NCBI RefSeq assembly: GCF_020297055.1
Contig: NZ_JAIXCQ010000005.1
Span: 1-64,000, forward strand
DNA: 64,000 bases
Origin: Isoptericola luteus
Lineage (GTDB): Bacteria; Actinomycetota; Actinomycetes; Actinomycetales; Cellulomonadaceae
Reading direction: 5' to 3'
The translations under genes were made by a program, and so were the position numbers. Numbering within the stretch: position 1 is the first letter of the stretch; each line of letters starts with the position of its first letter. A model generated the notes under the pieces. That model saw nothing but the letters and a program-made list of their open reading frames with translations, was not told where the DNA came from and did not search any database. Positions 1-64,000 of this stretch are shown here, in pieces.

Positions 1-60
1 CCCTTAAGCGCCGATGGTACTGCCCTCGAGAGGGGGTGGGAGAGTAGGACGCCGCCGGAC
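1..60 (+). rRNA. rrf: 5S ribosomal RNA, 3' part
   Basis: The first 60 bases carry the conserved 3' half of actinobacterial 5S rRNA, including the GCCGATGGTACTGC segment and the terminal stretch ending GCCGCCGGAC. The 5' end lies outside the window, so an rRNA operon presumably ends here. The exact 3' end is judged by eye, give or take 3 bases. A strong hairpin follows about 10 bases later, as expected for the end of an rrn operon. Confidence 0.85.
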
Positions 61-69
61 ACCATTCAC

Positions 70-104
70 ATGAAGGCCCACCCCACCCCGGGGTGGGCCT
101 TCAT
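70..104 (+). terminator. rRNA operon terminator hairpin
   Basis: A perfect 15-bp stem (70-84 with 90-104, core GGCCCACCCC/GGGGTGGGCC) surrounds a 5-base loop directly after the 5S rRNA. No long T-run follows, which is common in high-G+C actinobacteria. Its place makes it the likely rrn terminator. Confidence 0.85.
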
Positions 105-301
105 GCATTTCCAGCCTTCATGCACCCGGTCGGCTGTGAGCCGCCGCCGGGTGCTGGCCCTACGACGCCGGGGCACTTTCTTCGGCGCGACGGCCGAGGT
201 GACCTCAGACACCTCGTCTGGCGGCCTGGCTCTCCCAGGCACCACCGACATGGACCCGCGTGGGAGAATCAGGGCGACCCCATCCATCCGAGAGGAACAC
301 C

Positions 302-2170
302 GTGAACGACTCCGCCTCCGAGCAGGGCCGCGACGACGACCGCGCGCGCTCACGTCCCGACGGTGCCCGCCGTCGCGGGCCTTCTGAAGGACGCTCCGAA
401 GGCGCTCGTGGCGACCGTCGGGGTGCCGGCAACGACCGGAACGCACGCCGCGACGACCGCGGCGGCAGGGACGAGCGGCCCTCGCGGCCGTCGTACGGTG
501 ACCGCCGCGACGACCGCGGTTCGCGCCGCGACGAGGGCCGGGACGACCGTCGCCCGCCGCGCAGTGACGACCGCCCCTCACGCGGGTCCTACGGGTCCGG
601 TCGGGACGAGCGCGGTTCGCGTCCCTCGTACGGGGCCGGCCGTCGCGACGACCGGGGGCCGCGTCGCGACGCCGGTCGTGACGACCGTCGGCCGCCGGGC
701 AGTGATGACCGTGGGTCGCGTCCGTCGTACGGTGAGCGTCGTGACGATCGGGGGTCGCGTCCGTCGTACGGTGAGCGCCGTGACGATCGGGGGTCGCGTC
801 CGTCGTACGGTGAGCGCCGTGACGAGCGCAGCCCGCGTCGCGACGAGGGGCGCGACGACCGTCGCCCGCCCCGCAGCGATGACCGGGGTTCCCGTCCGTC
901 GTACGGTGAGCGTCGTGATGACCGGGGATCGCGTCCGTCGTACGGTGAGCGCCGTGATGGCCGTGGGTCGCGTCCGTCGTACGGTGAGCGCCGTGACGAG
1001 CGCAGCCCGCGTCGCGACGAGGGGCGCGACGACCGTCGCCCGCCCCGCAGCGATGACCGTGGGTCGCGTCCGTCGTACGGGGACCGTCGCGACGACCGTG
1101 GCCCGCGCCGGGACGACGAGCGTCGGGCACCGCGCGGTGGTGCGCCCCGCGACGGTGGACGCCCCGGGCGCCCCGCGACCCGTCCGACCGAGCCGCGTCC
1201 GCGAGTGGCCGAGCCTGCGATCGACGAGGACGTCAACATCGGTCAGCTCGGGCGCGAGGTGCGCGGCCGGCTGCGCGGTCTGACGAAGGAGAACGCCGAG
1301 CGGATCGGCATGCACCTGGTGATGGCCGGGCGCATGCTCGACGTCGACCCCGAGCGGGCCTACGAGCACGCCCAGGCTGCGGTGCGCCGCGGCGGCCGTG
1401 TCGACATCGTCAGGGAGGCCGCTGGCATCACCGCATACCGCACGGGTCGCTTCGCCGAGGCTCTGCGTGAGCTGCGGACCGTACGTCGGCTCAACGGCTC
1501 GTCGGAGCACCTGCCGATCATGGCGGACGCCGAGCGGGGCCTCGGGCGGCCGGAGCGTGCGCTCGCGCTCGCCGCGAGCGAAGAGGCCGGCACCCTGGAC
1601 GCCGAGGGGCGCACCGAGCTGGCGATCGTGGCCAGCGGTGCGCGATCCGACCTCGGCGAGCACGAGGCCGCCCTCGCCGTCCTCGACCGGATCCCGGCGG
1701 CGGAACGTCGCGGTGACCTGGGGTTGCGCGTGGTCCAGGCGCGGGCGGCGGCGCTCGAGACGGCGGGCCGCACGGCCGAGGCTGCTGCGCTTCTCGCCGG
1801 GGTCGACCAGGAAGCGCTCGCGCGGGCGACCGGTGCAGCCGTGGTCGAGGAGGACGTCGTCGTCTACGACGTCTACGACGAGGACGCGGAGCCCGACGAC
1901 ATCACCGACGACGTGGCCGCAGATGACATGGCCGCAGATGACATGGTCGATGACGACGTCGACGAGCTGGGTGACGGCTCGGACGACGGGCTCGACGCCG
2001 AGGCCGGCGACGCCGATGTCGAAGGGGCCGACGTCGAAGGTTCCGATGCAGCCGACGTCGACGAGCCCGACGTCGACGAGCCCAGCGAGGCGGCGGACGC
2101 CGACGCCGGTGCGGGCACGGCAGCAGCGGACGATGCGACGGACGAGTCGGCCGACGGGAAGACCGAGTGA
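302..2170 (+). CDS. Arg/Asp-rich repeat protein with TPR-like helical region and acidic tail
   Basis: The predicted protein has 622 aa in three parts. Residues about 50-285 are low-complexity repeats of a unit like RRDDRGSRPSYGE, very rich in Arg, Asp, Ser, Gly and Tyr. Residues about 310-510 are helical pairs resembling tetratricopeptide repeats. Residues about 517-622 are an Asp/Glu-rich tail. The GTG at 302 is chosen because GAGAGGAA lies just upstream and an upstream ATG at 260 has no such site. The stop overlaps the next gene by GTGA. Function is unknown: mixed-charge RG/RD repeats in other proteins bind RNA or form condensates, which is only an inference here. Its position between an rrn operon and the tlyA cluster is compatible with an RNA or ribosome role. 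Confidence 0.85.
   Translation: MNDSASEQGRDDDRARSRPDGARRRGPSEGRSEGARGDRRGAGNDRNARRDDRGGRDERPSRPSYGDRRDDRGSRRDEGRDDRRPPRSDDRPSRGSYGSGRDERGSRPSYGAGRRDDRGPRRDAGRDDRRPPGSDDRGSRPSYGERRDDRGSRPSYGERRDDRGSRPSYGERRDERSPRRDEGRDDRRPPRSDDRGSRPSYGERRDDRGSRPSYGERRDGRGSRPSYGERRDERSPRRDEGRDDRRPPRSDDRGSRPSYGDRRDDRGPRRDDERRAPRGGAPRDGGRPGRPATRPTEPRPRVAEPAIDEDVNIGQLGREVRGRLRGLTKENAERIGMHLVMAGRMLDVDPERAYEHAQAAVRRGGRVDIVREAAGITAYRTGRFAEALRELRTVRRLNGSSEHLPIMADAERGLGRPERALALAASEEAGTLDAEGRTELAIVASGARSDLGEHEAALAVLDRIPAAERRGDLGLRVVQARAAALETAGRTAEAAALLAGVDQEALARATGAAVVEEDVVVYDVYDEDAEPDDITDDVAADDMAADDMVDDDVDELGDGSDDGLDAEAGDADVEGADVEGSDAADVDEPDVDEPSEAADADAGAGTAAADDATDESADGKTE
700..1110 (+). repeat. Tandem in-frame coding repeats
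   Basis: The DNA encoding the RRDDRGSRPSYGE units is repetitive in itself, with a recurrent GTCCGTCGTACGG core spaced 48-60 bases apart. A longer near-identical block beginning TGAGCGCCGTGACGAGC occurs at 811 and again at 985, an offset of 174 bases or 58 codons. The repeats stay in frame, so they are coding and not a CRISPR. Confidence 0.8.
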
Positions 2171-3180
2171 GCGCGACGCTTCGCGGCAGTGACGTGCCGC
2201 TGGTGGCCGCCCACGACCTGGCTCTCGTCGACCTCGACGGCGTGGCCTATCGCGGGCACCAGCCGATCGCGCACGCCGCGTCCAGCCTGGGAGCCGCGCG
2301 CGAGGCGGGAATGCGGCTCCTGTTCGTCACGAACAACGCCTCGAGGGAGCCGGAGGACGTCGCGGACCAGCTCTCCGGGCTGGACATCCCGGCGTCGCCG
2401 GACGAGGTGATGACGGCCGCCCAGGCCTGCGCGGCGCTGCTGCGCACGCGCCTCGACCCCGGCGCGAAGGTGCTGGTGGTGGGTGGCGCGGGTCTGGTGA
2501 CCGCGGTGCGCGCTGAGGGCTTCGAGGTGGTCGCCTCGGCCGACGACCGGCCCGACGCCGTCGCGCAGGGCTACGCGGCCGACCTCGCGTGGCCGGACCT
2601 GGCGGAGGCCGCGTACGCCGTGGCGGGCGGGGCCTGGCACGTGGCGAGCAACCTCGACCTTTCGCTGCCGACCGAGCGCGGCTTCGCACCTGGCAACGGG
2701 GCTCTCGTGGGCGCGGTGACCGCGGCGACGGGAATCACCCCGGACAGCGCGGGCAAGCCGTCGCCGACGATGTACCGGATGGCGGTCGACCGTGCGGGCG
2801 CGACGCGCCCGCTCGTCGTCGGCGACCGGCTCGACACGGACCTGGCGGGTGCCCGCGCCGGTGGCTATCCGGGGCTGCATGTCCTCACGGGCGTCTCCTC
2901 GGCGCGCGACGCGGTTCTCGCCGGACCGGGCCTGCGGCCCGACTTCGTGGGCGAGGACCTGCGGGCGATCCTCGAGCCGCACCCGCTCCCCGTCGCGACG
3001 GAGGACGGCTGGTGGCGGTGCCGGGACCGTGCGGCGAGGGTCACGACCGAGGGGCTGGAGGTCGACGGCCGCGGACCCGCGGGGATCGACGTCGTCCGTG
3101 CCGCCTGTGCCGCGGCGTGGGCCGCGGCAGACGAGGGCCGGCCGCTGGACGCGTCGACGGTGCCTGAGCTGACGGCCTGA
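2167..3180 (+). CDS. HAD-IIA family sugar/nucleotide phosphatase (NagD/PGP-like)
   Basis: A 337-aa hydrolase of the haloacid dehalogenase superfamily. Motif I is DLDGVAYRG (the second Asp usually acts as general acid), motif II lies in LLFVTNNASR, and motifs III-IV are GKPSPTMYRMAV and VVGDRLDTDLAGA. The cap placement and the NNAS signature are those of subfamily IIA, which dephosphorylates small phosphometabolites. The substrate cannot be read from sequence. Its GTG start overlaps the stop of the repeat protein by GTGA, so the two are probably translationally coupled. About 120 bases and a new -10 element separate it from the tlyA cluster. Confidence 0.88.
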   Translation: MSATLRGSDVPLVAAHDLALVDLDGVAYRGHQPIAHAASSLGAAREAGMRLLFVTNNASREPEDVADQLSGLDIPASPDEVMTAAQACAALLRTRLDPGAKVLVVGGAGLVTAVRAEGFEVVASADDRPDAVAQGYAADLAWPDLAEAAYAVAGGAWHVASNLDLSLPTERGFAPGNGALVGAVTAATGITPDSAGKPSPTMYRMAVDRAGATRPLVVGDRLDTDLAGARAGGYPGLHVLTGVSSARDAVLAGPGLRPDFVGEDLRAILEPHPLPVATEDGWWRCRDRAARVTTEGLEVDGRGPAGIDVVRAACAAAWAAADEGRPLDASTVPELTA

Positions 3181-3233
3181 GCGTGCCGACGACCCCGCTG
3201 TGCGTGGTGCGTGGGAGGGTCGCCCGGTCCGGG

Positions 3234-3239
3234 TAGCGT
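3234..3239 (+). promoter_or_regulatory. Candidate -10 element for the tlyA-murJ cluster
   Basis: TAGCGT fits the actinobacterial -10 pattern TANNNT and sits about 60 bases before the small-protein start at 3301. No clear -35 is seen. It is the only such element in the 120-base gap after the HAD gene. Confidence 0.4.
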
Positions 3240-3300
3240 GGACCCGGGCCGGTTCGCGGAGTCACGCAGGCCCCGTCGGGCAGCGGAGCGAGGAGGGACG

Positions 3301-3483
3301 ATGACGCAGGAACCGGGATCTCCCGAGGAGGTCGCCGGCACCCCGGACGCGCTCCTCGTCGGGCTCGACGACCTCCCGCTGGAGGTTCACGTGGAACGCT
3401 TCGCCGCCGTGCACGACGTGCTCCGGGCGCGGCTCGACGGCGAGCCCAAGCCCCAGGCCGCCCCTGACGGGGCGCAGGAGTGA
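3301..3483 (+). CDS. Conserved small protein upstream of tlyA
   Basis: A 60-aa acidic protein that starts MTQEPGSPEE and has a central amphipathic segment LEVHVERFAAVHDVLRARL. The ATG at 3301 is preceded by GGAGGGACG, a good ribosome-binding site, and is preferred over an upstream in-frame ATG at 3211. Small genes of this type commonly precede tlyA in actinobacteria, which is my recollection and not a search result. The stop touches the tlyA start. No function is assigned. Confidence 0.75.
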   Translation: MTQEPGSPEEVAGTPDALLVGLDDLPLEVHVERFAAVHDVLRARLDGEPKPQAAPDGAQE

Positions 3484-4391
3484 TGGCGCCGGCACGCGCC
3501 GACGCCGAGCTGGTCCGCCGGGGTCTCGCCCGGTCGCGCGGCGCTGCGGCGGTGCTCGTGGCCGCCGGGCGGGTGCGCGTCGGCGACCGCGTCGTCACCA
3601 AGCCGTCCACGCCCGTGGCGCCCGATGCCGCGCTGGCCGTCGTGGCCGACGCCGACGACCCGGAATACGCCTCCCGTGCGGGCGGCAAGCTCGCCGGCGC
3701 CCTCGACGCCCTCGGCGCGGACCCCGTGGGCCGCGCCCTGACCGCGGCGATCCCGGGTGCCCGCTGCCTCGACCTCGGTGCGTCGACGGGCGGCTTCACC
3801 GACGTCCTGCTGCGTCGTGGCGCGGATCAGGTGACGGCCCTCGACGTCGGGCACGACCAGCTCGTCGACCGGTTGCGCGCCGACCCACGCGTGACGGTGG
3901 TGGAGGGCTTCAACGTCCGCGACCTGACCGCGTCCGACCTCGAGGGCGCGCCGGACGTGGTCGTGGGCGACCTGTCGTTCATCTCCTTGACGCTCGTGCT
4001 CGGCCCGCTCGTGGCGGTGCTGGGTCCCGGCTCGGCGGCGCTCCTGCTGGTCAAGCCGCAGTTCGAGGTGGGCCGGGAGAGGCTCGGCAGCGGTGGGGTG
4101 GTGCGCGACCCGGCGCTGCACGTCGAGGCGGTGCGGACGGTGGCTCTGGCGGCCGCGGCCCGCGGGCTGGCGCCGCGGGCCGTCGTGCCGAGCCCGCTGC
4201 CCGGTCCCAGCGGGAACCGCGAGTACTTCTGCTGGTTCGACGCCCCCGCGACCCCCGACGCCGGCGCCCACCCTGTCCACCCTGTCCACGTCGACCTCCA
4301 AGGTCTGGACCGCGCCGCGCAGGCCGCGGTGGACTGGCAGCCGTCGTCCTCGTCCCTCCCGCCCGTCCTGCTCATCGAAGGAGCCCAGTGA
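3483..4391 (+). CDS. tlyA: 16S/23S rRNA (cytidine-2'-O)-methyltransferase TlyA
   Basis: A 302-aa enzyme with an N-terminal S4-like RNA-binding domain (about residues 1-65) and an FtsJ-type SAM methyltransferase domain. The SAM loop is DLGASTGGFTDVLL, and VVGDLSFISL and LLVKPQFE are the later catalytic motifs. In mycobacteria TlyA methylates both rRNA subunits and its loss gives capreomycin resistance. ATG at 3483 overlaps the upstream stop; a GTG one codon earlier is equally possible. It overlaps nadK by GTGA, a common actinobacterial tlyA-nadK-recN order. Confidence 0.95.
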   Translation: MAPARADAELVRRGLARSRGAAAVLVAAGRVRVGDRVVTKPSTPVAPDAALAVVADADDPEYASRAGGKLAGALDALGADPVGRALTAAIPGARCLDLGASTGGFTDVLLRRGADQVTALDVGHDQLVDRLRADPRVTVVEGFNVRDLTASDLEGAPDVVVGDLSFISLTLVLGPLVAVLGPGSAALLLVKPQFEVGRERLGSGGVVRDPALHVEAVRTVALAAAARGLAPRAVVPSPLPGPSGNREYFCWFDAPATPDAGAHPVHPVHVDLQGLDRAAQAAVDWQPSSSSLPPVLLIEGAQ

Positions 4392-5305
4392 CCCGTCGAG
4401 TCCTCATCGTCACGCACGGCGGCCGCCCGGAGGCGCTCGCTGCGCTCTCGGAGGCCGTGCGCGAGCTGACCGCCGCGGGGTTCGAGGTCGCGTTGCACGA
4501 CGACGACCTGGCCGAGACGTTCGGTGACCACATGGCCCTGACCCGGGCGCGCGAAGGCGTGGCCGAGTCGGAGGTCGTGATGGTGCTGGGCGGCGACGGG
4601 ACGATCCTGCGCGCCGCAGAGCTCACCCACGGCACGGGGGTGCCCCTGCTCGGCGTCAACCTGGGGCACGTGGGCTTCCTCGCCGAGAGCGAGCGGGAGA
4701 ACCTGCGCGAGGCGGTGCGTCGGCTCGCCGCCCACGACTACGAGGTCGAGGAACGTGCCGTCGTCGACGTCGTCGTGCACCTGCCCGGCCAGAGCGAGCC
4801 GGTCACGGGATGGGCGCTGAACGAGGCGACGGTGGAAAAGGCGCAGCGCGAACGGATGGTCGAGGTGGGCATCGCCGTCGACGGTCGGCCGCTGTCGTCG
4901 TTCGGCTGCGACGGCGTGGTGATCTCGACCGCGACGGGTTCGACGGCGCACGCCTTCTCGGCCGGCGGGCCGGTGATCTGGCCCGACGTCGACGCCGTCC
5001 TGCTCGTGCCGCTGTCGGCGCACGCGCTGTTCGCCCGCCCCCTGGTCATCGGGCCGCAGTCGACCTACACCGTCAAGGTGCTCGAGCGCAGCCCGATGCC
5101 GGCCGTCCTGACCTGCGACGGACGGCGTCGGATCGACCTGCCGGTGGGGGCGCAGGTCGAGGTCCGTCGCGGCGCGCTGCCGCTGCGGCTCGCCCGGCTG
5201 TCGACCGCACCGTTCACCGACCGGCTCGTGTCCAAGTTCTCCCTCCCCGTCGTGGGGTGGCGTGAGCTGGCCGCGTCCCGGCCCGAGCACGACAAGGAGG
5301 TCTGA
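4388..5305 (+). CDS. nadK: NAD kinase
   Basis: A 305-aa cytosolic ATP-NAD kinase that makes NADP. The GGDGTILRAAE loop (about residue 64) carries the catalytic Asp. LGVNLGHVGFL, LNEATVEK (NAD-binding Asn-Glu) and the TATGSTAHAFSAGGP block follow in the usual order. Length is typical for the family. It starts at GTG 4388, coupled to tlyA by a 4-base overlap, and recN starts 2 bases after its stop, so the three genes are one transcriptional unit. Confidence 0.96.
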   Translation: MTRRVLIVTHGGRPEALAALSEAVRELTAAGFEVALHDDDLAETFGDHMALTRAREGVAESEVVMVLGGDGTILRAAELTHGTGVPLLGVNLGHVGFLAESERENLREAVRRLAAHDYEVEERAVVDVVVHLPGQSEPVTGWALNEATVEKAQRERMVEVGIAVDGRPLSSFGCDGVVISTATGSTAHAFSAGGPVIWPDVDAVLLVPLSAHALFARPLVIGPQSTYTVKVLERSPMPAVLTCDGRRRIDLPVGAQVEVRRGALPLRLARLSTAPFTDRLVSKFSLPVVGWRELAASRPEHDKEV

Positions 5306-5307
5306 GG

Positions 5308-7071
5308 GTGCTCGAGGAGATCGCGATCGAGAACCTGGGCGTCATCGAGGTGGCCCGGGTGCCGCTGGCCACCGGGCTCACCGTCATCACGGGGGAGACC
5401 GGCGCGGGTAAGACGATGGTGCTCACGGCGCTCGGCCTGCTCATGGGCGGCAAGGCCGACGCCGGTGCGGTGCGGCCAGGGGCCTCCGGTGCCGTCGTGG
5501 AGGGCCGCGTGCACGTCGCGGACCGGCCCGAGGTCGCCCGTCGGGTGGACGAGGCCGGGGGAGAGGTCGACGACGACGGGACCGTCGTGGTGCTGCGGAC
5601 CGTCGCCGCGGGCGGCAGGTCGCGCGCCCACCTCGGCGGGCGCAGCGTGCCGCAGGGCGTGCTCGCCGAGATCGCCGACGACCTGGTCACGGTGCACGGG
5701 CAGGCCGACCAGCTCCGGCTGCGGACCCCCGCCAAGCAGCGGGACGCGCTCGACGCGTTCGCGGGCCACGCGCACCTGGGGGAGCTCGCCGCCTACCGCG
5801 CCGCGTGGGCCGAGCGGGCAGGGCTGCTCACCGAGATCGACGACCTCGTCGCCCGCGCGTCCGAGCGGGCCCGCGAGGCGGAGCTCCTGCGGCTGGGGCT
5901 CGCCGAGGTGGAGCGGGTCGACCCGCAGCCCGGGGAGGACGCCGACCTCACGGCGCTCGTCGCGCGGCTCGGCAACGCCGAGCAGCTGCGCGTCGCCGCC
6001 CAGCAGGCGCACGACGCGGTGGCCGGTGACGACGTCGAGGTGGTCGGCAGCGCGGTCGAGGCGGTCGAGCGGGCTCGGCACGCGCTGGAGGCGGTGGCCG
6101 GCGACGACCCGGCGCTCGGCGGGTATGCCAGCAGGCTGGCCGAGGCCGGGTACCTCCTGGCCGACGTCGCCACGGAGCTCTCCGCGTACACCGACGACCT
6201 GCAGGCCGACCCGGCCGGCCTCGAGACGGCCCATGCCAGGCTCGCCGAGCTCACGGCGCTGACCCGCAGCTACGGGGAGACGATCGACGACGTCCTGCGG
6301 TGGGCCTCGGAGGCCGGGCTGCGGCTGCTCGACCTCGACGACGGGGGCGAGCGACTGGAGTCGATGCGTCAGCGCACCGCGGAGCTGGACGAACGGCTCG
6401 CGGACGCCGCAGCCCGGCTCACGGTGACGCGGCGCACGGCCGCGGACGCGCTCGCGGCGGCCGTGACCGACGAGCTGGCGGGCCTCGCGATGAGCGGTGC
6501 GCGCCTGGTCGTCGATGTCGCGCCCGCACCCGAGCCGGGGCCGTGGGGCGCCGACCAGGTGGCGTTCCTGCTGGAGCCGCACCCGGGCGCGCCCGCGCGA
6601 CCACTCGGCAAGGGCGCGTCGGGCGGCGAGCTCTCGCGCGTCATGCTGGCGGTCGAGGTCGCGTTGGCGACCGCCCGGGTCGAGGAGTCCGACGCCGCGT
6701 CCGGCGCGTCGGCGCCGCTGCCCACGTTCGTGTTCGACGAGGTCGACGCCGGGGTCGGCGGGCGTGCGGCGGTCGAGGTCGGCCGCAGGCTCGCGTCGCT
6801 CGCCCGGAACACCCAGGTGGTCGTGGTGACGCACCTCGCGCAGGTGGCGGCCTTCGGTGACGCGCACCTCGTGGTGACGAAGTCCCGCGGCGACGAGGGC
6901 GACGAGAACGACGGGGCCGGGGCTCGGGGTGCCACGGTGACCGGGGTGCGTGCCGTCGCGGACGACGAGCGCGTGCGGGAGCTGGCGAGGATGCTCTCGG
7001 GCCAGGAGGAGTCGGCCACCGCGCGGCAGCATGCGGTGGAGCTCCTCGAGTCCTCCACCGTGGGACGATAG
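5308..7071 (+). CDS. recN: DNA repair protein RecN
   Basis: A 587-aa SMC-like ATPase for double-strand break repair. Walker A is GETGAGKT near residue 33. A long coiled-coil middle region rich in Leu, Glu, Ala and Arg follows. The C-terminal half has the ABC signature GASGGELSRV and Walker B VFDEVDAGVGG, then the switch VVVTHLAQVAAF. GTG at 5308 lies 2 bases after nadK with AAGGAGG upstream, overlapping the nadK end. steA starts 5 bases after its stop. Confidence 0.96.
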   Translation: MLEEIAIENLGVIEVARVPLATGLTVITGETGAGKTMVLTALGLLMGGKADAGAVRPGASGAVVEGRVHVADRPEVARRVDEAGGEVDDDGTVVVLRTVAAGGRSRAHLGGRSVPQGVLAEIADDLVTVHGQADQLRLRTPAKQRDALDAFAGHAHLGELAAYRAAWAERAGLLTEIDDLVARASERAREAELLRLGLAEVERVDPQPGEDADLTALVARLGNAEQLRVAAQQAHDAVAGDDVEVVGSAVEAVERARHALEAVAGDDPALGGYASRLAEAGYLLADVATELSAYTDDLQADPAGLETAHARLAELTALTRSYGETIDDVLRWASEAGLRLLDLDDGGERLESMRQRTAELDERLADAAARLTVTRRTAADALAAAVTDELAGLAMSGARLVVDVAPAPEPGPWGADQVAFLLEPHPGAPARPLGKGASGGELSRVMLAVEVALATARVEESDAASGASAPLPTFVFDEVDAGVGGRAAVEVGRRLASLARNTQVVVVTHLAQVAAFGDAHLVVTKSRGDEGDENDGAGARGATVTGVRAVADDERVRELARMLSGQEESATARQHAVELLESSTVGR

Positions 7072-7076
7072 GGCTG

Positions 7077-8270
7077 ATGAAGATGATTCTGCGCAAGTCC
7101 GACCGCGCGCCCGAGCCGGACGCCGAGCTGCCCCAGACCGTGGGGCCCGCCCGGGTCGGTTCCCGGACGAAGGACCTGACCAAGCGCCTGCGAGCGGGCG
7201 ACATCGCCGTCATCGACCACGTCGACATCGACCGCGTGGCCGCCGACGCGCTCGTCACCGCCGGCCCCGCCGCGGTGCTCAACGCCGCCCGGTCCACGTC
7301 CGGGCGATACCCGAACGCGGGCCCCGGCATCCTCGTCGAGGCGGGCATCACGCTCGTCGACGACCTCGGCCCCGCCGTCATGTCGCTGGCGGAGGGTGCG
7401 ACGGTCACGATCGACGAGGGCAGGGTCGTCGTCGACGGCGTGACCGTGGCGGAGGGGACGCGCCAGACCGCGGAGACGGTGGCCGCGGAGACGGCGGTCG
7501 CCCGTGAGGGGCTGTCGGCGGAGATCGAGAACTTCGCCGAGAACACGATGACGTACCTGCGCCGGGAGCGGGACCTCCTGCTCGACGGCGTGGGCGTGCC
7601 CGACGTCCGCACGAGCTTCGACGGCAGGCACGTGCTGATCGTGGTCCGCGGCTACCACTACCGCGAGGACCTGGCGATGCTGCGGTCCTACATCACCGAG
7701 AACCGGCCCGTGCTCGTCGGCGTCGACGGCGGCGCCGACGCGATCGTCGACGCCGGCTGGAAGCCGGACATGATCGTCGGCGACATGGACTCGGTCTCCG
7801 ACCGGGCCCTCTCGTCGGGCGCCGAGATCGTCGTGCACGCCTACCGGGACGGGAACGCGCCCGGGCTGGAGCGCGTGCGCGCGCTCGGCGTCGACCCGGT
7901 CGTGTTCCCGGCCACGGGGACCAGCGAGGACATCGCCATGCTCCTGGCGGACGACAAGGGCGCAGAGCTCATCGTCGCCGTGGGCACGCACGCCACGCTC
8001 GTGGAGTTCCTCGACAAGGGGAGGGCGGGCATGGCCAGCACCTTCCTCACCCGGCTGCGCATCGGCGGCAAGCTGGTCGACGCCAAGGGCGTCTCCCGCC
8101 TGTACCGCACCCGGATCTCGAACCTGCAGCTCACGCTCCTCACGCTCGCCGGTATCGCCGCCGTCGTCGCGGCGCTCTGGTCCACCTCTGTCGGCCAGAC
8201 GTTCTTCGGCCTCGTCGGTGCCCGCATCGACGACCTCGTCTCCTGGGTGGGCAGCCTCTTCGGCGCCTGA
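7077..8270 (+). CDS. steA: Putative septum-cleavage regulator SteA
   Basis: A 397-aa protein matching the actinobacterial SteA family. It has an N-terminal domain with GRYPNAGPGILVEAGI and a central thiamine-pyrophosphokinase-like fold (GVDGGADAIVDAGWKPD, VGDMDSV, ATGTSEDIAMLL). A single C-terminal membrane segment lies at about residues 350-375. In Corynebacterium SteA works with SteB to control the septal hydrolase RipA, so this gene probably acts in daughter-cell separation. The kinase-like fold is thought not to make thiamine. steB follows after 85 bases, and recN-steA-steB is a conserved order. Confidence 0.9.
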   Translation: MKMILRKSDRAPEPDAELPQTVGPARVGSRTKDLTKRLRAGDIAVIDHVDIDRVAADALVTAGPAAVLNAARSTSGRYPNAGPGILVEAGITLVDDLGPAVMSLAEGATVTIDEGRVVVDGVTVAEGTRQTAETVAAETAVAREGLSAEIENFAENTMTYLRRERDLLLDGVGVPDVRTSFDGRHVLIVVRGYHYREDLAMLRSYITENRPVLVGVDGGADAIVDAGWKPDMIVGDMDSVSDRALSSGAEIVVHAYRDGNAPGLERVRALGVDPVVFPATGTSEDIAMLLADDKGAELIVAVGTHATLVEFLDKGRAGMASTFLTRLRIGGKLVDAKGVSRLYRTRISNLQLTLLTLAGIAAVVAALWSTSVGQTFFGLVGARIDDLVSWVGSLFGA

Positions 8271-8355
8271 CGTCCGCGGCCCGCTACCCTGGGTCGCCGC
8301 ACGCACCGCACCGCCACGACCACCCGCCGCCCCCGACCAAGGAACTCTCTCCGTC

Positions 8356-9390
8356 GTGATCGACTTCCGGTACCACCTCGTCTCGCTGATCTCCGTCTTC
8401 CTCGCCCTGGCGATCGGCATCATCCTCGGTGCGGGCCCCCTCCAGGGCGCCCTCGGCGACCAGCTCACCGACCAGGTGGGCACGCTGCGCGCCGAGCGCA
8501 ACGCGCTCCGCGACGAGCTCAACCAGGCGGAGGCGACCGCCACGGAGCAGCGTCGTTTCATCGACGCCGCCGGCGACCAGCTCGTCGCCGGTGCGCTCAC
8601 CGACAAGCGCGTCGCCGTCGTGGACGTCGACGGGGCGGGGGACGGCGTGACGGGGCCGCTCGTCGAACAGCTCGAGGCGGCCGGAGCCACGATCGTGGCG
8701 CAGGAGGCGCTCACCGAGTCGTGGACCGCGGCCGACGAGGCGACCATGCGCGACACGGTCGCGGGCGGCCTGCGCGAAGGGCTCGCGGACGGCCTCGAGG
8801 AGGGCACGATCGGCGACGAGACGGGCACGTCCGCGGTGCTGGGCGCAGCCCTCACACTGGCGCTGACCGACGCGGACCCGGTGGACCCCGCCCTGCGGAG
8901 CACGGAGGCGGCGGACCTGCAGCAGCAGCTGGAGCGGTTTGGCCTGGTCGACGTCGAGATGGCTCCCGAGGCCCCCGCCGACGCGATCCTGCTGGTCTCC
9001 GGCGGCGAGACCGGCGCGCAGGGCGAGTCGCCCGACGACGTCGACCCCGCCGAGTGGGGCGTGGGGTCGCTGGTGGGCCTCGCGGGCATGGCCGGGGACA
9101 TCACGGGGGCCACGGTGGTCGCCGGGCCGACGACGGCCGACGGCGACCTCGTCTCCGAGGTGCGGGCCGACGACGACGTGGTGAGCGTCGTGAGCACCGT
9201 CAGCGGCACCGAGCAGCTCACCGGGCGGGTCGTCGTCCCGCTCGCGGTCGCCGCGCAGCTGGGTGGCACCGTGGACCAGTACGGCTTCGAGGAGGGTGCG
9301 ACGGTGCTCCCGGCGAAGCCGGAGGAGCAGGACGCCCAGTCGGACGACGCGTCCGCCGACGGGCAGGAGACGACGGGGGACGAGCAGTGA
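8356..9390 (+). CDS. steB: SteB / MctB-family membrane-anchored protein
   Basis: A 344-aa protein with one N-terminal membrane helix (residues about 8-30, YHLVSLISVFLALAIG). A coiled coil (about 35-75) and an extracytoplasmic domain with a hydrophobic VAVPLAVAAQLGG-type repeat near the end follow. GTG at 8356 is chosen because the family starts with an IDFRYH motif, and AAGGAA precedes it. The same family is called MctB (copper transport) in mycobacteria and SteB in corynebacteria. Adjacent steA favours the septum-regulation role. The C-terminus is acidic and glutamine-rich. It overlaps the next gene by GTGA. Confidence 0.88.
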   Translation: MIDFRYHLVSLISVFLALAIGIILGAGPLQGALGDQLTDQVGTLRAERNALRDELNQAEATATEQRRFIDAAGDQLVAGALTDKRVAVVDVDGAGDGVTGPLVEQLEAAGATIVAQEALTESWTAADEATMRDTVAGGLREGLADGLEEGTIGDETGTSAVLGAALTLALTDADPVDPALRSTEAADLQQQLERFGLVDVEMAPEAPADAILLVSGGETGAQGESPDDVDPAEWGVGSLVGLAGMAGDITGATVVAGPTTADGDLVSEVRADDDVVSVVSTVSGTEQLTGRVVVPLAVAAQLGGTVDQYGFEEGATVLPAKPEEQDAQSDDASADGQETTGDEQ

Positions 9391-10283
9391 CCGGCGTGCG
9401 CGCGGGTCTCGGCGCGGCGGCCGTGGCGGCCGCCGTGACCGCCGGTGTGCGCAGGGTCCTCGACACCGACCCGCCCGGCGGCGCGGCGCGCTGGACCCGC
9501 ACCAACCATCGCGGCGAGCCCGTGAGCATGCTGGAAGGGCCGGCCGTCGCGGCGGGCCTCGTCGCGGGTGCACTGGCCGCCGGCTCGGGCCGGACGGCGT
9601 CCGCGACGGCGCTCGCCACGGCGGGCGCGGGAGCGTTCGGCCTGGTGGACGACCTCGCCGAGGACGCCTCCACCCGCACCAAGGGGCTGCGCGGCCACCT
9701 GGGCGCGCTCGCGCAGGGCCGGCTCACCACGGGCGGTCTCAAGGTCCTCGGTATCGGCACCACGTCGCTGGTCGCGGCGGCGGTCGGCACGCGGCGCACC
9801 GGTGGCGCCGTCGGGCACGTGGCGGACGTCGCGGTGAACGGCGCGCTCGTCGCCGGGACGGCGAACCTGCTCAACCTCCTGGACCTGCGCCCTGGGCGCG
9901 CGCTCAAGGCCGCGGCGCTGCTGAGCGCGCCCGCGGCGTGCGGTGCCACCGGGGCCACGACGGGCGCCGTCGCGGGCGCGGGCGCGGTCGCCGCCACGGG
10001 CGACCTGGCCGAGCGCGACATGCTCGGGGACGGCGGGGCGAACGCGCTCGGTGCCCTCGTCGGGTCGCAGTGGGCGTTCGGCGCCCCGCGGCCGGTGCGT
10101 GTCGCCGCGCTCGCCGCCGTCGTGGGCCTGACCCTCGCGTCGGAGCGTGTCAGCTTCTCCGCCGTGATCGACGCGACACCATGGCTGCGGCGTGTCGACC
10201 GCCTCGGACGCCGCCCGGCCGAGGCCGCCGCGCCGGACCTGGCGGACGCAGCCCGAGCTTCGGACGAGGACGCGCGCGCTTGA
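9387..10283 (+). CDS. MraY-like glycosyltransferase-4 family membrane protein
   Basis: A 298-aa integral membrane protein with at least eight hydrophobic segments. Polar motifs match the polyprenyl-phosphate hexosephosphate transferase family (MraY/WecA): GLVDDLAED for the first Asp-rich site, NLLNLLDLRPGRALK for the second, and LGDGGANALGALVGS for the third. It is shorter than classical MraY (about 360 aa) and lacks the usual His-rich loop, so an exact reaction cannot be named. GTG at 9387 overlaps steB by 4 bases and its stop overlaps the TTG of murJ. Location between a septum regulator and the lipid II flippase suggests work on a lipid-linked wall precursor. Confidence 0.75.
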   Translation: MTGVRAGLGAAAVAAAVTAGVRRVLDTDPPGGAARWTRTNHRGEPVSMLEGPAVAAGLVAGALAAGSGRTASATALATAGAGAFGLVDDLAEDASTRTKGLRGHLGALAQGRLTTGGLKVLGIGTTSLVAAAVGTRRTGGAVGHVADVAVNGALVAGTANLLNLLDLRPGRALKAAALLSAPAACGATGATTGAVAGAGAVAATGDLAERDMLGDGGANALGALVGSQWAFGAPRPVRVAALAAVVGLTLASERVSFSAVIDATPWLRRVDRLGRRPAEAAAPDLADAARASDEDARA

Positions 10284-11950
10284 CGACGCCGGCCGGCCGG
10301 GCGCGCGCCGGCCAGACGCTCGCCGGGGCGGCCCTGCTCATCACGGTCGTCACGCTGGCGAGCCGTGTGGTCGGGTTCGGCCGCTGGCTCGCCCAGGCGC
10401 AGTTCCTCGGCACCGGGGGCGTCGACGCGCCGTTCAACTCGGCGAACCTGCTGCCCAACGTCCTGTTCGAGGTCGCAGCCGGGGGCGCGCTCGCTGGCGC
10501 CGTCGTGCCGTTGCTGTCGGGCTACCTGCTGCGGGGCGACTCCGAGCGCGCCTCGCGCACCGCCTCCGCCCTGCTCGGCTGGACCCTCGCCGTGCTCGTC
10601 CCTGTCGGCGGGCTCATGGCCCTGCTGGCGGGCCCGATCTCGGAGCTGCTCCGGCTGGACGACCCGGTCAACACGGCGGTCGCGGCGGACTTCCTGCGCG
10701 TGTTCGCGCTCCAGATCCCCCTGTATGGGCTGGCCGTCGTGCTCGGCGGGATCCTCCAGGCGCACAAGCGGTTCTTCTGGCCGGCCTTCGCCCCGCTGGT
10801 CTCCAGCCTCGTAGTCATCGGGGTCTACGCGGTCTTCGGGGAGCTGGCGGAGGGCAACCAGCAGGACGTCGCCGCGCTGACCTCCGAGGCGCTGGGCTGG
10901 CTCGCGTGGGGGACGACGGCAGGGGTGGCGTTCCTGGCGCTGCCGCTGCTCGTGCCGGTGCACCGCACGGGGCTGCGGCTGCGGCTCACCCTGCGGTTCC
11001 CGGACGGCGAGGGCCGCCGGGCCGCCCGGCTCGCGTTCGCGGGGGTGGGCGCGCTGGTGGCCCAGCAGCTGTCCGTGCTGGCCGTGATGGCGGCGGCGAA
11101 CGAGGCGGGTGACGCCGCGACGTTCACCGTCTACCTGTACGCCCAGCAGGTGTACTTCCTGCCCTACGCGGTGCTCGCCTTCCCGATCGCGACGAGCGCC
11201 TTCCCGCGGTTCTCCGAGCACGCCGCCGCCGAGCGGTGGGACGACCTGCGCGGCCTGGTCTCGTCGACCACGCGGCTGCTGCTCGTCACCGTCGGTGCCG
11301 GGGCGGCGGCGCTCGTCGCGGCGGCCCCGCTGGTGCAGAACGTGTTCGACCTGGTGGCCGTCGGCGACGCCGCGGGCATGGCCCAGGCGCTGACCTGGAT
11401 GGCGCCGGGGCTCCTGGGCTACGCCCTCGTGCTGCAGCTGTCCCGGGTGCTGTATGCCCTCGACGCGGGCCGCGCGGCCGTGGTGGCCACCGCGGCCGGC
11501 TGGCTCGTCGTGGCTCTCGGGGCGGGCGCGACGGTGCTCGCGTTCCCCCTGGCGGCGACGGCGGAGATGCGTCCGGCGGTGCTGTCCTGGCTGGGAGGTG
11601 CCACGACCGTCGGCATGACGGTCGCGGGGGCCGGCCTGCTCCTGGCCGTGGGCAGCCGGCTCGGTCGGACGGCCCTCAGCGGGGTGTTCCGCACGCTGGC
11701 CGTGGTGGTCGTCGCGGGCGCTGGTGGAGCGGCGCTCGGCCGGGCCGTGGTGCCCGTCGCGGACCGCGCGGCGGCGACCGGCACGGACGGTGCGTCCGCG
11801 GAGACGGTCTTCACGGCCGGGGCCTTCGCAGCCGACGTGGGCCTGGGGCTCGGGGCCGGGCTGATCGCGGCGGCCGTCGTCGTGGCGCTCGTGTGCCTGA
11901 CCGACCCGCCGGTGCGGCGCCGGCTGGGCGCGCTGGTGCGCCGGGTGTGA
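10280..11950 (+). CDS. murJ: Lipid II flippase MurJ (MVF family)
   Basis: A 556-aa MATE-like membrane protein with about 13-14 hydrophobic helices. The first helix carries [20 protein letters not shown], and [20 protein letters not shown] is the MVF signature region with central Arg and Glu residues. MurJ exports lipid II for peptidoglycan synthesis. The TTG start at 10280 overlaps the MraY-like gene stop (TTGA), making a tight operon. The C-terminal region is short compared with mycobacterial MurJ, which adds a pseudokinase domain. Confidence 0.9.
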
Positions 11951-12009
11951 GGTTCGTCCGCGCCACGCCGCCGGGGGCCCACATCGCGGGCGAGCGGGCG
12001 GTTGTCGTT

Positions 12010-12015
12010 TAGGAT
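12010..12015 (+). promoter_or_regulatory. -10 element of pyrG, leaderless geometry
   Basis: TAGGAT lies 8 bases before the pyrG GTG at 12024. This TANNNT-N8-GTG spacing puts the transcription start at or beside the first codon. GGAG between them could also serve as a weak ribosome site. Confidence 0.55.
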
Positions 12016-12023
12016 GGAGTTCC

Positions 12024-13709
12024 GTGGCCGACACCAACCGACTCCAGCCCCGATCCACCAGCCGCGCCGGTGCCACGCACCAGACGCGCCACATCTTTGT
12101 GACGGGCGGTGTGGCCTCCTCGCTCGGCAAGGGTCTGACGGCGTCGTCGCTCGGCCGGCTCCTTCGCTCCCGCGGCCTGCGCGTCACGATGCAGAAGCTC
12201 GACCCCTACCTCAACGTGGACCCGGGCACGATGAACCCGTTCCAGCACGGCGAGGTCTTCGTCACCGAGGACGGCGCCGAGACGGACCTCGACATCGGGC
12301 ACTACGAGCGATTCCTCGACGTCGAGCTCCCGGCCTCCTCGAACGTCACCACCGGTCAGGTCTACTCCCGGGTCATCGCCAAGGAGCGTCGCGGCGAGTA
12401 CCTCGGTGACACCGTGCAGGTGATCCCGCACATCACCGACGAGATCAAGTCCCGCATGCGTGACCAGGCCGGGTCCGACGTCGACGTCATCATCACCGAG
12501 ATCGGCGGCACCGTCGGCGACATCGAGTCGCAGCCGTTCCTCGAGGCGGCGCGGCAGGTGCGCCACGAGCTCGGACGGGACGACTGCTTCTTCCTGCACG
12601 TCTCGCTGGTGCCCTACATCGGCCCCTCGGGGGAGCTGAAGACCAAGCCGACGCAGCACTCCGTCGCGGCGCTGCGCTCGATCGGCATCCAGCCGGACGC
12701 GATCGTGCTGCGCTCGGACCGGGTGGTCCCGGACGGCATCAAGCGCAAGATCGCGCTGATGTGCGACGTCGACAACGAGGCCGTGATCAACTGCGCCGAC
12801 GCGCCGTCGATCTATGACATCCCACGGGTCATCCACTCCGAGGGCCTTGACGCCTACGTGGTGCGCCGCCTCGACCTGCCATTCCACGACGTCGACTGGG
12901 ACGGCTGGAACCGCCTCCTGGAGCGGGTGCACGAGCCCGAGCACACCGTCGAGATCGCGCTGGTGGGCAAGTACATCGACCTGCCGGACGCGTACCTGTC
13001 GGTGATCGAGGCCCTGCGGGCCGGCGGGTTCGACAACGACGCCAAGGTGACCATCCGCTGGGTCGCGGCCGACGACTGCAAGACGCCCGAGGGCGCTCAG
13101 GAGTCGCTCCAGGGGGTGGACGCCGTGCTGGTGCCCGGCGGGTTCGGCGTGCGCGGCATCGACGGCAAGCTGGGCGCCCTGCGCTGGGCGCGCGAGAACC
13201 TGGTGCCCACCCTCGGCATCTGCCTCGGCCTGCAGTCCATGGTCATCGAGTACGCGCGCAACGTGCTGGGCCTCCAGGACGCGTCGTCGACGGAGTTCGA
13301 GCCGGACAGCACCCACCCGGTGATCGCCACGATGGCCGAGCAGCTCGCCATCGTCGGCGGTGAGGGCGACCTGGGCGGCACGATGCGGCTCGGCTCGTAC
13401 GAGGCGCACCTGACCCCGGGCTCGGTCGTCGCGAAGACGTACGGGTCGGAGCGGGTGTCCGAGCGGCACCGTCACCGTTACGAGGTGAACAACATCTACC
13501 GCGAGCAGCTCGAGGCCGAGGGTCTCGTGTTCTCCGGGACGTCGCCCGACGGGACGCTGGTGGAGTTCGTCGAGCTCGCCGCCGACGTGCACCCGTACTA
13601 CGTGAGCACCCAGGCGCACCCCGAGTTCAAGTCGCGCCCCACCCGCTCGCACCCGCTGTTCTCCGGGCTGGTCGCGGCGGCCCTCGTGCGGCAGGGTGCC
13701 ACGGCGTGA
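12024..13709 (+). CDS. pyrG: CTP synthase
   Basis: A 561-aa enzyme converting UTP to CTP with glutamine. The N-terminal synthase domain starts at [20 protein letters not shown] (P-loop) and continues with [20 protein letters not shown]. The C-terminal class I amidotransferase domain has the nucleophile Cys in [11 protein letters not shown] and the His-Glu pair in [11 protein letters not shown]. All catalytic blocks are intact and length is standard. GTG at 12024 is supported by the upstream -10 and by the family N-terminus. It overlaps the Nudix gene by GTGA. Confidence 0.97.
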
Positions 13710-14404
13710 CCCGCCCCCCGGGTGCCGCGGGCGCCGACGGCGGTCACGGCACGGACGGCAGCGTCGTGGACGAGGTCGACCCGCGCCCGGTGCGGCGTCA
13801 CGAGACGCTGCACCGTGGCCGGATCATGGACCTGGTGCGCGACGACGTCGACCTGGGCCCGGCGGGCGTGGTGACGCGTGAGTACGTCGACCACCCGGGT
13901 GCCGTGGCGGTCGTCGTGCTCGACGACGACGACCGCGTCCTGCTCCTGCGGCAGTACCGGCACCCGGTGCGCTCGTCCCTGTGGGAGGTCCCGGCGGGCC
14001 TGCTCGACGTCGACGGCGAGCCCGCGGTCGGCGCGGCGGCGCGCGAGCTCGCCGAGGAGGCCGACCTCACGGCCGAGGTGTGGGCCGTGCTCGCGGACTA
14101 TGCGACCACGCCCGGCGCGAGCAACGAGGCCGTGCGGGTGTTCCTGGCACGCGGCCTCGCCGAGGTGCCCGGGGACGAGCGGCACACGCGCACGGGCGAG
14201 GAGGCCGGCATGGTCCCCGTCTGGGTGCCGCTGGACGAGGCGGTGGGCCTCGTGCTCGACGGCAGCCTGCACAACCCGTCGACGGTCGTGGGGGTCCTCG
14301 CCGCGGCGGCGAGCCGTACGCAGGGGTGGGCGTCGCTGCGCCCCGCCGACGCGCCCTGGCCCCACCGCCGTGGGGCGCTGCCCGACGCACCGACCGGCAG
14401 CTAG
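13706..14404 (+). CDS. Nudix hydrolase, ADP-ribose pyrophosphatase type
   Basis: A 232-aa protein with a Nudix box in the segment GLLDVDGEP...RELAEEADL, residues about 96-120, with one residue more than the strict GX5E spacing, a variant I recall in actinobacterial ADP-ribose pyrophosphatases. The upstream strand [21 protein letters not shown] also fits that branch. It probably hydrolyses ADP-ribose or related nucleoside diphosphate sugars. GTG 13706 overlaps the pyrG stop, so translation is coupled. The gene ends head-on against ctaA across an 80-base G/C-rich gap. Confidence 0.9.
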
Positions 14405-14484
14405 GTCGCCGCGGGTCGGGCCCCTGGGGGCCTGCGTCGTGCCCGGGGGCCGGGGCCCGGGGGTCGTGCCCGGGGCCCGGGTCG
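14405..14484. terminator. G/C-rich convergent gap, possible bidirectional terminator
   Basis: The gap between the convergent Nudix and ctaA genes is almost only G and C, with repeated GGGCCC and CCCGGG palindromes (for example around 14441-14480). Several alternative hairpins can form but none has a clearly best loop or a T-run. A terminator role is inferred from position. Confidence 0.35.
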
Positions 14485-15447
14485 TCAGGCGCGGGTGCGC
14501 AGGCGCAGGATGGCGTGAGCGGTGGCCCAGACGAGGGTGCCGGCCCCGACCATGTGCAGCCCCACGAGGAGCTCCGGCAGGCCGGTGAAGTACTGCACGT
14601 AGCCGATCAGGCCCTGGGCGAGCGTCACGCCCAGCAGGAGCCACGCGGCCCGCCGCGCGAGGACGACGGCGGCGCCCGCCCCGGCCGGCAGGCGGTGCAG
14701 CAGGACGATGAGCAGGACGAGGACCAGGGCGAAGAGCCACACGGAGCCCGAGTGGGCGCGGGTCACCTCGAGCGGGTCGAGCGCGAGGCGGTACCCGACC
14801 TCGTCGTCGCCGGAGTGCGGCCCCGCCCCGGTGACGAGCACCCCGAGGGTGACGACCGGGACGAGCAGCAGGCCGAGCAGCGCGCCCAGCGTGCTCACCT
14901 GCCGGTTGCCCACGGGCACGGGGGCACCGTCGCCCTCGCCGTGCCGGTGCAGCAGGTAGGCGCTGAACCAGACGAGGGCCGCGGACGCGCCGAAGTGCAG
15001 AGAGACCCAGCCGGGGTGCAGGTCGAGCAGCACGACGACGCCGCCGATGACGGCCTGCGCCAGCACGCCGACGAGGGGGACGACGCCCAGCGCGCGGTAC
15101 CGGGCGGTGCGGTCGCGGTCGGTCCACACGAGCAGGAGCACCATGATGCCGATGACGCCCAGGACGCCCGTGATCGTGCGGTTGCCGAACTCGATGTAGG
15201 GGTGGATCGACGACGCCTCGTGGAACTGGGGGGTGAACTGCCCGGGCTCGCACAGCGGCCACGTGGAGCAGCCGAGCCCGGAGTCGGTCAGGCGCACCGC
15301 GCCGCCGGTGCCGATGATGAGGATCTGCCCGATCACGTTGGCCAGCAGCACCCCACGGGTCCAGGGGCGGAACCGGGCGAAGCGGTCCGGCTGCTCCGAC
15401 GTCTCGGGGTCGACGGAGGGGCGCACGGCAGGACTTGGCGACGTCAC
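14485..15447 (-). CDS. ctaA: Heme A synthase (COX15/CtaA family)
   Basis: A 320-aa membrane protein with eight hydrophobic helices, which oxidises heme O to heme A for cytochrome aa3. The first external loop has GLGCSTWPLC, the CtaA cysteine pair, followed by SSIHPYIEFGNRTITG. In many homologues the end of that motif reads HR, with His as a heme ligand. Here it is Asn-Arg, which I believe recurs in actinobacteria but could not check. Other His residues (LHFGAS, GLHMVGAG) are present. GTG at 15447 is supported by a -10 six bases away. The neighbouring ABC pair on the same strand is a conserved context. Confidence 0.93.
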   Translation of the reverse strand: MTSPSPAVRPSVDPETSEQPDRFARFRPWTRGVLLANVIGQILIIGTGGAVRLTDSGLGCSTWPLCEPGQFTPQFHEASSIHPYIEFGNRTITGVLGVIGIMVLLLVWTDRDRTARYRALGVVPLVGVLAQAVIGGVVVLLDLHPGWVSLHFGASAALVWFSAYLLHRHGEGDGAPVPVGNRQVSTLGALLGLLLVPVVTLGVLVTGAGPHSGDDEVGYRLALDPLEVTRAHSGSVWLFALVLVLLIVLLHRLPAGAGAAVVLARRAAWLLLGVTLAQGLIGYVQYFTGLPELLVGLHMVGAGTLVWATAHAILRLRTRA

Positions 15448-15453
15448 GGGTCC

Positions 15454-15459
15454 ACGCTA
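15454..15459 (-). promoter_or_regulatory. -10 element of ctaA, leaderless geometry
   Basis: Read on the minus strand, TAGCGT ends 6 bases before the ctaA GTG. That spacing fits a transcript starting at the initiation codon. Confidence 0.5.
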
Positions 15460-15569
15460 GCGCTCGTGGCGGCGTGCTCCGGCGCGAACGGGCGCCCAGG
15501 GTTGTGACCTTCGCCCGCCCGGGCCCGGCGGGGTGCCGGGTGCGGGTCCCGGGACGACGTCCGCGGGCG

Positions 15570-16361
15570 CTACTGCCAGCGGAAGAAGCGGACCGTGGCC
15601 CCGGCCAGCAGCGCCGTCCACGCCGCGAGGACCACGACGGCCAGGGGCGGCACCCCGGTCCCCAGCAGCGCGCCGCGCATCGCCTCGCCCAAGGCCCCGG
15701 AGGGCAGGAACGTGGCGAGGTGCGCCAGCGGGCCGGGCAGCTGGTCCGGCGGCACGAGCAGGCCGCCACCCACGACGAGGAGCACCAGCAGGAGGTTCGC
15801 CACGGCGAGGACGCCCTCGGCCCGCAGCGTGCCCGCGATCAGCAGGGCGAGAGCGGTGAAGGCCGCGGTGCCGAGCAGGCCGGCGCCGACGGCCGCGGGG
15901 ATGCCGGCGACGTGGGGCTGCCAGCCCAGCAGGAGCGCGGTGACGCCGATGACGACGACCTGGACCACCTCGACGGCCAGGACGCCGAGCACCTTGCCCG
16001 CCAGGAGCCCGCTGCGGCCCAGGGGTGTGGTGGCCAGGAGGCGCAGCACGCCGTTGCGGCGGTCGAACGCGGTCGCGATCGCCTGCGACGTGAACGCCGT
16101 CGTGACGCAGGCGAGGGCGAGCACGCCCGGGGTCACGAAGTCGATGCGCGGCAGCCCGCCGGTGTCGAGCCCGATGATGCTCGTGCGGGCGAGGCCGACG
16201 AGGACGAGCACGGGGAGCACGATCGTCACGAGCAGCTGCTCGCCGTTGCGCAGGATGGTCCGGGTCTCGAAGCCCGCCTGGGCCGTCACGCGCCGCGCGG
16301 GGGAGGCCGCGCCCGCGGTCCCGGGGGCCGGCGGGGGAGCGCTCGTGGTGGTGTCGCTCAT
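15570..16361 (-). CDS. ABC-2 type exporter permease
   Basis: A 263-aa permease with six hydrophobic helices and the ABC-2 layout, including a first cytoplasmic stretch ETRTILRNGEQLL and FDRRNGVLRLLATTPLGRSG between helices two and three. ATG at 16361 overlaps the stop of the ATPase gene by ATGA, so the two form one exporter. In mycobacteria an equivalent permease-ATPase pair lies beside ctaA and the suf operon, which is the same neighbourhood. Cargo is unknown; a link to heme or oxidase assembly is only inferred from context. Confidence 0.88.
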   Translation of the reverse strand: MSDTTTSAPPPAPGTAGAASPARRVTAQAGFETRTILRNGEQLLVTIVLPVLVLVGLARTSIIGLDTGGLPRIDFVTPGVLALACVTTAFTSQAIATAFDRRNGVLRLLATTPLGRSGLLAGKVLGVLAVEVVQVVVIGVTALLLGWQPHVAGIPAAVGAGLLGTAAFTALALLIAGTLRAEGVLAVANLLLVLLVVGGGLLVPPDQLPGPLAHLATFLPSGALGEAMRGALLGTGVPPLAVVVLAAWTALLAGATVRFFRWQ

Positions 16362-17344
16362 CGCAGGTGCCGTCCCGTCAGGTCGAGGAAGACGTCCTCC
16401 AGCGTGCGGCGGCCCACCGTGATGCGGCCCGCGAGGACGTCGTGGTCGGCGAGCCAGGCCGTGAGCTCGGCGAGGGTGCGCGGGTCGGCCGGCCCCGTCA
16501 CGACGTAGGACCCGGGCTCGGCCTCGGCGGCGGACCAGCCGGTCGCCGCGTCCGGCGTGACCGTGCTGAGCCGTGCGGTGAGCGGGGCGAGGTCGAGGCC
16601 CGCGACGGTGTCGAACCGCAGGGTGCCCGCGTCGCCGTCGGGCTCGGTCGTGAGCAGGTCGTGGACCGTGCCGGAGGCCAGGAGACGCCCACGGTCGACG
16701 ACGTGCACGTGGTCCGCGAGGTCCTCCGCCTCGTCCATGAGGTGCGTGGTGAGCACGACGGCGACGCCGTCGGAGCGGAGCTCGCGCACCAGCTCCCACA
16801 CGGCGTGCCGGCTCTGGGGGTCCATGCCGGCGCTGGGCTCGTCGAGGAAGACCACCTCGGGCCGTCCGACGACGGCGGCCGCCAGGGCCAGTCGCTGGCG
16901 CTGGCCCCCGGAGAGGCGCCGGACGGTCGTGCGGGCGAACAAGTCCACCCCGAGCCGCTCGGAGAGCTCACCGGTGTCGCGCGGCGCGGCGTACATCGCG
17001 GCGACGTGGCGCAGCACCTCCCCGGCGCGCGCCCCGGTCGGCAGGCCGCCGTCCTGGAGCATGACGCCGACCCGCGGCCGCAGGGCACGGGCGTCGGCGA
17101 CGGGGTCGAGGCCGAGCACCCGCACGCTGCCCGCGTCGGGGGTGCGCAGCCCCTCGCAGCACTCGACGGTGGTGGTCTTGCCCGCCCCGTTGGGGCCGAG
17201 CACCGCGGTGACGGCGCCCGCACGCGCGACCAGGTCCAGCCCGTCGACGACGTCGCGTCCGCCGTAGCGCTTGACGAGCTGGTGGACGACGACGGCGTGG
17301 TCCGCCGTCGGGACGACGCCGGATGGCGCGATGCTGGTGGGCAC
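16358..17344 (-). CDS. ABC exporter ATP-binding protein
   Basis: A 328-aa ATPase with Walker A GPNGAGKTTT, signature LSGGQRQRLALAAAVV, Walker B VVFLDEPSAGMDP and switch His in LTTHLMDEAEDLA. The C-terminal 100 residues form the extra domain seen in drug-export type ATPases (CcmA/DrrA-like). GTG at 17344 is supported by a -10 only 6 bases upstream. It is expressed with the overlapping permease. Confidence 0.93.
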   Translation of the reverse strand: MPTSIAPSGVVPTADHAVVVHQLVKRYGGRDVVDGLDLVARAGAVTAVLGPNGAGKTTTVECCEGLRTPDAGSVRVLGLDPVADARALRPRVGVMLQDGGLPTGARAGEVLRHVAAMYAAPRDTGELSERLGVDLFARTTVRRLSGGQRQRLALAAAVVGRPEVVFLDEPSAGMDPQSRHAVWELVRELRSDGVAVVLTTHLMDEAEDLADHVHVVDRGRLLASGTVHDLLTTEPDGDAGTLRFDTVAGLDLAPLTARLSTVTPDAATGWSAAEAEPGSYVVTGPADPRTLAELTAWLADHDVLAGRITVGRRTLEDVFLDLTGRHLR

Positions 17345-17350
17345 CGGAAG

Positions 17351-17356
17351 ATTCTA
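17351..17356 (-). promoter_or_regulatory. -10 element of the ABC exporter operon
   Basis: On the minus strand TAGAAT, near-perfect to TATAAT, lies 6 bases before the GTG of the ATPase gene. The transcript is probably leaderless. Confidence 0.6.
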
Positions 17357-17400
17357 CGGACTCCACCGACCGGGATCTGCAGGAAGAGGCGGGAGAAGCC

Positions 17401-18042
17401 ATGACCTTGTACACGTTCACACCCCCGGCCGACGTGGCGGCCCTGGCGCGCAGGATCTGGTACTGGCCGGTCGTCCGCGGCGTCCTGGCCCTGCTGTTCG
17501 GCCTGCTGGCGATCTTCCTGCCCGACAAGACGCCGGGGCTCATGGTGCAGGTCTTCGGCATCTTCGTGCTGGTTGACGGGCTCGTGAGCCTCGTCGACGG
17601 CCTGCGCAGGCGGCGCTCGTCCGCCGGCTCGGTGAACACCGGCGTCGGCGTCGTGGCGCTCGTCCTGGGGGCGCTGCTGCTGTTCCTCCCGGAGGTCTTC
17701 CTCGGCATCGCGCTGGTGCTGGTGGCGATCTGGGCGCTGCTGCTCGGCCTGCTGCAGCTGTTCGTCGTGCCGGCGCTGCGCCGGCGGGGCGGGGCGTCGT
17801 GGGTGTGGAACCTGATCGCGGGCGTCCTGTTGATCGCGCTGGCGGTCGTGTGCTTCGTCAACCCCGGCAGCGCGATCGTCGGTCTGTCCGTGCTCATCGG
17901 CGTCTTCGCCGTGGTGATCGGCGTCGCGATGCTCGCGCTCGGGCTGAAGCTGCGCGCCCTCGGCGCGCAGGCGGCCGCGGGCGGTCCACCGACCCGGCGG
18001 GGGGAGATCGTCGAGGGCGAGGTGGTCGACGAGGAGGAGTGA
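17401..18042 (+). CDS. HdeD-like DUF308 membrane protein
   Basis: A 213-aa protein with six short hydrophobic helices in three repeated pairs, each carrying patterns like VLALLFGLLAIFLPD and VALVLGALLLFLPEVFLG. This is the DUF308/HdeD architecture; HdeD supports acid resistance in Escherichia coli, but members in actinobacteria have no established role. ATG at 17401 follows GGCGGGAGAAG. The cytoplasmic C-terminus is charged. It is divergent from the ABC exporter and lies just upstream of the suf operon. Confidence 0.87.
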   Translation: MTLYTFTPPADVAALARRIWYWPVVRGVLALLFGLLAIFLPDKTPGLMVQVFGIFVLVDGLVSLVDGLRRRRSSAGSVNTGVGVVALVLGALLLFLPEVFLGIALVLVAIWALLLGLLQLFVVPALRRRGGASWVWNLIAGVLLIALAVVCFVNPGSAIVGLSVLIGVFAVVIGVAMLALGLKLRALGAQAAAGGPPTRRGEIVEGEVVDEEE

Positions 18043-18084
18043 TCTTCGCGACATCCGGCTCACATCGGCCCTTTTTGCCGGGCC

Positions 18085-18099
18085 TGGTGAGGCTTGCCT
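18085..18099 (+). promoter_or_regulatory. Possible DtxR/IdeR iron box upstream of sufR
   Basis: TGGTGAGGCTTGCCT matches 12 of 15 positions of the iron-box core AGGTWAGSCTWACCT. It lies just upstream of a TTGACA hexamer. Two better matches stand before the siderophore genes in this window, making iron control of suf plausible. Confidence 0.4.
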
Positions 18100-18102
18100 T
18101 GC

Positions 18103-18132
18103 TTGACATCCTGGATTACGCAACAAGGATGT
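18103..18132 (+). promoter_or_regulatory. suf operon promoter with inverted-repeat operator
   Basis: A perfect -35 TTGACA is at 18103-18108, and AAGGAT at 18125-18130 could serve as -10 at 16-bp spacing. A perfect 7-bp inverted repeat, ACATCCT (18106-18112) and AGGATGT (18126-18132), brackets the spacer and overlaps both elements. That is a classic repressor placement. SufR encoded directly downstream is the obvious candidate, though the repeat is not a previously described SufR site that I recognise. Confidence 0.6.
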
Positions 18133-18214
18133 TCTCTATATCGACGATGCTGCGCAGGGTGACGTGTGCCCCTGGCGGCGCCGTCCCGCAGGGTGACGAC
18201 CGGAGGAGGTGCGC

Positions 18215-18964
18215 ATGACGACGACCCCCGTGGCGCACCGGCCTGCGCCGTCAGGCCCGGCCACCGGCGACCTCGACGGCACCACGCGTCGCCGGGTGCT
18301 CGAGCTCGTGGCCGCGGAGGGCCCGGTCTCGGCGGCCGAGCTCGCCCAGGCCCTCGGCCTCACGTCCGCAGCGGTCCGCCGCCACCTCGGCGTCCTCGAG
18401 GAGGACGGCACGATCGTCGTCCGTGAGGCGGGTCCCTCGACCGGCCGCCGCGGGAGGCCCGCGCGCCGGTACGTCGTCAGCACCCGCGGACAGTCGGACC
18501 TGGCGGGCGGCTACTCCGAGCTCGCCGCGCAGGTGATGCGTCACCTGCGCGAGGTCGGCGGCCACGACGCCGTCGCGCGGTTCGCCGCCGAGCGGTACGA
18601 CGCCGTGGTGCGGCGCTTCGCGCCCCGGCTGACCGCCACCGACCCGCAGGGGCGTGCCGCACAGCTTGCCGACCTCCTGGCCGCGGAAGGCTACGCGGCC
18701 TCGGTGCGCCCCGTCGGCACGCTCGTCCCCACGATCCAGCTCTGCCAGGGGCACTGCCCCGTCCAGGGCGTGGCCGAAGAGTTCGGCGAGCTCTGCGAGG
18801 CGGAGGCCAAGGCCTTCTCCGAGCTGCTCGGCACCCACGTCCAGCGGCTGGCCACCATCGCGGGCGGCGCGCACGCCTGCGTCACGAACATCCCGATCCC
18901 CCCGACCGTATCGACCCCCACCCCCGCGAGCCGCGTCAGCGGCCAGCAGGAAGGATCACGATGA
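18215..18964 (+). CDS. sufR: Fe-S cluster-sensing repressor SufR
   Basis: A 249-aa regulator. A winged helix-turn-helix (residues about 25-90) has the pattern [20 protein letters not shown]. The C-terminal domain has four cysteines in [19 protein letters not shown] and HACVTNIP, the cluster ligands of SufR-type repressors. ATG at 18215 directly follows GGAGGAGG; a GTG at 18209 lies inside that site and is rejected. It heads the suf operon, overlaps sufB by ATGA, and probably represses the operon when its cluster is loaded. Confidence 0.95.
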
Positions 18965-20424
18965 GTGCTCCCACCCAGGACGCCGCCCAGGCCTCTGGCG
19001 AGCAGCGCGCCGACAAGCAGAGCGATGACGAGATCATCGCCTCGATCGGTGCCTACGAGTACGGCTGGCGCGACAGCGACGCCGCGGGCGAGACCGCCCA
19101 GCGTGGCCTGAACGAGAACGTCGTGCGCAACATCTCGGCGCTGAAGGACGAGCCCGAGTGGATGCTCAAGGCCCGCCTCAAGGCGCTGCGCCTGTTCGAC
19201 AAGAAGCCGATGCCGAACTGGGGCGCCGACCTCACGGGCATCGACTTCGACCGGATCAAGTACTTCGTGCGCTCCACGGAGAAGCAGGCCACGTCCTGGG
19301 AGGAGCTGCCCGAGGACATCAAGGCCACGTACGACCGGCTCGGCATCCCCGAGGCGGAGAAGCAGCGACTCGTCGCCGGCGTCGCCGCGCAGTACGAGTC
19401 CGAGGTCGTGTACCACCAGATCCGCGAGGACCTGGAGGAGCAGGGCGTCATCTTCGTCGACACCGACACCGGCCTGCGCGACTACCCCGAGCTCTTCGCC
19501 GAGTACTTCGGCACGGTCATCCCGTCGGGCGACAACAAGTTCGCCGCGCTGAACTCCGCGGTGTGGTCGGGCGGCTCGTTCGTCTACGTCCCGCCGGGCG
19601 TGCACGTCGAGATCCCGCTGCAGGCCTACTTCCGTATCAACACGGAGAACATGGGCCAGTTCGAGCGGACGCTGATCATCGCGGACGAGGGCTCGTACGT
19701 GCACTACGTCGAGGGCTGCACCGCACCCATCTACACGAGCGACTCGCTGCACTCGGCCGTCGTCGAGATCATCGTCAAGAAGAACGCCCGCGTGCGCTAC
19801 ACGACCATCCAGAACTGGTCGAACAACGTGTACAACCTGGTGACCAAGCGCGCCACGGCCGCCGAGGGCGCCACCATGGAGTGGGTCGACGGCAACATCG
19901 GCTCCAAGGTGACGATGAAGTACCCGGCGATCTACCTGCTGGGCGAGCACGCCAAGGGCGAGACCCTGTCCATCGCCTTCGCGGGCGAGGGCCAGCACCA
20001 GGACGCCGGCGCCAAGATGGTGCACGCCGCGCCGCGCACGTCCAGCTCCATCGTGTCCAAGTCGGTGGCCCGTGGTGGCGGCCGCACGTCGTACCGCGGC
20101 CTGGTGCAGGTGCTCGAGGGCGCCTCGCACTCCGCCTCGACCGTGCTGTGCGACGCGCTGCTCGTCGACCAGATCTCCCGGTCCGACACCTACCCGTACG
20201 TCGACGTCCGCGAGGACGACGTGTCCATGGGGCACGAGGCGACGGTCTCGCGGGTGAGCGAGGACCAGCTGTTCTACCTCATGTCCCGGGGCATGGAGGA
20301 GACCGAGGCGATGGCCATGATCGTGCGCGGGTTCGTCGAGCCCATCGCGCGCGAGCTGCCCATGGAGTACGCGCTCGAGCTCAACCGCCTCATCGAGCTG
20401 CAGATGGAAGGGTCCGTCGGCTGA
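18961..20424 (+). CDS. sufB: Fe-S cluster scaffold SufB
   Basis: A 487-aa core subunit of the SufBCD scaffold that assembles Fe-S clusters in the cytosol. Recognisable blocks are [58 protein letters not shown] and [21 protein letters not shown]. The conserved Cys and the C-terminal [15 protein letters not shown] are intact. It has no intein, unlike the mycobacterial homologue. ATG 18961 overlaps sufR, and the stop is shared with the sufD start (TGATG). Confidence 0.97.
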
Positions 20425-21647
20425 TGGCCATCACTACCGATCACACCCGCGCCGTGGCCGACGGCGCCCACTCGCACGGCGTCGTCCCCGCGGGGTCGCG
20501 CGCCGAGCGCAAGACGTCGTTCGACCTCGCCGACATCCCCGTGCCCACCGGGCGCGAGGAGGAGTGGCGGTTCTCGCCGGTCGCGCGCCTCCAGCCGCTG
20601 TTCGCCGAGGACCTGGGCGCCGGCGGCGTCCTGACCACGGTCGTCGAGGCGCCGGAGGCCAAGGTCGAGATCGTCGGCAAGGACGACGCGCGCCTGGGCA
20701 CCACGGGCAAGCCGGGCGACCGCACGGCCGTCACGGCCTGGAACGCGGCCCAAGAGGCGACCGTCATCACGCTCCCGGCCGAGGCCGTCGCCAGCGACGT
20801 CACCTCCGTGCGGGTCGAGGGCGTCACCAAGGACGTCACGGCCCAGCACCTGCTGGTGCGCGCGGAGCACCACGCCGAGGGCGTCGTCGTCATCGACCAC
20901 CGTGGCGACGCGATGCTCAACCAGACCGTCGAGATCGTCGTCGAGGACGGCGCGCACCTCACGCTGGTCTCCGTGCAGGACTGGACGGACGGCGCCGTGC
21001 ACGCCTCGAGCCACCGCGCCCGCGTGGGTCGTGACGCGAAGCTCAAGCACGTCGTGGTGACGTTCGGTGGCGACGTCGTGCGCATCACCCCGGACGCGAC
21101 GTTCACCGCCGAGGGCGGGGAGGTCGAGATGGTCGGCCTGTACTTCGCCGACACGGACCAGCACCAGGAGCACCGCCTCTTCGTGGACCACGCCGTGCCG
21201 CGCTGCAAGTCCCGCGTCACCTACAAGGGCGCGCTGCAGGGCGTCGGGGCGCACACGGTGTGGGTCGGCGACGTGCTGATCCAGGCCGAGGCCGAGGGCA
21301 CCGACACCTATGAGCTGAACCGCAACCTCGTGCTGAGCGACGGCGCGCGCGCCGACTCGGTGCCGAACCTCGAGATCGAGACCGGCGAGATCGACGGTGC
21401 CGGGCACGCGTCCGCCACCGGCCGGTTCGACGACGAGCAGCTGTTCTACCTCATGGCCCGTGGCATCCCCGAGGTCGACGCCCGTCGCCTCGTGGTGCGC
21501 GGCTTCTTCGCCGAGCTGATCGAGGAGATCGGCGTGCCGTCCGTGCGCGACCGGCTCATCGCCTCGATCGAGGCCGAGCTGGAGAAGTCGATGAGCGTCA
21601 TCACCGGGATCGCCCCCGCAGCCGCCGGCGAGGCGGAGCAGGCGTGA
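20424..21647 (+). CDS. sufD: Fe-S cluster scaffold SufD
   Basis: A 407-aa partner of SufB. The N-terminal FDLADIPVPTGREEEWRFSP motif and the C-terminal half (VVIDHRGDAMLNQTVEIVVE, HRLFVDHAVPRCKSRVTYKG, GRFDDEQLFYLMARGIP) are characteristic. ATG at 20424 overlaps the sufB stop by one base and begins ITTDHTR. The stop overlaps the Rieske gene by GTGA. Length is typical. Confidence 0.96.
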   Translation: MAITTDHTRAVADGAHSHGVVPAGSRAERKTSFDLADIPVPTGREEEWRFSPVARLQPLFAEDLGAGGVLTTVVEAPEAKVEIVGKDDARLGTTGKPGDRTAVTAWNAAQEATVITLPAEAVASDVTSVRVEGVTKDVTAQHLLVRAEHHAEGVVVIDHRGDAMLNQTVEIVVEDGAHLTLVSVQDWTDGAVHASSHRARVGRDAKLKHVVVTFGGDVVRITPDATFTAEGGEVEMVGLYFADTDQHQEHRLFVDHAVPRCKSRVTYKGALQGVGAHTVWVGDVLIQAEAEGTDTYELNRNLVLSDGARADSVPNLEIETGEIDGAGHASATGRFDDEQLFYLMARGIPEVDARRLVVRGFFAELIEEIGVPSVRDRLIASIEAELEKSMSVITGIAPAAAGEAEQA

Positions 21648-21991
21648 CCGCCCAGCCGGCCTGCTCCGTGGACGACCTCGGACCGGAGGAGGCCATGCTC
21701 GTCGAGCTCGCCGACGCGGACGGGACCACGGTCCCGGTCGCGATCGCGCGGGACGTCGACGGCGGGTGGCACGCCATCAGCGACATCTGCTCGCACGGGC
21801 AGGTGTCGCTCTCGGACGGCGAGGTGGAGGGGTGCCTCGTGGAGTGCTGGCTGCACGGGTCGCAGTTCGACCTGCGCAGCGGCAAGCCGCTCCAGCTCCC
21901 CGCGACGCAGCCGGTGCCGGTCTACCCGGTGACCGTGGACGGCGACCGCATCCTGGTCGACGTCGACGAGCCGCTCGCCATCGCGTCCTGA
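21644..21991 (+). CDS. Rieske-type [2Fe-2S] ferredoxin in the suf operon
   Basis: A 115-aa small Rieske protein. The cluster ligands are seen in ISDICSHGQ and LVECWLHGSQFDL, that is Cys-x-His and Cys-x2-His about 17 residues apart. It resembles ferredoxin subunits of non-heme oxygenases, but between sufD and sufC it is a common actinobacterial suf-operon member and may serve electron transfer during cluster assembly. GTG 21644 is coupled to sufD. Confidence 0.93.
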   Translation: MTAQPACSVDDLGPEEAMLVELADADGTTVPVAIARDVDGGWHAISDICSHGQVSLSDGEVEGCLVECWLHGSQFDLRSGKPLQLPATQPVPVYPVTVDGDRILVDVDEPLAIAS

Positions 21992-22051
21992 CGCCGTCCT
22001 GACGCTCACTCAGCCCAAAGACTTTCGCTACACGACCTGGAGACACAAGAG

Positions 22052-24162
<2,111 letters not shown>

Positions 24163-24189
24163 GAATTCGGCGACGGTGAAGGCAGGCAA

Positions 24190-24654
24190 GTGAGCTCTCT
24201 CGAGCAGATGTACCAGCAGGTGATCCTGGACCATGCGAAGCGCCCGCACGGCCAGGGCCTGGTCGACGTGGCCGCCGGGCACCTCGGCGGGGAGTCGCAC
24301 CAGGTGAACCCGACCTGCGGCGACGAGATCACCCTGCGGGTCGACGTGGACGGCGACACCGTGGCGGGCGTGTCCTGGGAGGGCCAGGGTTGCTCGATCT
24401 CGCAGGCGTCGGCCTCGGTGATGACCGAGCTCGTCGCGGGCCGCCCCCTGGCAGAGGTGGCCCGGCTCGACGCCGCGTTCCACGACCTCATGGGATCGCG
24501 GGGCAAGGGGCTGGAGGACGAGGCGGCGCTCGACGACCTGGGGGACGCGAGCGCGTTCACCGGCGTGTCGCAGTATCCCGCCCGCATCAAGTGCGCGCTG
24601 CTCGGCTGGGCGGCGCTCAAGGACTCCCTCGCGCGCAGCGGCGCGCTGGGCTGA
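24190..24654 (+). CDS. sufU: SufU sulfur transfer / scaffold protein
   Basis: A 154-aa IscU-like zinc protein. The three Cys are in NPTCGDEITL, GQGCSISQASASVM and ARIKCALLGW, with the Asp in the first motif as fourth ligand, as in SufU. N-terminal MYQQVILDHAKRPHG is family-typical. GTG at 24190 is preferred because the protein then begins with SSLEQMYQQ; the ribosome site GGCAGG is weak. It accepts sulfur from SufS. Confidence 0.95.
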   Translation: MSSLEQMYQQVILDHAKRPHGQGLVDVAAGHLGGESHQVNPTCGDEITLRVDVDGDTVAGVSWEGQGCSISQASASVMTELVAGRPLAEVARLDAAFHDLMGSRGKGLEDEAALDDLGDASAFTGVSQYPARIKCALLGWAALKDSLARSGALG

Positions 24655-24667
24655 ACCGGAGGACACG

Positions 24668-25024
24668 ATGACCGAGAACACGACCGAGCCGGCCGCGCCG
24701 GCGGCCGCCCCCACGCCCACCACCGCGGCGGACGTCGAGGAAGCCCTGCGCGACGTCATCGACCCCGAGCTGGGCATCAACGTCGTCGACCTGGGCCTGA
24801 TCTACGGCGTGCAGGTCGACCAGAACAACCACACCACGATCGACATGACGCTCACCTCCGCGGCCTGCCCGCTGACCGACGTCATCGAGGACCAGTCCGG
24901 CCAGGCGCTCGAGGGCATCGTCGACGGCTTCCGCATCAACTGGGTCTGGATGCCGCCGTGGGGCCCGGAGAAGATCACCGACGAGGGCCGTGAGCAGCTG
25001 CGGATGCTGGGCTTCAACGTCTAA
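24668..25024 (+). CDS. DUF59 (MIP18/SufT-like) Fe-S assembly factor
   Basis: A 118-aa protein with the DUF59 core: VEEALRDVIDPELGINVVDLG and the conserved Cys in LTSAACPLTD, then NWVWMPPWGPEKITDEGR. It is the last gene of the suf operon, 13 bases after sufU with GGAGGACACG upstream, and the usual last member in actinobacteria. It probably helps deliver clusters to targets. The N-terminal 20 residues are a Pro/Ala/Thr-rich tail. The stop overlaps the stop of the convergent membrane-protein gene. Confidence 0.93.
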   Translation: MTENTTEPAAPAAAPTPTTAADVEEALRDVIDPELGINVVDLGLIYGVQVDQNNHTTIDMTLTSAACPLTDVIEDQSGQALEGIVDGFRINWVWMPPWGPEKITDEGREQLRMLGFNV

Positions 25025-25737
25025 GGCCGCACCTCCTGTCCACGGGGCACCCTGCCCTGGTCGCTGCCTCCGGGCCGGGCAGGGAGCCGCCGGTCGAGGT
25101 AGGCGAGGAGCAGGGCCAGCAGGACCCCGAGGGCGAGGACGACGCCGACGCTCCGTAGCGCGGCCGGATACCCGACGACGTCCACGTCGAGGAACGGGTA
25201 CGGGTACCAGCCGGTGATCTCGCCCTGCACGAAGGTGTAGACGACCCACGCGACGGGCCACTCCAGCGCCCGGACGACGGTCGTCGCAGTGATGCGCGGT
25301 CGCGGGCCGAACATCATCCAGCCCGCGAGGGCGATCCACGGGGCGGCGTAGTGGAACCCGATGGTGAGCCACAGGCCGAGACCGGACAGCTCGACGTCCG
25401 GCGACAGCACCAGGGCGAACACCAGCCCGGTGATGACGATGCCGAGCATCGCGTCGAGCCGCAGCACCCGCCATACGGGTCCGTCCCTGTCGGGCCGTAG
25501 CGCCAGCGTGGCGCTGCTGGCCAGCAGCAGGACGTTGCTCTGGATGGTGAAGTAGCTGAACATCCGACGGAACCGTTCGCCGGTGGCGACGGTCTCGGTG
25601 GCTTGGCCGGAGTTCGCGTCCACGCCGCCTGCGAGGATCACCGCGATCTGTACGACGAAACACGTGCCGATCACGGCCACGAGCAGTCCGTTGAGGACCC
25701 GAGGTGCCACCGGTCGTCGCCGCATGGGGTCATTCAT
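25021..25737 (-). CDS. Pr6Pr-type membrane protein
   Basis: A 238-aa membrane protein with six hydrophobic helices. RMFSYFTIQSN and GFHYAAPWIALAGWMMFGPRP are recognisable features of the actinobacterial Pr6Pr group, with conserved Tyr, Phe, Thr, His and Trp residues in or near helices. No function is known to me. ATG at 25737 (MNDPM) is chosen since the upstream 87 codons look non-coding; ATG 25725 is an alternative. The stop overlaps that of the suf operon. Confidence 0.75.
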   Translation of the reverse strand: MNDPMRRRPVAPRVLNGLLVAVIGTCFVVQIAVILAGGVDANSGQATETVATGERFRRMFSYFTIQSNVLLLASSATLALRPDRDGPVWRVLRLDAMLGIVITGLVFALVLSPDVELSGLGLWLTIGFHYAAPWIALAGWMMFGPRPRITATTVVRALEWPVAWVVYTFVQGEITGWYPYPFLDVDVVGYPAALRSVGVVLALGVLLALLLAYLDRRLPARPGGSDQGRVPRGQEVRP

Positions 25738-26025
25738 CGCACGGGCGCCCGCCTGCGTCAACGACAGGCGCGCGTGGTACAGGCACGTGCTGCCGCGGCG
25801 TGCCGGTGGGCGCGTGCCGTGGACGGGTGCACGCTGGACGCGATGAATCGCGCGCCCGGTCAGGCGCACGGGTCCTGATCGGGTGGTCTTCTCGGATCCG
25901 GCATCGGCGCGTGGACGCGGCTGCGCGACCTCAGGCGGGCGGCTAGGCATGACCGGGTGGGCCGCGTCGAGAGGGGCCGGCCCGCGAGGGCTGGGCACCC
26001 GGGCGCACCACCGGGGACGCTGGAA
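25738..26025. other. Intergenic gap without recognised feature
   Basis: This 288-base gap separates two minus-strand genes. Open frames here have no family resemblance or good ribosome site. I saw no strong hairpin or tRNA. It presumably holds the promoter of the Pr6Pr gene, which I cannot place. Confidence 0.5.
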
Positions 26026-26625
26026 TCACATCGTCCCCGTGGCGGGGACGCCGTCGGCCAGCCCGTAGCGCAGGTACACGGTGCCCTTCGGGCTCGCCAC
26101 GGGCTGGGACAGCAGCGTGACGTTCGAGGGCACCGCGCCGCCGTCGAACAGCTTCTTCCCGGTGCCGAGCACGATCGGGTGCACCCACAGGTCGAGACGG
26201 TCGAAGAGCCGCTCGCGCAGGAGCGTCTGCACCAGGTCCAGGCTGCCGACCACCTTGACGTGCTCGTGCCGGTCGCGGACCTCCCGGACGGCCGCCGGCA
26301 GGTCGGGGCCGAGCTGCGTGGTGCCGGCCCACGACAGGTCGGGCGTGCCGCGTGAGGCGACGAACTTGGGGACGCGGTTGAACAGGGTGGCGAAGTCGCC
26401 GCTCTGGTGCGGCCAGTAGGCGGCGAAGATGTCGTAGGTCCGGCGGCCGAGCAGCAGGGCGTCGGTGCCCTCGTACGCGGCCGCGATCTGCGCTTCCGCG
26501 ACGTCGTCGATCAGGGGCGCCTGCCAGCCGCCGAACGCGAAGCCGTCCGGGTCCTCGTCCGGCGCGCCGGGCGACTGCCCGACCAGGTCGAGGGTGGCGA
26601 ACAGCTCGATGTCGATGAGTCCCAC
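26026..26625 (-). CDS. Dihydrofolate reductase-like (RibD C-terminal domain) protein
   Basis: A 199-aa protein of the YwjB/RibD-C family. Marks are FATLDLVGQSP at the N-terminus, LLLGRRTYDIFAAYWP in the NADPH region, VKVVGSLDLVQTLL and LWVHPIVLGTGKKLFDGG. Such stand-alone proteins bind NADPH, but their substrates are mostly unknown; they lack the folate pocket of true DHFR. GTG at 26625 is preceded by AGGAGGAACC on the minus strand, a strong site. Confidence 0.88.
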   Translation of the reverse strand: MGLIDIELFATLDLVGQSPGAPDEDPDGFAFGGWQAPLIDDVAEAQIAAAYEGTDALLLGRRTYDIFAAYWPHQSGDFATLFNRVPKFVASRGTPDLSWAGTTQLGPDLPAAVREVRDRHEHVKVVGSLDLVQTLLRERLFDRLDLWVHPIVLGTGKKLFDGGAVPSNVTLLSQPVASPKGTVYLRYGLADGVPATGTM

Positions 26626-26698
26626 GGTTCCTCCTGGTGTGTGTCACCAGGGGGGACCGGCCCGGGCCGCCGGACTCATCGGCGCGCGCGAGACTGTG

Positions 26699-27193
26699 AT
26701 GGTGAGCATCGTCGCGCGCAGGCTGCGCTCCCTCGTCGCCCCGCTGACGCGCACGCGCGCCTTCCGCCGGTGGGCGCCCAGGGCCATGCCTCCGGTCGAG
26801 CGGGCGCTGGCCCTGGTGACGCGGGGTCGGTTCCAGCTCAGCGCGGTGCTGGTGCCCTCGCTGGTGCTGCACACGCGCGGTGCACGCTCGGGCAACCTGC
26901 GGCAGACCTACCTGATGTACACGCCGGACGGAGCGGGCGGCCTGATCGTCGCGGGCACGGCGTTCGCGCAGGACCGGCACCCGGCCTGGACGTACAACCT
27001 GCTGGCCGACCCGGAGGCGTCGGTCAGCATCGCCGGGCGACGGACCCGGGTGCGGGCGACGCCGCTGCGCCCCGACGAGCGCGACGCCGCGTGGGAGCGG
27101 ATCGAGGCGCAGTGGCCGGGCTACCGTGCGTACGAGCGGGACTCGGGCCGGGAGGTCCGGCTGTTCCGGCTGCGGCGCGTCCCACCCGGCTGA
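26699..27193 (+). CDS. Deazaflavin (F420)-dependent nitroreductase-family protein
   Basis: A 164-aa protein of the DUF385/Ddn family. The core strands LVLHTRGARSGNLRQTYLMYT and PAWTYNLLADPEASV are typical, the latter being the cofactor-phosphate region. Such enzymes reduce varied substrates with F420H2 or sometimes flavin. ATG at 26699 has no good ribosome site, and a GTG at 26696 or 26702 could be used instead. Upstream in-frame codons from 26465 are judged non-coding because they run antisense to the DHFR-like gene. Confidence 0.82.
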   Translation: MVSIVARRLRSLVAPLTRTRAFRRWAPRAMPPVERALALVTRGRFQLSAVLVPSLVLHTRGARSGNLRQTYLMYTPDGAGGLIVAGTAFAQDRHPAWTYNLLADPEASVSIAGRRTRVRATPLRPDERDAAWERIEAQWPGYRAYERDSGREVRLFRLRRVPPG

Positions 27194-27213
27194 CGCGCGG
27201 CACGGCCGGGTGC

Positions 27214-27219
27214 TAGCGT
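27214..27219 (+). promoter_or_regulatory. -10 element of the threonine leader
   Basis: TAGCGT sits 7 bases before the leader-peptide ATG at 27227. This is the leaderless spacing repeated throughout the window and is direct support that the short peptide is translated. Confidence 0.6.
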
Positions 27220-27226
27220 GAACCGC

Positions 27227-27277
27227 ATGCGCAGCGCACAGGTCACGACGACGCCGGACACCTCCGGCGCCCGCTGA
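27227..27277 (+). CDS. Threonine-rich leader peptide of the ThrRS attenuator
   Basis: A 16-codon open frame encoding MRSAQVTTTPDTSGAR. Four of sixteen codons are Thr (three consecutive ACG, then ACC). It lies between a -10 with leaderless spacing and a 10-bp hairpin at 27305-27328, upstream of a threonyl-tRNA synthetase-like gene. The arrangement is that of ribosome-mediated attenuation, where stalling at Thr codons when charged tRNA-Thr is scarce would change folding and allow read-through. The competing antiterminator pairing is not obvious by eye. Confidence 0.7.
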   Translation: MRSAQVTTTPDTSGAR

Positions 27278-27304
27278 CCGCTGCACCGCAGCACCTCACG
27301 CACC

Positions 27305-27328
27305 GGCCCCGGAGCTCGCTCCGGGGCC
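27305..27328 (+). terminator. Attenuator hairpin before the ThrRS-like gene
   Basis: A perfect 10-bp stem GGCCCCGGAG/CTCCGGGGCC with a CTCG loop, followed by TTCGTCG. It stands 28 bases after the leader-peptide stop and 43 bases before the structural gene. Strong stem and position fit a conditional terminator. Confidence 0.7.
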
Positions 27329-27371
27329 TTCGTCGTCCCTGGGCAGCTCCGTCCCACGAAGGAGCACCGCC

Positions 27372-28649
27372 ATGAACAGCCGTCCCGCCCCTCACGCCCA
27401 GGGGCCCGCCCCCGTCGACCATCGTGACCTCGGCCGCGACATGGGCATCTTCGCTACCAGCCCGCTCGTCGGCCCGGGGCTGCCGCTGTGGCAGCCGGCC
27501 GGGGCGGTCGTGCGGCGCGAGCTCGAGCGCCTCGCCGAGGACGTCGCGCTCGCGGGCGGGAGCGAGCCCGTCTACACCCCCGTGCTGGGCAAGCGGTCGT
27601 TGTTCGAGCGCTCGGGTCACTGGGACAAGTTCGCGGACGACATGTTCGAGCCCTTCGACGACGGTACCGACGACCCGCTCGTGCTGCGGCCCGCGAACTG
27701 TCCGCACCATGCACAGGTCTACGCGTCGGCGCCCCGCAGCCATCGGGACCTGCCGGTGCGGTACCACGAGCTCGGCGCGATGTTCCGCGCCGAGCGGTCC
27801 GGCGTGCTGTCCGGTCTCAGCCGGGTGCGGCAGATCAACCTCGACGACACCCACGTGTTCTGCCGCCCGGACCAGGTGGCCGCCGAGGTGCGGCTGGCGC
27901 TCGACGCCGTCGCCGAGGTCGTGCGGGTGCTCGGGATCGAGGTCGACCACGTGCGGCTGTCGCGGCGGGACGACTCGGGCCGCTGGCTCGGGGAGCCGGC
28001 GCGGTGGGACGACGCCGAGGGCCAGCTGGGCGACGCCCTCGCCGGCGCGGGCCTCGCGTGGGTCGACGGGCCGGGGGAGGCTGCGTTCTACGGACCGAAG
28101 CTCGACGTGCAGGTCCGCGACGCGCGGGGCCAGGTCGAGAGCGTCGCCACCGTGCAGATCGACTTCAACCAGCCCGAGCGGTTCGGTCTCGAGTACGTGG
28201 TTCCGGACGGTTCCCGTGCGCGCCCGGTGATGATCCACCGCGGCACCGTCGGGTCCATGGAGCGGATGACCGCGTTCCTGCTCGAGCAGCACGGCGGCCG
28301 GCTGCCGTTCTGGCTCGCGCCGGTGCAGGTGTGCGTGCTGCCGGTGGGCGACGTCGCGGCCGAGGACGCTGCGCGGGCGCTGCGCCGCCAGGGGGTCCGG
28401 GTGCGGGTCGAGGCGGACGGTTCGCTCGGCAACCGGGTCCGCCTCGCCCGGGGTCGCCGGGACGCGCTCCTGGCGGTGCTCGGTCCTCGCGAGGCGGCGG
28501 CCGGCGTGCTCGCGGTGAGCGACCCGTCGACCGGGGAGCGGGCCGACCTGCCGCCGGACGAGCTGGCGCGGCGTGCGGCGGCGGCAGCATCCCACCGGGC
28601 GCGGGCGGTGAGCCTGCGAGACGTGGACCCCGCCGCTGACCGGTCCTGA
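27372..28649 (+). CDS. Short threonyl-tRNA synthetase lacking TGS and editing domains
   Basis: A 425-aa class II synthetase. Zn ligands Cys110 (RPANCPHH), His161 (LDDTHVFC) and His289 (MIHRGTVGSMER) are all present, as are motif 2 (YHELGAMFRAERSG) and the C-terminal anticodon-binding domain from about residue 305. Bacterial ThrRS is normally about 640 aa; here the TGS and editing domains are missing, so mischarged seryl-tRNA would not be cleared by this protein. It may be a second, accessory ThrRS, perhaps an inhibitor-resistant or stress isoform. ATG at 27372 follows AAGGAG. Upstream Thr leader and hairpin imply control by tRNA-Thr charging. Confidence 0.88.
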   Translation: MNSRPAPHAQGPAPVDHRDLGRDMGIFATSPLVGPGLPLWQPAGAVVRRELERLAEDVALAGGSEPVYTPVLGKRSLFERSGHWDKFADDMFEPFDDGTDDPLVLRPANCPHHAQVYASAPRSHRDLPVRYHELGAMFRAERSGVLSGLSRVRQINLDDTHVFCRPDQVAAEVRLALDAVAEVVRVLGIEVDHVRLSRRDDSGRWLGEPARWDDAEGQLGDALAGAGLAWVDGPGEAAFYGPKLDVQVRDARGQVESVATVQIDFNQPERFGLEYVVPDGSRARPVMIHRGTVGSMERMTAFLLEQHGGRLPFWLAPVQVCVLPVGDVAAEDAARALRRQGVRVRVEADGSLGNRVRLARGRRDALLAVLGPREAAAGVLAVSDPSTGERADLPPDELARRAAAAASHRARAVSLRDVDPAADRS

Positions 28650-28666
28650 CGACGGGTCATGACGAC

Positions 28667-28681
28667 ACCACATCTTGTGGT
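28667..28681 (+). promoter_or_regulatory. Candidate NrdR box 1
   Basis: A perfect inverted repeat ACCACA-TCT-TGTGGT about 90 bases before the nrd-linked operon. Its centre lies about 31 bases, roughly three helical turns, from that of a second palindrome, the paired layout known for NrdR repressor boxes. Confidence 0.5.
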
Positions 28682-28697
28682 CTATCGCCCTGCTGAC

Positions 28698-28711
28698 CAC
28701 TAGGGCTAGTG
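28698..28711 (+). promoter_or_regulatory. Candidate NrdR box 2 overlapping a -10
   Basis: A perfect inverted repeat CACTAG-GG-CTAGTG. TAGTGT at 28707-28712 inside it fits a -10. With box 1 it would let NrdR sense nucleotide pools and repress nrdJ. No nrdR gene lies in the window. Confidence 0.5.
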
Positions 28712-28766
28712 TTCGCGTTGCTGGCCAGCGCAGACATGGTTCTCCGTCCCGGATGAAGGTAGGCAG

Positions 28767-29327
28767 ATGTCCACCGTCCTGAAGTACGTCGTCGTCGCCG
28801 TTCTCGCCGTCGTGTCGATCGCCTGGCGCGACCTCAACCTCCACACGTTCCTCGCGCCGGGGGTCGAGCTCGTCACGGTGCTCGCGGTGGCCTCGGCCGT
28901 CCTGCTGCCCCGGGTGCCGGCCGTCGCGGTCCCGCTGGTGACGGTCGCCGTCGGCGACGTGGTCCTCGGCTCCTCCTCGGCGATCTCCCTCTACGTCTGG
29001 GTGGCCTGGTGCGCCGTCGCGGTGGGTGCGCTGGCCCTGCGCGCGGCCCGGAGCCGGCGCGCGACCCTCGCGCTCGGCGCCGGGTTCGGGGCAGCCGCCA
29101 GCACCCTGTTCTTCCTGGTGAGCAACTTCGGCACCTGGATGCTCGGGCGCGGCGAGTGGTACGCCGACTCCCTCAGCGGGTTGCTCGCCGCCTACGCGGC
29201 GGGAGTGCCGTTCTATCTCGTTCCGCTCGGGGCCAACCTCGTCCTCGTCCCGGTGGCCGCCCTCGCCGCCCACGCCCTGCGCGCGTCGAGCGCCGTCCCC
29301 GCGCCGTCCCCGCTGCCTGTCCGCTGA
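28767..29327 (+). CDS. DUF6580-type integral membrane protein
   Basis: A 186-aa protein with five or six hydrophobic helices, starting KYVVVAVLAVVSIAWRDL. The short loop FLVSNFGTWM and the ending SGLLAAYAAGVPFYL resemble the DUF6580 group and, in general shape, small substrate-binding (S) components of ECF vitamin transporters. ATG at 28767 has GAAGG upstream. It is the first gene of a two-gene unit with the B12-dependent ribonucleotide reductase, 30 bases apart, and shares its promoter. A role in corrinoid or cobalt uptake is therefore a reasonable guess, not a demonstrated one. Confidence 0.7.
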   Translation: MSTVLKYVVVAVLAVVSIAWRDLNLHTFLAPGVELVTVLAVASAVLLPRVPAVAVPLVTVAVGDVVLGSSSAISLYVWVAWCAVAVGALALRAARSRRATLALGAGFGAAASTLFFLVSNFGTWMLGRGEWYADSLSGLLAAYAAGVPFYLVPLGANLVLVPVAALAAHALRASSAVPAPSPLPVR

Positions 29328-29357
29328 CCCGGCCACCGGCCGCCAGAGAGGAAACTC

Positions 29358-31478
29358 GTGCTCACCTTCCAGCTCCCTGACTCCTTCGTCGCGGCGTACG
29401 CCGGGCGGCCCGTGCCCTGGGGCTACGCGGACGCCGCCGGGAACTCCCTCGGCGAGATCACGTTCCTGCGCACGTACTCCCGCCAGCGCGAGGACGGCAC
29501 CAAGGAACGCTGGCACGAGGTGGTCCGCCGAGTCGTCGAGGGCATGTTCTCGATCCTGCGGGACCACACGACGAAGCAGCGACTGCCCTGGGACGAGGTC
29601 TGGGCGCAGGAGACGGCTCGGGACGCCTACGAGCGGCTCTTCGAGCTCAGATGGAGCCCGCCGGGCCGCGGGCTGTGGGTGATGGGCACCCCGCTGGTCA
29701 ACTCCCTCGGCAACTCCGCGCCCCTGCAGAACTGCGCCTTCGTCTCGACCGACGAGATGAGCGCCGCCGAGCCGGCGCTCCCGTTCACCTTTCTCATGGA
29801 GGCGTCCATGCTCGGCGTGGGCGTCGGGTTCGACACCGCCGGCGCCGCCCGGGGCCTGACGCTGCAGGACCCGAGGGTGCACGACGCGAGCGAGGGACTC
29901 GTGCTCGACGCCACCGGGCGGGCCCTGCCGCCGGTGGTCGGGGCGGGGACGCCCGTCCACACGATCCCCGACACCCGGGAGGGCTGGGTCGCCTCCACGG
30001 CCATGGTCATCGACGCCTACCTCCGGGGCGACGAGCTGCCCGTGATGGACTACTCGCTCGTGCGGCCCCTGGGTGCGCCGATCCGGACCTTCGGCGGCAC
30101 GGCCGCCGGCCCCGTGCCGTTGCACCGCCTGCACACGGCCCTCCGCGGCGTGCTGGCGGGACGCGCCGGAGAGCCGCTGACCACCCGGGACATCGCCGAC
30201 ATCGGGAACCTCATCGGGGTGTGCGTTGTCGCCGGCAACGTCCGCCGCTCCGCCGAGATCCTGCTCGGCCGGATCGACGACCCGGACTTCCTCGACCTGA
30301 AGAACCCCGAGGCCTTCCCCGAGCGCAACTCCTACGACCCCGCCCGGCCGGGATGGGCGTGGATGTCGAACAACTCGGTCGTCGTCGACACCGCCACCGA
30401 CCTGTCGGGCCTGACGGAGGCGATCGCGCGCAACGGCGAGCCCGGCGTCGTCTGGCTCGACACCACCCGTGCGTACGGTCGGCTGGCCGACCCCGCCGAC
30501 CACAGGGACCACCGGGTCCAGGGCTACAACCCGTGCGCGGAGCAGCCGCTGGAGTCGTTCGAGTGCTGCACCCTCGTGGAGACCTTCCCGTCCCGTGCGT
30601 CGTCGAAGGAGGACTACTTCGCAACGCTGCGGATCGCCTTCCTCTACGGCAAGGCCGTCACCCTGCTGCCCACCCACTGGGAGCGGACCAACGCCGTCAT
30701 GCAGCGCAACCGGCGGGTGGGCACCTCGATGTCCGGGATCGCGGACTTCGTGGACACCCACGGCACGGAGGTGATGCGCGAATGGATGGACGAGGGCTAC
30801 GGCGTGGTCCGCGCGTGGGACACCGAGCTGTCGGAGGTTCTCGCGGTGCGCGAGTCGATCCGCACCACGACGGTCAAGCCCAGCGGCACGGTGAGCATCG
30901 TCGCCGGCGTCTCCCCGGGCGTGCACTGGGCGCCGGGCGGCACCTACTTCCACCGGGCGATCAGGTTCCGCACCGAGGACCCGCTCGTCACCCTGTTCCG
31001 GGCCGCCGGGTACCGGGTGGAGCCCGCCGGCGAGGACCCGTCCGGGACGTCGGTCGTGTTCTTCCCGATCCGGTCGGCGGCCCGCCGCTCGGAGAAGGAC
31101 GTCACCCTGCGGGAGAAGGCCGGGCTGGCCGCGCTCGCGCAGCGGTACTGGTCCGACAACTCCGTGTCGGTGACGCTCTCGTTCGACCCGGAGACCGAGG
31201 GCGGGCAGATCGGCGACGTCCTGCGCGACCTCGCCGGGCGCCTCAAGACGGCCTCGTTCCTGCCCCAGGGCAACTTCGTCTACCCGCAGATGCCGTACAC
31301 GCAGATCACCGCCGAGGAGTACGAGGCGGCGTCGCGGCGACTCGTGCCCGCCTACCTCGACGCCGTGTACGACGGCGACCTGGAGACGATCGACGCCCTC
31401 GGCGAGGCGTTCTGCGACACGGACGACTGCGAGCTCGACGGGATCCGCATCAACGCCGAGCTCGGGGGAGCCTCGTGA
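29358..31478 (+). CDS. nrdJ: Adenosylcobalamin-dependent ribonucleoside-triphosphate reductase (class II)
   Basis: A 706-aa monomeric class II reductase, like the Lactobacillus leichmannii enzyme. The catalytic Cys/Glu loop is NPCAEQPLESFEC. NCAFVSTDEM supplies the N-side Cys of the redox pair and NNSVVVDT lies in the substrate loop. The C-terminus has FCDTDDCELDG, a Cys-x4-Cys pair for re-reduction. It makes dNTPs and works with or without oxygen. GTG at 29358 follows AGAGAGGAAAC. Paired NrdR-like boxes lie upstream of the operon. Confidence 0.93.
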   Translation: MLTFQLPDSFVAAYAGRPVPWGYADAAGNSLGEITFLRTYSRQREDGTKERWHEVVRRVVEGMFSILRDHTTKQRLPWDEVWAQETARDAYERLFELRWSPPGRGLWVMGTPLVNSLGNSAPLQNCAFVSTDEMSAAEPALPFTFLMEASMLGVGVGFDTAGAARGLTLQDPRVHDASEGLVLDATGRALPPVVGAGTPVHTIPDTREGWVASTAMVIDAYLRGDELPVMDYSLVRPLGAPIRTFGGTAAGPVPLHRLHTALRGVLAGRAGEPLTTRDIADIGNLIGVCVVAGNVRRSAEILLGRIDDPDFLDLKNPEAFPERNSYDPARPGWAWMSNNSVVVDTATDLSGLTEAIARNGEPGVVWLDTTRAYGRLADPADHRDHRVQGYNPCAEQPLESFECCTLVETFPSRASSKEDYFATLRIAFLYGKAVTLLPTHWERTNAVMQRNRRVGTSMSGIADFVDTHGTEVMREWMDEGYGVVRAWDTELSEVLAVRESIRTTTVKPSGTVSIVAGVSPGVHWAPGGTYFHRAIRFRTEDPLVTLFRAAGYRVEPAGEDPSGTSVVFFPIRSAARRSEKDVTLREKAGLAALAQRYWSDNSVSVTLSFDPETEGGQIGDVLRDLAGRLKTASFLPQGNFVYPQMPYTQITAEEYEAASRRLVPAYLDAVYDGDLETIDALGEAFCDTDDCELDGIRINAELGGAS

Positions 31479-31487
31479 CGCCGGCGC

Positions 31488-32387
31488 TCAGAGCGTGTCG
31501 GCGGACAGGGCGTCGCAGTCCTGCATCGTGCCGCCCTCGTACCCCATGGTGAACCAGCGCACCCGCTGCTCCGAGGTGCCGTGGGTGAAGCCCTCCGGGG
31601 TGATCCGGCCGGTGGCCTGTCGCTGGATGTGGTCGTCGCCGACGGTGGCCGCGGCGTCCAGCGCCTGGCCGAGCTCGGCCTGCGAGATCGGGTCCAGGAA
31701 GGTGACGCCGGTGTCGGGGTCGACCACTGTCGCGGCGGACCCCGCCCACATGCCGGCAAGGCAGTCGGCCATGAGCTCGATGCGCACGGAGTCGGACTCG
31801 GGCCCGCTGCCGCCGCGGTCGGCGGCGTCCATCGCTCCGGAGAGCTGCTCGACGTGGTGCCCCATCTCGTGCGCCACGACGTACATCTCCGCGAGCGGCC
31901 CGCCCTCGGCGCCGAACTGGGAGCTGAGCTGGTCGAAGAACGACACGTCCACGTAGATCGTCTGGTCGGGCGGGCAGTAGAACGGCCCCGTCGCGCTCGA
32001 CGCCGCGCCGCAGCCGGTCGTCGTCGACCCGGAGAAGCTCTCGACCGGCGGGGGCACGTACTCGACGCCCGCCTGCTCCGGCAGCACCTGCTCCCAGTAG
32101 GCGTCCAACGACTGCACGCTCGCGGACAGGCGGCACTCCCGGTCGCTGTTCGCCTCCTGGGCCGTGCAGTCGTCGATGAACTGCTGCTGACCCTCGCCGA
32201 CGGGCGCGGGGCCCTCCTGGACCGCGCCGCCGAGCGAGCCGACGACCTGGCCCAGGTCGCCGCCGAGGAAGACCGCCAGCAGCGCCACCACGACGGCCCC
32301 GATGCCGCCACCCACGACCGCGCCCCGGCGACCGCCGCCCTTGCGGACCCGGCCGCCCTCGAACTGCCCACCCTCGTTGAACGTCAC
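31488..32387 (-). CDS. YpfJ-like neutral zinc metallopeptidase
   Basis: A 299-aa protein with N-terminal TFNEGGQFEGGRVRKGGG, one membrane helix (about residues 25-50) and an external domain. The HEMGHH zinc motif lies in VVAHEMGHHVEQL, and ELMADCLAGMWA has the third ligand Glu. Cys pairs suggest disulfides outside the cell. GTG at 32387 is supported by a -10 six bases upstream. The protease target is unknown for this family. It is convergent with nrdJ with only 9 bases between stops. Confidence 0.92.
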   Translation of the reverse strand: MTFNEGGQFEGGRVRKGGGRRGAVVGGGIGAVVVALLAVFLGGDLGQVVGSLGGAVQEGPAPVGEGQQQFIDDCTAQEANSDRECRLSASVQSLDAYWEQVLPEQAGVEYVPPPVESFSGSTTTGCGAASSATGPFYCPPDQTIYVDVSFFDQLSSQFGAEGGPLAEMYVVAHEMGHHVEQLSGAMDAADRGGSGPESDSVRIELMADCLAGMWAGSAATVVDPDTGVTFLDPISQAELGQALDAAATVGDDHIQRQATGRITPEGFTHGTSEQRVRWFTMGYEGGTMQDCDALSADTL

Positions 32388-32393
32388 GAGCAC

Positions 32394-32399
32394 ACGGTA
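32394..32399 (-). promoter_or_regulatory. -10 element of the zinc peptidase gene
   Basis: TACCGT on the minus strand, 6 bases before the GTG. It decides between two in-frame GTG codons, since the other lies against the element. Confidence 0.5.
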
Positions 32400-32463
32400 G
32401 GCCGGGCGGGCAGCGCTCGCGCCCGGATCGGGGCACGGGTCACGACAGGAGCCACGGCAGGCG

Positions 32464-33963
32464 TCACGACTCGTAGCCCGTCGGCGTCTCGACCGACTCC
32501 CAGTGCCACGGCTCCGGGAGACGCCCGTTCGGCCCGGCCCAGTCGGGATGGTGCCACCCGTGCTCCTCGGCGTGATCCGTGAGCCAGCGGTAGCGGGCGC
32601 TGTCGAAGCCGTCAGGCCCCATGGCCAGGTCGACGGCCGTGCCCAGCCCGTGGTTGGAGCAGCCGGGCGGCGCGGCGAGCGGGTTCGGGTCGTCCGGGTT
32701 GTAGACGTCGATCTGTTGCGCATAGCTCCGGTAGGCGGAGTTGACGGTGAGGTGCTGCCCGAACTCGGCCAGGTAGGCGCGGTCGAGCTCGACGAGGCCG
32801 TCCAGGACGTCGGCCCGCACCAGGTACTGCGGTGCCCACGGGATCGGCGCGAGCTCGGCGTCGTCCAGGCGCCCGGCCTCCGGGAACCAGACCTGGTCGG
32901 GCTCCGGGCAGGCGGCGGTGTCCTGCGCCGTCAGGAGCATGGTGGTGGAACGCCCGAGCTCGTCGAGCTGCGCCAGCAGGGTGGCGGCCACCGCCTCGAC
33001 GTCCTCGAGCGGCGCGCCCTGCAGGGCGTCGTCGCCGCTCGCGTCCAGCGCCTCGACCGCGGACCCGAGCGCGGTCCGCGCCGTGGTGCCGACGTCGTCC
33101 GCCACCGCGCGCCCCTCGTCGGCCAGCTCGTCGCTCGCGGCCAGCACCACCTCGGCCCGCTCGGCCACGGGTGCGAGCGCCTCCCGGGCCCCGCCGACCT
33201 CGGTGTGCGCGAACTCCAGCCGCGAGGCACGCACCGCCGCGACGCCCTCGTCGAGACGCACCTGCAGGGGGTCGGCGTCCCCCGGCCGCACGTCGAGGAG
33301 GGGGGTGCCGTCGAGGACGTCCTGCGCGTCGTCGACGGCGGCGGTGAGGACCGTCCGCACCGTCGTGTCGGCGACCCGGTCGGCGGAGTCGGCGAGCTCC
33401 GTGCGTGCCGTGGCGGTCCGGGCGGCCAGGTCGGCCTGCTCGCCCCGGACCGTCCAGACCAGGGCTCCGGCGGTCCCGGCCAGCGCCACGCCCACCAGGA
33501 CGAGCGAGACCGCGACCCGCACGCCGCGACGACGCCCCGGCAGCACCCTCGCGTGCCGCAGGTCCAGGTCGACGGCGCGCGAGCGCGGCCGGACCAGGTG
33601 GAGCAGCGCACCCCCGGCCGCGGCGCCGAGCGCGTACCAGGCGAGGTCCGTGGCGCCGAAGGCCGTGCCGAACACGTACCTCGCCTCCGGGACCGCCTCG
33701 AGGATCTGGGCGGGGACCGCGCTGAGGTGGGACAGCTCGATCGCCGCGCAGACCACGAGGGCGGCACCGGCCGCCACGACCGGGCTCGTGCGCGGACGCA
33801 CCAGGACGAGGAGCAGGAGCACGAGGACGGTGAAGAGGGCGTCCCCGAGGGGGCCGCCGACCTCCGGGGGGAGCACGGCCCGCCCTCCGAGCCCGGCGAG
33901 GATCACGACCAGGGCGAGGACTGCAGCCGTCGGGCGGGGGGTGCGGGGCAGCCGGGACGTCAC
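32464..33963 (-). CDS. DUF2809 membrane domain fused to a VanY-type D,D-carboxypeptidase
   Basis: A 499-aa protein. The N-terminal 130 residues have four to five hydrophobic helices matching DUF2809 (PLGDALFTVLVLLLLV, ELSHL, FGATDLAWYALGA). A further helix and a long Ala/Glu/Asp-rich helical stalk follow (about 165-330). The C-terminal peptidase M15 domain (about 345-495) has SAYRSYAQQ, CSNHGLGTAVDLAM and EPWHWES with the Zn ligands His, Asp and His. It probably trims the terminal D-Ala of peptidoglycan stems at the membrane surface. Both domains are known separately; the fusion seems unusual. GTG at 33963 is supported by a leaderless -10. Confidence 0.85.
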   Translation of the reverse strand: MTSRLPRTPRPTAAVLALVVILAGLGGRAVLPPEVGGPLGDALFTVLVLLLLVLVRPRTSPVVAAGAALVVCAAIELSHLSAVPAQILEAVPEARYVFGTAFGATDLAWYALGAAAGGALLHLVRPRSRAVDLDLRHARVLPGRRRGVRVAVSLVLVGVALAGTAGALVWTVRGEQADLAARTATARTELADSADRVADTTVRTVLTAAVDDAQDVLDGTPLLDVRPGDADPLQVRLDEGVAAVRASRLEFAHTEVGGAREALAPVAERAEVVLAASDELADEGRAVADDVGTTARTALGSAVEALDASGDDALQGAPLEDVEAVAATLLAQLDELGRSTTMLLTAQDTAACPEPDQVWFPEAGRLDDAELAPIPWAPQYLVRADVLDGLVELDRAYLAEFGQHLTVNSAYRSYAQQIDVYNPDDPNPLAAPPGCSNHGLGTAVDLAMGPDGFDSARYRWLTDHAEEHGWHHPDWAGPNGRLPEPWHWESVETPTGYES

Positions 33964-33971
33964 GGTCAGAC

Positions 33972-33977
33972 ACCCTA
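33972..33977 (-). promoter_or_regulatory. -10 element of the DUF2809-VanY gene
   Basis: TAGGGT on the minus strand lies 8 bases before the GTG at 33963, the leaderless pattern seen elsewhere here. Confidence 0.5.
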
Positions 33978-34073
33978 TCGACCGTCGTGACGCCGGCCGG
34001 CCGCCGTTCGTGCGGTTTCGGGGGAGGTCTCCGGGGTGTGACGTGCGTCGTCGTCGGTGCCCGCGACGCCCCG

Positions 34074-34079
34074 TAGACT
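34074..34079 (+). promoter_or_regulatory. -10 element upstream of the ABC-F gene
   Basis: TAGACT fits TANNNT and lies about 40 bases before the chosen TTG start at 34121, leaving room for a short leader with GGAGGAG. Confidence 0.4.
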
Positions 34080-34120
34080 CGGAGGAGCCTCCCACCCCCT
34101 TGTCGAAGGACACCCCTGCC

Positions 34121-35691
<1,571 letters not shown>

Positions 35692-35719
<28 letters not shown>

Positions 35720-36678
35720 CGGGGGGTGCCGCCGCCTGCCGCCGCGGAGTCCTCCGCGGCGTCGATCAGGGCGTCCTCGTAGTCCTCGTCGACGCGCCGG
35801 GGGGCGCGTCGGGGTCGCGCCGCCCCGCGCCCCCGCGACCCGCCGGGGTCCGGGCCGGCCGCGAGCAGGTCGCCGGCAGTGACGGTGGCGGGGCGCGTCT
35901 CGCGCCGCCACAGGGCGACGAAGCCGCCGACCGCGCCCAGCGCGAACACGCACCACTGGAACGTGTAGCTGAGGTGGGAGCCGGGATCCGTGTCCGGCTC
36001 GGGCAGCGCGACCAGCGCCGTCGTCGGGGCCGGGTCCTCCGCCCGCAGCTGGCCGTAGGCGCCGACCGTGCGGCCCTGCGCCCACGCGCCGCCGCCGGGC
36101 CCGGCCGCGAGCACCTGGTCGGTGCTGATCGCCTGCACCTGCCCGTCGGGGGTGCCGCGGTCCGAGGCGGGCTCGTCGGCGCGCATCGTGACCTCGACGC
36201 GCACCTCGCCGTCGGGCGGGTCGGGGACGGCGGCCGGCTCGCTCGCGTCCGCCCCGACCGGGACGAAGCCCCGGTCGACGACGAGCACGACCTGCTGCCC
36301 GTCGGCGAGCGTGGTCTCGAACGGGACGAGCAGGTGGAACCCGGCGGTGCCGCCCACCGGACGGTTCCGCAGCAGCACGGTGTCCTGCGGCCGGTAGGTG
36401 CCGGTGGCCTCGACGGGACGCCAGACGTCGTCGTCGCCGAGCGTGTCGCCGGGGCCGTCGAGGACGTCGCCGAGCGGGACCGGGGCGGAGGCGTAGTTGG
36501 ACTCGACGAGGTCGATCTGCGCCTGCCGGTCGGTGTAGCGGTGCCACTGCCAGAACGCGGCGAGGACGCAGAGGGCGGCGAGGAGCACCGCCGCGAGGCC
36601 GAGGGTGACCCACTGGCGGCGGGTCCGCGGGGCGTCGGCCCCGTCGGGGGACGGCTGCTCGGGGACGGGCGTGGTCAC
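35692..36678 (-). CDS. SURF1 family cytochrome oxidase assembly protein
   Basis: A 328-aa protein with a helix at about residues 25-45 (VTLGLAAVLLAALCVLAAFWQWHR) and another near 265 (YTFQWCVFALGAVGGFVALW), the two-helix SURF1 layout. GFHLLVPFET and VLVVDRGFVPVG are the conserved external strands. It helps build cytochrome aa3, so it matches ctaA elsewhere in the window. The C-terminal tail is basic and then acidic. GTG at 36678 overlaps the stop of the small zinc-ribbon-like gene. Confidence 0.9.
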
Positions 36679-36911
36679 GCGCGCTCGAGCTCCGTGACGG
36701 GCACGGTCTGCTTCCAGAAGGACCTCGCCCCGAGGAACTGCTCGAGGTGCTCGCGGTGCGTGTCGCACGCCAGCCACACCTTGCGGCGCTCCGGGGTGTG
36801 CAGCCGCGGGTTGTTCCACAGCAGCCCCCACCGGGCCTCGCCGCGGCAGCCCTTCGCGGAGCAGATCAGCTCGCCCGCCACGGGGTCGGCGCTGCCTCCG
36901 AGCAGGTCCAT
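36675..36911 (-). CDS. Small zinc-ribbon-like protein
   Basis: A 78-aa protein with LICSAKGCRGEARWGLLWNNP, LACDTHREHLEQFL and a basic end. The Cys-x4-Cys pair and Cys-x2-His could bind zinc. Such small genes next to SURF1 and DUF3099 are common in actinobacteria, but no function is known to me. ATG at 36911 overlaps the DUF3099 stop, and its stop overlaps the SURF1 start, so the three genes are one operon. Confidence 0.8.
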   Translation of the reverse strand: MDLLGGSADPVAGELICSAKGCRGEARWGLLWNNPRLHTPERRKVWLACDTHREHLEQFLGARSFWKQTVPVTELERA

Positions 36912-37435
36912 CAGTGCTCCTTCGTCGGGTCGTCCGAGCGGGTGCCCGGGGTGTCGTCGCGGGTGTCGTCGGTGTCTTCGCGGGCGTCGGTGTCGTCGGG
37001 GGCCTCGTCGTCCTGGTGCTCGATGACGCGGCCGGGACCGCTCGACGGCGAGGCCGCGTCGCCGGGTGGGGCCGGGGCCGGGTCCGCGGGCGCCCGCAGC
37101 GCCGGGAGGTCGGCCCTCACGAAGGGCGAGGTGTCGTAGGTGACCCGGTCGCGGCCCGCGTTGGCGAACAGCACGGCCGAGTACGGGAGCACGACGGCGG
37201 CCGCGAGGAGCACCATCTGCAGCCAGAGGATCCCGCGCGCGAGGAAGATCGCGGACAGGAAGCAGACGAGCCGGATACCCATCTGCACGAGGTACCGCCG
37301 GGTCCGGCGCGCCTGGTCCTCGGAGAGCGGCTCCGGGGCGTTCGTGATCGACGGGACGTCGGCCGGGCCCTGTGCAGGAGGCTGCCCGCGCCCGGGCGAA
37401 GGCGCTCCGGCCGGCGTCGATCGGGCATTGCTCAC
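36911..37435 (-). CDS. DUF3099 membrane protein
   Basis: A 174-aa protein. Residues about 30-110 form DUF3099: SITNAPEPLSEDQARRTRRYLVQMGIR, then two helices (LVCFLSAIFLARGILWLQMV and LLAAAVVLPYSAVLFANAG). The C-terminal 60 residues are Asp/Pro/Thr-rich and probably disordered. The function is unknown. GTG at 37435 is supported by a -10 six bases upstream. It heads the DUF3099-small protein-SURF1 operon. Confidence 0.88.
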   Translation of the reverse strand: MSNARSTPAGAPSPGRGQPPAQGPADVPSITNAPEPLSEDQARRTRRYLVQMGIRLVCFLSAIFLARGILWLQMVLLAAAVVLPYSAVLFANAGRDRVTYDTSPFVRADLPALRAPADPAPAPPGDAASPSSGPGRVIEHQDDEAPDDTDAREDTDDTRDDTPGTRSDDPTKEH

Positions 37436-37441
37436 CGTGCC

Positions 37442-37447
37442 AGTCTA
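37442..37447 (-). promoter_or_regulatory. -10 element of the DUF3099-SURF1 operon
   Basis: TAGACT on the minus strand, 6 bases before the GTG at 37435. Leaderless geometry. Confidence 0.5.
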
Positions 37448-37561
37448 CGGCGGCACGGGTGCCTTCCTCACGCCCCCGGACGGCTCCGGGTTGTAGGTAA
37501 CCGACAAACGGTCGCGATCCGCTGTGGCCCGTCCCCAGCCGGTGTCCTGGCCGGTCCGGGG

Positions 37562-37567
37562 TAGCGT
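37562..37567 (+). promoter_or_regulatory. Candidate -10 of the fabG-fabI unit
   Basis: TAGCGT lies 73 bases before the fabG start, so unlike many neighbours this mRNA would have a leader with a ribosome site (GGAGAGAA). Confidence 0.4.
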
Positions 37568-37640
37568 CACCCTGGGCCGGGCACACCCGTGTCCCGTCCC
37601 GACAGACCGCACGCCGTACCCGCCGCCCGAGGAGAGAACC

Positions 37641-38381
37641 GTGACCGACGCCCCCGCCGCGCAGCCCCAGGAGACCCCCGCTCGCGTCGTGGTCGTGACC
37701 GGAGCCGCCCGCGGCATCGGCCGCACCATCGCCGAGCGCTTCGTGGCGGCCGGCGACACCGTCGCCACCCTGTACCGCGGCGGCGACCTGCCCGCGGGCG
37801 TGCACGGCTTCGTGGCCGACGTCACCGACAGCGCGGCCGTGGACGCGGCGTTCGCCGAGATCGAGAAGTCGCTGGGCGCGGTCGAGGTGCTCGTCGCCAA
37901 CGCGGGCGTGACCCGCGACCAGCTCCTCATGCGGATGAGCGACGAGGAGTTCGAGACCGTCCTGGACGTCAACCTCACCGGGACGTTCCGCTGCGTGCGC
38001 CGCGCGTCGAAGGGCATGATCCGCGCGCGCAAGGGCCGCATCGTGCTCGTCGGCTCGGTCGTCGGGCTGTACGGCGGGCCCGGGCAGGTCAACTACTCGT
38101 CGTCCAAGGCCGCCCTGGTCGGCATGGCGCGCTCGATCACCCGTGAGCTCGGCGGGCGCGGCATCACCGCGAACGTGGTGGCACCGGGCTTCGTCGAGAC
38201 CGACATGACGGCCACCCTGCCCGAGGCGACCCAGCAGCAGTACAAGGCGTCCATCCCCGCCGGGCGGTTCGCCTCCACCGACGAGGTCGCGGGCGTGGTC
38301 CAGTTCCTGGCCTCGGACGCCGCGGCCTACGTCTCCGGCGCCGTCGTCCCCGTCGACGGCGGACTCGGCATGGGGCACTGA
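37641..38381 (+). CDS. fabG: 3-oxoacyl-ACP reductase FabG
   Basis: A 246-aa short-chain dehydrogenase of fatty acid synthesis. The NADPH loop is VTGAARGIGRTIAERF, VANAGVTRDQLLMRM carries the NAG motif, and the catalytic set is Ser in VLVGSVVG with Tyr and Lys in VNYSSSKAALVG. The ending SGAVVPVDGGLGMGH is FabG-typical. GTG at 37641 follows GGAGAGAACC. fabI 64 bases downstream gives the same pair as mycobacterial mabA-inhA. Confidence 0.94.
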   Translation: MTDAPAAQPQETPARVVVVTGAARGIGRTIAERFVAAGDTVATLYRGGDLPAGVHGFVADVTDSAAVDAAFAEIEKSLGAVEVLVANAGVTRDQLLMRMSDEEFETVLDVNLTGTFRCVRRASKGMIRARKGRIVLVGSVVGLYGGPGQVNYSSSKAALVGMARSITRELGGRGITANVVAPGFVETDMTATLPEATQQQYKASIPAGRFASTDEVAGVVQFLASDAAAYVSGAVVPVDGGLGMGH

Positions 38382-38445
38382 CCGCTCCCGTGCCACCGCG
38401 GCCCCGGCCGCCCCACGCTCTCCCCGCACCCAGCGAAAGGTCATC

Positions 38446-39210
38446 ATGGCTCTGCTCGACGGCAAGAAGCTCCTCATCACCGGCGTCCTCACCGACAGCT
38501 CGATCGCGTTCCACGCGGCCCGGCTGGCCCAGGAGGAGGGCGCCGAGGTGGTCCTGACGTCCTTCGGGCGCCAGATGAAGCTCACGCAGGCCTTTGCCAA
38601 GCGCCTGCCGGTCACGGCGCCGGTCGTCGAGCTCGACGTCACCAGCGGAGACGACCTGGCCGCGCTCGCCGACCGCGTCCGCGAGCACACCGACCACCTG
38701 GACGGCGTCGTGCACTCCATCGGGTTCGCGCCCCAGACGGTCATGGGCGGCAACTTCCTCGCCGCGGGGTGGGACGACGTCGCCACGGCGCTGCAGGTCT
38801 CGACGTACTCCTACAAGTCGCTGGTCGAGGCGGCGCGCCCGCTCATGTCGGGCGGGGCGTACGTGGGGCTCACGTTCGACGCGCAGTTCGCCTGGCCGGT
38901 CTACGACTGGATGGGCGTCGCCAAGGCCGGTCTCGAGTCCGCGAACCGCTACCTGGCCCGTGACCTGGGGCCGCACGGCATCCGGTGTAATCTCGTCTCC
39001 GCCGGGCCCATCCGCACCACGGCGGCGAAGTCCATCCCGGGCTTCGAGACCATGGAGGAGGCCTGGCCGCGTCGCGCGCCGCTCGGCTGGGACCAGACGA
39101 CGGCGGAGCCTGCGGCGCGCGCCGTGGTGGCTCTCCTGTCCGACTGGTTCCCCGCCACGACCGGCGAGATCGTCCACGTCGATGGCGGAGTGCACGCGAT
39201 GGGTCAGTGA
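38446..39210 (+). CDS. fabI: Enoyl-ACP reductase (FabI/InhA type)
   Basis: A 254-aa NADH-dependent reductase for the last step of fatty acid elongation. GVLTDSSIAFHAARLAQEEGA forms the cofactor loop with the Ser-Ile of FabI, HSIGFAPQTVMGGNF marks the family, and YDWMGVAKAGLES contains catalytic Tyr and Lys spaced as in InhA. It is the target class of isoniazid and triclosan. A good hairpin follows the stop. Confidence 0.94.
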   Translation: MALLDGKKLLITGVLTDSSIAFHAARLAQEEGAEVVLTSFGRQMKLTQAFAKRLPVTAPVVELDVTSGDDLAALADRVREHTDHLDGVVHSIGFAPQTVMGGNFLAAGWDDVATALQVSTYSYKSLVEAARPLMSGGAYVGLTFDAQFAWPVYDWMGVAKAGLESANRYLARDLGPHGIRCNLVSAGPIRTTAAKSIPGFETMEEAWPRRAPLGWDQTTAEPAARAVVALLSDWFPATTGEIVHVDGGVHAMGQ

Positions 39211-39230
39211 CCGGTCCGCACCTGGACCGG
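39211..39230 (+). terminator. Hairpin after fabI
   Basis: Perfect 7-bp stem CCGGTCC/GGACCGG with a 6-base loop, immediately after the fabI stop. Likely terminator of the fabG-fabI unit. Confidence 0.6.
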
Positions 39231-39239
39231 CGCGGGGTC

Positions 39240-39259
39240 GACTACTCTCCGCAGTAGTC
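39240..39259. promoter_or_regulatory. Inverted repeat at the phosphatase promoter
   Basis: A perfect GACTACT-CTCCGC-AGTAGTC repeat lies 22 bases before the SixA-like start. TACTCT inside it fits a -10. It could be an operator or a second hairpin of the fabI terminator. Confidence 0.4.
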
Positions 39260-39281
39260 ACGGAACGGGTGGACGGGGAGC

Positions 39282-39833
39282 ATGAGAGCCGATTCGCACG
39301 CCGAGGGGACAGCGCCGGTGCGGCGCCTGGTCCTCCTGCGGCACGCCAAGGCCGAGCCGGGGCGCGGCGTCGTCACGGACGACCAGCGTCCGCTCGCGCT
39401 GACGGGCCGCAAGCAGGCCTCCCGGGTGGGCATGGCGTTGACGGCGGCGAGGCTCGTGCCCGATCTGGCCCTCGTCTCCTCCGCCCTGCGGACCCGCCAG
39501 ACCTGGGACCTCGCCTCCGCGCACCTCGACGGTGCCGCGGACGTGGTGCTGCAGGTCCGCGACGAGCTGTACGAGTCGAGCGTGAAGGACGTGGTCGCGC
39601 TGCTGCGCGACGTGCCCGACCACGTCCGGACCGTCCTCGTCGTCGGCCACGAGCCGACGATGGCGGCCACGGCCGCCCACCTCGCGGGGGAGGGGTCCGA
39701 CGACGCGGCGCTCGCGCAGGTGCGCGTCGGGGTCCCGACCGCGACCTACTCCGTGCTCGAGTCCGCCGACCTGCCCTGGTCGGGCTGGGGCAGGTCGGCG
39801 GTCCGGCTGGTCCACGTCGGCCGGCCCTCCTGA
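39282..39833 (+). CDS. SixA-like histidine phosphatase
   Basis: A 183-aa enzyme of the histidine phosphatase superfamily. The nucleophile His is in LVLLRHAKAEPG, LVSSALRTRQT holds the binding Arg, and VLVVGHEPTM the second His. Compact size and the RHAK motif place it near SixA, which dephosphorylates protein phosphohistidine, but the substrate is not known here. ATG at 39282 follows GGGGAGC. It is convergent with serB. Confidence 0.9.
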   Translation: MRADSHAEGTAPVRRLVLLRHAKAEPGRGVVTDDQRPLALTGRKQASRVGMALTAARLVPDLALVSSALRTRQTWDLASAHLDGAADVVLQVRDELYESSVKDVVALLRDVPDHVRTVLVVGHEPTMAATAAHLAGEGSDDAALAQVRVGVPTATYSVLESADLPWSGWGRSAVRLVHVGRPS

Positions 39834-39854
39834 CCGGAGGGCCGCTGGGGCGCC

Positions 39855-40541
39855 CTAGGTCCCGGCGACGGCGTCGACCCCGTCGATGACGTCGAGGACC
39901 GCGTCCAGCCGGGGGCCGTCGACGCTGAACGGCGACTGGGCGCGCACCACCGGCTTGGCGGCGAACGCGATCCCGATGCCGGCGGCGCCGATCATGTCGA
40001 GGTCGTTCGCGCCGTCGCCCACCGCGACGGTGTCGGTCATGGCGATCCCGCACTCGGCGGCCCAGCGCCGCAGGGTCGCGGCCTTGTCCGCGCGGTCGAT
40101 CACGGGACCGACGGTGCGGCCGGTCAGCACGCCGTCCGAGACCTCGAGGCGGTTGGCGCGCCACAGGCGGATGCCGAGCGACTCCGCGAGCGGCTCGAGG
40201 ATCTCCGCGAACCCCCCGGAGACGAGGCCGAACTCCCAGCCGCGCCGCCGCGTCTCGGCGACGAGCTCGCGGGCGCCGGGGGTCAGCTCGACGGCGTCAC
40301 GCACCGCGTCAAGGGCCTCCGTCCGGACACCGGCCAGCGTGGCGACGCGCTCGCGCAGGGAGCCGGCGAAGTCCAGCTCGCCGCGCATCGCGCGCTCCGT
40401 GACGGCGGCCACCTGGGCGCGCGTGCCCGCGTGGTCGGCGATGAGCTCGATGACCTCGGCGGTGATGAACGTGGAGTCGACGTCGGTGACGACGAGCCTG
40501 CGGGGGAGGACGTGCGAGTGCGCGGACTGCTGATCAGGCAA
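39855..40541 (-). CDS. serB: Phosphoserine phosphatase SerB, single-domain
   Basis: A 228-aa HAD phosphatase for the last step of serine synthesis. Motif I is [21 protein letters not shown] the second, Lys in [11 protein letters not shown] the third, and [25 protein letters not shown] the fourth. The ACT domains of longer actinobacterial SerB are absent. TTG at 40541 is chosen as it follows GAAGGG with 8-base spacing; an ATG at 40595 would lie deeper in glgC. The gene overlaps the glgC end by 8 bases. Confidence 0.9.
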
Positions 40542-41778
40542 GGACGGTGCCCTTCGGGACGACGGTGATCCCCGACGCCGTGACGGTGAACCCACGGGCC
40601 CGGTCCTCGTCGTGGTCGACGCCGATCCGGACCCGCTCGCCCACCACCACGTTCTTGTCGAGGATGGAGCGGTGGACCTGGGCGTGCCTGTGAACCTGGA
40701 CGTGGTCCATCAGGACGGAGTCCGTGACGGTTGCCCAGGAGTGCAGGTACGTGCCCGGGGACAGGATGGACCCTGCGACCGTCGCCCCGGAGATGAGGAC
40801 ACCAGGCGAGACGATCGAGTCGGCGGCGTGGCCGAGGCGGCCGGCCCCGGCGTGCACGAACTTGGCGGGCGGCAGGCCGGTGTAGCCCGTGAAGAGCGGC
40901 CAGTCCGAGTTGTAGAGGTTGAACACGGGCTGGACGGTGATGAGGTCCTGGTTCGCGTCGAAGTAGGCGTCGATCGTGCCGACGTCGCGCCAGTAGTCCC
41001 GGTCGCGGTCGGTCGAGCCGGGCACGTCGTTGCGGATGAAGTCGTAGACGGCGGCGGTGCCCTCGGCGACGAACGCGGGCACGATGTCGCCCCCCATGTC
41101 GTGCCGCGAGTCCGGGTCCGCCGAGTCCTTGGTGACCGCCTCGACGAGCGCGTCCGCGTCGAAGACGTAGTTGCCCATCGAGGCGAGCACCTCGGTGGGG
41201 GAGTCCGGCAGCCCGACCGGGGCGACGGGCTTCTCGAGGAAGTCGCGGATCCGGGTGGGGTCGTCCGGGTCGACGTCGATGACGCCGAACTGGTCGGCCA
41301 TGGCGATCGGCTGCCGGATGGCCGCGACAGTGGCCCGTGCGCCCGAGGAGACGTGGGCCTCGACCATCTGCGAGAAGTCCATGCGGTAGACATGGTCGGC
41401 GCCCACCACCACGACGATGTCGGGCCGCTCGTCGGAGATGATGTTGAGGCACTGGTAGATCGCGTCCGCGCTGCCGAGGTACCAGTGCTTGCCGACGCGC
41501 TGCTGCGCCGGCACGGACGAGACGTAGTTGCCCAGCAGCGGGGACATCCGCCAGGTCTTGGAGATGTGCCGGTCCAGCGAGTGCGACTTGTACTGCGTCA
41601 GCACGATCACCTGGAGGTAGCGCGAGTTGATGATGTTCGACAGCGCGAAGTCCACGAGGCGGTAGATCCCGCCGAACGGGACGGCCGGTTTGGCCCGTTG
41701 GGCAGTGAGCGGCATGAGCCGCTTCCCCTCGCCGCCGGCGAGGACGATCGCGAGCACGCGGGGGTGGGTCGACGCCAT
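40534..41778 (-). CDS. glgC: Glucose-1-phosphate adenylyltransferase
   Basis: A 414-aa ADP-glucose pyrophosphorylase. The nucleotide loop is [25 protein letters not shown]-like region GSADAIYQ, sugar site FLEKPVAP, and the C-terminal half is a left-handed beta-helix for allosteric control. It provides ADP-glucose for glycogen or maltose-1-phosphate. ATG at 41778 is backed by a -10 seven bases upstream. glgA is divergent across 91 bases, as in mycobacteria. Confidence 0.96.
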
Positions 41779-41785
41779 GGACCCG

Positions 41786-41791
41786 ACCCTA
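41786..41791 (-). promoter_or_regulatory. -10 element of glgC, leaderless geometry
   Basis: TAGGGT on the minus strand, 7 bases before the glgC ATG. The divergent glgA -10 lies 66 bases away, so one regulator could control both. Confidence 0.55.
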
Positions 41792-41856
41792 GGACCTTCG
41801 AGCCCCTGGCGCCGCGCGACCGCCCGGTGCGGCGGCGGTCGGGCACCGGATCACGT

Positions 41857-41862
41857 TAGGTT
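41857..41862 (+). promoter_or_regulatory. -10 element of glgA, leaderless geometry
   Basis: TAGGTT is 7 bases before the glgA GTG at 41870, and no ribosome site is present between them. Confidence 0.55.
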
Positions 41863-41869
41863 GGCGTGC

Positions 41870-43126
41870 GTGAGCACCGCCTCGACACCTGCGCCGCCCT
41901 CCGTGCGGATCGACCTGCTGACCCGGGAGTACCCGCCGCACGTGTACGGGGGCGCCGGCGTGCACGTCGCCGAGCTGTCCGCAGCGCTGCGCGGACAGGC
42001 GGACGTGCGGGTCCGGTGCTTCGACGGCCCGCGCCCCGACGGCGGCCCCGGGGTGACGGGGTACGGCGTGCCCGCCGAGCTCGCGGGGGCGAACCCCTCG
42101 CTGGGCACGCTGGGCGTCGACCTCCAGATGGCGGCGGACGTGGCCGGGGCCGACGTCGTCCACTCGCACACCTGGTACGCGAACCTGGCCGGGCACCTGG
42201 CGTCCCTGCTGCACGGCGTCCCGCACGTCGTGACGGCCCACTCGCTGGAGCCGCTGCGGCCGTGGAAGGCCGAGCAGCTCGGCGGCGGGTACGCGGTGTC
42301 GTCGTGGGCCGAGCGCACGGCCTACCTGTCCGCCGCGGCGGTCGTCGCGGTGTCGGCGGGCATGCGTGCCGACATCCTGCGCGTGTACCCCGAGCTGGAC
42401 CCCGAGCGCGTGCGCGTGGTGCACAACGGCATCGACCTCGCGGGGTGGCAGCGGCCGCCGGCGGGCGACGAGGCCGCCGACCGCACGGTGCGCGCGCTCG
42501 GCATCGACCCGGAGGCGCCCGCGGTGGTGTTCGTCGGCCGGATCACCCGGCAGAAGGGGCTGCCGTACCTGCTGCGCGCGGCGGCGCTCCTGCCGCGCGA
42601 GGTGCAGGTGGTGCTCTGCGCCGGCGCGCCGGACACGCCCGAGATCATGGCGGAGGTCCGCGGCCTGGTCGACGAGCTGCGGCGGGCTCGCGGCGGGCCG
42701 CCCGGCGACGACGCCGGCGTGGTCTGGATCGAGCAGATGCTCCCGCGCCCCGACCTGGTGGCGGTGCTCGCCGCGAGCACCGTCTTCGTGTGCCCGTCGG
42801 TCTACGAGCCGCTGGGCATCGTCAACCTCGAGGCGATGGCGGTGGGCCTGCCCGTCGTCGGCACCGCCACCGGCGGCATCCCGGAGGTGGTCGACGACGG
42901 CGTGACCGGTGCGCTCGTGCCGATCGAGCAGTCCGACGACGGCACCGGGACGCCGCTCGACCCCGACCGGTTCGTGGCCGACCTGATGGGCGCGCTCACC
43001 AGGGTGCTCGAGGACCCGGCCCGAGCCCGGGCGATGGGAGCGGCGGGCCGCCGTCGCGCGGAGGAGCACTTCGCCTGGTCGACGATCGCGCAGCGGACGA
43101 TGGAGGTCTACCGCAGCGTGCTGTAG
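41870..43126 (+). CDS. glgA: Glycogen synthase / maltose-1-phosphate synthase (GlgA/GlgM)
   Basis: A 418-aa GT4-type GT-B glycosyltransferase. The N-terminal acceptor side has LLTREYPPHVYGGAGVHVAEL and the C-terminal donor site VFVGRITRQKGLPYLL and CPSVYEPLGIVNLEAMAVGLPVV with the ExxxxxxxE pair. In mycobacteria the equivalent divergent gene (Rv1212c) makes maltose-1-phosphate for the GlgE route, so GlgM is a real alternative name. GTG at 41870 is supported by the leaderless -10. Its last 19 bases overlap the next, convergent gene. Confidence 0.92.
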   Translation: MSTASTPAPPSVRIDLLTREYPPHVYGGAGVHVAELSAALRGQADVRVRCFDGPRPDGGPGVTGYGVPAELAGANPSLGTLGVDLQMAADVAGADVVHSHTWYANLAGHLASLLHGVPHVVTAHSLEPLRPWKAEQLGGGYAVSSWAERTAYLSAAAVVAVSAGMRADILRVYPELDPERVRVVHNGIDLAGWQRPPAGDEAADRTVRALGIDPEAPAVVFVGRITRQKGLPYLLRAAALLPREVQVVLCAGAPDTPEIMAEVRGLVDELRRARGGPPGDDAGVVWIEQMLPRPDLVAVLAASTVFVCPSVYEPLGIVNLEAMAVGLPVVGTATGGIPEVVDDGVTGALVPIEQSDDGTGTPLDPDRFVADLMGALTRVLEDPARARAMGAAGRRRAEEHFAWSTIAQRTMEVYRSVL

Positions 43127-43875
43127 GTGGCGGCCGACAGCGCGTGGCGCGCCGTGCGCTCCACCTCGCGCAGCGCCGTGGTGCGCTGGTCGGACTGCCA
43201 GAGGTTGACCGCGCCGCCCTCGTCGACGGTCGCGAGGTCGACGATCGCCAGGAGCCGGGTCGCGAGCTGCAGCACCCGGCCGCGGCGCCCGTCGAGGTCG
43301 GGCACGGGCCAGCCGGACGTGGTGCTGCGGCGCACGCGCTCGATCGCGTCCGCCGCGTCGTCGCGCCAGCGGGCGACGTCGAGGGAGTCCAGCGCGTCGG
43401 TGGCCACCACGAGGCTCGTGCGCAGGTCCCGCTCGGCGTCCGGGAGCGACCCGAGCGCTCCGGCGACGAGGGTGGTCCAGGCGGGCACCGGCCGGACCTC
43501 CCAGCGCACCAGGTGGCCCGGTTCCAGCGAGCTGCCGAAAGCGGTGACCTGCGGCACGGCGGCCCACGAGCCGTGCGGGGTCGTCACGACCACGCACTCG
43601 CCCGCCTCGGTGGCCTGGGGGTTCACGTCGGCGGGGACACCGGCGGGGTCGCCCGGCGCGGGCAGGAGCGCGCAGACCTCCCGGGGGCCGGTGCACCACG
43701 ACGTGACGAGGTCCTTGAGCCCGGCGTCGGCGCTGGTGCCGGGCAGCCCGGCGACGGTGTGCGGCTCGTCGTCGTCCTGGACGCTGCGGACGGCGACGCC
43801 CGGCGAGGTGCCGACCGCGCCGAGCCACAGCGCCAGCACGACGCTGCGCGGGAGGGCGTTCTGGTCGGTCTCCAC
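43108..43875 (-). CDS. Conserved protein of unknown function
   Basis: A 255-aa soluble-looking protein with no family I recognise. It begins ETDQNALPRSVVLALWLGAVG and has a Trp/Pro-rich middle (LVRWEVRPVPAWTTLVAGALG) and a helical C-terminus ending RHALSAATYSTLR. No membrane helix, signal peptide or catalytic motif is evident. GTG at 43875 is supported by TAGGGT 8 bases upstream. It is divergent from the ABC ATPase gene. Confidence 0.75.
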   Translation of the reverse strand: METDQNALPRSVVLALWLGAVGTSPGVAVRSVQDDDEPHTVAGLPGTSADAGLKDLVTSWCTGPREVCALLPAPGDPAGVPADVNPQATEAGECVVVTTPHGSWAAVPQVTAFGSSLEPGHLVRWEVRPVPAWTTLVAGALGSLPDAERDLRTSLVVATDALDSLDVARWRDDAADAIERVRRSTTSGWPVPDLDGRRGRVLQLATRLLAIVDLATVDEGGAVNLWQSDQRTTALREVERTARHALSAATYSTLR

Positions 43876-43883
43876 GGGCACCC

Positions 43884-43889
43884 ACCCTA
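43884..43889 (-). promoter_or_regulatory. -10 element of the unknown gene at 43875
   Basis: TAGGGT on the minus strand, 8 bases before the GTG. Leaderless geometry. Confidence 0.5.
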
Positions 43890-43970
43890 GACGGCGTGCG
43901 GAGGTGCGTGCAGGCAGGTCGCGCCGTCCGGGCGCCGGTGCGGGACGCCGGTGCGGGCGTCGCGCTCGGG

Positions 43971-43976
43971 TAGGGT
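43971..43976 (+). promoter_or_regulatory. -10 element of the ABC ATPase gene
   Basis: TAGGGT, 8 bases before the ATG at 43985, with no ribosome site between. Leaderless geometry. Confidence 0.5.
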
Positions 43977-43984
43977 CGGGCCTC

Positions 43985-44782
43985 ATGAGCGCGGTTCTCG
44001 ACCTGCAGGGCGTCACCGTCCGACGCGGCCCCAAGACCATTCTCGACGGCGTCGACTGGCAGGTGAACGAGGGCGAGCGCTGGGTGGTCCTGGGTCCTAA
44101 CGGCGCCGGCAAGACGACCCTCCTGCAGATCCTCGCCGGTCGGCTGCACCCGACGGCCGGGACGGCGGACCTGCTCGGTGAGCGGATCGGCCGGGTCGAC
44201 GTCTTCGAGCTGCGCCCCCGCATCGGCTTCTCGTCCGCGGCGCTCGCCGAGCGCATCCCTGGCCACGAGAAGGTGCGCGACGTCGTCCTGACCGCCGCCT
44301 ACGGCGTGACCGGCCGGTGGCAGGAGGAGTACGAGGCGTTCGACGACGAGCGGGCCGGTGACCTCCTCGCGGCGTTCGACGTGGCCGAGCTCGCCGACCG
44401 GCACTACGGCACGCTGTCGGAGGGGGAGCGCAAGCGCGTCCAGATCGCGAGGGCCCTCATGACGGACCCCGAGATCCTGCTGCTCGACGAGCCCGGTGCG
44501 GGGCTCGACCTGGCGGGCCGGGAGGAGCTCGTGGGGGCGCTGTCCGAGCTCGCCGGGGACGAGGCGTCCCCCGTGCTGGTGCTGGTCACGCACCACGTGG
44601 AGGAGATCCCGCCCGGGTTCACCCACCTGCTGCTGCTCGGCCAGGGCACCGTCCAGGCGGCCGGCCAGCTGGGCGAGACGCTCACGGCCGACAACCTCTC
44701 CGAGGCCTTCGGGATGCCGCTCATGGTGGCCCACGGGGGCGGCCGCTGGCTGGCGCGCGCCGCGCGGCCCGGCGGCCGCTGA
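43985..44782 (+). CDS. Stand-alone ABC ATPase (YlmA/ModF-like)
   Basis: A 265-aa single ATPase: Walker A GPNGAGKTTLLQIL, signature LSEGERKRVQIARAL, Walker B LLLDEPGAGLDLAG, switch His in LVLVTHHVEEIPPGF. No permease gene is adjacent, so its partner is encoded elsewhere or it acts alone. The HHVEEIPPGFTH ending is typical of the YlmA group, for which no function is established. The start at 43985 is supported by its -10. Confidence 0.9.
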   Translation: MSAVLDLQGVTVRRGPKTILDGVDWQVNEGERWVVLGPNGAGKTTLLQILAGRLHPTAGTADLLGERIGRVDVFELRPRIGFSSAALAERIPGHEKVRDVVLTAAYGVTGRWQEEYEAFDDERAGDLLAAFDVAELADRHYGTLSEGERKRVQIARALMTDPEILLLDEPGAGLDLAGREELVGALSELAGDEASPVLVLVTHHVEEIPPGFTHLLLLGQGTVQAAGQLGETLTADNLSEAFGMPLMVAHGGGRWLARAARPGGR

Positions 44783-44810
44783 GATCTTTCGGGGGCGTGC
44801 GATTGCTTGG

Positions 44811-44816
44811 TAAAGT
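44811..44816 (+). promoter_or_regulatory. Candidate -10 of the nfeD operon
   Basis: TAAAGT, close to TATAAT, in a locally A/T-richer stretch between the ABC gene and nfeD, about 60 bases before the nfeD ATG. Confidence 0.5.
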
Positions 44817-44877
44817 CTAAGCAAAACCCTGTGACCGGAGGACATGCTCCCCGGTGCGGGCTCTGGTGGAGGTGACC

Positions 44878-45348
44878 ATGGATTCGTGGCTGTGGTGGGT
44901 CGGCGCGGCGCTGGTGCTGGCCGTGATCGAGATGCTCTCCTTGGACCTCGTGTTCATCATGCTGGCGGGCGGTGCTCTCGGCGGCGCGGCCACGGCGGCC
45001 CTGGGTGGGCCCCTGTGGCTCCAGTTCGTCGTGGCGTGCCTCGTCGCCGCGCTGTTCGTCTTCACTCTGCGGCCCTGGCTGCTGCAGCACCTCCGCGCGC
45101 GCGGCCCGCTCGTGGAGACCAACGCCGCCGCGCACGTGGGCCGGCCCGCCGTGGTCATCGCGACCGTCACCGAGACCGGTGGCCGCGTGAAGCTCGCCGG
45201 CGAGGTCTGGAGCGCGCGGCTCGAGGACGACGGCGTCCCGAACAGCTCGGACGCCCTGCCCGAGGGCACCGAGGTGCGCGTGGTGCGGATCGACGGGGCG
45301 ACCGCCGTGGTCGTGCCCGTGGTGACGTCGCACGAGCATCCCGCCTGA
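44878..45348 (+). CDS. NfeD-like membrane protein
   Basis: A 156-aa short NfeD (type b): two to three hydrophobic helices in residues 1-75 (WLWWVGAALVLAVIEML, LVFIMLAGGALGGAATAAL) and an OB-fold at 90-150 with HVGRPAVVIATVTETGGRVKL and GTEVRVVRIDGATAVV. NfeD proteins pair with band-7 proteins, and such a gene follows. ATG at 44878 with GGAGG is preferred over 44854. Confidence 0.9.
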   Translation: MDSWLWWVGAALVLAVIEMLSLDLVFIMLAGGALGGAATAALGGPLWLQFVVACLVAALFVFTLRPWLLQHLRARGPLVETNAAAHVGRPAVVIATVTETGGRVKLAGEVWSARLEDDGVPNSSDALPEGTEVRVVRIDGATAVVVPVVTSHEHPA

Positions 45349-45403
45349 CCCCGGTGGCCGGGACCCCGGCCACCGGCTCTCGTCCTGACAAGAAAGGGAC
45401 ACC

Positions 45404-46597
45404 GTGTCCGAAGAAGTGACCGCCGGCTCTGTCGCCATCTGGATCTTGATCATCGCGCTCGTGATCTTCTTCATCGTCGCGCTCTTCAAGATGGTGCGGG
45501 TCGTGCCGCAGGCGACGGCCCAGATCATCGAGCGCCTCGGTAGGTACAACAAGACCTTCGAGCCCGGCCTGCACTGGCTCTTCCCGTTCATCGACCGGGT
45601 GCGCGCCGGCGTCGACCTGCGCGAGCAGGTGGTTTCGTTCGCCCCGCAGCCCGTGATCACGAGCGACAACCTCGTGGTCAGCATCGACACGGTGATCTAC
45701 TTCCAGGTCACCGAGCCCAAGTCGGCCGTCTACGAGATCGCGAACTACATCACCGGCATCGAGCAGCTCACGGTGACCACGCTGCGTAACGTGGTCGGTT
45801 CCATGGACCTGGAGCAGACGCTGACCAGCCGCGACCAGATCAACGGCCAGCTCCGCGGGGTGCTGGACGAGGCGACCGGCCGATGGGGCGTGCGCGTCAA
45901 CCGCGTCGAGCTCAAGTCGATCGACCCGCCGGCGAGCGTGCAGGGTGCCATGGAGCAGCAGATGCGCGCCGAGCGCGACCGCCGAGCGACGATCCTCACG
46001 GCCGAGGGCGTCAAGCAGTCGGCGATCCTCACGGCCGAGGGCGAGAAGCAGTCGCAGATCCTGCGCGCGGAGGGCACCGCCCAGTCGGCGATCCTCACGG
46101 CCGAGGGCGAGGCGCGCGCCATCCTCCAGGTCTTCGACGCCATCCACCAGGGCGACGCCGACCCGAAGCTGCTCGCGTACCAGTACCTGCAGATGCTGCC
46201 GCAGATCGCCAACGGCACGGCCTCGAAGCTGTGGGTCGTGCCCACGGAGTTCACCGCGGCTCTCGGGTCGATCGCGCAGGGCTTCGGCGGCACGCCCGGT
46301 ACCCCCGGGATCCCGGCGCCGCCCTCCGAGGGTGACGACGGCCCGACGCAGCGGCAGCGCCCGCTGTTCGGCGAGTCGGCGCTGACCGACCCGGGCGAGG
46401 CGCTCGCCGAGGCGCGCCGCCAGGCCGAGGCCGCGACGGCGGACGCGACCAGTGCGGGGACGCGCTCGGGCTCGCCGTTCGACCCGGGCGCCGAGCGTGG
46501 TCAGCGTCCGGTGGCCGAGCCGCCGCTCCCTCCGTCCACCCCCGGCGCGGCGCCCCGGCCGCTCGGGGTGGACCCGGAGGACCCGTCGCAGCCGTGA
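45404..46597 (+). CDS. SPFH/band-7 (stomatin-like) protein
   Basis: A 397-aa protein with an N-terminal helix (residues 6-30), the band-7 domain beginning VRVVPQATAQIIERLGRYNKT, and a long coiled coil of repeated units ILTAEGxKQS (about residues 200-240). The end is Pro/Ala-rich and disordered. Such proteins form large membrane rings and organise microdomains. Pairing with NfeD 55 bases upstream is the classical operon. GTG at 45404 follows AGAAAGGGAC. A strong terminator lies beyond. Confidence 0.93.
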   Translation: MSEEVTAGSVAIWILIIALVIFFIVALFKMVRVVPQATAQIIERLGRYNKTFEPGLHWLFPFIDRVRAGVDLREQVVSFAPQPVITSDNLVVSIDTVIYFQVTEPKSAVYEIANYITGIEQLTVTTLRNVVGSMDLEQTLTSRDQINGQLRGVLDEATGRWGVRVNRVELKSIDPPASVQGAMEQQMRAERDRRATILTAEGVKQSAILTAEGEKQSQILRAEGTAQSAILTAEGEARAILQVFDAIHQGDADPKLLAYQYLQMLPQIANGTASKLWVVPTEFTAALGSIAQGFGGTPGTPGIPAPPSEGDDGPTQRQRPLFGESALTDPGEALAEARRQAEAATADATSAGTRSGSPFDPGAERGQRPVAEPPLPPSTPGAAPRPLGVDPEDPSQP

Positions 46598-46662
46598 CCG
46601 GCTGAGCGGGCGCCGCGTCGGACGGCGGGAACACGCCGAGTCCGCCGAGCTACGTCAGGATC

Positions 46663-46698
46663 GAGAGGGCCGTCACCCCGAGGGGTGGCGGCCCTCTC
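46663..46698 (+). terminator. Terminator after the nfeD-band-7 operon
   Basis: A long stem, GAGAGGGCCGTCACCCC with GGGGTGGCGGCCCTCTC, with a 2-base gap and one mismatch region near the middle. It lies 65 bases after the stop, before the tetR promoter. Confidence 0.75.
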
Positions 46699-46729
46699 GC
46701 GCGCCGGGGAGCGGCGTGGCGGGCGCCAG

Positions 46730-46759
46730 TTGCGGAGTGAGCGCTCACTCATTTACGGT
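46730..46759 (+). promoter_or_regulatory. Promoter of the tetR-ABC operon with internal operator
   Basis: TTGCGG (46730-46735) and TACGGT (46754-46759) form a -35/-10 pair at 18-bp spacing. The -10 ends 7 bases before the GTG, so the mRNA is probably leaderless. The operator below fills the spacer. Confidence 0.6.
46735..46750. promoter_or_regulatory. Perfect 16-bp palindromic operator (TetR site)
   Basis: GAGTGAGCGCTCACTC is a perfect palindrome sitting between the -35 and -10 hexamers of the tetR gene. Placement indicates autorepression, relieved by a ligand that the exporter downstream may expel. Confidence 0.8.
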
Positions 46760-46766
46760 GGACGCC

Positions 46767-47501
46767 GTGACCCCCAGCCCGACCCCCGGCAGGCGCGCTG
46801 CACCTCTGTCGCCCGACGACCGGCGCAGCGCGATCGTCGAGGCGGTCCTGCCGCTCGTGGGCGAGCGTGGCATCGACGTCACGAGCCGCGAGCTCGCCGA
46901 CGCCGCGGGCGTGGCGGAAGGGACGATCTTCAGGGCGTTCGGCGACAAGCACACCCTGGTCGGTGCGGTCGCCGTCGAGGGCCTCCACCGCGCCTCCGGC
47001 CCCGACGCGACGCGGGCCGAGCTCGCGGCGATCGACCGGGGGCAGCCCCTGGAGGCCCGGCTGACCCAGGTCATCGAGCTCGGACGCCACCGGATGGCCG
47101 ACGTCGTGCGGTGGATGTCGGTGCTGCGCCTGCTGCACCACCGCGCCGGCGCACGCGACCAGGTGCCCGGCAAAGACGTCCAGGACTTCCGGGTGAGCCT
47201 CATGGAGCAGCGCGAGCTGCAGCGGCAGGCCACCATCGACGGGCTCGGCGCGGTGCTCGCGCCGGACGCCCACCGGCTACGGGTGCCGGTCGACGTCGCC
47301 GTCGCCATGCTGGAGGCGAGCATCGCCGGTACGCACGGCCGCGTCGACCACCTGGTTCCCGCCCCCGACGCCGCCGTCATCGCCGACGCCCTCGTGCACG
47401 GCATCGCGCGGACCGAGGAAAAAGAGCAGGACCGCCGTGCCGCGGTGCCGGAGAACCACCACCGAGCGACCCCCCGACCCACCCGACCCGAGGAATCCTG
47501 A
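46767..47501 (+). CDS. TetR family repressor
   Basis: A 244-aa regulator. The helix-turn-helix (about residues 20-65) reads RRSAIVEAVLPLVGERGIDVTS, then ELADAAGVAEGTIFRAFGDK. The ligand domain follows. The end is Arg/Pro/Thr-rich. GTG at 46767 is chosen by the 7-base gap to the -10; GTG 46758 overlaps the -10 itself. The stop shares a base with the ABC gene, so repressor and exporter are one operon. Confidence 0.93.
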   Translation: MTPSPTPGRRAAPLSPDDRRSAIVEAVLPLVGERGIDVTSRELADAAGVAEGTIFRAFGDKHTLVGAVAVEGLHRASGPDATRAELAAIDRGQPLEARLTQVIELGRHRMADVVRWMSVLRLLHHRAGARDQVPGKDVQDFRVSLMEQRELQRQATIDGLGAVLAPDAHRLRVPVDVAVAMLEASIAGTHGRVDHLVPAPDAAVIADALVHGIARTEEKEQDRRAAVPENHHRATPRPTRPEES

Positions 47502-49252
47502 TGCTCGTCTCCCTCGCGCGGACCTACCTGCGCCCCTATGCGGGCGCCGTGTGGACGCTGCTGGCCCTGCAGCTGCTCGCGACGCTCGCCTCGCTGTACC
47601 TGCCGTCGCTCAACGCCGACATCGTCGACAACGGGGTGACGCAGGGCGACACCGCCTACATCATGCGCGTCGGCGGCTGGATGCTCGTCGTGAGCCTCGT
47701 CCAGGTCGCGTGCGCGATCGGGGCCGTGCTGCTCGGCGCCCGTGCGGCGACGGCCCTGGGCCGGGACGTGCGCCGCGACCTCTTCGACGCCGTGCAGGGC
47801 TTCTCCGCCCGCGAGCTCGGCCGGTTCGGCGCCCCGTCGCTCATCACCCGCACCACCAACGACGTGCAGCAGGTGATGATGGTGGTGCTCATGACGTTCA
47901 CCATCATGGTGATGGCGCCGATCATGCTGGTCGGCGGCGTCATCATGGCGTTGCAGGAGGACGTGGAGCTGTCGGCGCTGCTGCTCGTGATGGTGCCGGT
48001 GCTCGGCATCGCCGTCGGCCTGCTGATGTGGCGGATGGTGCCCTACTTCCGGGCCATGCAGAAGCGGATCGACGCGATCAACGCGGTGCTGCGCGAGCAG
48101 ATCACGGGCCTGCGCGTGGTACGGGCGTTCGTCCGCGAGCGGCGCGAGCTCGAGCGGTTCGGCGCCACGAACGAGGCGCTGTACGACACGTCCCTGAACG
48201 CGGGCAAGCTCATGGCGCTCGCCTTCCCGATGGTCATGCTCATCATGAACGCCTCGAGCGTCGCGGTGCTGTGGTTCGGCGCCCAGCGCATCGAGAGCGG
48301 ACAGATGCAGGTGGGGGCGCTCATGGCGTTCCTCAGCTACATCATGTTCATCCTCATGGCGGTGATGATGTCGACGATGATGGTGATGATGGTGCCGCGC
48401 GCGGCCGTCGCGGCGGGGCGCATCACCGAGGTGCTCGACACCGAGACGTCCGTGACGGAGCCGGTCGCGCCCGTCCCGCTGACCGCGCTCTCCGACGGCG
48501 CGGGCCCGCGCGGGGTGGTGCGCTTCGAGGGGGTCGAGTTCCGGTACCCCGGGGCCGACGAGCCCGTGCTCCAGGACCTGACGTTCACGGCGGTGCCCGG
48601 CGAGGTCACCGCGATCATCGGTTCCACCGGAGCCGGGAAGACCACGTTGCTGGGTCTGGTACCCCGCCTGGTCGACGTCACGGGCGGCCAGGTGACGATC
48701 GACGGCGTGGACGTGCGCGACCTGGCGTCCGCGGACGTCGGCTCGCTGCTGGGACTGGTACCGCAGAAGGCCTACCTGTTCAGCGGGACGGTGGCCGACA
48801 ACCTGCGCTACGGGCGCGCGGACGCGACCGACGACGAGATGTGGGCGGCCCTGGAGATCGCGCAGGCGCGCGACTTCGTCGAGGCGCTGCCCGAGGGGCT
48901 CCAGGCGCCGGTGGCCCAGGGCGGGTCCACGTTCTCCGGCGGGCAGCGCCAGCGGCTGGCGATCGCGCGCGCCGTCGTGCGCCGGCCCCACGTGTACCTC
49001 TTCGACGACTCGTTCTCCGCGCTCGACTACGCCACGGACGCTCGGCTGCGGGCCGCGCTCCGGCCGCGGACGCGCGAGGCGACGGTGATCGTCGTCGCCC
49101 AGCGGGTCGCGACCATCCGCGACGCCGACCAGATCCTCGTGCTCGACCAGGGCCGCATCGTCGGCCGCGGCACGCACGCCGAGCTGCTGGCCGAGAACGC
49201 GACCTACCAGGAGATCGTCTCCTCCCAGATGTCCCTCGAGGAGGCGGCATGA
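47501..49252 (+). CDS. ABC exporter half-transporter 1 (heterodimer partner, degenerate Walker B)
   Basis: A 583-aa membrane-ATPase fusion with six helices in residues 1-330. Walker A is GSTGAGKTTLL, signature FSGGQRQRLAIARA (canonical), and Walker B HVYLFDDSFSALD, where Asp replaces the catalytic Glu. The partner gene shows the reciprocal defect, so the two make one asymmetric exporter like TM287/288. Many Met residues lie in the membrane helices (MMVVLMTFTIMVMAPIM). It probably exports a drug or lipid. Confidence 0.93.
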   Translation: MLVSLARTYLRPYAGAVWTLLALQLLATLASLYLPSLNADIVDNGVTQGDTAYIMRVGGWMLVVSLVQVACAIGAVLLGARAATALGRDVRRDLFDAVQGFSARELGRFGAPSLITRTTNDVQQVMMVVLMTFTIMVMAPIMLVGGVIMALQEDVELSALLLVMVPVLGIAVGLLMWRMVPYFRAMQKRIDAINAVLREQITGLRVVRAFVRERRELERFGATNEALYDTSLNAGKLMALAFPMVMLIMNASSVAVLWFGAQRIESGQMQVGALMAFLSYIMFILMAVMMSTMMVMMVPRAAVAAGRITEVLDTETSVTEPVAPVPLTALSDGAGPRGVVRFEGVEFRYPGADEPVLQDLTFTAVPGEVTAIIGSTGAGKTTLLGLVPRLVDVTGGQVTIDGVDVRDLASADVGSLLGLVPQKAYLFSGTVADNLRYGRADATDDEMWAALEIAQARDFVEALPEGLQAPVAQGGSTFSGGQRQRLAIARAVVRRPHVYLFDDSFSALDYATDARLRAALRPRTREATVIVVAQRVATIRDADQILVLDQGRIVGRGTHAELLAENATYQEIVSSQMSLEEAA

Positions 49253-51258
49253 GCACCGAGAGCAAGGCGCCCCCCGCGCGACGGGGTCCCGGCGGCCCGA
49301 TGGGGATGGCAGGCGGCCCCCCGGTCGTCAAGGCGATGGACTTCCGCGGGTCGCTGCGGCGGTTCGCCGGGGTGATGCGCCCCGAGCGCACGCGCGTCGT
49401 CCTCCTGACCCTGTGCGGCGTGGTCTCGGTCGCGCTCAGCGTGGCCGGGCCGAAGATCCTGGGCGACGCGACCAACGTGATCTTCGAGGGCGTGGTCGGC
49501 AAGGCGCTCGGCGACACCCTGCCCGCGGGCACCACGGCCGAGCAGGCGATCGACCAGCTGCGTGCGTCCGGCGACACCGCGCAGGCCGGCCTGCTGGAGT
49601 CGATGGACCACCTGGTCGTCGGCCAGGGCGTGGACTTCGCGCGGCTCGGCCAGATCCTCCTGACGGTGCTCGCGATCTACGTCGGCGCGTTCCTGTTCGG
49701 GTGGATGCAGGCGCGGATCATGACGATCGCGGTGCAGAACACGATGCGCCGCCTGCGCGACGACGTCGAGGCCAAGCTGCACCGCGTGCCCCTGAGCTAC
49801 GTCGACAAGCAGGCCAAGGGCGAGATCCTGTCGCGCGTCACCAACGACATCGACAACGTCGCGCAGACGACGACCCAGACGCTGGCCCAGCTCGTGACGT
49901 CCCTGCTCACGGTGGTGGGCGTGCTCGCGATGATGTTCTGGATCTCGTGGGTGCTGGCGCTGGTGGCACTCGTCACCGTGCCGCTGTCGGTGATCCTCAC
50001 GGTGCAGATCGCCAAGCGATCCCAGCCGCAGTTCGTGGCGCAGTGGGCCGCCACCGGCCGGCTCAACGCGCACGTCGAGGAGATGTTCACCGGGCACGCG
50101 CTGGTCAAGGTGTACGGGCGCCAGGAGGCCGCGGCTGCCACCTTCGCCACGGAGAACGACGCCCTGTACGACGCGTCCCGGCGCTCGCAGTTCATCTCGG
50201 GCACGATGCAGCCGTCCATGGGCTTCCTGGCCAACCTCAACTACGTGCTCGTGGCCGTGATCGGCGGCCTGCGGGTGGCCTCGGGCCAGCTCTCGCTGGG
50301 CGACGTGCAGGCGTTCATCCAGTACTCGCGCCAGTTCACGCAGCCGCTGTCGCAGATCGCCTCGATGATGAACCTGCTCCAGTCCGGCGTCGCGTCGGCC
50401 GAGCGCGTGTTCGAGCTGCTCGACGCACCCGAGCAGGACCCGGACCCGGCGGACCCGCGGCGCCTCGCGGACGTGCGAGGGCGGGTCGCGTTCGAGGACG
50501 TGTCGTTCTCCTACGACCCCCAGACCGCGCTCATCGAAGGCCTGGACCTCGTGGCGGAGCCCGGGCAGACGGTGGCGATCGTCGGCCCCACCGGCGCGGG
50601 CAAGACCACCCTGGTCAACCTGCTCATGCGCTTCTACGAGGTCGACGGCGGCCGGATCACGCTGGACGGCGTCGACACCCGCGAGCTGACGCGAGACGAC
50701 CTGCGCTCGCGGATCGGCATGGTGCTGCAGGACACGTGGCTGTTCCAGGGCAGCATCGCCGACAACCTGCGGTACGGGGTGCGCGCCGACGCCGGCCTGT
50801 CCGACGAGGACTTCCTCGCCGCGACGCGCGCCACGCACGTGGACTCGTTCGTGCGCACGCTGCCCGAGGGCTACGACACCCTGCTCGACGACGAGGCGAC
50901 CTCGCTGTCCGCGGGGGAGAAGCAGCTGGTGACCATCGCCCGCGCGTTCCTCGCCGACCCGGAGATCCTCGTCCTGGACGAGGCCACGAGCTCGGTGGAC
51001 ACCCGGACCGAGGTGCTCGTGCAGCAGGCGATGAACGCTCTGCGCGCGAACCGGACGTCGTTCGTCATCGCGCACCGGCTCTCCACGATCCGCGACGCGG
51101 ACCTCATCGTGGTGATGGAGCACGGGCAGATCGTCGAGCAGGGGGACCACGAGACGCTGCTCGCCGCCGACGGCGCCTACGCCCGGCTGTACGACTCCCA
51201 GTTCAGCGCCCCCGTCGTGGACGAGGAGGAGATCGCCGCGGGTCGCGCCGAGGTCTGA
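49249..51258 (+). CDS. ABC exporter half-transporter 2 (heterodimer partner, non-canonical signature)
   Basis: A 669-aa half-transporter with a 35-residue Pro/Gly/Met-rich N-terminus, six helices, and an ATPase with Walker A GPTGAGKTTLV, Walker B ILVLDEATSSVD (canonical Glu) and signature LSAGEKQLVTIA instead of LSGGQ. Combined with partner 1, one composite ATP site is consensus and the other degenerate. An extra loop near residues 75-120 (TAEQAIDQLRASGDTAQAG) is inserted after helix 1. ATG overlaps the partner stop by ATGA. Confidence 0.93.
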   Translation: MSTESKAPPARRGPGGPMGMAGGPPVVKAMDFRGSLRRFAGVMRPERTRVVLLTLCGVVSVALSVAGPKILGDATNVIFEGVVGKALGDTLPAGTTAEQAIDQLRASGDTAQAGLLESMDHLVVGQGVDFARLGQILLTVLAIYVGAFLFGWMQARIMTIAVQNTMRRLRDDVEAKLHRVPLSYVDKQAKGEILSRVTNDIDNVAQTTTQTLAQLVTSLLTVVGVLAMMFWISWVLALVALVTVPLSVILTVQIAKRSQPQFVAQWAATGRLNAHVEEMFTGHALVKVYGRQEAAAATFATENDALYDASRRSQFISGTMQPSMGFLANLNYVLVAVIGGLRVASGQLSLGDVQAFIQYSRQFTQPLSQIASMMNLLQSGVASAERVFELLDAPEQDPDPADPRRLADVRGRVAFEDVSFSYDPQTALIEGLDLVAEPGQTVAIVGPTGAGKTTLVNLLMRFYEVDGGRITLDGVDTRELTRDDLRSRIGMVLQDTWLFQGSIADNLRYGVRADAGLSDEDFLAATRATHVDSFVRTLPEGYDTLLDDEATSLSAGEKQLVTIARAFLADPEILVLDEATSSVDTRTEVLVQQAMNALRANRTSFVIAHRLSTIRDADLIVVMEHGQIVEQGDHETLLAADGAYARLYDSQFSAPVVDEEEIAAGRAEV

Positions 51259-51276
51259 CCCCGACCCCCGATCAAG

Positions 51277-51325
51277 CGTGCTGGCTTGATCCTCACACGG
51301 GCCGTGCGAGGATCAAGCCAGCACG
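51277..51325. terminator. Bidirectional terminator with 18-bp perfect stem
   Basis: The 18-base arms (51277-51294 and 51308-51325, core GCTGGCTTGATCC) pair perfectly around a 13-base loop, between the convergent ABC exporter and GNAT genes. The downstream arm includes the GNAT stop codon. Confidence 0.8.
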
Positions 51326-51882
51326 CTCGATTCCTCTCCGGGGTCGGGGAGCACGAGCAGCCGGGCGGGCGGCGCCCCCTCGTGCTGCCAGTCGAACCGG
51401 GCCTCGCCCACGACGCGCCACCCGCGGTGCACGTACACGGCGTGCGCGACGCCGTCGCGGTCGTCGACGTCGAGCACCGGGGTGCGCCTCTGGGCCCGCA
51501 GGTGCGCGACGGCGACGTCGAGCAGGGCCCCGCCGATGCCGCGGCCCTGCGCCTGCGGGCCCAGGAAGAGCACGGACACGCATCCCAGCTCGGCGACGGG
51601 CCGGCCCGCGCCCGCCGACCAGATGGCGCCGTACCGGTCGTCGGGCACGGTCGTCACGCTGACGTGACCGACGGCCCGGCCCGCCATCTCGGCGACCCAG
51701 GCGCGCTCCTCGTCCTCGCGGACGACGAACTGCTCGACCGGGTAGGGCAGCGGCCACCGGTGGGGGTAGCCGGACGCCGGCTGCTGGGCCTCGAGCGCCT
51801 CGACGAGCGCCGGCAGGTCGTCGGCCGTGCGGCCGCGCAGGACGACGGCCGGGGCGGGTGCGGTGATGGGGTCGTGAGTCAC
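51313..51882 (-). CDS. GNAT family N-acetyltransferase
   Basis: A 189-aa acetyltransferase with the acetyl-CoA loop in LGPQAQGRGIGGALLDVAVA and strand 4 LGCVSVLFLGP, then VYVHRGWRVVGEARFDWQ. The substrate is unknown. GTG at 51882 is the only good start; CAGGAT 6 bases upstream is a near -10. The last codons lie inside the terminator stem. Confidence 0.9.
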   Translation of the reverse strand: MTHDPITAPAPAVVLRGRTADDLPALVEALEAQQPASGYPHRWPLPYPVEQFVVREDEERAWVAEMAGRAVGHVSVTTVPDDRYGAIWSAGAGRPVAELGCVSVLFLGPQAQGRGIGGALLDVAVAHLRAQRRTPVLDVDDRDGVAHAVYVHRGWRVVGEARFDWQHEGAPPARLLVLPDPGEESSVLA

Positions 51883-51955
51883 CCCGCGATCCTGGCACGC
51901 GGCCCCGACAGCGGCGGGGCGCGCCGGTCAGCAGGTCGCACCGCTGCGACCGGCG

Positions 51956-52630
51956 TCATGCGGAGACGCTGAGGGTGGCGCCCACCGTGGCGGCGTCGTC
52001 GAGCGCGTCGGCGAGCACGTGGGCCACCTGAGCGCGGGACACCTTGAGCGCGCCGCGGCTGTCGTCGGTCGTGACGCGCGCCGGCCCCGACCACGGCGCG
52101 TCCGTCAGCGAGACGGGGCGCACGACGGTCCAGGCGAGCCCGCTGTCGCGGACGGCCTCCTCCTGGCGCGCGGAGTCGACGAGCTGGCGGCCGATGACGA
52201 GCCGGAACACGAGCTTCCAGGTGAGGTCCAGATGCTGCCACGAGTCCCCGAGCCCGTACGTGGTCTGCACGACGACGCGTCGGGGGCCGCCCAGGCGCAT
52301 CTGCTCGAGCAGGACGGCGGTCCCGCGCGAGCGCACGTCGGGTGCCGTGCCGGCGCGGCGCAGGTACTGCACCGCGAGCGGGTTGTCGGAGATGCCGAGG
52401 GTGACGACGACGGCATCCTGCCCGACCAGCGCCTTCGCGACGGCGTCCGGGTCCAGCACGTCGCCGTCGACGGCGCGCACGGTGCCCGGTCCGGGCACGT
52501 GGTGCCGGGTAGGCGCGTAGGCGGCGCTCGCGGTGCGGCCGAAAGCGGTGACGTCGTGGCCTCGGGCCACGAGCTCCTCGGTGACCGCGCGGCCCGTGCC
52601 GCGCGTCGCCCCGACGACGAGAACGTCCAT
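51956..52630 (-). CDS. NAD(P)-binding SDR-like (NmrA-type) protein
   Basis: A 224-aa atypical short-chain dehydrogenase: VLVVGATRGTGRAVTEELVARGH is the dinucleotide loop, then GDVLDPDAVAKAL and VVVQTTYGLG, WTVVRPVSLTD. No Tyr-x3-Lys pair is evident, as in NmrA/SDR-a5 proteins. ATG at 52630 follows AAGGAG. It is divergent from the AraC-type regulator, its probable controller. Confidence 0.88.
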   Translation of the reverse strand: MDVLVVGATRGTGRAVTEELVARGHDVTAFGRTASAAYAPTRHHVPGPGTVRAVDGDVLDPDAVAKALVGQDAVVVTLGISDNPLAVQYLRRAGTAPDVRSRGTAVLLEQMRLGGPRRVVVQTTYGLGDSWQHLDLTWKLVFRLVIGRQLVDSARQEEAVRDSGLAWTVVRPVSLTDAPWSGPARVTTDDSRGALKVSRAQVAHVLADALDDAATVGATLSVSA

Positions 52631-52761
52631 GATCGTCTCCTTGCTGGTGGGGACCGGTGCGGCCCCTCGATGCGTCCAGCCTTGACGACGCTGCCAGGAC
52701 GGACAATGAGCAAGTTGCCGATTCTCTTGACCGATCGTCCGGACGCTCGCAGGATAGGGAC
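52631..52761. promoter_or_regulatory. Divergent promoter region, SDR and AraC genes
   Basis: The 131 bases between the divergent genes must hold both promoters. CTTGACGACG and CTCTTGACC resemble -35 elements, but I cannot assign -10s with confidence. Confidence 0.35.
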
Positions 52762-53766
52762 ATGATGCAGAGCGTGGCCTCGACGGCCGTCGTTCCTCCG
52801 GTCGAGGTGCGCAGAGACCCCGGTGCCCGGCAGGGCGACCCGTGGGGCGAGGTGCTGGGCGAGCTCGAGATGGTGGGCGTCTTCTGCTCCACCGGCCGGT
52901 TCAGCGAGCCGTGGGGGCTGGAGCTGCCCGCCCTGCCCCGCACGCTGATGTACCACCTGCTCCTCGACGGGCGCGCCGTCGTCGACGTCGAGGGCGCGAC
53001 GCTCGACCTCGCGCCCGGCGACGTCGTGCTGGTGCCGCACGGCACCGGCCATCGCGTCACAGGCACCCGGGAGGACCCGGCATCCGGACTGTGGGACGTC
53101 GAGCGCACCGTCGTCCAGGAGCGCTACGAGCAGCTGCGGATCGACGGCGGCGGCCGGCCCGCGACACTGGTGTGCGGCGCCGCCGGCTTCGCGGACCCCG
53201 GCGTGGGCCGGCTCCTCGCGAGCCTGCCCCCGGTGCTGCGGGCGCCAGGCGGCGGTGCGACGCGCGCGGTCGTCGAGGCCATCGGCGACGAGACACGCCA
53301 CCCCCGCCCGGGCACGGACGTGGTCACCGCGCGCCTGGCGGACGTCGTGCTGGTGCACGCGATCCGCGGCTGGCTCGAGGCGGCCGAGCCGGCGTCCGGC
53401 TGGCTGGGCGCCCTGCGGGACCCGGCGCTCGGACCCGTCCTGCGGGCGGTGCACGGCGCCCCGGCGGAGCCGTGGACCCTGGAGTCGCTGGCCGCGCGGG
53501 CGCGCCTGTCCCGCTCGGCCTTCGCCGAGCGGTTCGCCGCCGTCGTCGGGGAGCCGCCGATGGCGTACGTCGCCGGGCACCGCATGGACGTCGCGGCCCG
53601 GTTGCTGCGCGAGCCGGGGGCGTCGGTCGCGGCCGTCGCGGGCCGGGTCGGGTACGAGTCGGCGCCGGGGTTCCACCGCGCGTTCGTCCGCCGGCACGGG
53701 TGCACGCCCGGCACCTGGCGCACGGCCGCCGGGCCGCGGACGCTCGAGGACGTGCTCGGCGCCTGA
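52762..53766 (+). CDS. AraC family regulator with N-terminal cupin
   Basis: A 334-aa regulator with a cupin-like ligand domain (TLMYHLLLDGRAVVDVEG, LDLAPGDVVLVPHGTGHRV) and a C-terminal pair of helix-turn-helices (LESLAARARLSRSAFAERFAAVVG and VAAVAGRVGYESAPGFHRAFVRR). Such regulators often control a divergent oxidoreductase, as here. Two adjacent ATG codons at 52762 and 52765 are both possible. Confidence 0.92.
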   Translation: MMQSVASTAVVPPVEVRRDPGARQGDPWGEVLGELEMVGVFCSTGRFSEPWGLELPALPRTLMYHLLLDGRAVVDVEGATLDLAPGDVVLVPHGTGHRVTGTREDPASGLWDVERTVVQERYEQLRIDGGGRPATLVCGAAGFADPGVGRLLASLPPVLRAPGGGATRAVVEAIGDETRHPRPGTDVVTARLADVVLVHAIRGWLEAAEPASGWLGALRDPALGPVLRAVHGAPAEPWTLESLAARARLSRSAFAERFAAVVGEPPMAYVAGHRMDVAARLLREPGASVAAVAGRVGYESAPGFHRAFVRRHGCTPGTWRTAAGPRTLEDVLGA

Positions 53767-53801
53767 GCGGGCACCGAACCGCCGCGGGGGAGAATGTCGC
53801 G

Positions 53802-54686
53802 GTGAGCATCCCCACCCCCGACGGCCCCGCCGGCGTCCCCGTCGTCCGTGTCACCGACCCCGCCGACCCGCGCCTGCGCGACTACACCGACCTCACGGAC
53901 GTCCGGCTGCGCTCCGTGCGAGAGCCCGCCGAGGGGCTGTTCATGGCGGAGTCGTCCTCGGTGATCCGCCGTGCGCTGGAGGCGGGTCACCGCCCCCGCT
54001 CGTTCCTCATGGCCGACAAGTCGCTCGCCACGATGGCCGACGTGCTGGCCGCGCACCCCGAGGTGCCGGTGTTCGTGGCCGAGGACGACGTGCTGCAGGG
54101 GATCACGGGCTTCCACCTGCACCGGGGGGCGCTCGCGGCCATGCACCGGCCCGTGCTGCCGGGCGTGCACGAGCTGGTCACGGGCGCTCGCGGGGGTGCC
54201 GGGGCGCGGCGAGTCGCGGTGCTGGAGGACATCGTCGACCACACGAACGTGGGGGCAGTGATGAGGTCGTGTGCTGCACTCGGCGTCGACGCACTGCTCG
54301 TGACACCGCGATGCGCGGACCCGCTCTATCGCCGCTCGGTGCGGGTGTCGATGGGAACGGTCTTCCAGGTGCCGTGGACACGCATGCCGGACTGGCCGAG
54401 CGCTGCCGGGGGGAGCGGCCAAGCCGGTGGCATCGACCTGTTGCGCGAACTTGGGTTCACTGTCGCGGCACTCGCACTATCGGACGACGCAGTGAGCCTC
54501 GATGACCTTGCGGCCGACCCGCCCGATCGGCTAGCACTCGTGCTCGGGACCGAGGGCGATGGACTCCGACCGAAGACCGTCGCGGCAGCGGACATGGTCG
54601 TGAAGATTCCGATGGCAGGGGGCGTTGACTCGCTCAACGTCGCTGCGGCGTCAGCTGTCGCATTCTGGGCAACTCGTGTTTTCTAG
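53802..54686 (+). CDS. TrmH/SpoU-type RNA 2'-O-methyltransferase, hybrid gene with a replaced 3' half
   Basis: A 294-aa SPOUT methyltransferase. The N-terminal substrate domain spans about residues 1-130; the knotted SAM domain has VDHTNVGAVMRSCAALG, RRSVRVSMGTVFQVPW, LVLGTEGDGL and IPMAGGVDSLNVAAASA, all intact. Codon use changes at about 54245: upstream is strongly NNG/NNC, downstream has many A/T third bases. A second, host-like copy of the same C-terminal part lies at 55764-56178. The gene is thus a fusion of the resident 5' half with a foreign 3' half, still in frame and probably functional. GTG at 53802 follows GGGGGAGA. Confidence 0.92.
   Translation: MSIPTPDGPAGVPVVRVTDPADPRLRDYTDLTDVRLRSVREPAEGLFMAESSSVIRRALEAGHRPRSFLMADKSLATMADVLAAHPEVPVFVAEDDVLQGITGFHLHRGALAAMHRPVLPGVHELVTGARGGAGARRVAVLEDIVDHTNVGAVMRSCAALGVDALLVTPRCADPLYRRSVRVSMGTVFQVPWTRMPDWPSAAGGSGQAGGIDLLRELGFTVAALALSDDAVSLDDLAADPPDRLALVLGTEGDGLRPKTVAAADMVVKIPMAGGVDSLNVAAASAVAFWATRVF
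54245..54252 (+). repeat. Left border repeat of the trmH insert
   Basis: GAACGTGG, encoding part of Asn-Val-Gly in the SAM-domain motif. Marks the switch from resident to foreign codon usage. Confidence 0.5.
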
Positions 54687-54704
54687 CGTGCCGTACCGGG
54701 ACGG

Positions 54705-55721
54705 CTAGTCGAGTGGTTCAAAACTGGGACGTGGCGCGAGTACGGGTGTCCTAGTCTCATTTACTAGGAGCCACTCGGGTGCCTGTACGGAAACGAGCCT
54801 GTGATCCACGCCGATGAGATCTTGTTGTGCGGCCTCGTTGAGTCCGCCAAGAATATCTGAAACCTTGGCCGTCGGAAATCTCTCAAGCTGCTCGGCAACA
54901 CGCTGACCCTTCGCACTGGGCTTGAGGTAGTACGGCGGTCGTTGCTGTTTTCCGATCGTGTATACCGCCGACGCTACGGACCAGTATGCGTCGTTAAATA
55001 GGCCCATAAAGCCATCGGGGTCCGGGAGGACAGCGAGCCAGAGCCCACGGGCGCGGTCATAGCGAACGCCGGGGCTGAGGTCCTTGGCTGCCGGAACGAT
55101 GCCGACCCGGAGGCCAGGGCCTCCCTCCAGCTGGTGATGATTGCTCTTAATCGTCGCGGCCGCATACCGTCTAGCATGCTCGTTGGAAAGAAAGGCATCA
55201 GATTTCCATACCTTCCGAATGCGATGGCCGAGCATAGATTCTGATCCTGCACCGCGGGCTGCATGGCGGAGCCAGTCGCTTCCGAAGCGATACGGGCGCC
55301 CCTGGCTATCGGGTAAGAGCACGGCTTGCTCGCCGGCGTCCTGTACCACAGCTTCGAGGAAGCCAAGATACTTAGCTCGCTCGTAGCCGAAGAGAAGCGA
55401 AGTGGTTCCGGAAGAGCCCTTGAACACTTTCGGAGAGGTTCGTGCGAGCGCATCAGCAACGATTTCCGTCACGCGTGGTTCTTCGCCAGCGATTGCTTCG
55501 TGGACTGCCCATTCGAAGCCGTCTCCGCGCATTCCCTTGTCGCGTTCGAGTCTTGCATAATGCGACATCTGTCGCATTGTGACGTTTACTCGGTCAACGT
55601 TGAGGTCTTGGAGGCTTAGCTGATCCAGCAAGGCACTCAAGATGGATCTAGCCACCGCATAGAGGGCTCGGCCGTACTCGTCCACGGGCTCGCGCTGGGC
55701 GAGAAATGTGACATCGCTCAC
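54705..55721 (-). CDS. Unknown protein carried by the trmH insert
   Basis: A 338-aa soluble protein with lower G+C than all neighbours and A/T-rich codons. No close family name is certain. The segment KSDAFLSNEHARRYAA, then TIKSNHHQLEGGPGLRVGIVP, recalls an uncharacterised actinobacterial family with W-K-x-D-x-F...T-x-K-x-N...LEG-x-x-GLR core. The Asp...Lys spacing resembles a PD-(D/E)XK nuclease, but the acidic residue before Lys is missing. FEWAVHEAI near residue 75 is another conserved-looking motif. GTG at 55721 follows GGGAGA. Longer in-frame extension to 56255 is only antisense to trmH. A defence or restriction role is a guess from its cargo-like position. Confidence 0.75.
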   Translation of the reverse strand: MSDVTFLAQREPVDEYGRALYAVARSILSALLDQLSLQDLNVDRVNVTMRQMSHYARLERDKGMRGDGFEWAVHEAIAGEEPRVTEIVADALARTSPKVFKGSSGTTSLLFGYERAKYLGFLEAVVQDAGEQAVLLPDSQGRPYRFGSDWLRHAARGAGSESMLGHRIRKVWKSDAFLSNEHARRYAAATIKSNHHQLEGGPGLRVGIVPAAKDLSPGVRYDRARGLWLAVLPDPDGFMGLFNDAYWSVASAVYTIGKQQRPPYYLKPSAKGQRVAEQLERFPTAKVSDILGGLNEAAQQDLIGVDHRLVSVQAPEWLLVNETRTPVLAPRPSFEPLD

Positions 55722-55763
55722 GGAGCGAGTCTCCCATGCATGCCCACGTGGACCGAACGCGAA

Positions 55764-55771
55764 GAACGTGG
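55764..55771 (+). repeat. Right border repeat of the trmH insert
   Basis: GAACGTGG again, at the point where homology to the TrmH C-terminal half resumes. Confidence 0.5.
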
Positions 55772-56178
55772 AGGCGATCTTCCGTAGCGCCGCGGCCCTC
55801 GGGGTCGACGCCGTGCTCGTCTCCCCGCGCTGCGCCGACCCGCTGTACCGGCGCAGCGTGCGGGTCTCGATGGGCACCGTCTTCCAGGTGCCGTGGACGC
55901 GGCTCGAGTCGTGGCCCGGCGGGCTGGAGGCGCTCGCCGCCGACGGGTTCACCGTGGCGGCGCTCGCGCTGTCCGACGACGCCGTCAGCCTGGACGACCT
56001 CGCAGCCGACCCGCCGGAGAGGCTGGCGATGGTGCTCGGCACCGAGGGCGACGGCCTGTCGCGCGGCGCCGTGGCGGCCGCGGACGTCGTGGTCAAGATC
56101 CCGATGGCCGGGGGAGTGGACTCGCTCAACGTGGCCGCGGCGTCGGCCGTGGCGTTCTGGGCGACGCGCGCGGGCTGA
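55764..56178 (+). pseudogene. Displaced resident 3' half of trmH
   Basis: This stretch encodes the TrmH SAM domain again from NVEAIFRSAAALGVDAV to the stop, with the host's NNG/NNC codon use. It is very similar to the foreign copy in 54245-54686, but the foreign copy has an extra 11 or so residues after the WPSAAGG region and many synonymous differences. It has no stop codon or frameshift, so the separation is probably recent. It lacks the N-terminal domain and a clear start; an upstream ATG at 55708 would add unrelated residues. Confidence 0.88.
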
Positions 56179-56242
56179 CCCGTCCCTTCGCGGCACCGGT
56201 GAGCCGGATCACAGATCCGGGGGTGTTCACCGAGGGCGATGA

Positions 56243-56257
56243 AGGTTAGCCTCACCT
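56243..56257 (+). promoter_or_regulatory. DtxR/IdeR iron box of the siderophore ABC operon
   Basis: AGGTTAGCCTCACCT matches 14 of 15 positions of AGGTWAGSCTWACCT. It contains the -10 TAGCCT (56247-56252), which lies 7 bases before the GTG at 56260. An iron-loaded repressor bound here would block transcription. Confidence 0.85.
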
Positions 56258-56259
56258 TT

Positions 56260-57132
56260 GTGAGTCAGACCTTACCGACGGAGGGCCTCGCGCTGGCGGG
56301 CCGGGACCTGAACCTGTCCTACGACCGGCGCACCGTGGTCACCGGCGCCGCGATCGAGCTGCGCCGTGGCGCCGTCACGGCGCTCCTGGGCCCGAACGGC
56401 TCGGGCAAGTCGACGCTGCTGCGCTCGCTCGCGCGCCTGCACCGGCCGGACGCCGGCGGGGTCACGCTCGGCGCCGACGGCGCCGACGCCCTCGCGCTGC
56501 ACCCCAAGGACTTCGCCCGGCAGGTGACGCTGCTCTCGCAGAGCCGGCCGACCCCGAGCGGCGTCACCGTGCGCGACGTCGTCGCCTACGGCCGCCACCC
56601 GTACCGCGGACGGTTCCGCACCGCCGACCCCGACGGCCCCCGCGCCGTCGGGCACGCCATGGAGGTCACGGGCGTGGCAGCCATGGCGGACCGCGGCGTC
56701 GACGAGCTGTCCGGGGGAGAGCTGCAGCGCGTCTGGCTCGCCACCTGCCTCGCCCAGGACACGGGCGTGCTCCTGCTCGACGAGCCGACCACCTACCTCG
56801 ACCTGCGCTACCAGGTGGAGCTGCTCGACCTGGTGCGCGACCTCGCGGCCGTGCACGGCGTCGCGGTCGGCGTCGTGCTGCACGACCTCAACCAGGCCGC
56901 CCAGGTCGCCGACCACGTCGTGCTCCTGGACTCCGGCGTGGTGCGTGCCGCCGGCAGCGTCGACGACGTCCTGACCGGTGACCTGCTCACCGACGTCTAC
57001 GGCATCGACGTCGCCGTCTACACCCACCCCGTGACGGGCCGCACCTGCTGCGAGGCCGTCGGCCGGCACGACGTGCGGCGTTCCGCCGACGACGACGTGC
57101 GGGTCCTCACGGACCAGGCCGTCGCGGTCTGA
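56260..57132 (+). CDS. Iron-siderophore ABC ATP-binding protein (FecE-like)
   Basis: A 290-aa ATPase: Walker A GPNGSGKSTLLRSL, VRDVVAYGRHPYRGRF typical of FecE/FhuC, signature LSGGELQRVWLATCL, Walker B LLLDEPTTYLDLRYQ, switch His in VLHDLNQAAQVAD. GTG at 56260 is preferred over ATG 56239, since that ATG lies upstream of the operator and -10. It powers the adjacent fused permease. Confidence 0.93.
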   Translation: MSQTLPTEGLALAGRDLNLSYDRRTVVTGAAIELRRGAVTALLGPNGSGKSTLLRSLARLHRPDAGGVTLGADGADALALHPKDFARQVTLLSQSRPTPSGVTVRDVVAYGRHPYRGRFRTADPDGPRAVGHAMEVTGVAAMADRGVDELSGGELQRVWLATCLAQDTGVLLLDEPTTYLDLRYQVELLDLVRDLAAVHGVAVGVVLHDLNQAAQVADHVVLLDSGVVRAAGSVDDVLTGDLLTDVYGIDVAVYTHPVTGRTCCEAVGRHDVRRSADDDVRVLTDQAVAV

Positions 57133-57138
57133 CGGGCC

Positions 57139-57161
57139 TGCCGGGGCGCGACGTCCCGGCA
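57139..57161 (+). terminator. Intercistronic hairpin between ATPase and binding-protein genes
   Basis: Perfect 7-bp stem TGCCGGG/CCCGGCA with a 9-base loop, 7 bases after the ATPase stop. It may attenuate the operon or stabilise the downstream mRNA for the lipoprotein. Confidence 0.45.
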
Positions 57162-57206
57162 CCTCGATCCCCCCTGCTCTGCGTCACCACAACCCGAAGG
57201 ACACCC

Positions 57207-58193
57207 ATGCGCATCACCACCCGTCCCCTGGTCGCCGGCGTCACGGCGGCGCTCGCCGTCGTCGCGCTCGCCGCCTGCGGCACCACCGAGGACCCGGCTG
57301 CCGAGGCGGCCGGCGAGACCGCCGCGGCCGCCGGCCCGGTCACGTACACCGACGAGCGTGGCGAGCACACCCTCGACGCCCCGGCCGTGGACGTCGTCTC
57401 CCTCGAGTGGGGCCTCACGGAGAACCTCGTGGCGCTCGGCGTCGAGCCCGCCGGCCAGGCCGACGTCGCCGGATACAACACCTGGGACACGGTCGCGCCG
57501 ATCGATGCCGGCATCCCCGACGTCGGCACGCGCGGCGAGCCGAGCCTCGACGCGATCTCCGCGCTCGAGCCGGACCTCGTCGTCACCACGACGGACATCC
57601 CCGAGAACGTCATCGCGCAGATCGAGGAGATCGCCCCCGTGCTGACCCTGCGCGGCTCGGACGGCGAGGACCCGATCGGCTACATGCGCCAGACCGTCAC
57701 CACGCTGTCCGAGGTGACCGGCACCCAGGACCAGGCCGAGGCCGTCCTGGCGGACTTCGACGCCAAGGTCGTCGAGGCCACCGCGGCCCTGGAGGAGGCC
57801 GGCGTCGGCGGCGCCGAGTTCACCATGGCCGACGGCTGGCTCGCGAACGGCACCGTCTCGGTCCGCATGTACACGCCCGGCTCGTTCTTCGGCGCGCTCG
57901 GCGAGGAGATCGGGCTCGTCAACGCCTGGACCGAGGGCGGCGACCCCGACTACGGCCTGGCGCAGACCGACGTCGAGGGCCTCACCCAGCTCGGCGACGT
58001 GCAGTTCGTCTACGCCGCGAACGCCAGCGAGGCCGACCCGTTCGCCGACGGTCTCAAGGACAACAAGGTGTGGGAGCAGCTGCCCTTCGTGACCGCGGGC
58101 GACGTGCACCGCATCCCGGACGGCATCTGGATGTTCGGCGGGCCGCTGTCCGCCCAGGCGTACATCGACGCGCTCGTCGACGCCCTCGCCTGA
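57207..58193 (+). CDS. Iron-siderophore binding lipoprotein (FecB/FhuD-like)
   Basis: A 328-aa secreted lipoprotein. The signal peptide ends in the lipobox ALAAC at Cys23 or so, followed by an acidic linker. The two-lobed class III binding fold shows VVSLEWGLTENLVALGVEPAG, ALEPDLVVTTTD and the C-lobe ending VPDGIWMFGGPLS-like region. It captures the ferric complex for the permease. ATG at 57207 follows GAAGGACACCC. Confidence 0.92.
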   Translation: MRITTRPLVAGVTAALAVVALAACGTTEDPAAEAAGETAAAAGPVTYTDERGEHTLDAPAVDVVSLEWGLTENLVALGVEPAGQADVAGYNTWDTVAPIDAGIPDVGTRGEPSLDAISALEPDLVVTTTDIPENVIAQIEEIAPVLTLRGSDGEDPIGYMRQTVTTLSEVTGTQDQAEAVLADFDAKVVEATAALEEAGVGGAEFTMADGWLANGTVSVRMYTPGSFFGALGEEIGLVNAWTEGGDPDYGLAQTDVEGLTQLGDVQFVYAANASEADPFADGLKDNKVWEQLPFVTAGDVHRIPDGIWMFGGPLSAQAYIDALVDALA

Positions 58194-58241
58194 CCGCCCC
58201 CCACCCCGCGACACCCTGAGCACCCGAGAGACGGAACCCGC

Positions 58242-60356
58242 GTGACGGAGCTGATGAACGGTCCGACGACCCCCGGACCGGTGACGTCGGTGTCGCCCGA
58301 GCCGGTCGCGCCCGCGCGCGGCCGGCTCGGGGCGGTCTTCGCGGGGACGCTGCTCGCCGTGCTCGTCCTGGGCGCGGTGCACCTGACGCAGGGCACGGCG
58401 GACGTCGGGCCGCTCGAGGTGCTCCGGTCCCTGGTCGGCGCGTCGTCCGACGAGACGGCCGCCGTGCTGATCTCCTCCCGGCTCCCGCGCCTGCTGGCGG
58501 GGGTGCTGGTCGGTGTCGCGCTGGGCGCGGCCGGTGCGGTGCTGCAGTCAGTGGCGCGCAACCCGCTCGCCTCTCCCGACAACCTCGCCGTCAACGCCGG
58601 CGCCTACGTCACGGTGGTCGGCGTGGCGGCGCTGGGCGTGACGGTGCCGTTCTACCTCCAGGGCGGGCTCGCCTTCGCCGGCGGGCTGCTCGCCGCCGGG
58701 CTGGTCCTGGTGATCTCCCGCGGCGGCTCCGACGGGCCCACCCGGCTGGTGCTCGCCGGGTCGGCGGTCATGCTGGCGCTGCACGCGCTCACGATGGTGC
58801 TGCTCGTGCTCTTCGAGCAGGAGACCACGGGCCTGTTCGCCTGGGGCAGCGGCAGCATCGTCCAGTCCGGTTCACGGACGGTCGCGCTCGCGACCCCCGT
58901 CGTAGTGCTCGGGCTCGCCGTCTCGATGCTGCTGGTGCGCCGGCTGGACCTGCTCGCCCTCGGCGACGACGCGGCGAGCGTGCTGGGCATCGACGTGCGC
59001 CGCACGCGGGTCGTGTCCGTCGTCGTCGCCGTGCTGCTGGCGGCCGTGGCCGTCACGGTCGCCGGGCCCGTCGGCTTCGTCGGGCTGGCGGCCCCGGTCA
59101 TCGCGCGCCTCGTCGGGCGCAAGGTGCCCGGCCTGGGGCGGCACGCCCTGCTGCTGCCGTTCTCCGCGCTCGTGGGCGTGGTCGTCGTGCTCGGAGCGGA
59201 CGTCCTGCTGCGTGCCGTGCTCCCCGCCCAGGCCTCGCTCATCGTGCCCACCGGCGTGGTCACGACCGTCCTGGGCGCGGTGCTGCTCGTGTGGCTCGCG
59301 CGCCGCCTGCGGGACTCCGGCGCGGGAGCGCGGGGGGCCAGGGGGGCGCTGGGGCGGCCCCGCAGCCGCGCGCGCGTGGTCGTGGTGGTCGTGGTGCTCG
59401 TGGTGGCGCTCGCGGCGGCCGTCGTGGCGGGCCTGCTGCTGGGCGACCGGATCGTGCTACTCGGGGACGTGGCGAACTGGGTGTCCGGCACGGCGGGCCG
59501 CCAGGTGGGCTTCGCCCTCGACCTGCGGATGCCGCGGGTGCTGGCCGCGCTGCTCGCCGGGGCCGCGCTGGCCCTCGCCGGCACCGTCGTGCAGGCCGTG
59601 TGCCGCAACCCGCTGGCCGAGCCCAGCCTGCTGGGCGTGACGTCCGGCGCCGGGCTCGGCGCGGTGACGATGCTCCTGCTCGTGCCCGGCGTGGGTATCT
59701 GGCCGATGTCGGCCGCCGCCGTGGCCGGAGCCGTCGTCGTGTTCGGCGGCGTCTACGCGCTGTCGGCCCGCGGTGGCCTCGCCTCCGAGCGGCTGGTGCT
59801 CGTCGGCATCGGCGCGCAGGCGGGGACGACGGCGCTCATCAGCCTCGTCGTGCTGATCGTGGCGCCGTGGGACGTGAATCTCGCGCTCACCTGGCTGTCC
59901 GGTTCCACCTACGGGCGCAGCATGGCGCAGCTGCTCCCGGTGGCGCTCGCCCTGCTGGTGCTGACGCCGCTCGTCGCGGTCTCGGGCCGTCAGCTCGACG
60001 TGCTCGCGCTCGACGAGGACACCCCCCGGGTGCTCGGGGTGCCCGTGGACCGGGCCCGTCTGGTCCTGCTCGGCGCGGCGGCGCTGACGACCGCGGCCGC
60101 GGTGTGCGCCGTCGGCGTCATCGGGTTCGTCGGGCTCGTCGCCCCCCACGCCGCGCGCGCACTGGTGGGGGCGCGCCATCGCCGCGTGCTGCCCGTCGCG
60201 ATGCTGCTCGGGGCGCTGCTCGTCTCCGTGGCGGACACGCTCGGCAGGGTGGTCATCGCGCCGGGACAGATCCCCGCGGGCCTCGGCACGGCGCTGCTCG
60301 GCGCCCCGTACTTCGTCTGGCTGCTGTGGCGCAGCCGGGGCGGCCGCGCCACCTGA
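58242..60356 (+). CDS. Fused double-domain iron-siderophore permease (FecC-FecD fusion, FhuB-like)
   Basis: A 704-aa permease made of two BtuC-like halves. Half 1 has SRLPRLLAGVLVGVALGAAG and ARNPLASPDNLAVNAGA; half 2 repeats this as LRMPRVLAALLAGAALALAG and CRNPLAEPSLLGVTSGAG from about residue 425. Each half has about ten helices, with a short Arg/Gly-rich cytoplasmic linker near residue 365. Both coupling regions (GPVGFVGLAAP and GVIGFVGLVAP) are intact. GTG at 58242 is the likely start. Confidence 0.94.
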   Translation: MTELMNGPTTPGPVTSVSPEPVAPARGRLGAVFAGTLLAVLVLGAVHLTQGTADVGPLEVLRSLVGASSDETAAVLISSRLPRLLAGVLVGVALGAAGAVLQSVARNPLASPDNLAVNAGAYVTVVGVAALGVTVPFYLQGGLAFAGGLLAAGLVLVISRGGSDGPTRLVLAGSAVMLALHALTMVLLVLFEQETTGLFAWGSGSIVQSGSRTVALATPVVVLGLAVSMLLVRRLDLLALGDDAASVLGIDVRRTRVVSVVVAVLLAAVAVTVAGPVGFVGLAAPVIARLVGRKVPGLGRHALLLPFSALVGVVVVLGADVLLRAVLPAQASLIVPTGVVTTVLGAVLLVWLARRLRDSGAGARGARGALGRPRSRARVVVVVVVLVVALAAAVVAGLLLGDRIVLLGDVANWVSGTAGRQVGFALDLRMPRVLAALLAGAALALAGTVVQAVCRNPLAEPSLLGVTSGAGLGAVTMLLLVPGVGIWPMSAAAVAGAVVVFGGVYALSARGGLASERLVLVGIGAQAGTTALISLVVLIVAPWDVNLALTWLSGSTYGRSMAQLLPVALALLVLTPLVAVSGRQLDVLALDEDTPRVLGVPVDRARLVLLGAAALTTAAAVCAVGVIGFVGLVAPHAARALVGARHRRVLPVAMLLGALLVSVADTLGRVVIAPGQIPAGLGTALLGAPYFVWLLWRSRGGRAT

Positions 60357-60408
60357 CCGCCTGGTTCCCTGACTGTCGAGCGGGGGCGCCCGGGGGCACC
60401 ATGGAGGG

Positions 60409-61320
60409 GTGGGTGCACCGGTGGTCGTCGGCTACGACGCGTCCGAGCAGGCCGGGGCCGCCCTCCGCTGGGCGGCCCGCGAGGCGCGGGCGCGTGGCGT
60501 CACGCTGCGGGTCGTGTACGTCCGCGACGCCCACGACCTCGACGTCGCGGTCCACCCGCACGGCACCACCCTCGGTGAGCGCGGCGACGCCGGCGCCTGG
60601 CCCGTCGTCGAGGAGGCGGCCGCGCTCGCGCGGGACGTCGCGCCGGGACTGCAGGCGGAGGCCGCCGTCGAGTATGCGCCGCCGGCCACGGCCCTCGTCG
60701 AGATGTCGCGCGACGCCGGCGCGCTCGTCCTGGGTGCCAGCCGGCACGGCGGCCTGTACGAGGCGGTGCACGCCACCGTCGTGACGCAGGCGACGGCGCA
60801 CGCGCACTGCCCGGTGGTGGTGGTGCCCGCGGTGGAGGAGGTGGACCTGGCTCCCGACGCCCCCGTCGTCGTGGGGTATGACGGCTCGACGCCGGCGACG
60901 CTCGCCCTGGACGCGGGCACGGAGTCCGCCTGGCTGCTGGGGCGGCCGCTGCGCGTGGTCGTGGTGTGGCGTCCGGGCGCCGCGGAGTGGGTCGCCTCCC
61001 GCGGTCCCTCGGAGCACGAGGCGCACGACGTCACGGAGGCGGACGCCGGGGTGCTCGTCGAGCGTGCGCTCGACCGCATCTCCGAGCGGCTCGGCGAGCT
61101 CGGGGCGGCGCCGGGAGCCGTCGAGGTCGCGGGCGTGGTGCACGAGGGGCAGGTCGCCCGGGTGCTGCACCGCGAGTCCGAGGCCGCCGAGCGGCTGGTG
61201 GTCGGTACGCGCGGGCGGGGCGGGTTCGCCGCCATGCTGCTGGGGAGCGCGACGCACACGCTGATGCGGACGGCGCAGTGCCCGGTGCTCGTCGTCAGGG
61301 CGGCGGCCTCAGGGATGTGA
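60409..61320 (+). CDS. Tandem universal stress protein
   Basis: A 303-aa protein with two UspA domains. Domain 1 starts VVVGYDASEQAGAALRWAARE and ends ALVLGASRHGGLYEAVHATV; domain 2 starts VVVGYDGSTPATLALDAG and ends VVGTRGRGGFAAMLLGSATH, the latter with a full GxxGx9G(S/T) ATP motif. Domain 1's motif is degenerate (Ala-Val-His). GTG at 60409 has no clear ribosome site; 60420 is an alternative. It lies between two iron-uptake units. Confidence 0.9.
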   Translation: MGAPVVVGYDASEQAGAALRWAAREARARGVTLRVVYVRDAHDLDVAVHPHGTTLGERGDAGAWPVVEEAAALARDVAPGLQAEAAVEYAPPATALVEMSRDAGALVLGASRHGGLYEAVHATVVTQATAHAHCPVVVVPAVEEVDLAPDAPVVVGYDGSTPATLALDAGTESAWLLGRPLRVVVVWRPGAAEWVASRGPSEHEAHDVTEADAGVLVERALDRISERLGELGAAPGAVEVAGVVHEGQVARVLHRESEAAERLVVGTRGRGGFAAMLLGSATHTLMRTAQCPVLVVRAAASGM

Positions 61321-61333
61321 CTCGCGTCACGTG

Positions 61334-61348
61334 AGGTGAGGCTGCCCT
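61334..61348 (+). promoter_or_regulatory. Weak second iron box upstream of the siderophore-interacting gene
   Basis: AGGTGAGGCTGCCCT, 12 of 15 matches to the iron-box core, 35 bases upstream of the strong box. Tandem boxes are known in iron-regulated promoters. Confidence 0.45.
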
Positions 61349-61368
61349 TGCCTCGGACCGGTGGGGTG

Positions 61369-61383
61369 AGGTTAGGCTAACCA
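61369..61383 (+). promoter_or_regulatory. DtxR/IdeR iron box of the siderophore-interacting gene
   Basis: AGGTTAGGCTAACCA, 14 of 15 matches. It contains the -10 TAGGCT (61373-61378), again 7 bases before the GTG at 61386, the same geometry as at 56260. Confidence 0.85.
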
Positions 61384-61385
61384 CC

Positions 61386-62402
61386 GTGACCCAGACCGTC
61401 GAGGCGACCACGCCCTCCCGCGACGCCGGCGCCGCTCCGGCTGCCCAGCCGTACCGCATGTTCGACGTCACGGTCTCCCGGGTGACGCGCCTGTGCCCGT
61501 CGTTCATCCGGGTCACGTTCACCGGCGAGGACCTGCACGAGTTCGCCGACAACGGCCGCGACCAGCGGATCAAGTTCCTGCTGCCCGCGCCGTGCGGCGG
61601 ATGGGAGTACCTCGACCGGCAGAACCCGGACTGGTTCACCTCGTGGCGCTCGCTGCCGGAGGAGCGTCGGAACCCACTGCGCACCTACACGGTCCGCGCC
61701 GTCCGCCAGGACCTGCGCGAGGTGGACGTCGACATCGTGCTGCACGGCGACACCGGCCCCGCCTCCCGCTGGGCGAACGCCGCGAAGCCGGGCGCCCCGC
61801 TCGTCATCATGGGGCCCAACGCGGCCTACACCGGCGGGCCCCACGGTGGCCTGGAGTTCAAGCCGCCGGCCACGAGCCACGCACTGCTGCTCGCCGGGGA
61901 CGAGACCGCCGTGCCGGCGATCGCGTCGATCTGCGAGTCGCTGCCCGACGACGCGGTCGGCGAGGTGTTCCTCGAGGTGCCGCACCGCGAGGACCGCTGG
62001 ACGCTTGCAGCCCCCGCAGGGGTCCGCATCACGTGGCTGCCGCGGGAGGACCGCGAGCACGGCGATGTCCTGGTGCCCGCCGTGCAAGAGGCGGCAGACC
62101 GCATGCTCGCCATGGGCGTGCGCCCGTCGGCCGCCGCCGAGGTGCCCGAGGCGCTCGCCGTCGCAGGGCTCGACCCCGAGGGCGAGCTGCCCGACGTCGA
62201 CATCGACGCGGAGATCCTCTGGGAGGTCCCCGTCGACGCAGCCGGGCACCCGCTCGCCCAGGACACCGTGCTGTACGCCTGGCTGGCGGGCGAGGCAGGG
62301 TCGATCAAGACGCTGCGCCGCTACCTCGTCTCCACCAAGGGCGTCGACCGCAAGTCCGTGGCCTTCATGGGCTACTGGCGCCGCGGCCGCGCCGAGTGCT
62401 GA
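61386..62402 (+). CDS. Siderophore-interacting protein (FAD ferric-siderophore reductase)
   Basis: A 338-aa flavoprotein of the SIP/ViuB family. The FAD strands are [11 protein letters not shown] and RTYTVRAVR (RxYTxR), then [15 protein letters not shown], and [19 protein letters not shown] for NADPH. The C-terminus has [19 protein letters not shown] and [12 protein letters not shown]. It reduces ferric siderophores in the cytosol to release iron. GTG at 61386 fits the leaderless -10. The final domain is longer than usual by a stretch around residues 225-280. Confidence 0.93.
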
Positions 62403-62454
62403 GCGCCGTCGCGCACGTCCGCGCATGACCGGCTTGCCCGACGACGCGATCTGA

Positions 62455-62475
62455 GCGGCGGAGGCCGGCCGCCGC
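62455..62475 (+). terminator. Terminator after the siderophore-interacting gene
   Basis: Perfect 7-bp stem GCGGCGG/CCGCCGC with a 7-base loop, 53 bases after the stop. A second small GGCC hairpin follows around 62487-62501. Confidence 0.5.
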
Positions 62476-62750
62476 CGGGCTGACGCCTGGCCTTACGGCC
62501 GGGCGAGGTGTCTTGCGCCTGGAGAGCCGTGATGAGGCCTTCAGTGTGCGCCGATAAAGTCGCAGGTCACCAAGGGTTTCGGTGCGGACGGGTGAATATT
62601 GGTCGCTGCCTCGACGAACGGTCGGGTCTTGGATATCTTCGGCGCACCAGACGCGGAGCGGTAGGGCCGGTGGCACTGGGGTCAGCGTCATGAGGTGGCT
62701 GGCTGGTGGTGCCGGGTTGGCCCCCGGTGCTCGGTACGAGGGAGTGCCCG
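62476..62750. other. Intergenic stretch before the RHS fragment
   Basis: No gene is recognised here. Short frames exist but have no family features, and codon use is mixed. TAAAGT near 62555 and GGATATC near 62631 could belong to a promoter of the RHS gene. Confidence 0.4.
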
Positions 62751-63094
62751 GTGGCTGCTCTGGTGGCGTTTGCTGGTGTGCCTGAGGCGTGGTTCCGTCG
62801 CGTGACGGTGACTGCGGCTGTGACTGCGGCGGCGGTAGGGGTGACGGGGACCAGTGTTCCGGTCCCGCGTGCGGTCGCTGAGGTGCCAGCGACGGCCGCG
62901 ACATCGAAGGCGGTGCCGGGGGTACCGATAGCGCGGGGGCCGCAGGGTGATCTGGTTGCGTCGGATGCGGTGGCGGCGCAGGTGAATGCCCGGCTGGCGG
63001 GCGAGCGGGTGGAGGACTTGAGCCAGCGCACGGTGGACTCGTCGACGTTTGCGCTGCCGGACGGCGGCTGGGAGCTGGCGCAGGCTCCTGGGCA
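62751..63094 (+). pseudogene. RHS/YD-repeat protein N-terminal fragment
   Basis: From GTG 62751 the frame encodes a signal-like N-terminus (RRVTVTAAVTAAAVGVTG, then PRAVA) and a segment typical of the start of secreted actinobacterial RHS proteins (LSQRTVDSSTFALPDGGWEL). After about 63090 the frame no longer makes sense and the homologous reading continues two bases off, as an RHS C-terminal region. The large YD-repeat middle, normally over 1000 codons, is missing. G+C is near the host level. The start codon is not certain; GTG at 62706 is an alternative. Confidence 0.65.
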
Positions 63095-63097
63095 GGC

Positions 63098-64000
63098 GGG
63101 ACCACCACCACCCTCACGCTCGACCCCGCGGGAAGGCGTGCTCGGGAGATCACCAGCGACGGATATAGCGCTAGTACTGTCGAGCGGCACTACACAGACA
63201 CCAGCGACAACCCTGGGTGGGCCGCCAGTACACGCGGAACTACCACGACAACCAGCTGGTACGGAGCATCCGTAGGTGGTGACCTCGGCGTCGAAGCGAT
63301 TCGGACTCAGGACACCTCGAACAACACGGACAGCACGAACGCGAGCCTCACCCTTGCAGACCCGCTGGGCTCGATCGCGACAACGCTCGACATCCCCATT
63401 GCCGGCACTCCTTCGCAAATCACTTCAGTCGGGATCTACGACGAGTACGGCAATACGTTCACCGTGAATGCCCCGACGAGCGGAGCGGTGAACTACGCTT
63501 GGCTTGGCGCCAAAGAGCGAGCCACGAACGCTAATACAAAGCTCATACTCATGGGCGCCCGACTCTATAGCAGCGCAACGGGCCAGTTCTCCAGCACCGA
63601 CCCAGTTCGAGATGGCAACACTACTGCCTACACTTATCCTCAAGACAGCATCAACTATCATGACCTCACTGGGACGCAGTGGCAGTGCATGTGCGGTCGT
63701 TCCAGCACCTATTGGATCCCGACACGGGTCAATCGAGGCGCCACGAAATCGAAGAACTACAAGGCAAACCCAGGGCCCCGGAAAAGTAATTCGAGTGGCG
63801 CTCGTCTTACAAGCAATTCCACGTTCTCGCGGACCTATGGCAAGAACGTCGCGGATATCAAGGGACAGGCCCGGCGTTACGTCCGTCAGATGAGATCGAA
63901 GGGATATCGGGCATCCGTCCCCAACGTTCGATATGGTGAGTATGGCCACTGGGCCGATTTCACCGTGCGGGTCTATGACAAGCGAGGCAAGGTCGTCCAC
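63098..64000 (+). pseudogene. RHS core end and toxin-like C-terminal tip, truncated by window end
   Basis: An open frame without start codon runs from 63098 to the window edge. It shows the RHS core end: GSIATTLDIPIAG, YDEYGN, WLGAKERAT, then LMGARLYSSATGQFSSTDPV, followed by AYTYPQDSINYHDLTG, the usual junction before a variable toxin tip. The tip begins WQCMCGRSSTYW and continues with a basic domain (VADIKGQARRYVRQMRSKGY, GEYGHWADFTVRVYDKRGK) of unknown type. G+C is low, as in displaced toxin cassettes. It looks like an orphan RHS tip joined to the N-terminal fragment by deletion. Confidence 0.75.

Follow-up and report, generated by a model that had tools for sequence, protein, structure and literature searches.

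The staphylococcal cassette chromosome is mobilized by serine recombinases and has an rRNA-methyltransferase gene as its target. Islands of the Islander/TIGER type, such as the trmE and dusA islands, split a gene and restore it, leaving the displaced fragment as a marker at their distal boundary, as far as the accessible descriptions go. According to the available parts of two reports, Streptococcus ICEs with a single serine integrase reside in rumA (PMC4701971), and the M. abscessus plasmid pIF05, which has a serine integrase, inserts into a SpoU-like methyltransferase gene (PMC10654092). The integrase of the Camvirus phages Kamino and Sitrop is named in PMC11536984; a word search of the accessible text of this article gave no mention of TrmH or of an integration site. 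No publication on codon 149 of trmH, or on a hot spot at this gene, was found in the open-access literature.

In the window (the whole stretch of DNA that was analysed, 64,000 nucleotides) trmH is interrupted by a cassette that restores the 3' end of the gene, as an earlier note on this DNA had claimed. The junctions are exact, the hybrid reading frame is open and the patch that completes the gene is foreign. Genomes are designated by G numbers and loci by L numbers below.

Layout of the interrupted trmH gene

The following features were assigned (GC3, G+C content at third codon positions):

53802–54686, + strand: hybrid (chimeric) trmH, single open frame, 294 aa
53802–54245, + strand: host 5' half of trmH; GC3.953, neighbour-like; relatives are 60–86% identical here
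54245–54252, + strand: left core GAACGTGG; codon 149 begins at 54246, and the same codon is the left junction of other elements
54246–54686, + strand: foreign trmH 3' half (patch), which completes the gene; GC3.726
54705–55721, − strand: cargo gene P0001, 338 aa, GTG start; the single reverse gene of the cassette
55722–55763, no strand: right end of the cassette, terminating in GCGAAG; used in the comparison of GAA[GC] before the core
55764–55771, + strand: right core GAACGTGG, exact second copy of the left core
55765–56178, + strand: displaced native trmH 3' half, stop-free; GC3.978; 89% identical to G011

The 8-base repeat reported earlier is present at both joints, and the spacing of its two copies (54245 and 55764) gives a cassette size of 1,519 bp. 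By itself this repeat is little proof; the strength of the case lies in different elements that split the gene at one codon. Codon 149 sits within the conserved DHTNVG motif, and the most plausible role of the short repeat is that of the core in an attachment site for a large serine integrase. A comparison of GC3 over both joints, as proposed in the earlier note, revealed a switch at GAACGTGG, from.953 before to.726 after it, and at the right joint a change from.615 in the cargo gene to.978 in the displaced half. The two genes neighbouring trmH have values of.932 and.963. An imprecise junction between the halves, which would have spoken against an insertion, was not observed.

The hybrid product contains a full SpoU_methylase domain (PF00588, profile positions 3–141 of 142, E 6.7e-32), as is characteristic of a SpoU/TrmH methyltransferase; no NCBIfam equivalog scored above its cut-off. 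Because the domain is complete and patches differ from each other by few amino acids, the hybrid methyltransferase is presumably functional. Changes between patches are mostly silent (G071 versus G078 and G185: dN.014–.027, dS.278–.306); for the window patch versus G012, dN is.123 and dS.885. The displaced half is in frame, and its protein is 82% identical to the new 3' half. At the DNA level the two 3' halves pair over stretches of 113, 110 and 100 nt at 81–82%, far more than expected by chance.

The cassette shares with gene-restoring islands a restored target, a displaced fragment and a common core at both ends. An integrase of its own is absent, since its content is the patch and P0001 only, with no match to PF00589 or PF00239 at the locus. 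An integrase gene beside the attachment site, as in large-serine-integrase elements, is found in Kamino, Sitrop and genome G806, and not in the window. These data agree with the earlier description of an element with one cargo gene and without integrase that enters a protein-coding gene and restores its 3' end.

On the 3' side of trmH, positions 56239–60356 encode an ATP-binding protein, a binding protein and a membrane permease, which by eye resemble an iron-siderophore importer. Genes resembling this set are located downstream in G013 and on one contig of G028.

Empty and occupied sites in other genomes

No gap separates the two trmH halves (gap 0) in 28 of 29 relatives, which document the empty site. 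This number includes the occupied genome G024, because a fused gene is contiguous too. The sole exception is G028, with two whole trmH copies in tandem at a contig end (L037), which may be an assembly effect. An ancient two-copy arrangement common to the relatives, named in the earlier note as evidence against an insertion, is not found. A search of 58 genomes (own genome included) for trmH 3' pieces gave extra pieces, among the matches listed, only in G024, G028 and G031 of the 57 other genomes.

Two surveys were based on a second, displaced trmH 3' half behind trmH as the sign of occupancy. In the order, a search with the displaced 3' half gave matches (E 1e-14 or better) in 384 of 396 genomes; 50 genomes had at least two, and all 50 (own genome included) were inspected. 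Twelve have the displaced half on the contig and strand of trmH itself and were counted as occupied (G000, G031, G071, G078, G082, G094, G117, G144, G173, G185, G226 and G277). The other multi-match genomes contain paralogues of ~40% identity, copies elsewhere in the genome, one split gene or contig-end fragments. For the family, matches were obtained in 214 of 221 genomes, 13 of which match at least twice, and 11 are occupied (G000, G024, G028, G031, G774, G806, G848, G891, G907, G908 and G916); G000 and G031 count in both surveys, and in G028 and G891 the trmH pieces are on separate contigs. G302 was dropped as an occupant because of fragments at contig ends, and G384, G830 and G920 because each has a single split gene (the last two being those of the family survey). 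The proposal of a hot spot inside trmH is borne out by these numbers. At the class level, a trmH query matched in 333 of 394 genomes; the follow-up concerned seven genomes whose matches were exceptionally strong, and two of these (G617 and G625) show the linker arrangement described below.

In G023 (L134) there is no displaced copy; here the 3' half of trmH clusters with patches of elements, and part of a resolvase-like gene lies ~4 kb behind trmH. This genome is perhaps a decayed occupant, and the occupancy counts are therefore lower bounds. In G891 (L150) a distance of 12.2 kb separates identical trmH 3' halves, which suggests that one element was inserted in tandem or duplicated. The AbiEii-like gene and the right end of G891 are similar to their counterparts in G031 (89.9% over 884 nt).

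Element sizes at the site range from 1.5 kb to ~302 kb. The site is therefore not confined to the very small genomic-island type suggested in the earlier note.

At the left junction, different elements break trmH at the same codon, so the other trmH genes with different cargo at this codon that the earlier note had advised looking for do exist. Core and patch are separated by a linker of 75, 78, 96, 99 or 249 nt in 12 genomes, which represent 9 distinct elements, and in all 12 the linker length is divisible by three. Past the linker, the elements repeat residues from upstream of the core, e.g. RRSRIAVLEGLVDHTNV. Linker-less elements, the window's included, could arise by recombination of the two repeats with deletion of the linker. 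The right core is preceded by GAA[GC] in the window, G024, G774, G806 and phage Kamino; this motif is absent from Sitrop and the other islands.

Twelve patches form one group (G617, G503, G144, G082, G071, G078, G185, G277, G031, G094, G226 and G117) with values of 99/91 in a smaller and 99/92 in a larger tree. With 135 columns and 76 rows, the forks are only indicative. The trmH halves of Kamino and Sitrop fall just outside this group. A simple interpretation is complicated by the native rows, nearly all of which are from the family of the window, and by the displaced copies: those of G071 and G226 fall inside the group, and those of G078, G082, G117, G144 and G185 among the natives; for G503 no displaced half was found within the stretch read. 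The window patch is outside the group as well and clusters with the patches of G806, G907, G908 and G916, with the displaced copy from G916, and with trmH of G023 and of G027, either of which might be an old hybrid (93/86); in the smaller tree it stands with G023, G027, G009 and G012. The fused and displaced halves of G024 are sisters.

Cargo genes

Many occupants of the site carry phage-defence genes, mostly without an inserting enzyme, and several have non-defence cargo. G031 contains four Wadjet genes (JetA–D, the second type of PADLOC) and an AbiEii-like gene. The element of G078, which by DNA identity is also that of G071 and G185, carries Type I restriction-modification M, S and R genes together with Mrr. 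Type I restriction-modification genes are found in G082, G117, G226 and G094 as well, in G117 with an additional OLD-like gene. In G916 the Lamassu genes LmuB and LmuC and an OLD-like protein are among the passengers, and the cargo of G028 is HipA. The classification of whole elements by cargo covers occupants other than G173, G277, G848, G891 and G907. One-gene cassettes occur in the window, G024, G617 and G774, each with different cargo: a 490-aa protein with weak ATPase matches only in G024, AbiD in G617 (E 4.7e-54) and a 421-aa protein with a weak TIR-effector match in G774 (E 5.6e-6). Non-defence cargo is represented by LysE in G625, where no displaced half lies within the stretch read, and, as judged by eye from translations, by enzymes in G908 and transport and metal genes in G144.

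P0001 belongs to no family in Pfam, NCBIfam or PADLOC; in PADLOC 0 families match at E up to 1, so P0001 is not a known anti-phage defence gene by a model match. One scan of a genome collection gave relatives at 29 loci in several phyla, 52–81% identical, and in none of the DNA stretches examined at these loci does a trmH of this type lie beside them. P0001 is present in 3 of 396 genomes of the order, two of these being distant. A 50% identical relative is encoded by Pseudomonas phage H66 and a distant one by Pseudomonas phage AUS531phi, in both cases within a few kb of DNA-methylase genes (L158 and L159). A link of P0001 to DNA methylases, prompted by these two phages, was dropped after three phage methylases matched nothing in the 29 cargo loci.

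Conserved in P0001 are GDGFEW, D175...K192 and a KTDLFLS...AATVKSN-like stretch, which in our view recall the PD-(D/E)xK nuclease motif. The structure model is weak (pLDDT 69.6), and Foldseek gave no match to it at E 0.001 or better. P0001 may perhaps be an anti-phage effector, possibly a nuclease; it is solely the company of the other cargo at the site that suggests a role in defence.

Mode of insertion and comparison with known systems

We propose, with a probability of roughly 0.6, that codon 149 of trmH is a large-serine-integrase attachment site and that the window contains a one-gene cassette whose integrase acts in trans or was lost. In detail, codon 149 of actinobacterial trmH, in the DHTNVG motif, would be the chromosomal attachment site for a family of large serine integrases. 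The elements would carry an in-frame trmH 3' half beside their own attachment site; integration would yield a hybrid methyltransferase and move the native 3' half to the opposite end of the insert. The cassette in the window would represent a minimal member of 1,519 bp, composed of patch and one cargo gene without recombinase, and an integrase of this kind may serve such integrase-less cassettes in trans. The proposal is based on the exact junctions, the foreign patch, different cargo at the same codon, the movement of one element between families and the large serine integrase that lies next to the patch or the right junction in a 302-kb interval and in two phages. Linker lengths divisible by three, the largely silent differences between patches and the defence genes of many occupants speak for it as well.

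In the Streptomyces phages Kamino (PP750867.1) and Sitrop (MT701598.1) a trmH 3' half lies directly beside the serine integrase gene, in frame and 87 nt from a GTGGGCGC core. Read by eye, this core is flanked by inverted arms, which place the phage centre a few bases downstream of the AACGT of the islands. Consequently, the island enzyme need not be that of the phages. G806 encodes a large serine integrase of 470 aa (PF00239, E 3.6e-30, and PF07508), 44% identical to that of Kamino, and its gene starts ~25 bp from the displaced half, at one end of the 302-kb interval between fused and displaced trmH. This interval (L148, L149, L154 and L155), of which ~76 kb of DNA were read, is a very large island. 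A 1,597-aa protein in it resembles by eye a DNA polymerase III alpha chain.

A profile from class integrases and the two phage enzymes detected no further large serine integrase in the trmH stretches to which it was applied; one further match is on another contig of G617. Thirty loci of Kamino-like integrases, from 33 of 394 class genomes, include none with a trmH piece next to the integrase. Among viral contigs, an island-type attachment pattern gave one match, in low-GC DNA without trmH, which was taken as chance, and a second pattern gave none. Viral locus L088 was rejected as a patch carrier because it holds a whole trmH, and a Microbacterium plasmid match because it looks like a whole gene.

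Several observations count against the serine-integrase reading. No integrase was found in the cassette of the window, and the single large serine recombinase that was compared from its own genome is 25–29% identical to the type of Kamino, Sitrop and G806. The right-end core of G806 differs by one base, and the patch of G024 is not visibly foreign. In G907 (L147/L146) the trmH 5' half is split between residues 120 and 131 by an insertion of ~760 bp, so that the hybrid gene is probably broken. Finally, the cargo of G144, G625 and G908 is not related to defence.

The missing integrases could also be explained by decay: each occupant would have arrived with an integrase, later deleted, so that the small cassettes are what is left, without any movement in trans. 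In line with this, G806, whose patch groups with that of the window (93/86), has an integrase exactly where others have none, and remnants are seen in G023. However, in four one-gene cassettes with different cargo (window, G024, G617 and G774) the right end is either exact or still present as a remnant, and an 8.1-kb element in G071, G078 and G185, inside which no integrase was found, moved between three families. We regard decay as unlikely, though as a serious competitor.

The DNA of this 8.1-kb element is 92–98% identical over two aligned parts, whereas the trmH 5' halves of its three hosts share 42–52% protein identity, which indicates a transfer between families. In the different hosts, host-specific sequence reaches the core on the left and resumes from the core on the right. 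Such a pattern is that of site-specific recombination. Homologous recombination between trmH genes, without a site-specific enzyme, could in principle have brought in the cassette, as patch and displaced half are homologous to any trmH, and a cassette once formed could spread in this way. In that case crossovers should be scattered over the gene instead of meeting the core on both sides, and this explanation is highly improbable.

A core of 5–8 bp would suit tyrosine integrases as well, and a different recombinase, of tyrosine type or host-encoded, might make the junctions. Yet PF00589 (tyrosine recombinase) matched in no trmH interval of the 14 genomes searched (a set without G774, G848, G891, G907, G908, G916 and G617), and a tyrosine recombinase was rejected as the mover; the enzymes at the junctions of the phages and G806 are serine integrases. 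We consider such a recombinase very improbable. The two similar adjacent 3' halves and the tandem whole copies of G028 might suggest that trmH was duplicated in tandem long ago, with a gene between the two copies. This can practically be dismissed, since relatives have one contiguous gene and the two 3' halves of the window are placed apart in the tree and have very different GC3 values.

In the same 14 genomes the only trmH intervals with a PF00239 match are those of G082, G117 and G226, where the match is to a small gene. Together with G907 and G916, these genomes have this small resolvase-like gene, which starts at a constant position, ~230–265 bp from the right core (L075, L077, L080, L144 and L143/L142); remnants of it occur in G023 and perhaps in G094. 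In an alignment with two ordinary resolvases, neither the serine of RVS nor the LDRLxRS motif is present in any of the five proteins; we take these to be the catalytic residues. Extending the serine-integrase reading, Actinobacteria might share dispersed, integrase-less defence cassettes, the smallest with a single gene. Each would have an attachment site and a trmH patch in frame and would exploit the large serine integrases of phages or big elements that use this site, some cassettes keeping the serine-less resolvase-like protein, perhaps as a DNA-binding recruiter. This extension is tentative, and we put it at somewhat less than even odds.

If the serine-integrase reading holds, codon 149 of trmH would be a coding-gene attachment site kept over many actinobacterial families, at which defence systems are gained and lost. 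Looking for a second 3' half of trmH is a simple way to find unknown defence genes, and the serine integrases with attB at trmH could serve as integration tools. If cassettes are indeed moved in trans, phage-type integrases would spread anti-phage genes, and the invader's own enzyme would install them at the integration site of the phage.

The staphylococcal cassette chromosome differs from the trmH elements in both recombinases and target. Islander/TIGER-type islands, as accessibly described, are defined by their own integrase gene, whereas most trmH occupants examined have none; in addition, the trmH elements insert in the middle of their target gene, and the patch comprises 137 codons. The rumA ICEs resemble the trmH elements in the serine integrase, the RNA-methyltransferase target and short direct repeats, but according to the available text the exchange involves the integrase gene and shifts the reading frame of both proteins, without a full 3' patch (PMC4701971). 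Insertion of pIF05 occurs, in the accessible part of its description, at the sixth codon and not at the DHTNVG motif (PMC10654092). Hitcher elements (CALINs, MITEs and satellites) rely on the recombinase or packaging of a helper, as the available part of PMC11389934 describes, while for the trmH cassettes dependence on a helper is an inference. Kamino and Sitrop share with the cassette an in-frame trmH 3' half, located next to a large serine integrase, and differ from it in being complete phages.
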